A DNA stretch of 37,593 nucleotides from Hymenobacter sp. Lineage in GTDB: Bacteria > Bacteroidota > Bacteroidia > Cytophagales > Hymenobacteraceae. This document shows positions 1 through 37,593 of the stretch, one piece after another. Each line of letters starts with the position of its first letter. Positions within the stretch are counted from its first letter, which is position 1. Position numbers and translations under genes: made by a program. The stretch lies in assembly GCA_025356245.1 (NCBI GenBank), contig JANXUO010000241.1, positions 1 to 37,593 on the forward strand, given 5' to 3'. The notes under the pieces are model-generated. The model saw only the letters and a program-made list of their open reading frames with translations, was not told the origin of the DNA and made no database searches.

Positions 1-61
1 CGAACAGCCTGCCCCCTGGTGCCGCGGTGTCCGGACCAGGACCTGGAGCCACGCAGCACAG

Positions 62-490
62 CTACCTGACCCGGACCTTCTGGCGCTGATCGCAGATGCG
101 CCCGGACCGGTCGCGTGCGCCCCGGCAGACCTTGTCCAGCAGCACCAGCGGGTCTTCGTTCATGAGGCCAGCCAGGGCCACCACTGCTTCGACCGAAAGG
201 CGACCGGGGTTGATGAGGGCGGCCCGGAGCGACTCCGCCGCTACGTGCAGCGTCGGGCACAGTTCGCGGAAGGTAAACCCAACCTTGCCGTCCGGTCCCG
301 GGTGCTTGGTCACGATGTCGTGCAGGGTGCGGCCTTTGCGGCGGCGCGGGACCTTGGTTTCGGCCGCTGCGGATACGGCTGGGGGGGGGCAGGCACAGGC
401 TTCTTGTTGGTCTTCAAAGGGCGTGTGGGAGGGACTCCACCGCCGGTCAGCGGGGAGTGGACTGCCCGTCCGGGGTTGGGTTGTGGCCAT
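62..490 (-). CDS. Small HTH-like protein, function unknown
   Basis: The protein is 142 aa if it starts at MATTQPRTG rather than at the far upstream ATG of the 206-aa ORF. I chose this start because the intervening stretch carries a shared upstream element (about 591-608) and the extra N-terminus looks like translated non-coding DNA. The first 60 residues are low complexity and rich in Pro and Ala. The C-terminal half (FTFRELCPTLHV, then LSVEAVVALAGLMNEDPLVLL) has the spacing of a lambda-repressor-like helix-turn-helix: two short helices, a turn, then a hydrophobic helix. It lies divergent from the replication initiator, where a copy-control or partition regulator would fit, but that role is inference from position. 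I do not recognise a named family. Confidence 0.55.
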   Translation of the reverse strand: MATTQPRTGSPLPADRRWSPSHTPFEDQQEACACPPPAVSAAAETKVPRRRKGRTLHDIVTKHPGPDGKVGFTFRELCPTLHVAAESLRAALINPGRLSVEAVVALAGLMNEDPLVLLDKVCRGARDRSGRICDQRQKVRVR

Positions 491-590
491 GGACTTGTAA
501 AGTTGAGCGATGTGGTAGGGTGTGTGTTTTGTAAAAGTAAATGAGTGCCCGCCTACGCACGTTGCCGCGAATTCTTTTTCCCCTATTATG

Positions 591-608
591 TAACTATGTA
601 CGCACAAA
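591..608 (-). promoter_or_regulatory. Copy of the recurring TATnnACGCACAAA element
   Basis: The plus strand reads TATGTACGCACAAATTA about 100 bp upstream of the first gene. Related copies lie upstream of several other leftward genes in the window (near 707, 22987, 25811 and 26591). It may be a promoter or operator; the function is not known. Confidence 0.4.
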
Positions 609-706
609 TTACCTCTAAAGCACCTGACTGCCTTTTTTCTGCGTTTAAGGGCTGTTTTACAACTTTTAGGAGTATCCTGCATCGGCGCAGCCTATTGCCA
701 AATTTA

Positions 707-765
707 GTTCGTATATAGACACAAATTATTTGATTTATTTCAATATTTTGTGTCTATATACGAAC
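707..765. repeat. Perfect 19-bp inverted repeat, operator- or origin-like
   Basis: The arms GTTCGTATATAGACACAAA (707-725) and its exact reverse complement (747-765) flank a 21-nt AT-rich loop. Each arm is a copy of the recurring GTATATAnnCACAAA element, and 15 of 17 bases match 20346-20362. The repeat lies between a leftward HTH-like gene and the iterons of the rightward rep gene. It could be a dimeric operator driving both directions, or a replication or partition site. A rho-independent terminator is less likely because no U-run follows either arm directly. Confidence 0.75.
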
Positions 766-993
766 GTAAATAAACTAAAAATAATACAATCACATAAGCT
801 GCCTTCTGGTTCGTTGGAGCGTTAGTTTTGTTTTTTCAACTCGGCTTTACCTGCGGGGTAAACCCGGGCGATGTGGGCAACTTTTTTCCTGAAAGCCTTA
901 GCCTATGCGGAGACAAATTTTGCAGCTCTTTTTGAACAAATTTCTTGCCCATAACCACTAAATTGTTTACTATAAGGAAAAAAACTAAAAAAA

Positions 994-1132
994 GGAAGAA
1001 ATTCCCACAAACACCGCCTTATAAAGGGAAAGAATTCCCACAGGTATTTTCCTTGAAAGGGGAAGAAATTCCCACAATGCACTGGTCAAAAGAGGAAGAA
1101 ATTCCCACTAAAAAAGGAATGACTTTTCCACA
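994..1132 (+). repeat. Iterons of the replication origin
   Basis: Five copies of a 16-17 bp direct repeat with consensus GGAAGAAATTCCCACA start at about 994, 1027, 1061, 1094 and 1116. The last copy is degenerate (GGAATGACTTTTCCACA). The first four are spaced 33-34 bp apart, about three helical turns, so a protein would bind the same face of the helix. Together with the Rep_3-type initiator directly downstream this is a classical iteron origin. The last copy lies just before the rep promoter, which suggests autorepression. The 82-aa ORF across this stretch is only the repeats read in frame. Confidence 0.85.
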
Positions 1133-1157
1133 ATTCCTTTTTAGCAGCAAATCTGCT

Positions 1158-1165
1158 TACCTTTG
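1158..1165 (+). promoter_or_regulatory. Probable -7 element of the rep promoter
   Basis: TACCTTTG matches the Bacteroidota -7 consensus TAnnTTTG exactly and lies 25 bp before the rep start codon. No convincing -33 TTG is visible. The degenerate fifth iteron lies about 25 bp upstream, where bound initiator could block transcription. Confidence 0.5.
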
Positions 1166-1189
1166 GGGCTTCCTTTCAAAGTATAATTT

Positions 1190-2341
1190 ATGACCCACCA
1201 GCATTCGGCTAAACCCCTTCCCCTACCTCTTGTTAAATACGCTTATGAGGACGTTTCGGCCGGTGTCGTGCGCCAGCACCGAAAGGTGACGTTTTCGCAC
1301 CAAAAAAAAATCTCGGTGCTCAGCAAACGCATCATGGCGCGTGTGCTGGAACAGATACCTTACGGGGCCACCGAGCTTTGCCCGGCCTACCGGGTAGGGG
1401 TACTGGACCTGATTAAAAACACCGGCCTCGACCCGCGCGACGTGTACAAATACGCCAAAGCCGCCGTGGACGAGCTGGCCGACGTGCGCTGGAACTTCGA
1501 GGACCTGGACAAGCAGGTTTACATCCCCCGCCACCTGCTCAACACCTCGCTGCCCGAGGCCGAAGCCTCCCGGGTGGAGGGTGGCCTGATTACCATCGTG
1601 CTCAACCCGGCCCTGGCTCCGTACTTCGTTCACCTGGCCGGCTCCTACACTACCTTCTCGTTGCCCGGCTACCTGGAGCTGGGCAGCTGGTACGCTATGC
1701 GCTTGTTTGAAATGCTGGCCAGCTGGGACGATACGGGGGTATGGTACGTGAGCCTGGAGGATTTCCGGCAGGTCATGGACTGTGGCGCGGTGGTTGACAA
1801 GCTCAATAAGCCCAGAAAAGACAAGTCCGGAAATCCGGCGATGAAGTACCCGGCCACGAAGGATTTGATTGAGCAGACCGTAAACCGCCCGCAGGCGGAA
1901 CTGGCCGCCACGGCCTATGCCTTTGATTACGTTGCCGTGACCGCCGCCAAAACCGGGGCCGGCCGCCGTAAAATTACCCACCTGGAGTTTCGTCTCCGGC
2001 AGCCGCGCCGTACGGCCGTTCCGCCCGAGTGGCTCGCAGATGCCGCCAGCCTGCGCCTCATCGAAGGTTTACGCAGGTTTGCCATCAGCGAGCACAACAT
2101 CGTCACCTACTGGGACGTGCTGGGCCAGCCCGGACTGGGCAAGCTACTACGCGAGTGGCAGCTCAAGGAGAACAGCCAGGAGCGCATCAACAGCCGCGTG
2201 AACTACTGCAACGCGGCGTTGGTGCGCGCGGGCAAGCAGGTCCTGGATTACCGCCGTCAGCAGGCCCTGCAAGCCAATACCCGGACCCAGCACGAACTCT
2301 TTCCCCCTGGCGTTGTTCCGCCCTGGCGGATGGGCAGATAA
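1190..2341 (+). CDS. Plasmid replication initiator, Rep_3 (RepB-like) family
   Basis: This 383-aa protein should bind the upstream iterons and open the origin. Two winged-helix domains fit the family. The first covers about residues 35-170 and includes LSKRIMARVLEQIP, the YFVHLAGSYTTFSLPGYLEL stretch and YAMRLFEMLASW. The second covers about 175-280 and ends in ITHLEFRLRQP. The AMRLFEML helix and the following VSLEDFRQVMD are typical of Rep_3 initiators. The C-terminal 90 residues are basic and may contact DNA or partners. The start at MTHQHSAKP lies 25 bp after a TACCTTTG box and just after the iterons. The length is normal and no frameshift is seen. Confidence 0.88.
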   Translation: MTHQHSAKPLPLPLVKYAYEDVSAGVVRQHRKVTFSHQKKISVLSKRIMARVLEQIPYGATELCPAYRVGVLDLIKNTGLDPRDVYKYAKAAVDELADVRWNFEDLDKQVYIPRHLLNTSLPEAEASRVEGGLITIVLNPALAPYFVHLAGSYTTFSLPGYLELGSWYAMRLFEMLASWDDTGVWYVSLEDFRQVMDCGAVVDKLNKPRKDKSGNPAMKYPATKDLIEQTVNRPQAELAATAYAFDYVAVTAAKTGAGRRKITHLEFRLRQPRRTAVPPEWLADAASLRLIEGLRRFAISEHNIVTYWDVLGQPGLGKLLREWQLKENSQERINSRVNYCNAALVRAGKQVLDYRRQQALQANTRTQHELFPPGVVPPWRMGR

Positions 2342-2378
2342 GTCCTACTGTTCTGTAAAAACCAAACCGAAAAACAGG

Positions 2379-2433
2379 GTATAAACTAGCACAAAATCCG
2401 TTAAAAAACCGCAGGTTTTATACTAGTTTATAC
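2379..2433. repeat. Nested inverted repeats downstream of rep
   Basis: The outer arms GTATAAACTAG (2379-2389) and CTAGTTTATAC (2423-2433) are perfectly complementary. They enclose a second hairpin, AAAACC-gca-GGTTTT (2405-2419). The right side also holds a direct repeat, TTTATACTA, at 2417-2425 and 2427-2435. It could terminate rep transcription or serve as part of the origin or a partition site. The lack of a clear U-run after the GC part makes simple termination unconvincing. Confidence 0.55.
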
Positions 2434-2742
2434 TATCTAAGCTGTTTCACTTACAGCAAGTTAGTGGCATTGGCTTTATTTCTAAGCAACCCGCAACATC
2501 AGTAACTTTTGCCGCTGTGGTTTCAACAGATTCAGCGTTTTTTTTGGCTGATTTTTTTTAATGCAGCTAATATTATTTATAAATAGTTTTTTTGACTAAT
2601 TACCCAGGGAAAGCGCTGGTAAAAAATTTAGCAGTTTGTTAACTGCATAATTAATAGCATATAAAACGTATAAAAAACGCTAATTACAAGTTTTTGTGCT
2701 AAATTGTACTATGCTTTTCGATTACCCGGTTTTCCCATTCTC
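2434..2742. other. AT-rich non-coding tract next to rep
   Basis: About 300 bp, far more AT-rich than the rest of the window, with no ORF above 40 codons that looks coding. It contains T-runs near 2540 and 2590 and a perfect hairpin, GCAGTT-tgtt-AACTGC, at 2631-2646. An AT-rich stretch close to an iteron initiator could be a duplex-unwinding region, but this is inference. Confidence 0.4.
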
Positions 2743-2832
2743 ATGGACAAGCATCAGGGTGAAATGTTGCCTGCCAACGGCTCAAAAAGTACTGGGGAAC
2801 CTAAGCCACCGCCGGCAGTAAAAAATACCTAG
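2743..2832 (+). CDS. Candidate 29-aa peptide
   Basis: An ORF of 29 codons (MDKHQGEMLPANGSK...) rich in Lys, Pro and polar residues, ending four bases inside the 3' end of the convergent gene. No promoter or family can be assigned. It may be spurious. Confidence 0.18.
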   Translation: MDKHQGEMLPANGSKSTGEPKPPPAVKNT

Positions 2833-3221
2833 AATGACAAAACCGTCTGGGTACCAGCCACCAGCACGCTCCCATCCAGTGCGCAGGCCCGGTCAAGCGC
2901 CACCTTGGCGGCCTGAAAGAATGCCCAGGCCTCGTCCGGCGAGTAGCTGGCAGGACAAAACTCACCCCAGTTATTAACACCGTGCTCCGTGCGCACATCC
3001 CCGTTCTCGAACGCCAGGCTCACCGTTCCCTGGACCACTCCCTCAACCTCCCACTCGGCCTTTACCAACACGGCACTACCAGGCATCGCGGCCATAAAAG
3101 CCACGTCAGCAGCCTTCAATTCCGCAATGGCAGTCGGCCGCCGGTCAGTACAGTAAGAATTTACAAAGGCCGCGTGGGCGGCGTGCATCCGGGCAAAAGC
3201 GGCAAGACCTGAAACAGACAT
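2829..3221 (-). CDS. Hypothetical protein, 130 aa
   Basis: I take MSVSGLAAFARM as the start rather than the 149-aa ORF start. The extra 19 residues are hydrophobic filler overlapping a GCACAAA element (about 3271-3277), which sits about 50 bp upstream as it does for other leftward genes here. The protein has a helical N-terminal half rich in Ala. The second half looks like a beta-rich fold (VLVKAEWEVEGVVQGTVSLAFENGDVRTEHGV), followed by SPDEAWAFFQAAKVALDRA, a probable amphipathic helix. No signal peptide, Cys cluster or catalytic motif is visible. I do not recognise the family. Confidence 0.5.
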   Translation of the reverse strand: MSVSGLAAFARMHAAHAAFVNSYCTDRRPTAIAELKAADVAFMAAMPGSAVLVKAEWEVEGVVQGTVSLAFENGDVRTEHGVNNWGEFCPASYSPDEAWAFFQAAKVALDRACALDGSVLVAGTQTVLSF

Positions 3222-3303
3222 GACAAGGGCAGTTTGAACGACCAGCAACAGTGCCGACGCATCGAAAAGGATGCACAAATCGCACCGAAAAGCCCCTTAT
3301 TTA

Positions 3304-3429
3304 ATGCGTGAAGGCACTTTATTGGGCAGGGGCAAACATTTTCCTTCCCCGCTGCCTAGTAAATTATCCGACAAGCCGCCCACGGCACGGGTGGAGCAGG
3401 CCCTGTGGCAGTTGTTTCCCGACCTGTAG
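3304..3429 (+). CDS. Candidate 41-aa protein, possibly a gene remnant
   Basis: An ORF reading MREGTLLGRGKHFPSPLPSK... and ending VEQALWQLFPDL. The tail looks like real protein sequence with an amphipathic helix. It lies divergent from the 130-aa gene with about 80 bp between. It could be a small gene or the tail of a decayed one. No promoter is evident. Confidence 0.28.
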   Translation: MREGTLLGRGKHFPSPLPSKLSDKPPTARVEQALWQLFPDL

Positions 3430-3593
3430 TTTTTGCGGTCTCCTGCCACCCTTATATCTTTGACCTTGTGCAACAGACATCACCGCCCGCTTCACGCCGG
3501 CACTACCGTGCTCGACAAACCCCTCAAAATAGCTGTAGCCCCGTCCTGACCCTATGAACCACCACGAACGAAACGCTACCCTCGGTGCCGTAG

Positions 3594-3683
3594 ATGGTCG
3601 TCCTGGCAGCGCTGGGCTACGGCGCTTGGCTGGCCCTGTATTGGCTCAGCCGCTACGGGCTGTGCCTGCTGGCCACGTTTTAG
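3594..3683 (+). CDS. Candidate 29-aa membrane peptide or remnant
   Basis: The peptide begins MVVLAALGYGAWLALYW and is almost entirely hydrophobic, so it could span the membrane once. A different frame just upstream starts MNHHERNATL at 3554. One frameshift would join the two into a small membrane protein, so this may be a decayed gene. Its stop codon lies 7 bp before the transposon's left end, so the insertion did not cut it. The remaining sequence between 3430 and 3690 shows nothing else. Confidence 0.22.
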   Translation: MVVLAALGYGAWLALYWLSRYGLCLLATF

Positions 3684-3690
3684 TGTAGTA

Positions 3691-3730
3691 GGGGTCGCAC
3701 AATAGTAGGAACAGAAATTCCCGCTAAGAG
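3691..3730 (+). repeat. Left terminal inverted repeat of the Tn3-family transposon
   Basis: Starts GGGGTCGCACAATAGTAGGA and ends GCTAAGAG. It differs from the right repeat at positions 6, 11 and 13 only. The GGGG start is the Tn3-family hallmark. TAGTA precedes it directly. Confidence 0.92.
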
Positions 3731-3756
3731 TATATGCCGTTTCCAATACTTTGGAT

Positions 3757-3905
3757 GCGCGTTCGAAAAGCAGTCAGTAGAAGCTCAAAAATCACCTGGA
3801 ACGAGGCCGGGAAAAAGCGTTCGAAAAACTCTCTCGAAAACCGGCTTCTAAAATGTCGTTTTCAGAGCTGCCAAGGCCGGTAGCAAAGACGTTCGAGAAA
3901 CAGTA
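3757..3905 (+). promoter_or_regulatory. Putative res (resolution) site
   Basis: Several copies of a GTTCGAAAA-like element occur between the left end and the resolvase: GCGTTCGAAAAG near 3759, GCGTTCGAAAAAC near 3818, CTCGAAAAC near 3834, an inverted copy GTCGTTTTCAGAG near 3855, and ACGTTCGAGAAAC near 3890. Repeats in both orientations directly upstream of tnpR are what resolvase subsites look like. Subsite boundaries cannot be fixed by eye. Confidence 0.6.
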
Positions 3906-3911
3906 GTTTTG
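3904..3911 (+). promoter_or_regulatory. Probable -7 element of the resolvase promoter
   Basis: TAGTTTTG fits TAnnTTTG and lies 32 bp before the resolvase ATG. It abuts the last GTTCGAGAAAC repeat, so resolvase bound at res would be expected to repress its own gene, as in Tn3. Confidence 0.5.
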
Positions 3912-3943
3912 CGAATGCCTATCACTCCCCAACTTGCCTTTCG

Positions 3944-4513
3944 ATGAAGGCTGCGATTTACGCCCGCGTCAGCACCAAGGACAAAGGGCAAACCAACGAA
4001 AACCAGCTGCGGGAGCTACGCGACTTCGCCCAGCGGCTGGACTATTTTATTTACAGGGAGTACACTGACCAGGAAAGCGGTGGCAGCGCCGAGCGGCCTC
4101 AGTTTCAGCAGCTGTTCGTAGATGCACACCAGCGGCGCTTTGATGTGGTGCTGTTCTGGGCCCTGGACCGTTTTAGCCGGGAGGGCGTAACCGAAACGCT
4201 TAATCATCTGCAGCGGCTCACGGCGGCCGGGGTGCAGTTCAAGTCCTTCACTGAACAATACCTGGACAGCACCGGCTTGTTCCGGGATGCCATCATCGGC
4301 TTTCTGGCCGCCATTGCCAAACAGGAGCGGGTCCGCTTCTCGGAACGCATCAAAACCGGGCAGGCCCGGAGCAGCAAAAAGCCGGGGCGCCCCGCCCTGG
4401 CCCCGGAGGTAATTACCGAACTACGCCGGCTGCGCAGCACGGGCCTGAGCTTTAAGAAAATTGAACTCGCCACCGGCGTACCCGTGGCGACGATGCACAA
4501 ATACTTGGTGTAA
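3944..4513 (+). CDS. tnpR: Serine resolvase (TnpR)
   Basis: This 189-aa small serine recombinase should resolve transposition cointegrates at the upstream res repeats. The N-terminus IYARVSTKDKGQ carries the catalytic Ser10 in the usual Y-x-R-V-S-T context. The catalytic domain continues with VVLFWALDRFSREG (the conserved DRxxR-type segment) and AIAKQERVRFSERIKTG, the long E helix. The C-terminal 45 residues (GRPALAPEVITELRRLRSTGLSFKKIELATGVPVATMHKYL) form a helix-turn-helix. The length is normal for a Tn3-family resolvase. It converges with tnpA, with 30 bp between the stop codons. Confidence 0.93.
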   Translation: MKAAIYARVSTKDKGQTNENQLRELRDFAQRLDYFIYREYTDQESGGSAERPQFQQLFVDAHQRRFDVVLFWALDRFSREGVTETLNHLQRLTAAGVQFKSFTEQYLDSTGLFRDAIIGFLAAIAKQERVRFSERIKTGQARSSKKPGRPALAPEVITELRRLRSTGLSFKKIELATGVPVATMHKYLV

Positions 4514-4543
4514 CGGCTCCCGTTAGGTCTGCTGCTAGCCCCG

Positions 4544-7500
4544 TTATTCCACGGGGGCAAACCGCTCCTGCCAGTTTTCGGGGTTGCGCAACGGGCGCAA
4601 CTGCCCGGCCGCGACGGCTTCGGGCAGCGTAAAATCGTAGCGGCCCAGCATGTTTACGTGCTCGTGCAGCAAGGGCGAGAGGCGGGCCACGTCGTCGGGC
4701 ACCGGCGGCTGCTCCGTTGCCGGCCACTGCTCCAGGGCTTGTTGCAGATACCTCGTGTTCCAGAGTACAAGGGCATTAACCACCAAGCCCAACGCGCCTA
4801 ACTGGTCCTCCATGCCCTCCCGATAGCGTTGGCGCAGCTCGCCTTTTTTGCCGTGGAACACGGCGCGAGCCAGCGCGTGGCGGCCTTCGCCCCGGTTGAG
4901 CTGCACCAGGATGCGCCGCCGGTAGGCCTCGTCGTGGACGTAGGCCAGCAGGTAGAGCGTTTTCTCCACCCGGCCCAGCTCGGCCACGGCCCGCCCCAGA
5001 CCAGAGAGGGAACCGGCCCGTTGCAGGGTGCGCATCACGGCGGTGGCCTTGACCTTGCCCAGTTTGAGCGAACCGGCCAGGCGCAGCATGTCGTCCCAAT
5101 GCTCAGCGATGAGCCGGACATTGATGACATGGCGGCTCAACTCGTTGAGGAGACCGTAGTCATCCTCTTTTTGGAGGCGCCAGAAGCGCTGGTCCGGCAG
5201 GTCGGCCAGCCGGGGACTGAAGCGGAAGCCCAGCAAGGAAAAGAGCCCGAATACCACCTCGCTGAAGCCGTGCGTGTCGGCCATTATTTCGCGCGGGTCC
5301 AAGCTGGTTTGCTGTTCCAGCAGCCCGGCTAGGATGAACAAGGAGTCGCGCAACGTGCCGGGAATGACGATGCCGTGGAAACCCGAGAACTGGTTGCTGG
5401 TGAAGTTGTAGTAGGTAACGCCTCGCTGGGAAGCGAAATACTTGCTGTTCCAGCCCGCATAAATGGTCCGCACGGGCACCACGAAGCGCATCCCGTCGGC
5501 CGAGGCGACTTCCCCGCCGCCCCAGGCCCGCGCCAGGGGCAGCTGGGCCTGCCCGTCCACCAGCCGGGCATTGGCGGCGGTGAGGGTTTCCACCCGCACG
5601 TAGTTTTGCTGCACCCACGAGAGCCGGGGCAGCGTCAGGGCCGGCACTTCCGCTCGCGCCACCGTTTTCAGGCCGATGTTGCAGGCTTGGGCTAGCAGCA
5701 CGGCGCAGATGCTCAGCGGTAAATCCGTGGCGGCGGTCTGGCCATCGGCTACGTGGGTGAAGGCGCTGGCAAAGCCGGTGAAGGCCTCAACTTCCAGCAG
5801 TAGCGCGGCCAACTCTACCGGGGGCAGTTGCCCCGCCAGCTGCTCGCGCAAGTGCGTCAGGCTGGCCAGCTCCTCCTGGGCGGCTAGGGGAGTCAAAGTG
5901 ATGTACGGCTGGCCGCCTTCGTCCAGCAGTTGCAAGGCCGTGTTGTGGGCCAGGTTGGCGCTTACCTCGGTGTAGGCTGCGTGCAACTGCTGTTGCAGGC
6001 GGGCCAGTTCCACGGCCGGGTCGGTGGAGCGGTCCAGGGCCCGGGCCACCGACTCCCGCGCCGCTTCCCAGGCTTCGCCCCGAAGCAGTTCGGCCCGCGG
6101 GTCGCCGTACCGTTCGCTGCTCGGCACGAAGACCTCGCGGCGGCGCAGGGCTTGGTGTAGCCGGTCAAGCACGCACAGTGTGTATGCCTGCGGATTGACT
6201 TCGCCTTTGCCGGGAAAGACGCGCCGCGCCCAGCTTTTGGGAACGACCGCCGCTGGGGCAGCAGCCCACTTGGGCCGGCCCCGGCCAGGCTTCTCAAGTT
6301 GCTGCAAGAAATGCCAAGCATCGAGCAGGGGTTTGGCCGAGGGGGAGCCCTCGAAGGCCAAAGCATCGAGTAGTGCGGGCAAAAATCGGCGGACGGTGGC
6401 GTAGCTGCCGGTCAGAACCTGGAGCATTAAGTCGTCCTCGGTGCTGGCCAGGGCCTGCACGACATCCGCCGCCTCCCGGAGCGCGGTTTCGCCGAGGGTA
6501 CCGAGCACTTGCTGCCGCAGGGTGGCAGCAGGCACCGCCTCGTCGAGCAGGATGCGTACGGCCTGCTGCAACAGTAGGGCGGCCTGGTCTAGGTCTTTGA
6601 GCGAGCGGAGCCGCTCACGTCGGCGTTTGGCCTCCCCCCGTAGGGCCAGCGCACTCATCAGCCCGTCAAACAGTTCCAAGATGTCGTCGGTAGCCGTGCG
6701 TTCCAGCGCCTGCACGAAGGCCAGCAACGTCGCTAATCGGCGTTCCGGTCCCATGCGCAGCAACGGCTGGGCCCAGGCCAGTTGCGCGTGCCGGGCCATC
6801 CGGGCCAGCCGGGCTTCCGGCAGGTCGCGGATGGACACGTCGCCGACGCCGATGGCTCGAATCTGGTCCAGGCGGTGCAGGGCGGCCACCAGCGCGGGGG
6901 CAGAAACCCGGGTGGGGGCCGTGCGCAGCACCTCCAAGGGTGTGAGCCGTTCGCCGGGCAGCACCACAAGCAGAGCCTCTAAGGCGTCTTGCTGCGTCGC
7001 GTTCAGCCGGGCAACCAGTTGGCGGTAGATGTAGCGGCCAGTGCGCTCCCGGACCCGCGCAATTAGGCGGGCCAGCACCGTGACACCGGGCAGCACCACG
7101 CGCAACGTGACCAGGTGGGCGGTGGCTAGGTCAAACAAGACGCTGGGCCGCACCGTGCTGGTAGCAACCTGCGCGTAAAGCCAGCGCGTGAGGCAAAACG
7201 CCTGCGCGGCCTCGAAAGGGGCGTAGCTCAGGTAGGCCAACACCACTTTCTGGTGTTCGTACCAGGTGCTGATGCGCTTGCCGTAGTCCGCCAACTCGGT
7301 GGCCGCGACGTGGAGCTGTGCGGCCAGCGTCTCCACCACGACGGCCGGTACTTGGGTGGGGTCGGGCAGGAAGGTGCCCAGAAAGCGCAGCGTACAGAGC
7401 TGCACGGCACAGCCCAGCTGGTTGGGACGGCGTCGTCGCCGGGCCACAAACGCCAAGTCATCCGGGCTCAGATAAAAAAAGCGGGCCAGCTGCTCGGGGC

Positions 7501-7564
7501 TGAGGTCGACGTGGTAGCGCCCGTAGCGGGCGGCCTGCTCGTCGCTTAGAAATTCTACCGCCAT
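4544..7564 (-). CDS. tnpA: Tn3-family transposase (TnpA), apparently intact
   Basis: This 1006-aa protein has the usual length for the family and no internal stop. The N-terminal 150 residues (FLSDEQAARYGRY) match the DUF4158-type DNA-binding region that recognises the 38-40 bp ends. The RNase H-like DDE core shows D690 in SADGMRF, D763 in MADTHGFSEVVFG, and E917/E919 in the REGMEDQLGALGLVVNA block, with the typical ITNG-like GVTYYNFTSNQFSGFHG between. The conserved NALVLWNTRYLQ tail is present. It is transcribed toward the resolvase, away from the cargo. It catalyses replicative transposition. The seen motifs and the intact transposon ends agree. Confidence 0.96.
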   Translation of the reverse strand: MAVEFLSDEQAARYGRYHVDLSPEQLARFFYLSPDDLAFVARRRRRPNQLGCAVQLCTLRFLGTFLPDPTQVPAVVVETLAAQLHVAATELADYGKRISTWYEHQKVVLAYLSYAPFEAAQAFCLTRWLYAQVATSTVRPSVLFDLATAHLVTLRVVLPGVTVLARLIARVRERTGRYIYRQLVARLNATQQDALEALLVVLPGERLTPLEVLRTAPTRVSAPALVAALHRLDQIRAIGVGDVSIRDLPEARLARMARHAQLAWAQPLLRMGPERRLATLLAFVQALERTATDDILELFDGLMSALALRGEAKRRRERLRSLKDLDQAALLLQQAVRILLDEAVPAATLRQQVLGTLGETALREAADVVQALASTEDDLMLQVLTGSYATVRRFLPALLDALAFEGSPSAKPLLDAWHFLQQLEKPGRGRPKWAAAPAAVVPKSWARRVFPGKGEVNPQAYTLCVLDRLHQALRRREVFVPSSERYGDPRAELLRGEAWEAARESVARALDRSTDPAVELARLQQQLHAAYTEVSANLAHNTALQLLDEGGQPYITLTPLAAQEELASLTHLREQLAGQLPPVELAALLLEVEAFTGFASAFTHVADGQTAATDLPLSICAVLLAQACNIGLKTVARAEVPALTLPRLSWVQQNYVRVETLTAANARLVDGQAQLPLARAWGGGEVASADGMRFVVPVRTIYAGWNSKYFASQRGVTYYNFTSNQFSGFHGIVIPGTLRDSLFILAGLLEQQTSLDPREIMADTHGFSEVVFGLFSLLGFRFSPRLADLPDQRFWRLQKEDDYGLLNELSRHVINVRLIAEHWDDMLRLAGSLKLGKVKATAVMRTLQRAGSLSGLGRAVAELGRVEKTLYLLAYVHDEAYRRRILVQLNRGEGRHALARAVFHGKKGELRQRYREGMEDQLGALGLVVNALVLWNTRYLQQALEQWPATEQPPVPDDVARLSPLLHEHVNMLGRYDFTLPEAVAAGQLRPLRNPENWQERFAPVE

Positions 7565-7939
7565 CGTCTTTTCGAAGCAGCAGGAAATAAGATTATTTTA
7601 CACTGCTGGCGCACCCTGGTGCTGTTCCTCGTTGAATGGGAAGAGCTGGGAGCAAATCAACTACCAGCCTAAATATGACGTTTGGGCCAAGCTTTTAGCC
7701 AAGGTCAACAGTGGAATTGTTCGGCATCGGCCCCGCCGGTGTCAAGCGTAGCCATAGGCGTCTATAGGTCGCGTCACCTAATGGCTCGGCTGCTGGGAAG
7801 AGCTTAGCGTAATCTTACCCACTCCCCGCTGCTATAAGAAGGCTATCTCACAACACGATGCTTGCCACTGAGTGCGCAAATCCTATTGTAAAAAATGGCC
7901 GATGCTGCCGCTAAGCAGACCCCGGCCCCGGTGTGTGGA
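7565..7939. other. Intergenic region between tnpA and the cargo
   Basis: About 375 bp with no convincing gene. It must hold the tnpA promoter, but I see no TAnnTTTG on the minus strand. A short reading frame near 7650-7750 (SWEQINYQPKYDVWAKLL) might be a remnant, but the similarity is too weak to name. This stretch is the junction where cargo joins the transposition genes. Confidence 0.4.
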
Positions 7940-8842
7940 CTAAGCAGCTACAGACTCCTGCGCTACGGCCTCTAGGATGCGCCTCAGCTCACTGGTTTCA
8001 GCTTCCGTGAGCGGCAGCAGCGGGGCCCGCAAGTGGCCGCCGTCGAAGCCCTGTAGTTCCAGGCCGGCCTTGATGGCGCGGGGCAGGCCCTTGGCGACGA
8101 TGAATTGCAGCAGCTCAAACTGTCGATAAAAGATGCGTTGAGCCGCCGGCAGGTCGTGGCGCTGGATGGCCTCGTAGAGGGCCAGATTCAACTCGGGAAT
8201 CAGGTTGGGGGCGGCGGTGCACCAGCCGGTGGCCCCGGCGGCAAAGGCGGCCAGGGCCAGGGGGTTGGAGCCGTTGTAAAACGCCACGTCTTCGCCGAGC
8301 AGTCGGCGAAGGGCCTGCATCCGCTGCACATCGCCGGTGCTTTCCTTCACCATCGTTACGTTTGGAATCTGGAGCAGGCGCTGCAGCAGCACCGGCGACA
8401 TATCCAGGCCGCCGGTGGCGGGGTTGTTGTACACCATCAGCGGGATGCCGACGGCCCCGGCGACCTGCTCGTAGTGCCGGAGGATTTCGGCCTCGGTGAG
8501 CTTCCAGTAGCTCATCGGCAGCACCATGACGGCCGTGGCCCCGGCCTGCTCGGCGAAGCGGGCGTGCCGCACGGCCCCGGCGGTGGTGAGGTGCGACACG
8601 CCGACGAGTACCGGCACCCGGCCGGCCACTTGCTCGATGGTGGCCGTCGTCACCTCGTCGCGTTCGGTGTCGGTGAGGTAGGGCAACACGCCGGTGCTGC
8701 CGAGCGGGGCAATGCCGTGGGAACCGCTGGCTACCAGCCGCTCCACGAGCTGCCGGTACAAGGGCAGGTCCACGGTGTCGGCGGCGGTGAAGGGCGTGAT
8801 GGGATAGGCAATAATGCCTTGGAAGGGTGCTTGCTTGGACAT
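7940..8842 (-). CDS. DapA/NanA-family aldolase (class I, Schiff base)
   Basis: This 300-aa TIM-barrel protein has the length and motifs of the dihydrodipicolinate synthase superfamily. The substrate-binding loop is APLGSTGVLPYLTDTER. Tyr138 lies in MVYNNPATGG. The Schiff-base Lys166 lies in MVKESTGD. The family uses pyruvate or a related 2-oxo acid in aldol addition or cleavage. The usual Glu after GTTG is Val here, so true DapA activity is doubtful; a catabolic lyase for an acyl sugar acid or hydroxy-amino-acid derivative is more likely. It follows the cupin gene with a 12-bp gap and both are divergent from a MocR-type regulator, so the pair is probably one regulated catabolic unit. Confidence 0.88.
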   Translation of the reverse strand: MSKQAPFQGIIAYPITPFTAADTVDLPLYRQLVERLVASGSHGIAPLGSTGVLPYLTDTERDEVTTATIEQVAGRVPVLVGVSHLTTAGAVRHARFAEQAGATAVMVLPMSYWKLTEAEILRHYEQVAGAVGIPLMVYNNPATGGLDMSPVLLQRLLQIPNVTMVKESTGDVQRMQALRRLLGEDVAFYNGSNPLALAAFAAGATGWCTAAPNLIPELNLALYEAIQRHDLPAAQRIFYRQFELLQFIVAKGLPRAIKAGLELQGFDGGHLRAPLLPLTEAETSELRRILEAVAQESVAA

Positions 8843-8854
8843 TAGAGAGGCTAG

Positions 8855-9325
8855 TTAAATGTCGTCGCGGCCGCGCTCTTCGCGCAAGGCCACGCCGAGG
8901 TTTTGCAGAAGTGGTGCGTTTTCACAGGCTACGTAGCGGGCGGAAGCCGAATCGCTGCGGTTGCCGTGGTTGTGCCAGGCCCAAATCGGAATGTAGAGGG
9001 CGTCGCCGGCCTTCCACTCCACTATCCGGTCCTCGATTTGGGTGTAACCCTCGCCTTCTATCACGTAGATGACAGTTTCGTAGGTGTGGCGGTGCTGGTT
9101 GGTGACCTGACCGGGCAGCAGGCCGCCGATGGTCATGCTCAGGGCTACGGTGGGCAAGTCCACGAAAAAGACGGGGTGCTTGCGCTCGGTCGAGAACTGG
9201 TCGTGCGCGCCGGCCTGCTCCACGTTGGGGTGGTGCAGCTTGTCGGGCATCCGCACTTCGGGGCGGGCGTAGGTCCGGTGGAAGTCGGACGACTGGAAGG
9301 GCTTTTCTTTCACTGCGGTTTCCAT
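8855..9325 (-). CDS. Cupin-domain protein
   Basis: The protein is 156 aa from METAVKEK; the 206-aa ORF start would extend into the promoter. The cupin barrel shows metal-ligand motif 1 as NQHRHTYETVIYVIEGEGY (His, His, Glu) and motif 2 as PIWAWHNHGN. It ends with CENAPLLQNLGVALREERG. Single-domain cupins of this kind are often isomerases, dioxygenases or sugar-acid binding proteins, so no specific reaction can be given. It is the first gene of a two-gene leftward unit with the DapA-family lyase and probably acts on the same pathway. Confidence 0.82.
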   Translation of the reverse strand: METAVKEKPFQSSDFHRTYARPEVRMPDKLHHPNVEQAGAHDQFSTERKHPVFFVDLPTVALSMTIGGLLPGQVTNQHRHTYETVIYVIEGEGYTQIEDRIVEWKAGDALYIPIWAWHNHGNRSDSASARYVACENAPLLQNLGVALREERGRDDI

Positions 9326-9456
9326 GAGGCAGGCAATGGTTAAGGTGGAATAAAAGGGGGTGTCGGGGCCGGCAGACACTGTTTGGCAATTCGGGTCAGT
9401 TTCTGCCTTGGCTTTTGACACTGCAAAACTCGCCGTAACTTGGCCCCCTGAATTCA

Positions 9457-9486
9457 TCCAGTTTACACAAACCAACGGGTCCAGTT
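9457..9486 (+). promoter_or_regulatory. Direct repeat TCCAGTT, possible MocR operator
   Basis: TCCAGTT occurs at 9457-9463 and 9480-9486, 23 bp apart, directly before the MocR start codon and in the divergent promoter region of the cupin gene. Direct repeats of about two helical turns are typical of MocR/PdxR sites. Assignment is inference. Confidence 0.4.
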
Positions 9487-10962
9487 ATGCTCCGTGCCTG
9501 GGATATTAATTTTCAACCGGAGTTCACCGCCGGGCGGGCGGTTTATCTGCAAATCGGGGAGCTGATTGCCGGGGAAATCCAACGTGGCCGGCTGCTGCCG
9601 GGCACGGCGCTACCCGGCACCCGGGAGCTGGCCAAGCAGCTGGGCGTGAACCGCAAAACGGCGGTGCTGGCCTACGAAGAGCTGCTGGCCCAAGGCTGGC
9701 TGGAGTCGCAAAACACCCGCGGCACGTTCGTGTCGAGCCGGCTGCCCGAAAGCACCCCGACGGCTTTTGCGCCCGCCGCCGGCAGCCAGGTAGAAGCGCC
9801 GGGCTTTCGGTGGCAGGACCCGTTTGAGCCGGAGCTGCTGCCCGTGGTGCCGCCGGGGGCGCTGGTGTTCAACGACGGCACCCCCGATGCCCGGCTCGCG
9901 CCCGTGGCGGCGCTGGCCAGCGCCTACCGCCGGGTGATGCAGGGCCGGGGCCGGCGCAACCAGCTCGGCTACGACAGCCCGCTGGGCAGCCTGCCCCTGC
10001 GTGAGGCCCTGTCGCGGATGCTCAACCAAGACCGGGGGCTGAATACGACGCCGGCCGGTATCTGCCTGACGCGCGGCACCCAAATGGCCCTGTACTTGAC
10101 CGCCCGCCTGCTGATACAGCCCGGCGACGTGGTGGCGGTGGAAAACCCTGGCTACCCGCCGGCCTGGCAAACCTTCCGGCTGCTGGGGGCCGAGCTGGTG
10201 CCGGTGCCGGTGGACGACGAAGGACTATGCGTGGACGAGTTGGAAGCGCTGTGCGCCCGCCGGACGGTGCGGGCCTTGTACCTGACGCCACACCACCAGT
10301 TTCCGACCACGGTGACGCTGAAAGCGGCGCGCCGGGTGCAGCTGCTGGCGCTGGCCGCCCGCTACGGCGTGGCCGTCGTCGAGGACGACTACGACCACGA
10401 GTTTCATTACCACTACCAACCCATGCTGCCGCTGGCCAGCGCCGACCCGCATGGCGTGGTTATCTATATCGGCTCGCTGTCGAAACTGATTGCACCGGCG
10501 CTGCGGGTGGGCTACGTGACCGGTCCGGCGGCGTTCGTGACGGCGCTGGGCCGCCTGCGGGCGCTGGTCGACCGCCAGGGCGACACCGTGTTGGAGCAGG
10601 CCATGGCCGACCTGATTGACGAGGGAGAAATCAAGCGGCACACGCGCAAGGCCCACGCCGCGTACCACGTCCGCCGCGATGCGCTGGCCGACTGCCTGCG
10701 CCGGCTGCCGGGCAACCTCGTGGACTTCGAGCTGCCGGCCGGCGGTATGGCGCTGTGGGTGCGGTTTCGGGCGGACGTGAATGTAGAAGAGGTAGCGGAG
10801 GAATTGGCACGCCGCAAGGTGGTTATCACGCCTGGCAGCCGCTATTACTTGGCGGGGCCGGCCGCTAATGCCGTTCGGATGGGATTCGCGGCGCTCACGC
10901 CGCAAGAGCTGGCCCACGGCGTGGAGCAGCTGGGGGCCGTGCTGCACCGGTATCGGAGTTGA
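9487..10962 (+). CDS. MocR/PdxR-type regulator (GntR HTH fused to aminotransferase fold)
   Basis: This 491-aa protein begins with a GntR winged helix (about residues 12-80). The segment AVYLQIGELIAGEIQRGRL is followed by LPGTRELAKQLGVNRKTAVLAYEEL and GWLESQNTRGTFVS. A linker and a class I aminotransferase domain follow (about 115-490). That domain shows VENPGYPPAWQTF, VEDDYDHEFHY and the PLP lysine K333 in SLSKLIAP. MocR proteins sense PLP with an amino compound and activate a divergent operon, usually for amine or amino-acid metabolism. Here the divergent target would be the cupin and DapA-family genes 160 bp away. Full length, no damage. Confidence 0.93.
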   Translation: MLRAWDINFQPEFTAGRAVYLQIGELIAGEIQRGRLLPGTALPGTRELAKQLGVNRKTAVLAYEELLAQGWLESQNTRGTFVSSRLPESTPTAFAPAAGSQVEAPGFRWQDPFEPELLPVVPPGALVFNDGTPDARLAPVAALASAYRRVMQGRGRRNQLGYDSPLGSLPLREALSRMLNQDRGLNTTPAGICLTRGTQMALYLTARLLIQPGDVVAVENPGYPPAWQTFRLLGAELVPVPVDDEGLCVDELEALCARRTVRALYLTPHHQFPTTVTLKAARRVQLLALAARYGVAVVEDDYDHEFHYHYQPMLPLASADPHGVVIYIGSLSKLIAPALRVGYVTGPAAFVTALGRLRALVDRQGDTVLEQAMADLIDEGEIKRHTRKAHAAYHVRRDALADCLRRLPGNLVDFELPAGGMALWVRFRADVNVEEVAEELARRKVVITPGSRYYLAGPAANAVRMGFAALTPQELAHGVEQLGAVLHRYRS

Positions 10963-11074
10963 GCGGCGGGGCCGGAATCAGGAAAGCAGATGGGCCAGGG
11001 TAGCAGAGTATCGGCCCGGCCGGTAGCTTAGCTGACGAAATCAAGGAGCCACGAATAATAAACCTGCCCTATTT

Positions 11075-11722
11075 ATGCAAATTGTTTCTGTTAATGTCGG
11101 GCTGCCGCGGGAAGTGATATGGAAGGGCCGAGCGGTGAGCACGGGCATTTTTAAGCAGCCCGTGGTGGGGCCGGTGGCGGTGCTGGCCGAACACTTGGCC
11201 GGCGACGGACAGGCCGACTTGCGGGTACACGGTGGGCCGGATAAAGCCGTGTATGCTTACCCGCTGGAGCACTACGCCTACTGGCAGGCCCTGGTGCCGC
11301 CGGAATTGTTGGGGCCGGGGGCGCTGGGCGAGAACCTGACCACGACCGGCCTGCTGGAAAGCGCGGTGCGGATGGGCGACTGTTTCCGGGCCGGGACGGC
11401 CGTGCTGATGGCCGTGCAGCCCCGCCGGCCCTGTTTCAAGCTGGGCATTCGGTTGAACGACGAGCGGATGCTGAAACAGTTTCAGGAGGCACGGCGCTGC
11501 GGCATCTACTTTCGGGTGGTGCAAACCGGTGTGCTACAAGCAGGCGACGCGCTGGACCTGGTGGAGCGCTCACCGCACGGGGTAACCATTCAGGACGTTG
11601 CCGATTGCCACTACCTGCCTCAAAAAGACTTCGCCAAGATTGAGCGGATTCTCGCCCTGCCTTTTTTGCCGCCGTCTTGGCGGGAGGGGTTTGAGCGGAT
11701 GTTGGCCGCGCCGAAGGGATAA
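11075..11722 (+). CDS. MOSC-domain protein (YiiM-like)
   Basis: This 215-aa protein has the MOSC order: IVSVNVGLPREVIWKGRAVSTGIFK, then DLRVHGGPDKAVYAYPLEHYAYW, GPGALGENLTTTGL, and QPRRPCFKLGIRL with the conserved Cys120 that binds molybdenum cofactor sulfur. The C-terminal 50 residues (SPHGVTIQDVADCHY...) are the 3-alpha extension found in YiiM. The relative E. coli YiiM reduces N-hydroxylated compounds, so a detoxifying role would suit this stress-related cargo. It follows the MocR gene in the same direction with 112 bp between and may have its own promoter. Confidence 0.88.
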   Translation: MQIVSVNVGLPREVIWKGRAVSTGIFKQPVVGPVAVLAEHLAGDGQADLRVHGGPDKAVYAYPLEHYAYWQALVPPELLGPGALGENLTTTGLLESAVRMGDCFRAGTAVLMAVQPRRPCFKLGIRLNDERMLKQFQEARRCGIYFRVVQTGVLQAGDALDLVERSPHGVTIQDVADCHYLPQKDFAKIERILALPFLPPSWREGFERMLAAPKG

Positions 11723-11798
11723 AGGCCGGTTAGACAAAGCCGAGGTACTTTTCTTTCGAAGCCCTGGGTTTTCCTGAGCAACATTCAGCTTCTGCTTT

Positions 11799-11828
11799 TT
11801 GATAAAGGATGACTGGCGAAATATTTTG
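11799..11828 (+). promoter_or_regulatory. Possible promoter of the metallopeptidase gene
   Basis: TTG at 11799-11801, then 19 bp, then ATATTTTG at 11821-11828, close to the Bacteroidota layout TTTG-N19-TAnnTTTG although the TA is inverted. It lies 30 bp before the start codon. Confidence 0.35.
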
Positions 11829-11857
11829 ATAAAAACTTCACACACTAAATAATACAG

Positions 11858-12832
11858 ATGCAGGTAGACGCCCTCAACCCCATTAATCATCCTGGTTTAC
11901 AGCCCGTCCGGGTGCTACAGCACAATGTTACAGCCCGGTTTGAGGAAACCAACCCACAGTTTGCGGCACTGACTAAGCAATTAATGGAAGCCATTAATTT
12001 TCAGCCGGGCATTGGCTACTTCATTAGTGAGGGAGCCTTGGTGGACTTAGACGATGACGGGCATAACCATACGCCTTACATTGATGAGCAGCACAAAATC
12101 ATGGTGCATGAGACGTTTCTCTCCTACATCTGGTGCATGTGCTATTCGCTGATGGTGCTCTATGAAGAGGCTGTTGCCAAGCCAAGCCACAATCAAGTGG
12201 CTCAGCAAATGGTGCAAGTGCCCGACCAGGCAGCAATTGATAGGGCGCATGAACTACTGGCCTATGGCCGGTCCCTGATAAAAATGTATACCCCCTGGGA
12301 CATGGCTGCGCTGCCTAATCCGCAGCGCTACAATTCCGATGACGTGTGGGTAGAACGGGCCAACGGCGTGTTTACTTACGCCATGAATTTTATTCTCTGC
12401 CATGAGTTTGCCCACGCTGAAAAGCAGCACATTGACCAACTTAATGGCCTCAGAAGAACTCCTGAAGAAGTGCGTCAGGTGCGCATTGCATTTGAGAAGG
12501 AAGCCGACCAGCGGGCCATTGAGCTGATGCTACAGGGCACTACGACGGCCACGGCAGCCAGTCAGTACAGCGGAATTCTGGTGGGTTTGTGCAGTATGCT
12601 CTTCTTCAGCAGCACCACGACCAGTCGGGTGCATCCAAGTACTGACGACCGGATAAATGCTTTTATAGAAACTGTCAACCCCGAACCGGCTTCGCCCCTC
12701 TGGGGTATTGCCACTTTAGCATTTAGGCTATGGGACGGACAATTTTCTAAAGACTTGACTTGGCCTAAGGAAGTGCGGGATATGAAAGAGTTGTACTATC
12801 TGGTCAAGGGGCAGGTTCAAGCGAATCCCTAG
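11858..12832 (+). CDS. Zinc metallopeptidase with HEFAH motif, possibly Lit-like (peptidase U49)
   Basis: This 324-aa protein has a gluzincin-type site, FILCHEFAHAEKQH (HEFAH at residues 182-186). A second helix follows with EKEADQRAIELML, whose Glu/Asp would be the third ligand, and a downstream HPSTDDRINAF. This order (HExxH, ExxxD helix, HPxxxxR) resembles peptidase U49, the family of E. coli Lit, which aborts phage T4 infection by cutting EF-Tu. Membership is a guess from memory; other M-zincins stay possible. No signal peptide is visible, so it should act in the cytoplasm. Base composition looks visibly more AT-rich than the flanking cargo, hinting at separate acquisition. It converges with the globin gene. 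Confidence 0.65.
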   Translation: MQVDALNPINHPGLQPVRVLQHNVTARFEETNPQFAALTKQLMEAINFQPGIGYFISEGALVDLDDDGHNHTPYIDEQHKIMVHETFLSYIWCMCYSLMVLYEEAVAKPSHNQVAQQMVQVPDQAAIDRAHELLAYGRSLIKMYTPWDMAALPNPQRYNSDDVWVERANGVFTYAMNFILCHEFAHAEKQHIDQLNGLRRTPEEVRQVRIAFEKEADQRAIELMLQGTTTATAASQYSGILVGLCSMLFFSSTTTSRVHPSTDDRINAFIETVNPEPASPLWGIATLAFRLWDGQFSKDLTWPKEVRDMKELYYLVKGQVQANP

Positions 12833-12864
12833 TCCCTTTGGGCTCAATGTGGTGGCGATAATAT

Positions 12865-13281
12865 TTACAGCAGCGGCATCATGCCGTCCGTGCGGGCGGC
12901 GGCAATTTTGGCTTGAAACATTTCCCCCATTCGGCCGGCCCGCACCTTGATTTCCTCAGCTTTATCGCCGGCGAACAACTCGTCCACCGTTTGGCCAAAC
13001 AAGGCCAGCCAGCGCGTGAAATGGGCGGCTTCAATGGGCAGGGGCAGGTGTTTGGCCCCGGGGTTGCCGCGGTAGCCGGCGGGCTGGTTCAGCACGGCGG
13101 CGGCCCAAAACCGGGTGATGGTGTCGAGGTGGGCGGGCCAGTGGTCGGCGGGAATGCGGGCGGCGAAGACGGGAGCCAGCAGCTCGTCGGCGCGGACCCG
13201 CTGGTAAAAGGTGCCGACCAGGCGGCGGAGGTCCTTCAGGGTGTGAATGTCGGCCATGCGGCGGTGCGAGGCGGGCTGCAT
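12865..13281 (-). CDS. Group III truncated haemoglobin
   Basis: This 138-aa globin (130 aa if it starts at the internal MADIHTL, which fits the family better) matches group III truncated haemoglobins. DLRRLVGTFYQRVRADELLAPVF gives helices A and B with the B10 Tyr. HWPAHLDTITRFWAAAVL is helix E. EAAHFTRWLALFGQTVDELF contains the proximal His87 (counted from the 138-aa start). These proteins bind O2 and NO and may reduce peroxynitrite or act as a haem reductase partner. It is the last gene of the leftward cluster, 18 bp after the superoxide dismutase stop. Confidence 0.9.
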   Translation of the reverse strand: MQPASHRRMADIHTLKDLRRLVGTFYQRVRADELLAPVFAARIPADHWPAHLDTITRFWAAAVLNQPAGYRGNPGAKHLPLPIEAAHFTRWLALFGQTVDELFAGDKAEEIKVRAGRMGEMFQAKIAAARTDGMMPLL

Positions 13282-13299
13282 CAGCCTTTAATGAAACGG

Positions 13300-14049
13300 T
13301 TAGCCTTTCAAAGCGGCTTCAAAACGGTGGTTGGCCTGCGGCCAGTTCACTACGTTCCAAAAGGCGGCCACATATTCGGGTCGCTTATTCTGGTACTTGA
13401 GGTAGTAGGCGTGCTCCCACACGTCGAGGCCGAGCACGGGGGCACCGCGCCGGATGCCCGGTAAGTCCATCAGGGGGTTGTCTTGGTTGGGGGTGTTGGA
13501 GACGAAGAGTCGGCCGGTGGGGTCGAGACTGAGCCAGGCCCACCCCGAGCCGAAGCGGCCCATTGCGGCCTGGGTAAAGTCGGCCTTGAACCGGTCAAAC
13601 GAACCAAAATCACGGATGATGGCAGCGGCCAGCCCGCCGGTGGCCGGCCCGCCGCCCTGAGCCGTGAGCAGCAGCCAGAACAACGAGTGGTTGTAATGGC
13701 CACCGGCGTTGTTGCGGATGGTGTCGGGCTGCCGACTGGCGGTCGCGAGCAACTGCTCCAGCGTCATTTTCTCTTCCGGCTTGCCGGCCACGGCCTCATT
13801 GAGGCGGGAGACGTATGTTTTATGGTGCGCATCGTGGTGGATTTCCATCGTGCGGGCGTCGAGGTGCGGCTCCAACGCGGCGAAGCCGTAGGGCAGCGGC
13901 GGCAGGCTGAAGGGGCCGGGGGCTGGCGGCTGTGGTCTGGCTTCGCCCCGCGGCCGGTCGTTGGCGCTGATGCGGGCGAGGGCGGCGGGGCCGACCAGAA
14001 CCCCGACGATTACAAGTAGCCCCTGACGGAGAAAGTCGCGTTTTAACAT
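13300..14049 (-). CDS. Exported Fe/Mn superoxide dismutase
   Basis: This 249-aa protein carries a full SodA/SodB fold (about residues 47-249) with metal ligands H71 (MEIHHDAHH), H121 (YNHSLFW), D209 and H213 (LDVWEHAYYLKYQN). It converts superoxide to peroxide and oxygen. The first 25 residues, MLKRDFLRQGLLVIVGVLVG then PAALA, form a signal peptide. KRDFLRQ resembles a twin-arginine motif with Lys for the first Arg, so Tat export of the folded metalloprotein to the periplasm is likely. A Pro-rich linker follows. It lies 61 bp after the cupin gene and 18 bp before the globin gene. Fe versus Mn use cannot be read with certainty. Confidence 0.93.
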   Translation of the reverse strand: MLKRDFLRQGLLVIVGVLVGPAALARISANDRPRGEARPQPPAPGPFSLPPLPYGFAALEPHLDARTMEIHHDAHHKTYVSRLNEAVAGKPEEKMTLEQLLATASRQPDTIRNNAGGHYNHSLFWLLLTAQGGGPATGGLAAAIIRDFGSFDRFKADFTQAAMGRFGSGWAWLSLDPTGRLFVSNTPNQDNPLMDLPGIRRGAPVLGLDVWEHAYYLKYQNKRPEYVAAFWNVVNWPQANHRFEAALKG

Positions 14050-14110
14050 GGGTTGAGGGAATACGTGGGGTCCTAAACACCAGCAGTGTGCTGATTCAGG
14101 GGTGGTTATG

Positions 14111-14422
14111 CTAACGGTAAATCAGGATGCGCGCGGCTTCCAGACAGGTCAGGGAGTGGGGAGCACCGACCGGGAAAATGATATAATCCCCCGCTCCTGC
14201 TTCCATGCTTAGTTCGGCCTGCTCGATGGTTAGCCGTCCTGCCAGCACCACTACCAGCACCTCCCCGGCGGCGTAGCGGTGCGTGGGCATGGTTTCGCCC
14301 GTCGCGAAGGTTTTGAAGATGACTTTCTGGCCGCCCTTGTCGAGCAACACCAGGGCTTTTTGCTCACCGGCCGGCGCGTGGGTTCCGGCCAAGAGGCTGC
14401 CACAATTGAGCGAAGAATTCAT
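14111..14422 (-). CDS. Small cupin protein
   Basis: A 103-aa single cupin barrel. Motif 1 is ETMPTHRYAAGEVLVVVLAG with His and Glu, though the usual first His is reduced to one. Motif 2 is GDYIIFPVGAPHSLTCLE with His. Such small cupins occur as sensors, quercetinase-like enzymes or anti-sigma partners, so the function cannot be fixed. It lies between the MarR regulator (106 bp upstream) and the superoxide dismutase (61 bp downstream) and is probably part of the same operon. Confidence 0.75.
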   Translation of the reverse strand: MNSSLNCGSLLAGTHAPAGEQKALVLLDKGGQKVIFKTFATGETMPTHRYAAGEVLVVVLAGRLTIEQAELSMEAGAGDYIIFPVGAPHSLTCLEAARILIYR

Positions 14423-14528
14423 GGATAGGCTGGTTGAGCGTGTTGTGCTTAAAATAGCGGCAGGCAGTGCCCGGCGGCGACGTTAGCCGCTGAGCGAGGG
14501 CAACCAACCGGAAGCGCGGTTCCCCGCT

Positions 14529-15164
14529 TCAGATGACGGCAGTCGCTTCGTGCTCCAGGCAATCAATGCGGAGTTGGGGGCCTTCGAGGGGGATGTTGAG
14601 CAGGTGGCAGAAGTGGCCGCCGGGCTGTTCAAAGCCATAGTAGCGGCAAGAGAAACACATACGCTGCACCGGAATGATGCCGGCCTGCTGCAACTGGTGC
14701 AGCAGGGTGAACAAGCTCTGGTACAAGCTCAGCTTTTGCCGGGCGGGCAGGCTGGCAACTGGCTGGCTGAGCGGGCCAGCGAAGCGGCCGGCGCGGTCGG
14801 CCAGCTGCTGGCCGGCGGGCGTGAGCTGCAGCGAGTGGCTACGAAGGTCGGCCGGGTCGATGTGCCGGCTGACCAGTTGCTTTTGTTCGAGCGACTTCAC
14901 GGCTTCGCTCACCGTGGCGCGGCTCACGTGGTACTCGCGGGCCAGGTAGCTCACGGTGCCCTGGCCGGGGCGGTGAAAGCACAGGAACAACACGATTTGC
15001 ACCTGCAACGGGCTCAGACCCACTTGGGTGGCCTCTTGCCAAAGTAAATGGCGGAACACGCCGGCCAGCCGTTCGAGCGCGGCCACGATTTTGCGGTCCA
15101 GGTCGGGCGGGTGATTTTGCCGGTCGGGGTCGAAGGGGCTGGGGGCGGCGGGGTCAGCAGTCAC
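14529..15164 (-). CDS. MarR-family regulator with four-cysteine C-terminal motif
   Basis: This 211-aa protein has a MarR winged helix at about residues 25-130: LSPLQVQIVLFLCFHR, then VSYLAREYHVSRATVSEAVKSLEQ as recognition helix and LRSHSLQLTPAG as wing. The last 45 residues add a Cys motif, MCFSCRYYGF...HFCHLL...LRIDCLEH, spaced C-x2-C-x12-C-x15-C. This could bind an Fe-S cluster or zinc and so sense NO or oxidants. Its start overlaps the Rof-like gene by 11 bp, and it sits inside the haem-protein operon. It is the natural candidate to repress that operon at the TAGTTGG-CTAACTA palindrome near 17480. Sensing chemistry is inference. Confidence 0.87.
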   Translation of the reverse strand: MTADPAAPSPFDPDRQNHPPDLDRKIVAALERLAGVFRHLLWQEATQVGLSPLQVQIVLFLCFHRPGQGTVSYLAREYHVSRATVSEAVKSLEQKQLVSRHIDPADLRSHSLQLTPAGQQLADRAGRFAGPLSQPVASLPARQKLSLYQSLFTLLHQLQQAGIIPVQRMCFSCRYYGFEQPGGHFCHLLNIPLEGPQLRIDCLEHEATAVI

Positions 15165-15435
15165 AGGTGAAATCCAGGAAGTGGCGAAAAGGCGGGGCGA
15201 AAGTGCCGTTGACGTTCACCACGCGGTCGAGGCGGATGCGCTCCCCGGTGTCGATGACCAGGTATTCGGTGAGGCCGTCCGGGTCCCGTTCACTGGTCAG
15301 GTCCTTGAGCAAGGTGGTGACGGTGATGAACTCCCAAAGGTCGGTGAAGTATTGCAGGTGCGAGTAAGTGCGCCAGGTGATGGTGGCCTCCAGCAGGTCG
15401 TGAAAGCCGCAATCAATCGGTTTGTAGGGAATCAT
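15154..15435 (-). CDS. Rof-like Rho-binding antiterminator
   Basis: The protein is 93 aa from MIPYKPIDC, preferred over the 107-aa start. MIPYKPIDCGFHDLLEATITW and the later EYLVIDTGERIRLDRVVNVNG match the two conserved blocks of the Rof (YaeO) fold, a small Sm-like barrel that blocks RNA binding by Rho. The middle insert (TYSHLQYFTDLWEFITVTTLLKDLTSE) is longer than in E. coli Rof. If functional, it could relieve Rho-dependent termination within this long operon under stress. It overlaps the MarR gene by 11 bp and follows the DUF2024 gene by 32 bp, so translational coupling is likely. Confidence 0.65.
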   Translation of the reverse strand: MIPYKPIDCGFHDLLEATITWRTYSHLQYFTDLWEFITVTTLLKDLTSERDPDGLTEYLVIDTGERIRLDRVVNVNGTFAPPFRHFLDFTCDC

Positions 15436-15467
15436 GGGGCCGGGTGGTGCTGGGAAAACAGGGGTGC

Positions 15468-15731
15468 CTACTGGCACCCCTGCATTTCGATGATGTAATA
15501 GCCTTGCGTATCGATGACGCGCAGGATTTCTTCGGTCGGCTCCTCAATGTGGCAGAAGCGGCATTCCTTGGCTGTCAGGGGCTGTCCTTCCTGGCCTTTG
15601 CTGGTCAGGTAGGCGCGGCCGAACTGGTAGACCTGCTCTTTGCTGGCCACCTCGTCGGGCACCAGTATATCAAAATGCATCACCGAGCCGTCCTTCTTGG
15701 GAACGTAGGTGTCGTAAACGGCGACTTCCAT
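15468..15731 (-). CDS. DUF2024 family protein
   Basis: An 87-aa protein matching the DUF2024 pattern. MEVAVYDTYVPKKDGSVMHFDILVPDE opens it, then VYQFGRAYLTSKG, CRFCHIEEPTEEIL, and IDTQGYYIIEMQGC at the end. Cys, Cys and His in CRFCHIE with the terminal Cys could bind a metal. The biochemical role is unknown. It lies 30 bp after the protoglobin gene and 32 bp before the Rof-like gene, so it is part of the operon. Confidence 0.85.
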   Translation of the reverse strand: MEVAVYDTYVPKKDGSVMHFDILVPDEVASKEQVYQFGRAYLTSKGQEGQPLTAKECRFCHIEEPTEEILRVIDTQGYYIIEMQGCQ

Positions 15732-15761
15732 GAGATTGCAGGGAGTAAAAGGGCGAATGAT

Positions 15762-16343
15762 TTAGAACTGCCCCTCTTTGATGTAGGGGTACGACCAAAG
15801 GGTGGCCGTCAGGGTCACGGCCTTGAACCAGGCTGCGTACATGGCTTCCACTTGAGCTTCCGAATGCTCCCCGTTTTGCAGGAAGGGCTTGATGGTGGCC
15901 GTGAGGGGCACGATGAAGGCGGTGATGTAGCGGAGGTGGATGAGCGGCTCGGCCGCGGCGCCATCGGTGAGGTTCTTCTTGGCCGTGGTGTGGCGCAAGC
16001 CGATTTCGTGCTGGTAGTCGAGCCAGGCTTGGTCGTAGGGCTTGGTGCAGAGGTCCACAATCCACTGCCCGAACCGGGCCCGGACGCGGGCCAGGTAATT
16101 GCCGTCGGGCTGGCCTTGAAGGGAGAAGTAGCGCAACAGGTGCGGGTGCGCCCCCACGAAGCCGTACCACACGTCGAGGATGGCATCGGTCTGGGGAGCC
16201 AGCACCTGGCCGGCCTGGGCGAGGGCGGCCACGTCATCGGCCGAGAAAAGGACCGTCTGCTTGAGCAAGTCCAGCTCTTCGAGCGTGACGGGGGAGCGGC
16301 TGACCTGACCGTAGGCGTAGCCGGGAATGGTGGGGTTTTCCAT
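15762..16343 (-). CDS. Protoglobin
   Basis: This 193-aa haem protein closely follows the Methanosarcina acetivorans protoglobin pattern from memory. IPGYAYGQVSRSPVTLEELDLLKQTVLFS opens it, ILDVWYGFVGAHPHLL provides the distal Trp59 and Tyr60, and DYQHEIGLRHTTAKKN holds the proximal His118 at F8. AFIVPLTATIKPFL and LWSYPYIKEGQF close the fold. Protoglobins are single-domain members of the globin-coupled sensor lineage that bind O2, CO and NO. No output domain is fused, so it is likely an NO or O2 handler rather than a signalling enzyme. It lies 96 bp after the HTHP gene in the leftward operon. Confidence 0.93.
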   Translation of the reverse strand: MENPTIPGYAYGQVSRSPVTLEELDLLKQTVLFSADDVAALAQAGQVLAPQTDAILDVWYGFVGAHPHLLRYFSLQGQPDGNYLARVRARFGQWIVDLCTKPYDQAWLDYQHEIGLRHTTAKKNLTDGAAAEPLIHLRYITAFIVPLTATIKPFLQNGEHSEAQVEAMYAAWFKAVTLTATLWSYPYIKEGQF

Positions 16344-16439
16344 GCGGATTGGGGGTTAAAAAAATGAGGAAAAGTGAGAAAAAAGCGGCGGCAGGCCCGG
16401 CAGGAATGCGGGCGGTGATTAGACCGAAATCAGTAGGGT

Positions 16440-16697
16440 TTAGCCGGCTGGCGGCTGGTCGCGCCAGTAGTGGTTGGCGGCGGCAATGGTGGCAAATTCG
16501 GCGGCGACCGTCTGGCCGATGGCAATGAGCATCAGCGGGTCGTCGGCGTAGATGGCGCGCTGCTGGCGGCGCTTTTCGTCGTCGGGCTGGGTGAGCTTGA
16601 TGACGAGGCGGGCCAGCTTCACGGCGAGGTGGCGGCCTTCTTCCGGGGTAGCCGTGAGCAGGCTATTGCCGGGCACGAGCTGCAAATCAGGCGGCAT
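16440..16697 (-). CDS. Hexameric tyrosine-coordinated haem protein (HTHP)
   Basis: An 85-aa protein whose sequence fits the HTHP family. SLLTATPEEGRHLAVKLARL comes first, VIKLTQPDDEKRR follows, and the end is EFATIAAANHYWRD. The likely haem-ligand tyrosine is Y50 in QRAIYADDP. HTHP forms a hexamer of small helical subunits, each with a haem, and shows peroxidase and catalase-like activity in the characterised member. It starts 10 bp after the stop of the secreted protein gene and is followed by the protoglobin. That places two unrelated haem folds side by side. Confidence 0.82.
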   Translation of the reverse strand: MPPDLQLVPGNSLLTATPEEGRHLAVKLARLVIKLTQPDDEKRRQQRAIYADDPLMLIAIGQTVAAEFATIAAANHYWRDQPPAG

Positions 16698-16707
16698 GGC
16701 GCGGGCG

Positions 16708-17439
16708 CTATTTCGCGGCCACGGTGTAAGGCAGCGAGAGGTTGCCCGACATCACCCCGTACACCTGGTAGACGCCGAGCATGGGGCGGCTCTTATCCGA
16801 CGCATTGACCTCCATGTAGCAGGTTACGAGGTCGAATTTGAAGTCCCGCCGGCGGTTGATACGGTCAAGCGGCACCACGACGCGGCCGGTGTTGCCCTTC
16901 ATCGTGACGGTGAAGCCGGGCGAGTCCATGTACATGTGCATCCCGGGGGCGCTGGTGGGCGGCAGCTTGGGGGCGGCGGCCATGTGGTCGAACTCCTTGA
17001 CCGAGAAGCCGCCGGCCACGCGGGTATCCTTGATGAGCACGACCCAATGGGCGTGCCAGACCAGGCCGTCGTTGGTGTAGTCGCCGTCGCCGTTCTCGTC
17101 CCACAGGGGCGTGTCCTCAAAGTCGGGGTGTGAGGTCAGGGCCATTGCCACGATGCCGTCGGTGGCCCCCATGCCGATGTCGGTGGACTTGAGCGTGGTC
17201 GGAAATACGTAGCCGAGCACGGGCGCGCCGTCGGTTTTGCCGGCCGGCCGGGGTTGCGTTTTGCCGGCACTGCCGGCCACCTGAAACTCGAAGACGAGCG
17301 TCTCCAGCTCGGGCAGGTAGTTGACGACTGCCTTTTTGGGCGTGTAGTCGGCGTTGGCATACGCCTTGCCCGACGACTGGGCGAAGCCGGTGGTGGCCAG
17401 GGCACTGAGCAGCGCCAGGGTAAGAAAGGGTTTTTTCAT
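16708..17439 (-). CDS. Secreted or periplasmic protein of unknown function
   Basis: This 243-aa protein has a clear signal peptide (MKKPFLTLALLSALATTGFA, then QSSGK). The mature part looks beta-rich. It carries an Asp/Asn loop DENGDGDYTNDG that resembles a calcium-binding loop, a WHAHWVVL segment, and GMHMYMDSPGF with His and Met that might bind copper or haem. It is the first gene of the leftward operon, preceded by a TACTTTTG -7 box and a MarR-like palindrome, and is 10 bp from HTHP. A periplasmic partner in peroxide or metal handling is plausible, but I do not recognise the family. Confidence 0.8.
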   Translation of the reverse strand: MKKPFLTLALLSALATTGFAQSSGKAYANADYTPKKAVVNYLPELETLVFEFQVAGSAGKTQPRPAGKTDGAPVLGYVFPTTLKSTDIGMGATDGIVAMALTSHPDFEDTPLWDENGDGDYTNDGLVWHAHWVVLIKDTRVAGGFSVKEFDHMAAAPKLPPTSAPGMHMYMDSPGFTVTMKGNTGRVVVPLDRINRRRDFKFDLVTCYMEVNASDKSRPMLGVYQVYGVMSGNLSLPYTVAAK

Positions 17440-17473
17440 GGGGGTGCGTAACTTTTGTTGGTGGATTACCTGA

Positions 17474-17498
17474 CAAAAGTAGTTGGCACTCCTAACTA
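17474..17498 (-). promoter_or_regulatory. Operon promoter with probable MarR operator
   Basis: On the minus strand TACTTTTG (plus 17474-17481) matches TAnnTTTG and lies 35 bp before the start codon. Overlapping it by two bases is TAGTTGG-cactc-CTAACTA (17480-17498), an imperfect palindrome of the shape MarR proteins bind. Binding there would block RNA polymerase. The core TTAGGAGTGC recurs at the peroxiredoxin promoter. Confidence 0.6.
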
Positions 17499-17666
17499 GT
17501 TGTACGGCTTTTTGCGCTGGACCAGGCCGTAAATAAATTGTGGCCCGGTCGGGGACGCGGCACTACCCGGCCGCTTGCCGCGCCAAAAACGCAACAACCT
17601 TCCCGGTCAGCGCCAGCTGGCCGCCGAACATGGCCCCGACGCCGCCGGTATTGTAAACCCGGATGC

Positions 17667-18575
17667 TCAGGCGGCCGAATGATTTTTCAGCACTGGTTTG
17701 GCTGGCTTCACCGCTCCCGCCGTGCGGCGCCCGGCGGCGACTACTGCCACCACCAGCAGGGCCACGCCCAGCGTACCCAGCGACAGTTTTTCGCCCAGCA
17801 GCCACGCCGAGGCCACGATGGTCAGAAAGGGTTGCAGCAACTGAAGCTGGCCGATGCGGGCCACGCCGCCCAGCGCCAGGCCGTGATACCAGGCAAAAAA
17901 GCCCAGGAACATGCTCACGCCGCTCACATAAGCAAACCCGGCCCACGCGGCCGGCGAGGCGTGCAGGCCGTGCTGCCCCACCGACCACGCCACCGGCCCC
18001 ACCAGCACCGGAGCCGCCAGCAGCAGGGCCCAGCAGATGACCTGCCAGCCGCCCAGCTCCCGCGCCAACCGGCCGCCCTCGGCATAGCCCAGCGCCGCGG
18101 CGGCCACCGCGGCCAACAACCACCCGTCGGCCGCTTGCGGCTGGCCACCGCCCGACACCAACACGTAGCCCACGACCAGGGCCGTGCCCAACAGGCTGAA
18201 CAGCCAAAAGCGTGGGGCCGGCCGGTCGCCGGCCCGCACCACGCCCGCCAGGGCCGTGGCCAGCGGCAGCAGCCCCACCACAACGGCCCCGTGCGAAGCC
18301 GGCACCCGTTGCATGGCCCAGGCCGAAAGCATCGGGAAACCGACAATCACGCCCAACGCGACGATGATTAAACTCGGTAGCTGCCGCCGTTTGGGGCGGG
18401 GCGAGCGGGTAGCGAGCAGCAGCCCCCCGGCCAGCACGGCGGCTACCAGTGCCCGGCCCAACCCGACCACGGTGGGCGAAAGGTCGGCCACGGCCAAGCG
18501 CGTCATCGGCAAGGTGAGGCTGAAGGCGGCCACACCCAGCAGGCCGTAGAGCATTCCTTTGGTTTCAGTGGTCAT
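17667..18575 (-). CDS. EamA/DMT-superfamily transporter
   Basis: This 302-aa protein has about ten hydrophobic segments in two homologous halves, as in EamA (RhaT/YdcZ-like) exporters. The first half starts GMLYGLLGVAAFSLTLPMTRLAV; the second shows FAYVSGVSMFLGFFAWYHGLALGG and LQPFLTIVASAWLLGEKLSL, the typical last-helix block. The substrate is unknown; relatives export amino acids, metabolites or drugs across the inner membrane. It lies 22 bp after the peroxiredoxin stop in the same direction, so the two probably share a promoter. A short Lys/Ala-rich tail follows the last helix. Confidence 0.9.
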   Translation of the reverse strand: MTTETKGMLYGLLGVAAFSLTLPMTRLAVADLSPTVVGLGRALVAAVLAGGLLLATRSPRPKRRQLPSLIIVALGVIVGFPMLSAWAMQRVPASHGAVVVGLLPLATALAGVVRAGDRPAPRFWLFSLLGTALVVGYVLVSGGGQPQAADGWLLAAVAAAALGYAEGGRLARELGGWQVICWALLLAAPVLVGPVAWSVGQHGLHASPAAWAGFAYVSGVSMFLGFFAWYHGLALGGVARIGQLQLLQPFLTIVASAWLLGEKLSLGTLGVALLVVAVVAAGRRTAGAVKPAKPVLKNHSAA

Positions 18576-18597
18576 GCGGAATGGTTACAGCCGTCGT

Positions 18598-19197
18598 TTA
18601 GTCAAAAACATATTGGTTGTCCGGCAATGGGTGCGCCTGGAGCCAGTGAAGCACTTCTTCGGCGTGGGTGGTGGTGGGGAAAACCGGATAAAATACGTGC
18701 TCAATGATGCCGCCTCTGACAATCAGCGTGAACCGTTTGAGGAGGGTGAGCCCTTCGACTTGGAAAGTGGGCAGCTGGAGGGCGCGGGTTAGGGTCAAGT
18801 GCTCGTCGCTGAGGATGGCAAACGGCACGTGCAGGCGCTCGGTCATCTCGCCCTGGTAGGCTGGTGATTGGACGCTCAGCCCGAAGACTTGGGTTTGGTG
18901 GGCACACAACTCGGCGTGTAAATCCCGGAAGCGGCACACTTCCGGGGTGCAGCCGCGGGCACCGGGAATGGCGTTCCAGAAGTCATCGCCGCCCGGTGAG
19001 GGCTCACCGGGTTGGCCGGTGCGGGGGTAGGCGAACAGAACAGTGCGCGGCGTAGCGAACCCGCCCACATTAACCGGGGTGCCGTGGGTGGCCGTTAACA
19101 CGATGGGTGGCAGGCTGGTACCGATTAGGTGCACGCAGGCTCCGTCATCCGGGGGCGCGGGCAAGTCGGTAGGCAGAGTCAAGTAATCTTGAGGCAT
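18598..19197 (-). CDS. Peroxiredoxin, PrxQ/BCP-type
   Basis: This 199-aa thioredoxin-fold protein has the PrxQ signature GARGCTPEVCRFRDLHAEL. The peroxidatic Cys83 is followed five residues later by the resolving Cys88. The upstream strand TVLFAYPRTG and downstream VFGLSVQSPAYQGEM complete the fold, and PFAILSDEHLTLTRALQLPTF follows. It reduces peroxides with thioredoxin. An insertion between PRTG and the active site (QPGEPSPGGDDFW) makes it longer than the usual 150 aa. The start lies 28 bp after a TAAATTTG box. It precedes the EamA gene. Confidence 0.88.
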   Translation of the reverse strand: MPQDYLTLPTDLPAPPDDGACVHLIGTSLPPIVLTATHGTPVNVGGFATPRTVLFAYPRTGQPGEPSPGGDDFWNAIPGARGCTPEVCRFRDLHAELCAHQTQVFGLSVQSPAYQGEMTERLHVPFAILSDEHLTLTRALQLPTFQVEGLTLLKRFTLIVRGGIIEHVFYPVFPTTTHAEEVLHWLQAHPLPDNQYVFD

Positions 19198-19225
19198 GAT
19201 AAAGCAGATTTGCCAGGTAAAACAG

Positions 19226-19240
19226 CAAATTTAGGAGTGC
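19226..19240 (-). promoter_or_regulatory. Peroxiredoxin promoter with shared TTAGGAGTGC element
   Basis: The minus strand reads GCACTCCTAAATTTG, containing TAAATTTG (plus 19226-19233), an exact TAnnTTTG. The adjoining TTAGGAGTGC is identical to the core of the proposed MarR operator near 17490, suggesting joint control. Confidence 0.5.
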
Positions 19241-19435
19241 GTAGTGTGGCCATGCTGGTCCGCTTTTTATATTGGCAACGGGCCAACAATCAGCTGGGCG
19301 TGGGAGTACCAGGGTGTTGAAGGAAACCGAGCGCACGGCCCTCGTTGCCGGAACTCCTTATCTACGAGCAGCACCTGGGATTAACGAGATTACCCAGCGA
19401 CTGTGAGCATCTATAAAGTGATACTATGCAAATAC

Positions 19436-19555
19436 CTAAACCAATTGAGCTTCGTCAGGTACAGTCACTGCAAAGCTGCTATAAGCAAGTAATTTGATTA
19501 ATTCTTGTTCCACGCAATCGGCCCCTACCTTAATATGTCCTGCCCTATTTTCCAT
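19436..19555 (-). CDS. Candidate 39-aa protein near the transposon right end
   Basis: An ORF of 39 codons (MENRAGHIKVGADCVEQEL...) with an amphipathic helix and a protein-like composition. The reading frame is open back into the terminal repeat, so it may be a small gene or the tail of a gene lost during transposon assembly. The rest of 19241-19584 holds no gene that I can see; the DNA is more AT-rich than elsewhere in the cargo. Confidence 0.28.
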   Translation of the reverse strand: MENRAGHIKVGADCVEQELIKLLAYSSFAVTVPDEAQLV

Positions 19556-19584
19556 TTTCTGAGAGGCCCCATATATGCTAGAGG

Positions 19585-19624
19585 CTCTTAGCGGGAATTT
19601 CTGTTCCTACTCTAGTGCTACCCC
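19585..19624 (-). repeat. Right terminal inverted repeat of the Tn3-family transposon
   Basis: On the minus strand it starts GGGGTAGCACTAGAGTAGGA and ends GCTAAGAG, matching the left repeat at 37 of 40 positions. TAGTA follows directly at 19625-19629 and equals 3686-3690. Confidence 0.92.
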
Positions 19625-19711
19625 TAGTACTCGCCGCCGCCGCCCTCAAGGGTTGGGGCGGCTTCCTGTGCCGTCCTTGCCGTGGACCACCTGGCCCCGG
19701 TTTGCGGCCCC

Positions 19712-20152
19712 CTACTGAAGCGGGTCGCCCTGCACCACCGTATCGAGCACCTTGCGGCAACTGCCTCGCGCCTTAATCAGCTCGTTGCTGGCCTTCGTGT
19801 CAATTGGCATCGCCCGGTGGCGGCGGATATGGCTCAGGATAGCGTCCGCCCGGCGGCCCCACTTCCCGGCGTTGGCCTTCACGAACGTGGTGAGCGCTTT
19901 ATTGCCACGGGCGCTGTTGCAGTTGCGGCAAGCCGTTATCAGATTGTTCGGGTCAAGCAGGGCACCGCCTTTCGAGTAGGGCACAATGTGTTCCAGCGTC
20001 AGCACCACGCCTTCGACCTCAATGCCGCGCCCGCAATAGCAGCAGCCGTAAGCATCCCTGATGTACAAAGCAAGCCTTTTAGGCGGGGTTATCCAGTTCT
20101 GACCCTGGTTGAGGATTGCACGGTTAGGGCGGGCGGCGAGGGTCTGGCACAT
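19712..20152 (-). CDS. HNH endonuclease
   Basis: This 146-aa protein has a complete HNH core. CCYCGRG provides the first zinc Cys pair, LEHIVPYSKGG the catalytic His, and DPNNLITACRNCNSARGNK the Asn and second Cys pair. The C-terminal 50 residues are basic and may bind DNA. Free-standing HNH proteins of this size act in restriction, phage packaging or homing; the target is unknown. It lies just outside the transposon's right end and ends 83 bp from the target duplication. No cognate methylase is seen nearby. Confidence 0.87.
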   Translation of the reverse strand: MCQTLAARPNRAILNQGQNWITPPKRLALYIRDAYGCCYCGRGIEVEGVVLTLEHIVPYSKGGALLDPNNLITACRNCNSARGNKALTTFVKANAGKWGRRADAILSHIRRHRAMPIDTKASNELIKARGSCRKVLDTVVQGDPLQ

Positions 20153-20345
20153 GAGGCGGCGGTTAAAAAGACAATTAAATCACTTTTTATCTGATTGATA
20201 CATTGCTAATTATGTACCAAAGTGCTGAATTTTAAGGGATTAAATGATTTTGTGTCAATCTTGCGACCCAATACCAGCGGCGCACAATGCGACCATTCTT
20301 TTCCCCACTGCCTGTTTTTTTTGAATGCAGTCCGGCGCAATTATT

Positions 20346-20362
20346 GTTCGTATATACGCACA
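20346..20362. promoter_or_regulatory. Copy of the GTTCGTATATA element
   Basis: GTTCGTATATACGCACA matches one arm of the 707-765 inverted repeat at 15 of 17 bases. It lies about 110 bp before the 184-aa gene and 190 bp before the HNH gene, in a 318-bp gap that otherwise shows nothing. Confidence 0.45.
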
Positions 20363-20470
20363 GTCTTACTGCTAATGCCTGCCGCTGTGCCGCCTTTCCC
20401 GGCAGAACCCCTTCCAGTTCCCCCGGTAGCTCGTCGCCCCGGCCAGTAATTAACCCCGAGTCAGCTAAAT

Positions 20471-21025
20471 TTGGCTACCATTGCCCCTTACTCAATGCCC
20501 GAGCAGCCGACTTACCCGCACTTTATGTACGACCCGCGCACCCGTACTCACCTGCGCTACAACTCCCCGACCTGGGTCTGCGTGGCTAGTCCGCAGCAGC
20601 TCCAGGTGCAGCACCTGCATGCCCCCGGCCTGCTGCACGGAGACCAGGCCCAACCCTGCACCGAACAGGTGTTCCGGGCCGCCGCCGAAGCCGCATACAA
20701 GACCCTGCTGGCTGCCTGCCAGCAGCCGCTCACCAGCGAGGCCACCGCCTACCAACGCCGGCGCGAAATGCCCGACGCCTGGTTCTACCGCCAGCAGGGA
20801 CCCCAAAGCGAGCTGCGGCTCAACCTCAGCCACGAGGAAGACGGCCCCCTCAACATCAACTGGCTACTGGAGGAGCTGGCCACTATTCCCGGCGTGATAG
20901 TTTTTGGACCGCCCCGCAGCAGCGACCCGCGCCGGGTAGCGGGCACGGCCCAGGAATTTCACGCTGCCCTGGCCCTGGCCATCCCGGCGCTGATGGCCGC
21001 CGCACAAGGCAAGCCCGCCGAATAA
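20471..21025 (+). CDS. Hypothetical protein, 184 aa
   Basis: The protein is rich in Pro, Gln and Ala, with no signal peptide or membrane span. The N-terminus has PHFMYDPRTRTHLRYNSPTWVCV. A helix-rich centre runs EQVFRAAAEAAYKTLLAACQQ. Near the end are LNINWLLEELATIPGVIVFGPPRSSDPRR and AQEFHAALALAIPALMAAA. An internal ATG at 20495 (MPEQPTYPH) is an equally good start. The gene leads a rightward group with the 80-aa gene, 1 bp downstream, and the interrupted gene after that. I do not recognise the family. Confidence 0.6.
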   Translation: MATIAPYSMPEQPTYPHFMYDPRTRTHLRYNSPTWVCVASPQQLQVQHLHAPGLLHGDQAQPCTEQVFRAAAEAAYKTLLAACQQPLTSEATAYQRRREMPDAWFYRQQGPQSELRLNLSHEEDGPLNINWLLEELATIPGVIVFGPPRSSDPRRVAGTAQEFHAALALAIPALMAAAQGKPAE

Positions 21026-21026
21026 G

Positions 21027-21269
21027 ATGAGTATCCAATCGCCCTACGTGCCGCCGCTACAGGCAATGTTACGGAAAGTCTTCCAGCGCGAGCAGATGTC
21101 AGAAGCCGACTGGCAAGTGGTAGAAGCCGACTTATTCCGGCGAGCAGGCACCAGCTACGAACAACTGGCTGAAAAAATAGAACGAGGAATACACAGTGGG
21201 TACGACTTAACTTTTCAACTCGAAACCATTGGAGAGGTGCTGACGGCGGGACACTTTGGATTGTTATAA
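21027..21269 (+). CDS. Hypothetical protein, 80 aa
   Basis: It starts 1 bp after the previous stop and ends 1 bp before the next ATG, so translational coupling in a three-gene operon is likely. The protein is helical and acidic (QREQMSEADWQVVEADLFRRAG, then YEQLAEKIERGI) with a Gly-rich end. No known motif is visible. It could be a small adaptor of its neighbours. Confidence 0.6.
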   Translation: MSIQSPYVPPLQAMLRKVFQREQMSEADWQVVEADLFRRAGTSYEQLAEKIERGIHSGYDLTFQLETIGEVLTAGHFGLL

Positions 21270-21270
21270 T

Positions 21271-22341
21271 ATGCTGCTCAAATCTGCCCCTGTGCTGACC
21301 AAACTTAACGACCGTCAGCGCCAGTACCTACTGGCTGCTTACCAGCTCGACCAACGGTTGGAGGCAGCCCACAAACACGATTACCACAGCGGCATCAGCT
21401 AGCTGGCTGCGGAGTGGCGGGCGATGCCCTACGGGCGGTGGCAACATTTTTTGGGGAAACCGCCGACTGAGTTACGGCAGTTGATAGAGGCGCAGCGGCA
21501 GTTGATAGAGGCGCAGCAAGTCGTCAGCCGGCAGCGGCTGGTAGATTCGGGCACCGGCAGCACGTGGAAGGCCCTGACCGAACGCGGCCTAATCGAAGTG
21601 GAAGAGCGGGCAATCATAGTAGGTCCCGGTGCCTATTCCCTCCCTCATATTCTATTGACCCGCGAGGGGCGCAAATTGGTGCGCCAACTTACCGGCGAAG
21701 TGCGCGCAGTGGTGCCACGTAAGGTTAAGCCACCGCAACCCGAGGGCTTGTTGCCAGCGCCGCAGTGGTTGGCCGTGGTACGCCTCTACGAGCTGGACCA
21801 CGAAGGGCTGGCCGCCGATGACACCCAATGCCTGAGTTACGGCCGCATCCATTACAATACACTGGTGCTGCTGCACGGGCGGGGCCTGGCCACCGGCTCA
21901 CCCGTCAATACGCCGCTGCACGCGGAAAAATATACCATCACCGACCAGGGCCGCGATTTTTACTACGCGCACTACCGGGTCAACGCGTTGGCTCACCGTT
22001 GGGGGCGGGAGTTGCCGCGCCCGCTGCTTACGGCCGAGCAGCGGGGTTTCTGGGAGCGCGTGGCAAGCCTGGGCGAGGCCAAAACCAGGGCCATTGGCAC
22101 CAATAAGGTCGCACACGACGCGCTGCGACGCGAAATGCTCCGGTTACAGATTACCGGCCCGCTGCACACGCTCTACGTAGCACCCTATTGGTACGTGGCC
22201 TTAGCCGGCCGTGGTATTCCACTGGCACCCAACATTGACCTGCTGGACAGCTATTTCAATACGGAAGAAGAAGCGAGAGCCGCTGGTCAGGAAAAAATAA
22301 AGAGTTGGAAATTGCAATTATCCTGGCTAGAAGTGCCGTAA
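21271..22341 (+). pseudogene. Gene with in-frame TAG stop at codon 44, unknown function
   Basis: ATG at 21271 opens 43 codons (MLLKSAPVLTKLNDRQRQYL...), then TAG at 21400-21402. The same frame continues unbroken to 22341. The ORF track shows only the part from ATG 21424 (305 aa). Sequence on both sides looks coding, so the full protein was probably about 356 aa. Translation may restart at 21424, the stop may be read through, or the gene may be broken. The protein has helix-turn-helix-like stretches (TWKALTERGLIEVEERAIIV; GLATGSPV) suggesting two winged-helix-like repeats. A 21-bp perfect tandem duplication encodes RQLIEAQ twice. Function unknown. Confidence 0.6.
21475..21516 (+). repeat. 21-bp perfect tandem duplication inside a gene
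   Basis: CGGCAGTTGATAGAGGCGCAG occurs twice head to tail (21475-21495, 21496-21516), giving RQLIEAQRQLIEAQ. Identical at the DNA level, so it is probably recent replication slippage. Confidence 0.85.
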
Positions 22342-22370
22342 GTCGCCAAAGCTGCCCCGGTCAACTAGCT

Positions 22371-22934
22371 TCAAACGGCCACACCGGGCAGCCTGCCGAT
22401 GCCCTCGCCTGCCAGGCGCTCGGCGATGCGCTTCTCACGTTCCGCCAACTGCTCGGCAATGGTACGGTAGTGCTCGGGCAACAGCTCGCCACAGAGCGGC
22501 TTTACCACGCTTACGTAAGCATTCAGTTCCACGAACCTCCGGTACGTGAGGTCGCGGTACCGCTGGCCACCCAGCCAGCGCATCCGGTAAGCCTCCACGA
22601 AAATGCCCGTGCCGTCGTAGCAGGCCTCGGCCGTCACCACGCCCTCGCCCGCGTACTTCTTGCGCTCGGCCAGCAGCTTGCTGCGCACGGCTTTTCCGGT
22701 GTTGAAAGCGTCAGTGGCCTTGTCGAACTCGAAGGGGTTGACCGTAGAAAGCGTCGCCGCGCAATCCATACCTACCCGGAACGACTCACCCGCCTCGTTG
22801 GCCACGACGGCCACGTGGCTCAGCAGCTTGCCGCAGTTCTGACAGGGCACGCCGTGCTCGATGCCGCCGGTGTGAAAGGAGCTAAGCAGTTTGTAGCTCG
22901 TGTCATGGGGCAGGGCGTACTGAGCAATTTTCAT
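22371..22934 (-). CDS. Plasmid-type protein with zinc-ribbon-like Cys motif
   Basis: The protein is 187 aa from MKIAQYALP. This start is preferred over the 211-aa ORF because a GCACAAA element (about 22991) would otherwise be inside the gene. The N-terminal part has GVPCQNCGKLLSHVAVVANEAGESFRVGMDCAATL, with CxxC and a later Cys that may bind zinc. The second half is charged and helical (AVRSKLLAERKKYAGEG, TIAEQLAEREKRIAERL). Its start lies upstream of a run of leftward orphan genes with similar upstream elements. I do not know the function; nucleic-acid binding is a guess from the Cys motif. Confidence 0.6.
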   Translation of the reverse strand: MKIAQYALPHDTSYKLLSSFHTGGIEHGVPCQNCGKLLSHVAVVANEAGESFRVGMDCAATLSTVNPFEFDKATDAFNTGKAVRSKLLAERKKYAGEGVVTAEACYDGTGIFVEAYRMRWLGGQRYRDLTYRRFVELNAYVSVVKPLCGELLPEHYRTIAEQLAEREKRIAERLAGEGIGRLPGVAV

Positions 22935-22983
22935 CGGGCTGGAGGAATAAGACGGGGCGTTGTTGCCAGCGTCGTGGCAGCTA

Positions 22984-22998
22984 AATAGCTGCACAAAC
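22984..22998 (-). promoter_or_regulatory. Copy of the recurring GCACAAA element
   Basis: The plus strand reads AATAGCTGCACAAACCC about 50 bp upstream of the 187-aa gene. Read on the minus strand it is TTTGTGCAGCTATT, close to TTTGTGTATCTATT upstream of the 216-aa gene. Confidence 0.4.
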
Positions 22999-23094
22999 CC
23001 GGCCATGAACGCCCTTTTTACCCCCGTAAGCCCACATTACTAACAGTTTATTTACTTGAGAAGCAGCTCCTGACCAACCCGGCCGTTGGGCACG

Positions 23095-23122
23095 AAAAAA
23101 CCCGTGACCAACGGCCACGGGC
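23095..23122 (-). terminator. Rho-independent terminator
   Basis: On the minus strand GCCCGTG-gccgttggt-CACGGG is followed by TTTTTT. It lies about 30 bp after the stop of the 128-aa gene, where termination of that gene is expected. Confidence 0.75.
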
Positions 23123-23152
23123 TTTCCCATTTCAAAACACAATCACGCCAGG

Positions 23153-23539
23153 CTACACGCCGGCGCCCTCTTCCAGGTCTAATCCGACGATTTGCTTGAA
23201 CACCTCGAACATATAAGGCAGCTCCACGCCCTCCACGACCGTTACCGGTCCTTTGAGGGGCTTCATGCCCCCAGGCATCGGGGTGAACATATAAAAGTCC
23301 ATGCGGACGGTTTCATCGGCCTGGTAGTGGATTTTCAGGCGGTCGAATCCGCCCTCGTTCTCCGGCAAGTCCATACGAACGTAGGTCGGGCGGCTCCCCC
23401 GGCCCTTACGAAAGCACAGGTTAGTGGCCCCCACTAGTTTGCAGAAGGGAGCAGCACCCAGATGAAGCACCAGGGTGAAGGCGTCGGCATCAAAGCCCCG
23501 CCCGGCCATTTTCTCGTTAAACTCCGGGAATAACTGCAT
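23153..23539 (-). CDS. Hypothetical protein, 128 aa
   Basis: A compact mixed alpha/beta protein. FTLVLHLGAAPFCKLVGATNLCFRKG and the beta-like FDRLKIHYQADETVRMDFYMF stand out, followed by a conserved-looking end, PVTVVEGVELPYMFEVFKQIVGLDL. No membrane span or catalytic motif is visible. A good terminator follows it, so it is probably a single-gene unit. An element TTTTGTGCGTATATAATTAC lies about 50 bp upstream in the opposite orientation to the other copies. I do not recognise the family. Confidence 0.55.
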   Translation of the reverse strand: MQLFPEFNEKMAGRGFDADAFTLVLHLGAAPFCKLVGATNLCFRKGRGSRPTYVRMDLPENEGGFDRLKIHYQADETVRMDFYMFTPMPGGMKPLKGPVTVVEGVELPYMFEVFKQIVGLDLEEGAGV

Positions 23540-23588
23540 GGCAATAGGGAAAGAATAACAACCTGATAAATGCTTGTCGCGGCAAACA

Positions 23589-23608
23589 TTTTGTGCGTAT
23601 ATAATTAC
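23589..23608 (+). promoter_or_regulatory. Copy of the recurring element, reversed
   Basis: TTTTGTGCGTATATAATTAC on the plus strand is the reverse complement of the TATATACGCACAAAA form. It lies 50 bp upstream of the 128-aa gene. Confidence 0.4.
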
Positions 23609-23683
23609 AAACGACGTGCCAGGTTATCGGGTTTGCGCGTTGATATCACAGAAACCAAATGGTTCTTACCCCACCGTCTGGTT

Positions 23684-24217
23684 TCAACCACCGGCCGGGG
23701 CGGTGTGGTAACGGGTGGCGGCGGCCATTGCGGCCAGCGGCAGTCGTTCGGCGGCGGCAATGGCCGCCCTGACGGCAAGGTGGTCGGCAAAGCGCGTCAG
23801 TTGCTCCCGGACGACCGCCCGTGCCTGGTCGACGAAGGCCGGGGCCAGCAGGAAGCGCCGGTAGCCCCGCAGCACGTTGGTCCCGGCATCGAGCAGCGCG
23901 AAGGCAAGGGACGTCGGGTCCGCGTGCCCGGCCCACCGGGTCCGTTCGGCCGCGTCGGCCATCACGTGCCAGTTCAGGCTGGCATCGAACGACCACGACC
24001 CGCCGGCCAGGCGCGCGAGCACGAACGCGATGCCCGGAACCGCCTCGTGAAGTCCGTACTCGAAGGTGCCCTGCCAAGCGGCCACCTCGCGCGGCATCGG
24101 GCCGTTCAGGTAACAGCACACCGCGAAGAAAGCCGGCGTAAGGTCCGCCCGGACCTTGTCCTGCCCGTTGGCATTGTTGTGAACGGGGGAGGGCTTCCCC
24201 AGCTGGAGCACGTGCAT
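23684..24217 (-). CDS. Hypothetical protein, 177 aa
   Basis: I start it at MHVLQLGKPSPVHNN, 10 bp after the stop of the 79-aa gene, rather than at the 225-aa ORF start, which would overlap that gene in another frame. The protein is helical and Ala-rich: PAFFAVCCYLNGPMPREVAAWQG, then SWSFDASLNWHVMADAAERTRW, and a long helix AVVREQLTRFADHLAVRAAIAAAERL. No motif identifies a function. It is probably translated together with the 79-aa gene. It could work with that small partner. Confidence 0.55.
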   Translation of the reverse strand: MHVLQLGKPSPVHNNANGQDKVRADLTPAFFAVCCYLNGPMPREVAAWQGTFEYGLHEAVPGIAFVLARLAGGSWSFDASLNWHVMADAAERTRWAGHADPTSLAFALLDAGTNVLRGYRRFLLAPAFVDQARAVVREQLTRFADHLAVRAAIAAAERLPLAAMAAATRYHTAPAGG

Positions 24218-24227
24218 AGCCGCTTCC

Positions 24228-24467
24228 CTATAGCTTGAAGGCGTCGTGCGTCCAGAAAGTGACCCGGTGGTCCGGGTCCAGGTGCAGCAGCCACTCGGCC
24301 AGGCAGTAATCATAGCCTTCGAGCTTGGACAGCAGGTGCGACCCAGCTTCGGGGTAGGCACTCAATACGGCCTTTACGACCCGGTCATCGCTGCGTTTTT
24401 TGGCGGCTACCTCCCGCAGGTGGTTATCCACGTTGTAGAGGCGCTGGTATTGGTCGGGTCCGAGCAT
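24228..24467 (-). CDS. Hypothetical protein, 79 aa
   Basis: A small charged protein, MLGPDQYQRLYNVDNHLREVAAKK, with a helix LLSKLEGYDYCLAEWLLHLDP and a C-terminal VTFWTHDAFKL. It is followed after 10 bp by the 177-aa gene, so the two are probably one transcript. No family is recognised. Confidence 0.5.
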   Translation of the reverse strand: MLGPDQYQRLYNVDNHLREVAAKKRSDDRVVKAVLSAYPEAGSHLLSKLEGYDYCLAEWLLHLDPDHRVTFWTHDAFKL

Positions 24468-24506
24468 GGTTCTGGGTTGGGCGGGGGGAATTAGAAGAAG
24501 ACAAAG

Positions 24507-25364
24507 TTACGTGGCCTCAGCCGCGGCCGGCTCCGCAGGCTGCCACTCCGGCAACGTGCGGTACTCCACCTCGCGCCCCTCGCGCCCGGCCCGGGCCACG
24601 GCCTCCTTCATGTGGCGGCTCACGCCCCGGTCGGTGTAGACGACGGTGGCCTGCGCGAACTGGGTCCACACTGCCCCTGCTTCAGTGGCCAGTTGCTGGG
24701 CCGTCGCATCGTCCGCGGCTACCACACCCGGCTGGGTAAGCAGCCCGTGGGCAGCCAGGGGCGTTTCGCGCCGGCCCAGGCAGTCGTGCAGGCAGGCCCG
24801 CAGGTAACGCAGGTTCTCCGGCACGTCCCCGCAGTAAGGGCTTTCGACGGCCACCAGCCGCCAACCGTCACCGGTGGGCAGCAGCCCCCGGCTGGCCGCC
24901 GGCGCGGGCACGTAGTCCAGGTTGGCCCGGGCCATCTCGTGCTGGTGCTGAAGGGCGCTCTGCACCTGACGCGGCGAGAGGTTGAGCAGCAGCTCCGCGC
25001 TCTGGCCCAGCACCCCGCCCAAACGGTTGGCCGCGTCGGCTACCGCGCTGTCGTACTGGCTGGCATAGAGGACGAGCAGCTTGTCGCTCTGCTGCACCAG
25101 CTTGCCCAACTCGAACTTGATGTTGTTTTTGAAAAAGCCCATGTCGCAGGCCCGCCGAACGAAATGGTCGAGCTGCACCAGGGCAGCCACCACGCCGCCC
25201 ATAACGGCCCCCTCGGGCCCGTCGAGCACGTCGCCGGCGCGGCGGCCCGGCCGAAAAAGAGAAAAGGGCGGGTTGGTGCGCAGGCTCGGCGCTTTGGGCT
25301 CGGGGGCCAGCGGAAAACCGGGCCGGTACGTGGCACCGAAACCCAGCGTTTTGAGGTCCATCAT
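24507..25364 (-). CDS. Protein with C-terminal nucleoside-deoxyribosyltransferase-like domain
   Basis: The protein is 285 aa from MMDLKTLGF; the 405-aa ORF start runs through the neighbouring gene in another frame. The N-terminal 150 residues look helical and unknown (FFKNNIKFELGKLVQQSDKLL...). The C-terminal 110 residues resemble the DUF4406/DUF7768 type related to nucleoside 2-deoxyribosyltransferases: VAVESPYCGDVPENLRYLRA, then PLAAHGLLTQPGVV, and a late TVVYTDRGVSRHMKEAVARA. Such domains occur in phages and plasmids and may cut or swap bases in nucleotides. The fusion with the N-terminal region is unusual. The match is from memory and moderate. Confidence 0.6.
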   Translation of the reverse strand: MMDLKTLGFGATYRPGFPLAPEPKAPSLRTNPPFSLFRPGRRAGDVLDGPEGAVMGGVVAALVQLDHFVRRACDMGFFKNNIKFELGKLVQQSDKLLVLYASQYDSAVADAANRLGGVLGQSAELLLNLSPRQVQSALQHQHEMARANLDYVPAPAASRGLLPTGDGWRLVAVESPYCGDVPENLRYLRACLHDCLGRRETPLAAHGLLTQPGVVAADDATAQQLATEAGAVWTQFAQATVVYTDRGVSRHMKEAVARAGREGREVEYRTLPEWQPAEPAAAEAT

Positions 25365-25452
25365 CGTGAAAGGAGCAGTAGCGGGCGGAGCATCAGGTAA
25401 GGAAAAAGGCAGTGGGGAAAAGACGGGCCAGCACTTGGTGGGCGGTGGCGCA

Positions 25453-25755
25453 TCAGCCCCGGGGCGGGGCATAGTGCGGCACCCAGGTGGCCCCCCTCGG
25501 CGGCGCTCCCTCGGGACCGAAGGAATGATGGCGGCGGTGCAACACGCCTTCGGTACGGCCGAAGAACACCCCGGTGTCGCTGGTCTGAACGCAGGCGTAG
25601 CCCGTGACCCCCAGCAGTTGGCGGAAGCGCGCCACCGCGTCCTCGTGGCTAAACGCTTCGAGTTCATGCCGGTACTGGGCCGTTTCGTTGAACACCACGA
25701 AGAAGCGCAAATCCGCTTCGGCAACTACTTCGGCAACAGGGGCATTGGAATCCAT
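25453..25755 (-). CDS. Hypothetical protein, 100 aa
   Basis: The protein starts at MDSNAPVAEV; the upstream 22 residues of the ORF overlap the promoter element. It has DLRFFVVFNETAQYRHELEAFSHEDAVARFRQLLGVTGYACVQ, a ferredoxin-like beta-alpha-beta pattern, then a Gly/Pro/His-rich tail (RRHHSFGPEGAPPRG). The role is unknown. It lies 88 bp upstream of the deoxyribosyltransferase-like gene and may share its transcript. Confidence 0.5.
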   Translation of the reverse strand: MDSNAPVAEVVAEADLRFFVVFNETAQYRHELEAFSHEDAVARFRQLLGVTGYACVQTSDTGVFFGRTEGVLHRRHHSFGPEGAPPRGATWVPHYAPPRG

Positions 25756-25807
25756 AAAACAAAAATAAAGAAGGATTGAAGGAAGATTGCGAAATCGGTT
25801 GTTGTGC

Positions 25808-25822
25808 CTGAATACGCACAAA
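25808..25822 (-). promoter_or_regulatory. Copy of the recurring TACGCACAAA element
   Basis: The plus strand reads TGAATACGCACAAAA about 55 bp upstream of the 100-aa gene; a similar CCTGAATAGATACACAAA lies upstream of the 216-aa gene. Confidence 0.4.
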
Positions 25823-25880
25823 AACCGAACCGCGAAAGAGATTTTTGGAGCTTTTGCACCAGCCCCGGACTTGCACCGGC

Positions 25881-26531
25881 TCAGGCCGCGAGCAACCCCC
25901 GGACCTCACTGCCGAAAAAGCACTGGCTGCGGGGGGAAGTGCGCAGCACGGCGGGGACCCGGCCCTCGAATTCGACTTCAATCCCCAGGAAACCCTCGGC
26001 GTGGAAGTAGCCCACCACCCGCACCTGCCGGGGCCGGCCCCGGCGCACCACCTGCACCGAATCCGCTACAGCGGGCAACTGTGTCCCCGACCACTGCAAC
26101 CCACCCGGCAAATCGGCCAATGTTTCGCGGCTCACCCACATGGGTACCGCCACTCCCTCACGGCTCTCGGCGGAGGCGGCGCTTGCCTCGACCCGTTGCT
26201 CGACCTCCTGTTCCACCGCAGGGGCAGTAATTTCCAGCACCTGCCGGAGTGTGGCCGCTCCTACCTCGGGGCGGGGCTGACGCTGACCGTTCAGCACCTG
26301 GCGCACGTACTGGCTGACTTTGTTGCTCCAGAACATTTTCTGGGCCCAACTGGCTTGATAGAATTTTTCCCAGGCGGTGGCCCGCTGGTGGTCGGTAATC
26401 ACCTCGCTGCTCAAGGACCGGCGCATCGAGCGTTCGGCCGTTTCGTCCAGCTCGCGCAGCATCCGGCCGCCCCAGGTGTCGGTGTAAGTTTGCGGGTTGT
26501 CAATCAGGGCGGGGGTGTTGGGTCTGGACAT
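25881..26531 (-). CDS. Hypothetical protein, 216 aa
   Basis: The N-terminal half has ERSMRRSLSSEVITDHQRATAWEKFYQASW and KMFWSNKVSQYVRQVLNG, a helical DNA-binding look with basic and aromatic residues. A Glu-rich linker EQEVEQRVEASAASAESREG separates a beta-rich C-terminal part (RPRQVRVVGYFHAEGFLGIEVEFEGRVPAVL). No known motif. It is the first leftward gene after the IS remnant and has the recurring element 60 bp upstream. It may be a nucleic-acid binding plasmid protein, but that is a guess. Confidence 0.5.
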   Translation of the reverse strand: MSRPNTPALIDNPQTYTDTWGGRMLRELDETAERSMRRSLSSEVITDHQRATAWEKFYQASWAQKMFWSNKVSQYVRQVLNGQRQPRPEVGAATLRQVLEITAPAVEQEVEQRVEASAASAESREGVAVPMWVSRETLADLPGGLQWSGTQLPAVADSVQVVRRGRPRQVRVVGYFHAEGFLGIEVEFEGRVPAVLRTSPRSQCFFGSEVRGLLAA

Positions 26532-26587
26532 GGGAAAAGCGTTAAGGAAGTGGGGAAATCAGCGTTCGACATCGGACCCTGCGTACC

Positions 26588-26603
26588 TGAATAGATACAC
26601 AAA
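26588..26603 (-). promoter_or_regulatory. Copy of the recurring element upstream of the 216-aa gene
   Basis: The plus strand reads TGAATAGATACACAAA (minus TTTGTGTATCTATTCA). It lies about 57 bp before the start codon. Confidence 0.4.
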
Positions 26604-26744
26604 CCCGGCCAAAACCCGTTTTATCAATCCGTTAAACACTTTACTTTCACAACTTTATTGGCTACTTTTGCCTATTTCTTATTCCCCACCGCCTCCGTTT
26701 TATTTTTCTGTTCTCATGGGGCTTTCCACGTCTTTTTAAGACCC

Positions 26745-26950
26745 CTAAACTGCATAGGCATCCGCTGGTTCGAGGTGGCGCACCAGGGCCATCATGGCTA
26801 GCGTGTCGAGCAAGGGCTTCACCTTGTCGGCTTTGGTGCGCTGGAATCGGGCGGCTATCTGGGCGCTGCTCAAGGCCTCGCTGGCCGCTTGTTGGATGAT
26901 GGCACGCACCGCGAGCATTTGCTGGGCTAACCCGGCCGAACACGGCTGCC
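26745..26950 (-). pseudogene. C-terminal remnant of a winged-helix-containing gene
   Basis: The frame ends LAQQMLAVRAIIQQAASEALSSAQIAARFQRT then KVKPLLDTLAMMALVRHLEPADAYAV, a winged-helix shape (helices, turn, wing). Similar tails occur on DNA-processing enzymes such as restriction-modification proteins. The upstream end runs into IS3 transposase sequence on the opposite strand, so the 5' part of the gene was lost by insertion or deletion. The 80-aa ORF start MSQQSPRRLC lies in the IS part and is not genuine. Confidence 0.5.
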
Positions 26951-26961
26951 AGTGGGCGCAA

Positions 26962-27204
26962 AGCCGACGCGGCGACTGCTGCGACAACGCCCAGGCCGAG
27001 AGCCGGTGGAGCCGCCTTAAAACCGAGGAGCTGGCCGCCCGTGACTGGCCCGTCTTTGCCGACCGGACTGATGCCCAGGCCAGCGTCGCCGCTTATTTTG
27101 ATTACGACAACCATGAACGCCGCCACTCCAGCATCGGCTACTTAATCTCCCATCAATTTCACCAGCAACAACTTGTAAATAACACCCAATTGTGTCCTGT
27201 CTGA
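26962..27204 (+). pseudogene. IS3-family transposase (OrfB) C-terminal fragment
   Basis: SRRGDCCDNAQAESRWSRLKTEE, then a late YFDYDNHERRHSSIGYLISHQF, is the end of the IS3-family integrase core: the DNA-x-ES block contains the catalytic Glu, and the YN-x2-R-x-HS-x-GY motif follows. Only about 80 codons remain. The 136-aa ORF start at 26794 is in the neighbouring gene's antisense and is not genuine. The junction lies around 26950-26962. It separates the plasmid orphan genes from the CRISPR-Cas region. Confidence 0.8.
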
Positions 27205-27321
27205 GCGGACCACCTCACAACATCCTGCAGCTGTGCTGCGAATGCATTTTGGGAAGGGATTTGGGGGACCGAACGACTTATTGGGGTAGATATTTGCCAG
27301 AGTTAGCTGTTAACCTTTTCC

Positions 27322-28218
27322 ATGATAGAACAAGCCAAACTGCTGCGGGTGCTGCAAATTATTCGTATGCTACGCAATGGCCAAGGGCGCACACTAGCCC
27401 AACTGGCGCAGGCGCTCGACTGCTCAACGCGGACGGTGCGGCGCTACCTGGACCTGCTGGGAGAGGTGGGCTACCTGGTGGATGAACGGATAAACCGGCG
27501 GGGGGTATTTTTCCTGTTTGAGGGGGAGCCGAAGCAAGCCCCGTTTTTTACGGCGGAAGAAAGCGCTTTGCTGGAGCAGGCCCTGGCGGGGCTGGCGGCG
27601 GGACACCCGCTGGGGGCCGGCCTGCGGCACAAGTTGCGCCGGACAACGGAGCTCATTCCGCTGGCCGACGAGTTGGTAGACTTGCAACGGGGCCGGATGG
27701 TGCAGCAGCTGAGCACGGCGGTGCTGGAACGAAAGCAAGTGCGCCTGGTGCGCTACCAGTCGGCCGACTCGGGCACGAGCCGCGACCGGGTAGTGGAACC
27801 GGTGGCGCTGACGGAAGGCTTCGAGCAACTCAACGCCGTGGAGGTAAGCAGCGGGCAGCTGCGGACCTACAAAATTCGGCGGATGGAGGACGTGGTGGTG
27901 CTGGACCACCCGTGCGTGCATCCGGTGACGGAGGAACACCTGGACCTGTTCGGAATGTCGGGGCCGACGTGGCTGCCCGTGGTGCTACGCCTCACCGAGC
28001 GAGCCTACCGGTTGCTGGTGGAGGAAAACGCCGGGGCGCGGCAGTTCACCAGCCCGGACCTGGCCAGCGGCGAGCGGGGCTACGTATTTCGGGGCCAACT
28101 GCGCAGCTACCTGGGCATTGGCCGGTTCGTGCTGGGGCTGCCCACGGAAGTACGAGCAGTGGAGCCGGAGGCGTTTCGGGTGTTTTTGCGGGAGAAAGTG
28201 GCGCGGGCGCGGTGGTGA
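27322..28218 (+). CDS. WYL-domain transcriptional regulator next to cas operon
   Basis: This 298-aa regulator has a winged helix at residues 1-62: LRVLQIIRMLRNGQGRTLAQLAQAL, CSTRTVRRYLDLLGEVGYLVDE and a beta wing RGVFFLFEG. A WYL domain (about 130-225) contains LERKQVRLVRYQSADSGTSRDRVVEPVAL and the NAVEVSSGQLRTYKIRRMEDVVVL block. A C-terminal WCX-like part follows. WYL proteins bind ligands, often nucleic acid, and control CRISPR and other defence genes. Its stop codon lies inside the palindromes upstream of cas8b, 48 bp before that start. It is likely a repressor or activator of the cas operon. Confidence 0.88.
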   Translation: MIEQAKLLRVLQIIRMLRNGQGRTLAQLAQALDCSTRTVRRYLDLLGEVGYLVDERINRRGVFFLFEGEPKQAPFFTAEESALLEQALAGLAAGHPLGAGLRHKLRRTTELIPLADELVDLQRGRMVQQLSTAVLERKQVRLVRYQSADSGTSRDRVVEPVALTEGFEQLNAVEVSSGQLRTYKIRRMEDVVVLDHPCVHPVTEEHLDLFGMSGPTWLPVVLRLTERAYRLLVEENAGARQFTSPDLASGERGYVFRGQLRSYLGIGRFVLGLPTEVRAVEPEAFRVFLREKVARARW

Positions 28219-28250
28219 CAGTAGTTGTCACGACAATAATCATACTTTTG
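28215..28250 (+). promoter_or_regulatory. cas operon promoter with nested palindromes
   Basis: GTGACA-gtagt-TGTCAC (28215-28231) overlaps TTGTC-ac-GACAA (28225-28236). These sit just upstream of TACTTTTG (28243-28250), an exact TAnnTTTG, 16 bp before the cas8b ATG. They make a likely operator for the WYL regulator. The palindrome includes the WYL stop codon. Confidence 0.6.
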
Positions 28251-28266
28251 AGCAAAATAATCAACC

Positions 28267-30216
28267 ATGCTACAAACACTCATTAAGCTGGGCCAACAGG
28301 GCGGCGAAAGCCGGGGGGCGTGGGACGACATCCTAAAGTTTCCGACAGTTCAAACGGAAGATAAAAAGGGGCCGCTGCGCAATTATTGTCTGCCGGTGTG
28401 CTTTGACTTGGATGCCGGTACGGTGGCCTTGGGCGACTTGCGGGAGTTTCACGACGGCAGCGCACGGGAGTTGTTTAACCTGGCCGTGGGAGGGGGTAAC
28501 AACCCGTCGGTGTACGTGTGCGTGGATGGACGCAAGAATCTGGGACAATTTGCCAAGACATTTTTCGGCAAATCGGCGGAATCCAAACGAGGTGAGTTGC
28601 TGAATGAACTGCAGAAAGTGCCGGGGTTGAACGACAGCCCACTGGCAGAAGTGCTGCGGCGGATGTACCCATTGCGGGTAGCTTTCGAGGCACTGGCGCT
28701 AAATGAGAAGAACGAGACGACGCTAAAGAAGCTTACTGAGACCAAGAAGCTAAAGCTCGACGAGCGGGTCGTGCTGGTGTACGCGGAGGTAAAATGCGCG
28801 GAACTGGCCTTGCCGGGGTTTGCGCCGCTGGCAGAGTTGCGCGAGGGCGAACTACTGGGCGTGGGCGGGTACGCCGATTTCATCCAAAGCCGTTACGTGA
28901 AAACGGGAGCGGCACCTGGCAATGGCGCGGGACGATTGTGCTATGCGACCGGAAACGTCGTGGATGACGCGGGTGAGTTAGACATCAGCGAGCGGTACAG
29001 CCTAAACAAGATGTTCGTGACGACGACGCTGCACTACGCCCCCAACTTTGTCAAGAACGACTACCGGCAGCAATACCAGGTAAGTGCAGCCGCCCAGCAG
29101 CTACTGGAGCGCGGTTCGAAGAAGTTACTGGAACGCTACAAAATCAGGATTGCGGGCATTGACCACTGCTTGGTGCCCCAACTGCTGAGCACGGACGCAA
29201 CGGCCGTGGAAAGCTGTTTGCCTCAACTGAGCCGCAAAGCGGACCTGCTCTTCCAGTACAAAAAAATCACGGATGCTGAGGAGGAATTGCGGCTTGACTC
29301 GAACGTATACTGGATTACGTTTCTGGGCTTTGAATCAGATGGCAACTTCTTCAAAACCATTAATTTGATTGAGGGAATAAGCCAAACATATTTTTCGCAA
29401 CTGGTGGCTGCGTGTCAGCGGCTGGATGCATCGTGGCGGCAGGCTCCAGGGCTGCCCTGGGCCAACGTAATGGGGCCGCTGAGCTTTAATTTTTACACTG
29501 TGTTTGGGCTGGTGCCAGTACGCAAGGATAAGGAAAAGCGCAACGCGGCACTGCTGCTATTCAAGCAGATATTGGAACGGCGGCCGGTGCGGCGAGAAGC
29601 GCTGTTCGGGTATTTCAGCGAGGTGGTGCTCTGCCACCGCTACCGACGCTATTTGGCCTACGGCAACATCTACGATAACAACCAGGCCGGAAAGCTGAGC
29701 ACGGCGCAGGCGTTCGACTATGCGGTGCGGGCGACGGTGTACCAGTACCTTGCTTTATTCAATCTACTCACCAGTTTTCAGCTTTTACCTTCCATGACCA
29801 ATGCACAAGCAACGGAGCCGACAGATGCTCCAGAATCGCAAACGGAGATTTCGGAAACCCAGCAAAAAGAGGAGGCCTTCTTCACCCGAATGGAATACCA
29901 GGATTCGCACAAAGCCCTCTATTATCTGGGCCGCGCACTGAGCAAAATTGCACGCGTACAGTCAGACAAAGGCTACAAGTCGAAGCCCATTATGGAGCGG
30001 CTGAATTACTCGGGCATGGACCTGAAATCCATTGTGCGGCTAAGCGAGGATTTGATGGACAAGGTGCGGCAGTTCCAACTGAGCAAGGAGCCGAAAAAGA
30101 GCCCCGAGAAAGCGCTCCGGCATTTCACCAACTACTTCAAGTACGTGGGCTGGAATATGCCCCCCGACGAGGCCCTGTTTTTTATCCTTTCCGGGTACAG
30201 CTACACCACCAAATAA
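28267..30216 (+). CDS. cas8b: Cas8b (Csh1/TM1802-type), large subunit of type I-B Cascade
   Basis: This 649-aa protein leads the operon and has the length and position of the type I-B large subunit. MLQTLIKLGQQGGESRGAWDDIL and the later LRNYCLPVCFDLDAGTVAL resemble the Csh1 N-terminus. Near the end come DSHKALYYLGRALSKIARVQ and a small helical region RLSEDLMDKVRQFQ with FFILSGYSY, which may play the small-subunit role. Cas8b recognises PAM and helps load target DNA. No zinc finger is obvious. Family-level sequence conservation is low, so the call leans on position and these blocks. Confidence 0.85.
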   Translation: MLQTLIKLGQQGGESRGAWDDILKFPTVQTEDKKGPLRNYCLPVCFDLDAGTVALGDLREFHDGSARELFNLAVGGGNNPSVYVCVDGRKNLGQFAKTFFGKSAESKRGELLNELQKVPGLNDSPLAEVLRRMYPLRVAFEALALNEKNETTLKKLTETKKLKLDERVVLVYAEVKCAELALPGFAPLAELREGELLGVGGYADFIQSRYVKTGAAPGNGAGRLCYATGNVVDDAGELDISERYSLNKMFVTTTLHYAPNFVKNDYRQQYQVSAAAQQLLERGSKKLLERYKIRIAGIDHCLVPQLLSTDATAVESCLPQLSRKADLLFQYKKITDAEEELRLDSNVYWITFLGFESDGNFFKTINLIEGISQTYFSQLVAACQRLDASWRQAPGLPWANVMGPLSFNFYTVFGLVPVRKDKEKRNAALLLFKQILERRPVRREALFGYFSEVVLCHRYRRYLAYGNIYDNNQAGKLSTAQAFDYAVRATVYQYLALFNLLTSFQLLPSMTNAQATEPTDAPESQTEISETQQKEEAFFTRMEYQDSHKALYYLGRALSKIARVQSDKGYKSKPIMERLNYSGMDLKSIVRLSEDLMDKVRQFQLSKEPKKSPEKALRHFTNYFKYVGWNMPPDEALFFILSGYSYTTK

Positions 30217-30239
30217 CCAACTTTTTTTCAACCCACCTC

Positions 30240-31238
30240 ATGCCCTTACTCCAACGCAACTCCGACTTTCTGTTTGTTTACGATGCCACGCAGTGCAACC
30301 CGAACGGCGACCCCGACCAAGAAAACAAGCCCCGCATGGACTACGATACCGACACCAACCTGGTGACGGACACGCGGGTAAAGCGCTACGTGCGCGATTA
30401 CCTCAAGATGAGTGGCCACGCTATTTTCGTGGACGGCGAAGACGGGGCCAAAGTGAGCCCGGCGTCCAAGTTGCAGGTTGTGGTGGCGCGGGCGCTGGCC
30501 GAGCCGGCAACGGTGACCGCGCTTTTTGCCGAAAAGCCGGAATTGGAAGCGCCACTGCGGACCATTATGACGGCCGAGGGCAGCGCAGACAAGGTTTTCA
30601 AAAAGCTACAGAGCAAAGAGAACCGGACGCTCAGCCTGTACTTGCTGGCGCAACTGGTAAAGCAGCAATTTGTGGACATCCGGCTGTTTGGCAGCGCTTT
30701 CGCAGTGGAAGGGTTCAACCGGGCCTACACCGGGCCGGTGCAACTCAACTGGGGCTACTCACTAAACCGGGTGAAGCTCATGGAATCGAGCACCATTGCC
30801 TCGACGATGAACGACGACAACGGCACGTTTGGCAAGGACTACCGGGTGCATTACAGTCTGCTGGCCTTCAACGGTACGGTGAACCGCTTTGCGGCGCAAA
30901 CGTCGGGGCTGACGGACGAAGACCTGGCGCTGTTTCGGGAGGCGCTCTGGGACAGCATTCCGGCCCTGCCGACGCGCTCGAAGCTGAACCAGTACCCGAA
31001 ACTCTACGTGGAGGTGGTGTACAAGGACGGCAAAGCCAACGGGCAGCTGGGCGACTTGCGCAACTATCTGAAGGTGGCGGCCCGACAAGGCGAGGAAACG
31101 GCGGTGCGGCGCTTTGAGGATTTGCACTTCGACACCGACGCGCTGATGGCCGCCATCGGACAGTGCGAAGCCGTGGACTACGCCATCGTGCGGACCGGGC
31201 CGGGCTTGACGGTGGCCAACCCCAAGCCCCGCGCCTGA
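30240..31238 (+). CDS. cas7: Cas7 (Csh2-type) Cascade backbone
   Basis: This 332-aa protein begins NSDFLFVYDATQCNPNGDPD, the Cas7 N-terminal motif with the conserved NPNGDP, then RMDYDTDTNLVTDTRVKRYVRDYL. Later blocks are FVDIRLFGSAFAVEG and the GPVQLNWGYSLNRVKLMESS thumb-like segment. Cas7 forms the helical filament along crRNA. The stop TGA overlaps the cas5 ATG by one base (TGATG). It follows cas8b by 23 bp. Confidence 0.93.
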   Translation: MPLLQRNSDFLFVYDATQCNPNGDPDQENKPRMDYDTDTNLVTDTRVKRYVRDYLKMSGHAIFVDGEDGAKVSPASKLQVVVARALAEPATVTALFAEKPELEAPLRTIMTAEGSADKVFKKLQSKENRTLSLYLLAQLVKQQFVDIRLFGSAFAVEGFNRAYTGPVQLNWGYSLNRVKLMESSTIASTMNDDNGTFGKDYRVHYSLLAFNGTVNRFAAQTSGLTDEDLALFREALWDSIPALPTRSKLNQYPKLYVEVVYKDGKANGQLGDLRNYLKVAARQGEETAVRRFEDLHFDTDALMAAIGQCEAVDYAIVRTGPGLTVANPKPRA

Positions 31239-32005
31239 TGGAGGTGCTCACGTTCGACCTAGTGGGCAAGATGGCCCACTTCCGAAAATATTACGCCAAC
31301 AATACGGCCCTGAGTTTCACCCTGCCACCGCGCACTACCCTGATGGGGATGCTGGCGGCCGTGCTGGGCCTGCCCCGCGACACCTATTACGAGGCGCTGG
31401 GCAGCCGGCACCTGCGGCTGGGCGTGGGGGCGTGCGAGCCGCTGAAAAAGGCGTTTCACCGGCTCAACTACCTCAAGGTAGAAGCTGGCAAAGACTTGGA
31501 CGGGTCGAAGGGCCGCATCCAGTTGCCGTTTGAGGTAGTAACGGGCTACGACCTGGCCCGTGACATGGTGCGCTACCGGGTGTACGTAAGCCCCACGACG
31601 AGCGGCGCGGCGGTATTCGAGCAGCTTTGGGAGCGGCTGCGGCCAGGCGGAGCGGGGCCGTATTTTGCCCTGGCGCTGGGCACGGCCAACTTCGGGGCGA
31701 CGGTGCAGGACGTGGCGCGGCACCCGGCGCGGCTGCGGCGGCTGGACGAGGTGACGGACTTCCACTCCGCCGTACCCACGGCGCGGGTGGTGGCCCTGCC
31801 GACGGGCGCAACGGCGGGGGAATTGTCGGTGGAAGAAGAGTTGTTACCCGCCGACTTCGTAGGCGACGGGCAGCGCGAGTTAGCGGCGATGAACCGGGTG
31901 TTGTTTTCGACCAACGGGCGGCCCCTGCGGGCGCAGGTGGCAGGCGAGTTCGTGGAACTAGGCGAAGGAGCCGACGTGCAGCGCATCTTGTTTCTAGAGG
32001 AGTAA
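31238..32005 (+). CDS. cas5: Cas5 (Cas5b/Cas5h-type)
   Basis: The protein is 255 aa from MEVLTFDLVG, overlapping the cas7 stop by one base; the longer 280-aa ORF start is not real. MAHFRKYYANNTALSFTLPPRTTLMGMLAAVLGLPRD is the classic Cas5 N-terminal RAMP segment. Cas5 caps the 5' handle of crRNA and joins it to Cas8. The C-terminus ends GADVQRILFLEE. cas3 follows after 4 bp with an AGGAG-like ribosome site in the cas5 tail. Confidence 0.92.
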   Translation: MEVLTFDLVGKMAHFRKYYANNTALSFTLPPRTTLMGMLAAVLGLPRDTYYEALGSRHLRLGVGACEPLKKAFHRLNYLKVEAGKDLDGSKGRIQLPFEVVTGYDLARDMVRYRVYVSPTTSGAAVFEQLWERLRPGGAGPYFALALGTANFGATVQDVARHPARLRRLDEVTDFHSAVPTARVVALPTGATAGELSVEEELLPADFVGDGQRELAAMNRVLFSTNGRPLRAQVAGEFVELGEGADVQRILFLEE

Positions 32006-32009
32006 GAGA

Positions 32010-34493
32010 ATGCCATACTACTCGCATAGTGCCCCGACAGGCCAAGGCAAGGGACGGCGCGGCTCAAAGCTGCTACGCGACCACGTGGCCGGCGTGGCCG
32101 AAAAGGCTACCGCCGCCTACTTCGACGGGCACGGCCTGCCCGAAGGCGAGCAGGTGCGCGAGCTGGTGGCGCGGGTGTGCCAGGTACACGACCTGGGCAA
32201 GTACACGCCGCACTTTCAGCACTACTTGCTGGGCACGGGGGCCTTCGACCAGCAGCTCAAGCAGCACGCCAAGTTTGGGGCCTACGCGCTGTACGAGTGG
32301 TACCGGAGCGAAGGAAGGGAATGGCTGGGATTGCTGGGCCTGTACCTGGTGGTCCATCACCACAAAAGCCTGACCGACCTGGGCGGATTGGGGCGGCTGG
32401 TGAGCCCGGGCGAAGAACACGCGGACGTGTTTGGGGGGCAATTAGCAAGCCTTGGCGACGAGCTGAATACCGCCTTGCAGGACGGCAACCTGGAGGCGCT
32501 GCGGCCGTTCGTGCGGTTCCCGGAGGCCAAGCCCTTGCAACGGCTGTTGAGCAACTACTGCAAACGGCCGGTGATGCCGCAAAGCATTAAGTGGTATTTT
32601 CTGGTGAATTATGCCTTCTCGCTGCTCATTGAGGCCGACAAGCTGGATGCGTCCGACACGGTGCCCTACCAGCGGCGGGCGCTGCCGACCGGGGCCGTGG
32701 CCGCCCGGTTAGGCCCGGCCCCCTGGGAGCCGGGCATGGCACTGGCGGACCTGAGCCAGAACGGGCTGCGCACCTGGGTGCGGGGCCGGGTGCTGAGTGC
32801 GCTGGACGACCCCGCCCTGGCCAGCGAGCGGCTCTTTACCCTCACCGCGCCCACGGGCATCGGCAAAACGCTCACGGCGCTGGACTTCGCCCTGCGCTTG
32901 CGCGAGCAGGTGGCAACAGCGGAGGGCTACCAGCCGCAAATTATTTACGGACTGCCGTTCATCAACATCATCGAGCAGGCCGTGGCGGAGTACGAGCGGA
33001 CGCTGGGGCAGAAGGTGCTGGCCCACTACCAGTACGCCGACGCGCTGGAGCAGCTGCACGAGCGCAAGCGCGACGACGGGCAAGAGGAAAACGAGGCCTA
33101 CAACAACCAGGCCTACAACCAGAAACGGATGCTGGTGGATACCTGGCAGGGCGATGTGGTAATTACCTCGTTTGTGCAACTGCTGCAAACCTTGATTGGG
33201 CACCGCAACAAACTGCTGCTCAAATTCCATCATTTGGCGGGCAGCATCATTATTTTCGACGAAGTACAGACTCTGCGGCTGGGACAACTGCCACTGGTGG
33301 GCGCGGTGCTCTATTACCTGGCGCGGCACCTCAACGCCCGCGTGCTGCTGATGACGGCCACCCGGCCGCTCACGTTTGAACTGGCCTACCGGGCGATATT
33401 GAAGGACGAGGGCGAGGCCGTGCCGGTGGTGCGCGAACTGCTGCCCGAGTACGAGGCCGTGTTTGGCACGTTTCAGCGCACCCAATTGGTGTCGCTGCTG
33501 CATCAGCCACTGCTTGATGAGGCCGCTTTCGTTGGGCTGGCCTTTAGCAAGTGGTGGTCGACGGAACGGTCGGCGCTGGTGGTGTGCAACCTGGTGCGGC
33601 GCTCGGTGGGGGTGTACGAGGTCGTACGGGCTTACCTGGACGAAATGGGGTTGGACAACCCGCTCTACTACCTCTCGACCAACGTGGTGCCGGTGGCGCG
33701 GCTGGCGGTGATTGAGCAAATCAAGGCTGACCTGCGGGCCGGGCACAAACCGGTACTGATTGCCACGCAGGTGGTCGAAGCTGGGGTGGACCTTGATTTT
33801 GACCTGGGTTTCCGGGACCTAGGGCCGGTGGACTCGCTGGTGCAGGTGGCGGGCCGCATCAACCGCGAGAACAGCCCGGCGCGGGCGTTGGCCCCGCTCT
33901 ACGTGGTGGATTTCAACGACGGTACCCGCAGCGACTGCGAGAAGATTTATGACCGCATCACCACGGAGCAGTCGCGCCGGGCACTGGAGGCGCTTTCGGA
34001 AGACGGAACGCGGCCGATACCGGAGCCGGAATACCTGAGCTTGGTGAGTAAGTATTTTGAGGCCACGGCGGAAGTGAGTGCTTTTGAGGAAGCCCGCAAG
34101 CTGTTTGCGGGGATGAAGGCCCTGAATTACGACAACCGCGAGGCCGATACCACACCCGTGTCGGCGTTCCGGTTGATTGACGACAAGGGCCTGACGGCTT
34201 CCGTGTTTGTGGAGTTGGACGAACGCGGGCGAGAGGTACGGGCTTTATTTAGCGACTACATCCGCAAGCAACTTCCGGCCAGCGAGTGGGAGCGGCACAA
34301 GCGCGACTTTAACCAGCGCATCATTTCGGTACCAGGCTACCTGCCACGGGTGGAAGCGTTGAGACAAACCCAAGCCAACGTACTCTGCGAGGGGCTATTG
34401 GTAATTAATCATCACGAATTGAGCGACTATTATGACCTCACTACCGGATTTCGCCGCGATGCCGAGCCAGCGGGCCAGCACCATATTCTCTGA
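32010..34493 (+). CDS. cas3: Cas3 helicase-nuclease with N-terminal HD domain
   Basis: This 827-aa protein combines both Cas3 activities. The HD nuclease lies at about residues 10-230: LLRDHVAGVAEKA supplies the first His and VHDLGKY the H60-D61 pair. The SF2 helicase shows Walker A TAPTGIGKT (K286), the DEVQ box in IIFDEVQTL (D417), LLMTATRP as motif III, and QVAGRINRENSP as motif VI. It shreds target DNA bound by the complex. The gene overlaps the next ORF, cas6, by up to 62 bp. All motifs look intact. Confidence 0.95.
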   Translation: MPYYSHSAPTGQGKGRRGSKLLRDHVAGVAEKATAAYFDGHGLPEGEQVRELVARVCQVHDLGKYTPHFQHYLLGTGAFDQQLKQHAKFGAYALYEWYRSEGREWLGLLGLYLVVHHHKSLTDLGGLGRLVSPGEEHADVFGGQLASLGDELNTALQDGNLEALRPFVRFPEAKPLQRLLSNYCKRPVMPQSIKWYFLVNYAFSLLIEADKLDASDTVPYQRRALPTGAVAARLGPAPWEPGMALADLSQNGLRTWVRGRVLSALDDPALASERLFTLTAPTGIGKTLTALDFALRLREQVATAEGYQPQIIYGLPFINIIEQAVAEYERTLGQKVLAHYQYADALEQLHERKRDDGQEENEAYNNQAYNQKRMLVDTWQGDVVITSFVQLLQTLIGHRNKLLLKFHHLAGSIIIFDEVQTLRLGQLPLVGAVLYYLARHLNARVLLMTATRPLTFELAYRAILKDEGEAVPVVRELLPEYEAVFGTFQRTQLVSLLHQPLLDEAAFVGLAFSKWWSTERSALVVCNLVRRSVGVYEVVRAYLDEMGLDNPLYYLSTNVVPVARLAVIEQIKADLRAGHKPVLIATQVVEAGVDLDFDLGFRDLGPVDSLVQVAGRINRENSPARALAPLYVVDFNDGTRSDCEKIYDRITTEQSRRALEALSEDGTRPIPEPEYLSLVSKYFEATAEVSAFEEARKLFAGMKALNYDNREADTTPVSAFRLIDDKGLTASVFVELDERGREVRALFSDYIRKQLPASEWERHKRDFNQRIISVPGYLPRVEALRQTQANVLCEGLLVINHHELSDYYDLTTGFRRDAEPAGQHHIL

Positions 34494-35181
34494 GCCAACC
34501 GTAGCTGGGCTGGGACAAGTCCCCCTCACCACCATCACGCTGCCCGAAATCACGCTGCGAACCCGCGACGCGCACAAGCTGCGCGGGTACTTCGGCGAAC
34601 TGTTTCGGGAGCATTCGCCGCTCCTGCACAACCACTACGCCGATGGCACGTTCCGGCAAGGCTACCCGCTGGTGCAATACAAGGTGTTGGGCGGCACCCC
34701 CACGCTGGTGGGCCTGGGCGAGGGCGCGGCGTTGCTCGTGGAGCTGTTTCTGCGCATCCGGGAGCTGGATTTGGAGGGGCGGCGCTACCCGGTGCTGGCC
34801 AAGCACATTACCCACGAGCAGGCGGCGGTGGGCGTGGACGCGGGGGCGCTTCATTCCTACCGCTTCGAAACGCTGTGGCTGCCGCTGAACCAGGAAAACC
34901 ACCGCGAGTACCAGGAGCTGGGGCCGGCGGAACGGCAGCAGCAGCTGAACCGCATCCTGAACAACAACATCCTGGCGTTTCTGAAGCGGGTGGAGGCCGA
35001 CACGACGGCGCGGGTGCTGCTGCAGCTGCGGCTGACGGCACCGGTGGTGACGCTGTTTAAGAACCAGCCGATGCTGGGCTTCGGGGGCGAGTTTGTGACC
35101 AACGCCGTGCTGCCGGCGGGCGTGGGGCTGGGCAAGTCGGTGGCACGCGGGTTCGGGACGGTGGTCAGCAACAACCCCTAG
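34432..35181 (+). CDS. cas6: Cas6b-type crRNA endonuclease
   Basis: This 249-aa protein (or 240 aa from the ATG at 34459) overlaps the cas3 end by 62 or 35 bp. The N-terminal half has AHKLRGYFGELFREHSPLLHNHY and YPLVQYKVLGGTPTLVGLGEGA, which fit the Cas6b N-terminal domain. The end has a Gly-rich loop PAGVGLGKSVARGFGTVV, the RNA-binding feature of Cas6. The catalytic His may be in LHNHY. It should cut the 37-nt repeats to leave the ATTGAAAC tag. Position after cas3 rather than before cas8 is unusual for type I-B. Confidence 0.8.
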   Translation: MTSLPDFAAMPSQRASTIFSEPTVAGLGQVPLTTITLPEITLRTRDAHKLRGYFGELFREHSPLLHNHYADGTFRQGYPLVQYKVLGGTPTLVGLGEGAALLVELFLRIRELDLEGRRYPVLAKHITHEQAAVGVDAGALHSYRFETLWLPLNQENHREYQELGPAERQQQLNRILNNNILAFLKRVEADTTARVLLQLRLTAPVVTLFKNQPMLGFGGEFVTNAVLPAGVGLGKSVARGFGTVVSNNP

Positions 35182-35196
35182 CCTGGCTTACGTCCC

Positions 35197-36222
35197 ATGC
35201 ACCTACACCTCAACAGCTACGGCAGCTACCTCCACGTGAAGGACGAACTGTTTGAAATCAGGAAGAAGAACGCGGCGGGCGAAGTGGAAAAGCACCAGTA
35301 CGCGGCCCACAAGCTGCGCGGCATCGTGCTGGGCCTGGGCACGGCCTTGAGCAGCGACGCCGTGCGGTTGGCCATGCGCCACAACGTGGACCTGCTGTTC
35401 GTGGAAAACGACGGCACGCCGGTGGGGCGGGTGTGGCACAGCCGGCTGGGCAGCACCACCAAAATCAGGAAGGCGCAGCTGGAGGCCAGCCTGGGGGCAG
35501 CCGGGTTGCAGTGGACGAAAACCTGGCTGGATGCGAAGCTGGGCAACCAACTGGAGCTGGTGCGGGGCCTACGCAAGCACCGGGTGCAACACGGCGCGTA
35601 CCTGGACGACAAGCTGACGCGCCTGGAGGCATTGCGCGCGGCCGTGGCCGTGCTGGAAGGCCCGACGGTGGAAACGGTGGCCGCCACCCTGCGCGGGCTG
35701 GAGGGCACGGCGGGCCGGCTGTATTTCGAAACGCTGAGCTTCGTGCTGCCCGCCGACTACCAATTTGCCGGGCGCAGCAGCCGGCCAGCGCTTGACGCGT
35801 TCAACGCCTTCCTGAACTACGGCTACGGCATTCTTTACAGCCGAGTCGAGAAGGCCCTCATCGTGGCCGGCGTGGACCCCTACTTGGGGTTTCTGCACCG
35901 CGACGACTACAACCACCTGAGCATGGTGTTCGACTTCATTGAGCCGTACCGGAACTGGGTGGACGAGGCCGTGTTTCGGCTGTTTACGGCCAAGAAAGTA
36001 AACAAGGCCCACACCGACAAGCTGACCAATGGGGTCAGCCTGAATGCGGATGGCAAGGCCCTGCTGGTGGAAGCGGTGGGGCGGGTGTTGGACGCCGAAA
36101 CCGTGCGGCACCGGGGGCGCAACTTGCTGCGCAGCGTGGCCATGCAATACGACGCCCACAAGTTTGCCAACGCCCTGCTCGGGCAGCCCGATGCGGCGGT
36201 GGGAGCCCCGGAGCAGCTCTGA
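35197..36222 (+). CDS. cas1: Cas1 integrase
   Basis: This 341-aa protein has the Cas1 architecture: an N-terminal beta domain (MHLHLNSYGSYLHVKDELFEI, ALSSDAVRLAMRHNVDLLFVE) and an alpha-helical catalytic domain. Likely metal-binding residues are E169 in GLEGTAGRLYF, H234 in YLGFLHRDDYNH and D246 in VFDFIEPYR. Cas1 with Cas2 inserts spacers next to the leader. It follows cas6 by 15 bp. The family match is strong and the length normal. Confidence 0.96.
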   Translation: MHLHLNSYGSYLHVKDELFEIRKKNAAGEVEKHQYAAHKLRGIVLGLGTALSSDAVRLAMRHNVDLLFVENDGTPVGRVWHSRLGSTTKIRKAQLEASLGAAGLQWTKTWLDAKLGNQLELVRGLRKHRVQHGAYLDDKLTRLEALRAAVAVLEGPTVETVAATLRGLEGTAGRLYFETLSFVLPADYQFAGRSSRPALDAFNAFLNYGYGILYSRVEKALIVAGVDPYLGFLHRDDYNHLSMVFDFIEPYRNWVDEAVFRLFTAKKVNKAHTDKLTNGVSLNADGKALLVEAVGRVLDAETVRHRGRNLLRSVAMQYDAHKFANALLGQPDAAVGAPEQL

Positions 36223-36293
36223 GTCTGGCGGAGGCGGCCGGTTTGGCCCGCCCCAACCAATCATCAAAAATCAACTTTACATCTCATCAGCGC

Positions 36294-36587
36294 ATGATTG
36301 TTTGGGTTTTATACGACATCAAGGCCGACCGGGCGCGGGCGAAGGCAGCCAAGGTTTGCAAGCAGGCGGGGCTGTACCGGGTGCAGCACTCGTGTTTTTT
36401 GGGGTCGCTGGGCGGTTCGGCCGAGCGCGACACGCTGCAACTGCAACTGGCGGCACTTATCGACGAGGACGTGGACAAGGTGTACGTGTTCAACATGAAC
36501 CGGCAAGAGTTACAGCAGACGGTGCTGCTGGGGCAGGCCTTCGACAGACGCCTGGTAACGGACGAGGTACAGGCCCTTTTTCTGTAA
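36294..36587 (+). CDS. cas2: Cas2
   Basis: A 97-aa ferredoxin-like protein starting MIVWVLYDIKADRARAKAAKVC; the conserved Asp8 ends the first strand. QAGLYRVQHSCFLGSLGGSAER and DEDVDKVYVFNMNRQELQQ follow the Cas2 pattern. The 114-aa ORF start is upstream of the likely start and is not used. It forms the core of the Cas1-Cas2 complex. It lies 71 bp after cas1. Confidence 0.94.
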   Translation: MIVWVLYDIKADRARAKAAKVCKQAGLYRVQHSCFLGSLGGSAERDTLQLQLAALIDEDVDKVYVFNMNRQELQQTVLLGQAFDRRLVTDEVQALFL

Positions 36588-36617
36588 CCCTGTAACCCTT
36601 TATCCCCCCTGCCGACC

Positions 36618-37190
36618 ATGACCCTTACGCCCTCGCACTTGATTGAGTACTTGTACTGCCCGCGCTTCACGTACTTCGAGTACGTGCTGCGGGTGCCCCA
36701 ATACGAAGCCGATAACTACAAGGTGATGCGGGGCCGGGGGCTGCACGACGACCGGCTGGAACAGAACAAAGACTATCTGCGGCGCCGGCTGGGCGTAGTG
36801 GACAAGCAATTGGACCAGTACCTGACCAATGACCTGCTGCGCGGCCGGGTGGATGAGGTGCTGAAGTTGGCCGACGGCAGCTGGGCACCCCTGGACTATA
36901 AATTTGCGGAGTGGAAGGACACGGTGTACGAAACCTACCGGACCCAACTCTACTGCTACGCCTGGCTGATAGAGGACAACCTGGGCGGTGAGGTAAAGCG
37001 GGGCTTTATCGTGTACACCCGCAGTCGCAATAAGGTGGTGGAAGTACCGGTAACCCGCGCCGACATAGCCGACGTGAAGCGCGTGGCAGCGGCCGTGCTG
37101 GACATCATCGGCCGCAACGCGTACCCGAAAGCAACCCGCTACAAAAGCCGTTGCGTAACTTGCACCTACCGAAAAATATGCACACAATGA
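36618..37190 (+). CDS. cas4: Cas4 Fe-S nuclease
   Basis: This 190-aa RecB-like nuclease should trim prespacers and check their PAM. Fe-S ligands are C14 (IEYLYCPRF), C179, C182 and C188 in the final RCVTCTYRKICT. The nuclease core has H43 in GRGLHDDRL, D79 in GRVDEVL, and D93 and K95 in LDYKFAEWKD, followed by QLYCYAWL. It is the last gene before the leader, whereas type I-B operons usually put cas4 before cas1. It lies 30 bp after cas2. Confidence 0.94.
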   Translation: MTLTPSHLIEYLYCPRFTYFEYVLRVPQYEADNYKVMRGRGLHDDRLEQNKDYLRRRLGVVDKQLDQYLTNDLLRGRVDEVLKLADGSWAPLDYKFAEWKDTVYETYRTQLYCYAWLIEDNLGGEVKRGFIVYTRSRNKVVEVPVTRADIADVKRVAAAVLDIIGRNAYPKATRYKSRCVTCTYRKICTQ

Positions 37191-37388
37191 ATGGTCGTAG
37201 CCGGGTGATAACTTATCAGGCAAAGGGTTGAAACTGGCATTAACTGACTTTACAACAACAGCTTATGTTTCCGGAAAATGCGGCATTCGCTGTAATTCTA
37301 CGTCCTTTGACCTATTGGGAAATTTATTTTATCTGTTTCAGCAAAGATGATTACAGCTTGTCTGTAAAAGAGTTACATTTGCAGGCGG
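37191..37388 (+). promoter_or_regulatory. CRISPR leader
   Basis: An AT-richer 198-bp stretch between cas4 and the first repeat. TACATTTG at 37374-37381 matches TAnnTTTG and ends 7 bp before repeat 1, so transcription would begin about at the first repeat. A TTG at 37358 is too close to be a normal -33 element. The 101-aa ORF that crosses leader and repeats is not a gene. Confidence 0.7.
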
Positions 37389-37593
37389 CCTCCGGGGCTA
37401 TTCCGACGACCAGACGGATTGAAACACAAGGCCTTAACTGCCTAACCATGAAAGCCCCAACTCCTCCGGGGCTATTCCGACGACCAGACGGATTGAAACT
37501 GCACTGCCTGGCCGAACTCCAGCGCCTGGCCACCAACCTCCGGGGCTATTCCGACGACCAGACGGATTGAAACAGGCGCTGCTCGGCATTCGC
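37389..37593 (+). CRISPR. Type I-B CRISPR array, first three repeats, truncated by window end
   Basis: Three identical 37-bp repeats lie at 37389-37425, 37463-37499 and 37537-37573. They start CCTCCGGGGCTATTCC and end GATTGAAAC, the usual 8-nt ATTGAAAC tag of type I-B crRNA. Spacers are 37 bp each (37426-37462 and 37500-37536), and a third begins at 37574 and runs off the window. Orientation follows the leader and the tag. A weak stem TCCG...CGGA lies just before the tag. The array continues beyond the window, so total size is unknown. I see no spacer match elsewhere in the window. Confidence 0.97.

Follow-up and report, generated by a model that had tools for sequence, protein, structure and literature searches.

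WYL-domain proteins that adjoin, and possibly regulate, CRISPR-Cas systems were proposed in 2014, in a paper that cites one type I-D locus for which regulation by a WYL protein had been shown (PMC4012209). Two known WYL activators provide a promoter geometry for comparison. DriD recognizes the consensus ATACGAC(X)7GTCGTAT at sites lying at one distance from the -10 element, where it flanks sigma region 4 on either side over a -35 element of poor quality (PMC12340889). By our own count, the printed driD, didA and bapE promoters read GTC-N12 to position -12, the conserved G being taken as -14. The PafBC motif, tTGTCRgtg-8nt-TannnT, amounts to TGTC-N12-TA (PMC5656591). For Bacteroidota, neither a published operator of a WYL/CRISPR-Cas pair nor a paper on the operator or unit described below was found in the open-access literature searched, nor was an operator found there for the type I-D regulator Sll7009.

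The window (the whole stretch of DNA analysed, 37,593 nucleotides) corresponds to contig G000:C518 of a Hymenobacter MAG, whose nearest relatives are Hymenobacter. Its forward strand encodes a 298-residue HTH-WYL(-WCX) regulator (27322-28218; Pfam HTH_11 5e-10 and WYL 2e-7, both above cut-off). An AlphaFold2 model gives the secondary-structure order wHTH-3-helix-WYL-WCX, consistent with a class A (HTH-WYL-WCX) WYL protein, with a WCX Pfam score (7e-4) below its own cut-off. The recognition helix was placed by alignment at residues 36-49, with R37 and R41 invariant. A C-terminal remnant of an IS3-family transposase (26794-27204) lies immediately 5' of the WYL gene, and two copies of a perfect 21-nt tandem repeat occur at 21475-21517.

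The WYL gene ends 48 nt before a type I-B CRISPR-Cas operon on the same strand. The first gene of this putatively controlled operon is cas8b (TM1802/Csh1 type, ATG at 28267; 28267-30216), identified by Pfam Cas_TM1802 (6e-40) and by TIGR02591 (4e-10, below cut-off). It is followed by cas7 (Csh2, 30240-31238; TIGR02590 6e-55) and cas5 (31163-32005; TIGR02593 above cut-off, TIGR02592 9e-18 and below cut-off), whose longest ORF overlaps the end of cas7 and whose real start is probably later. Next come cas3 (HD and helicase, 32010-34493; TIGR01587 and TIGR01596), cas6b (34432-35181; Pfam Cas6b_N and Cas6b_C), cas1 (35197-36222; TIGR00287 2e-72) and cas4 (36618-37190; TIGR00372 1e-32). A 97-residue cas2 (36294-36587) sits between cas1 and cas4, where the homologues of relatives are 58-95% identical. 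The operon is followed by a CRISPR array on the forward strand (37390-37593), in which a repeat of about 36 nt occurs three times and within which the contig ends.

The first-pass annotation had described two palindromes sharing TTGTC at the WYL stop codon, just 5' of the cas8b -7 box, and all of these elements are present. P1, the candidate operator (GTGACA-GTAGT-TGTCAC, no strand), occupies 28215-28231 with its GAC-N7-GTC core at 28217-28229. P2 (TTGTC-AC-GACAA, 28225-28236, no strand) overlaps it, and the -7 box, TACTTTTG (28243-28250, forward strand; Bacteroidota consensus TAnnTTTG), lies 13 nt downstream of the TGTC of P1. The annotation was also right that the operator reaches into the reading frame of the regulator: the left arm of P1 contains the WYL stop codon TGA (28216-28218), and the same overlap is seen in L003, L053 and L152, giving four such loci with the window. 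GACA-N5-TGTC occurs only once in the window. As bare palindromes, neither P1 nor P2 exceeds chance; the window has 22 perfect 6-bp/N5 inverted repeats (P1 type) and 64 perfect 5-bp/N2 inverted repeats (P2 type). P1 is significant only because it is conserved and holds a fixed phase to the -7 box.

WYL homologues were searched for in genomes of Hymenobacter (120), Cytophagales (391) and Bacteroidia (395), and the surroundings of 78 WYL loci were read. A scan for GACA-N5-TGTC after the WYL gene (at most one mismatch, near-twin L051 left out) gave a site in 31 loci across Bacteroidia, of the form (T/C)GAC-N7-GTC(A/G); these loci are related and the counts are not independent. No site was found in L059. 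A TAnnTTTG box (at most one mismatch) begins 12 nt (14 loci) or 13 nt (nine loci) past TGTC, so that 23 of the 31 sites stand at a fixed distance from the -7 box and cover the -33 region. The remaining 33 offsets together gave three matches, and the shuffle expectation was 0.23 per offset. At neither of these two offsets do the other eight operators show a clear -7 box. In 466 kb of these loci there were 23 phased sites, of which 21 immediately follow a WYL gene and none precedes it.

Alignment of 29 operators showed the G and C of both half-sites to be invariant and the middle letter to be conserved in 26 of the left and 27 of the right half-sites. The flanking positions, which played no part in site selection, are T or C on the 5' side of GAC and A or G on the 3' side of GTC, with T and A respectively in 23 of 29 each. 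The exact pattern GACAN5TGTCN13TAnnTTTG has three matches in the 120 Hymenobacter genomes, and its reversed control has none there. This count is itself near chance (about 1.6 expected, an estimate); its weight comes from the fact that all three matches lie right after WYL genes. The stricter pattern TTGACA-N5-TGTCA, with N11 to TA, matched once in 381 Cytophagales genomes, with no WYL gene nearby, which is about chance level. Two cas8b loci without a WYL gene (G007 and G175) lack the site. In a tree of WYL proteins those bearing the site cluster, yet do not form a single clade.

A variant missed by the one-mismatch scan, TTGAC-N5-TTGACAA, is phased at 12 nt in L126, L127, L128 and L129, which are WYL paralogues from two genomes (three of them in G729) standing before different operons. 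The large proteins encoded in two of these operons show an apparent P-loop and matched nothing in PADLOC. The WYL gene is interrupted or truncated in L055, L063 and L077; L055 retains the cas genes and the site, and in L063 no cas genes were found nearby.

The closest relatives show what is kept at the cas promoter. The sites read GTGTCA-GTAGT-TGTCACGGAGG in L002, GTGACA-GTAGT-TGTCAAAACC in L003, GGACA-CAAGC-TGTCCTGC in L004 and TTGACA-CAAAT-TGTCCTGC in L005, and in all four a -7-like box stands 13 nt past TGTC. The first gene of L003 and L005 belongs to a different Cas8b lineage from that of the window, yet the candidate site keeps its place in front of cas8b, at the promoter, as it does in L004, where the gap between WYL and cas8b is about 530 bp. 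More generally, with 0.5-2 kb between WYL and the cas promoter the site keeps to the promoter (L004, L056, L058 and L061, compared with L062 and L064). When L003 (2768-12367) is compared with the window (27322-37190), cas6, cas1, cas2 and cas4 are 90-95% identical and WYL is 76% identical; the effector genes between these conserved flanks are of a different Cas8b lineage, and the effector module looks swapped.

The WYL gene and its phased site precede type I-B operons of three Cas8b lineages. Among the carriers of this unit is H. latericoloratus, a cultured species. The candidate site is not specific to type I-B, however, as the same arrangement stands before a HIRAN gene and Cas9-cas1-cas2 in L132, before Cas12a-cas4-cas1-cas2 in L152 and before a HIRAN gene and Wadjet JetABCD in L136. 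The HIRAN-domain gene, of about 110 codons, is the first after the operator in both cases (L132, 6378-6707; L136, 11572-11898). In the Hymenobacteraceae loci L049, L050 and L065 the unit precedes modules whose sole recognized domain is TPR. The modules of L049, L050, L051 and L065 pair a TPR protein with a conserved protein carrying CAYTGE...DKDHA, possibly an HNH-like nuclease, and in L010, from the same genome as L050, another site precedes the second gene. A known defence system was adjacent in 22 of 30 loci with the site, against four of 39 without it (Fisher p = 1e-7).

Two further roles for the site were rejected. Against control of the CRISPR array stand the leaders of the window and six relatives (L003, L005, L052, L056, L060 and L061), all of which lack the candidate operator. 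Against WYL autoregulation through the site stands the finding that in no operator-bearing locus is there a phased site upstream of WYL. The leader of the window has a palindrome of its own, TTACAG-CTTGT-CTGTAA (37351-37367), near TACATTTG (37374-37381), which is not conserved in the leaders of the same six relatives.

Among PDB profiles the WYL protein of the window matched PafBC best (8e-14), followed by DriD (1e-6) and BrxR (2e-5). Foldseek placed DriD first, and DriD and PafBC above CapW and BrxR, a weak ranking as the model has a pTM of 0.38 and a poor domain arrangement; beyond these four, no fold match reached an E below 1e-6. An RTxxR pattern in the recognition helix is common to DriD and the window protein, and is frequent among WYL proteins. 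The fixed distance to the -7 box implies a set position of the bound protein with respect to RNA polymerase. The DriD/PafBC layout, taken together with the protein ranks and RTxxR, leads us to infer that the protein acts as a homodimeric activator of the cas operon, with ssDNA probably as its signal.

The model that we favour, with a little better than even confidence, is that P1 is the WYL binding site at the cas promoter and that a WYL dimer loaded with ssDNA activates the operon. Its observed basis is a conserved site that is phased to the -7 box, linked to the WYL gene and to defence operons, and missing from loci that have no WYL; to this it adds WYL binding, dimerization, the ssDNA signal and activation instead of repression as postulates. 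A WYL homodimer would read the two GAC half-sites of P1 (GAC-N7-GTC), which would straddle the expected -33 position at the fixed 12-13 nt from the -7 box. On the model of DriD and PafBC, the WYL domain would respond to ssDNA derived from damaged or invading DNA, and the loaded dimer would assist RNA polymerase in initiating where the promoter has no good -33 element. This would switch the cas operon on; P2 would have no part in it. The missing -33 element was considered as proof of activation and discarded, since 59 promoter-like background sites also had no clear -33 and the set was too small.

The strongest competitor keeps the same site and the same regulator but makes the protein a repressor of the BrxR/CapW type, whose dimer over -33 would block RNA polymerase until ssDNA or another ligand released it. 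We regard this as the less probable reading, though one with a substantial claim. Well-studied WYL controllers of defence operons repress, as shown for BrxR (PMC9122601, PMC9122589) and CapW (PMC9122588), and likewise for Sll7009 of the type I-D locus (PMC4012209). CapW and BrxR are released by ssDNA (PMC13373217), Acinetobacter BrxR occupies -51 to -27, over the -35 element, with half-sites 5 nt apart (PMC9122589), and fixed phasing could also serve a repressor. On the other hand, BrxR and CapW sites lie 5' of the regulator's own gene or within a promoter that is shared, whereas no operator-bearing locus has a phased site upstream of WYL, which is a mild argument. CapW sites, moreover, overlap the -10 element, and the strict 12-13 nt phasing and the protein ranks fit DriD and PafBC better than BrxR and CapW. 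The first-pass annotation named no polarity; close phasing and agreement with the DriD/PafBC layout tilt the balance towards activation.

It is very improbable that the site is read by a host regulator other than the adjacent WYL protein. The genome-wide pattern search was made at full stringency only, which leaves some room for such a regulator, but the exact phased sites in the 120 Hymenobacter genomes lie only beside WYL genes and loci without WYL lack the site. About as improbable is a two-site switch in which P1 and P2 are bound competitively or cooperatively. Both palindromes exist and have TTGTC in common, and the first-pass annotation had seen in them a compact switch for the type I-B system. 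That proposal stands in so far as a WYL-linked candidate operator lies in the cas promoter. Its overlapping-palindrome design does not stand, as P2 is private to the window: it is missing in each close relative compared (L002, L003, L004 and L005), where P1 is kept, and palindromes of its type are common. P2 is thus probably a chance extra half-site, and comparison of the loci supports P1 alone as functional. Least probable is the idea that P1 is a terminator or RNA hairpin ending the WYL transcript. Its place at the WYL stop codon and the 6-bp stem that it can form would suit one, but its hairpin is no more stable than shuffled sequences (z -0.26), no T run is present, and in L004, L056, L058, L061 and L064 the site goes with the cas promoter and not with the end of WYL.

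What is new is the joining of a DriD-like site geometry to CRISPR and other immune operons. The broader proposal, on which we are evenly divided, is that a portable DriD-type cassette, made up of an activator responsive to ssDNA and its own phased promoter, has been set before unrelated immune operons of Bacteroidota (I-B of three Cas8b lineages, Cas9, Cas12a and Wadjet). The conserved site and its phasing suggest a common damage-sensing switch for several anti-virus systems. If so, adaptive immunity would be turned on by DNA damage or replicating invaders, and not de-repressed. A site of fixed geometry before class 1 and class 2 CRISPR systems and Wadjet makes ssDNA activation of CRISPR directly testable, and the site offers a sequence signature for locating more defence operons in Bacteroidota.

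Of the described systems, Sll7009 of Synechocystis is alike in being a WYL regulator of CRISPR-Cas, as repressor of a type I-D locus, but differs from the window in subtype and phylum. BrxR (BREX) and CapW (CBASS) resemble it in that a WYL regulator adjoins diverse defence operons and the promoter holds an inverted repeat, with 5-nt spacing in BrxR. Their half-sites are longer, however, their sites lie 5' of their own gene or over the -10 element and the sequence match is weaker; the autoregulation typical of them is not reflected here, since no operator-bearing locus has a phased site upstream of WYL. SiwR of mycobacteria, a homodimeric WYL activator, is likewise encoded directly 5' of its operon, and its 19-bp palindrome lies between the -35 and -10 elements of that adjacent operon, which carries DinB-like genes and is linked to genotoxic stress. 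PafBC, also mycobacterial, is a WYL activator working by sigma adaptation and shares the TGTC-N12-TA promoter motif as well as giving the best PDB profile match. It is, however, a PafB/PafC heterodimer with an asymmetric, non-palindromic site and needs RNA polymerase for binding, whereas the window has a single WYL gene and a palindromic site. DriD of Caulobacter crescentus, a homodimeric WYL activator that senses ssDNA, is alike in its HTH-3-helix-WYL-WCX order, in the palindromic GAC-N7-GTC core that the candidate site of the window also carries, in an about equal distance to the -10 element, in a site over the -35 region and in the RTxxR helix. DriD controls DNA-damage genes scattered over the genome, whereas the putative target in the window is a single neighbouring defence operon, whose -7 box is of the Bacteroidota type and whose activation would follow by analogy; on balance, a DriD-like activator is favoured here over a BrxR/CapW-like repressor.
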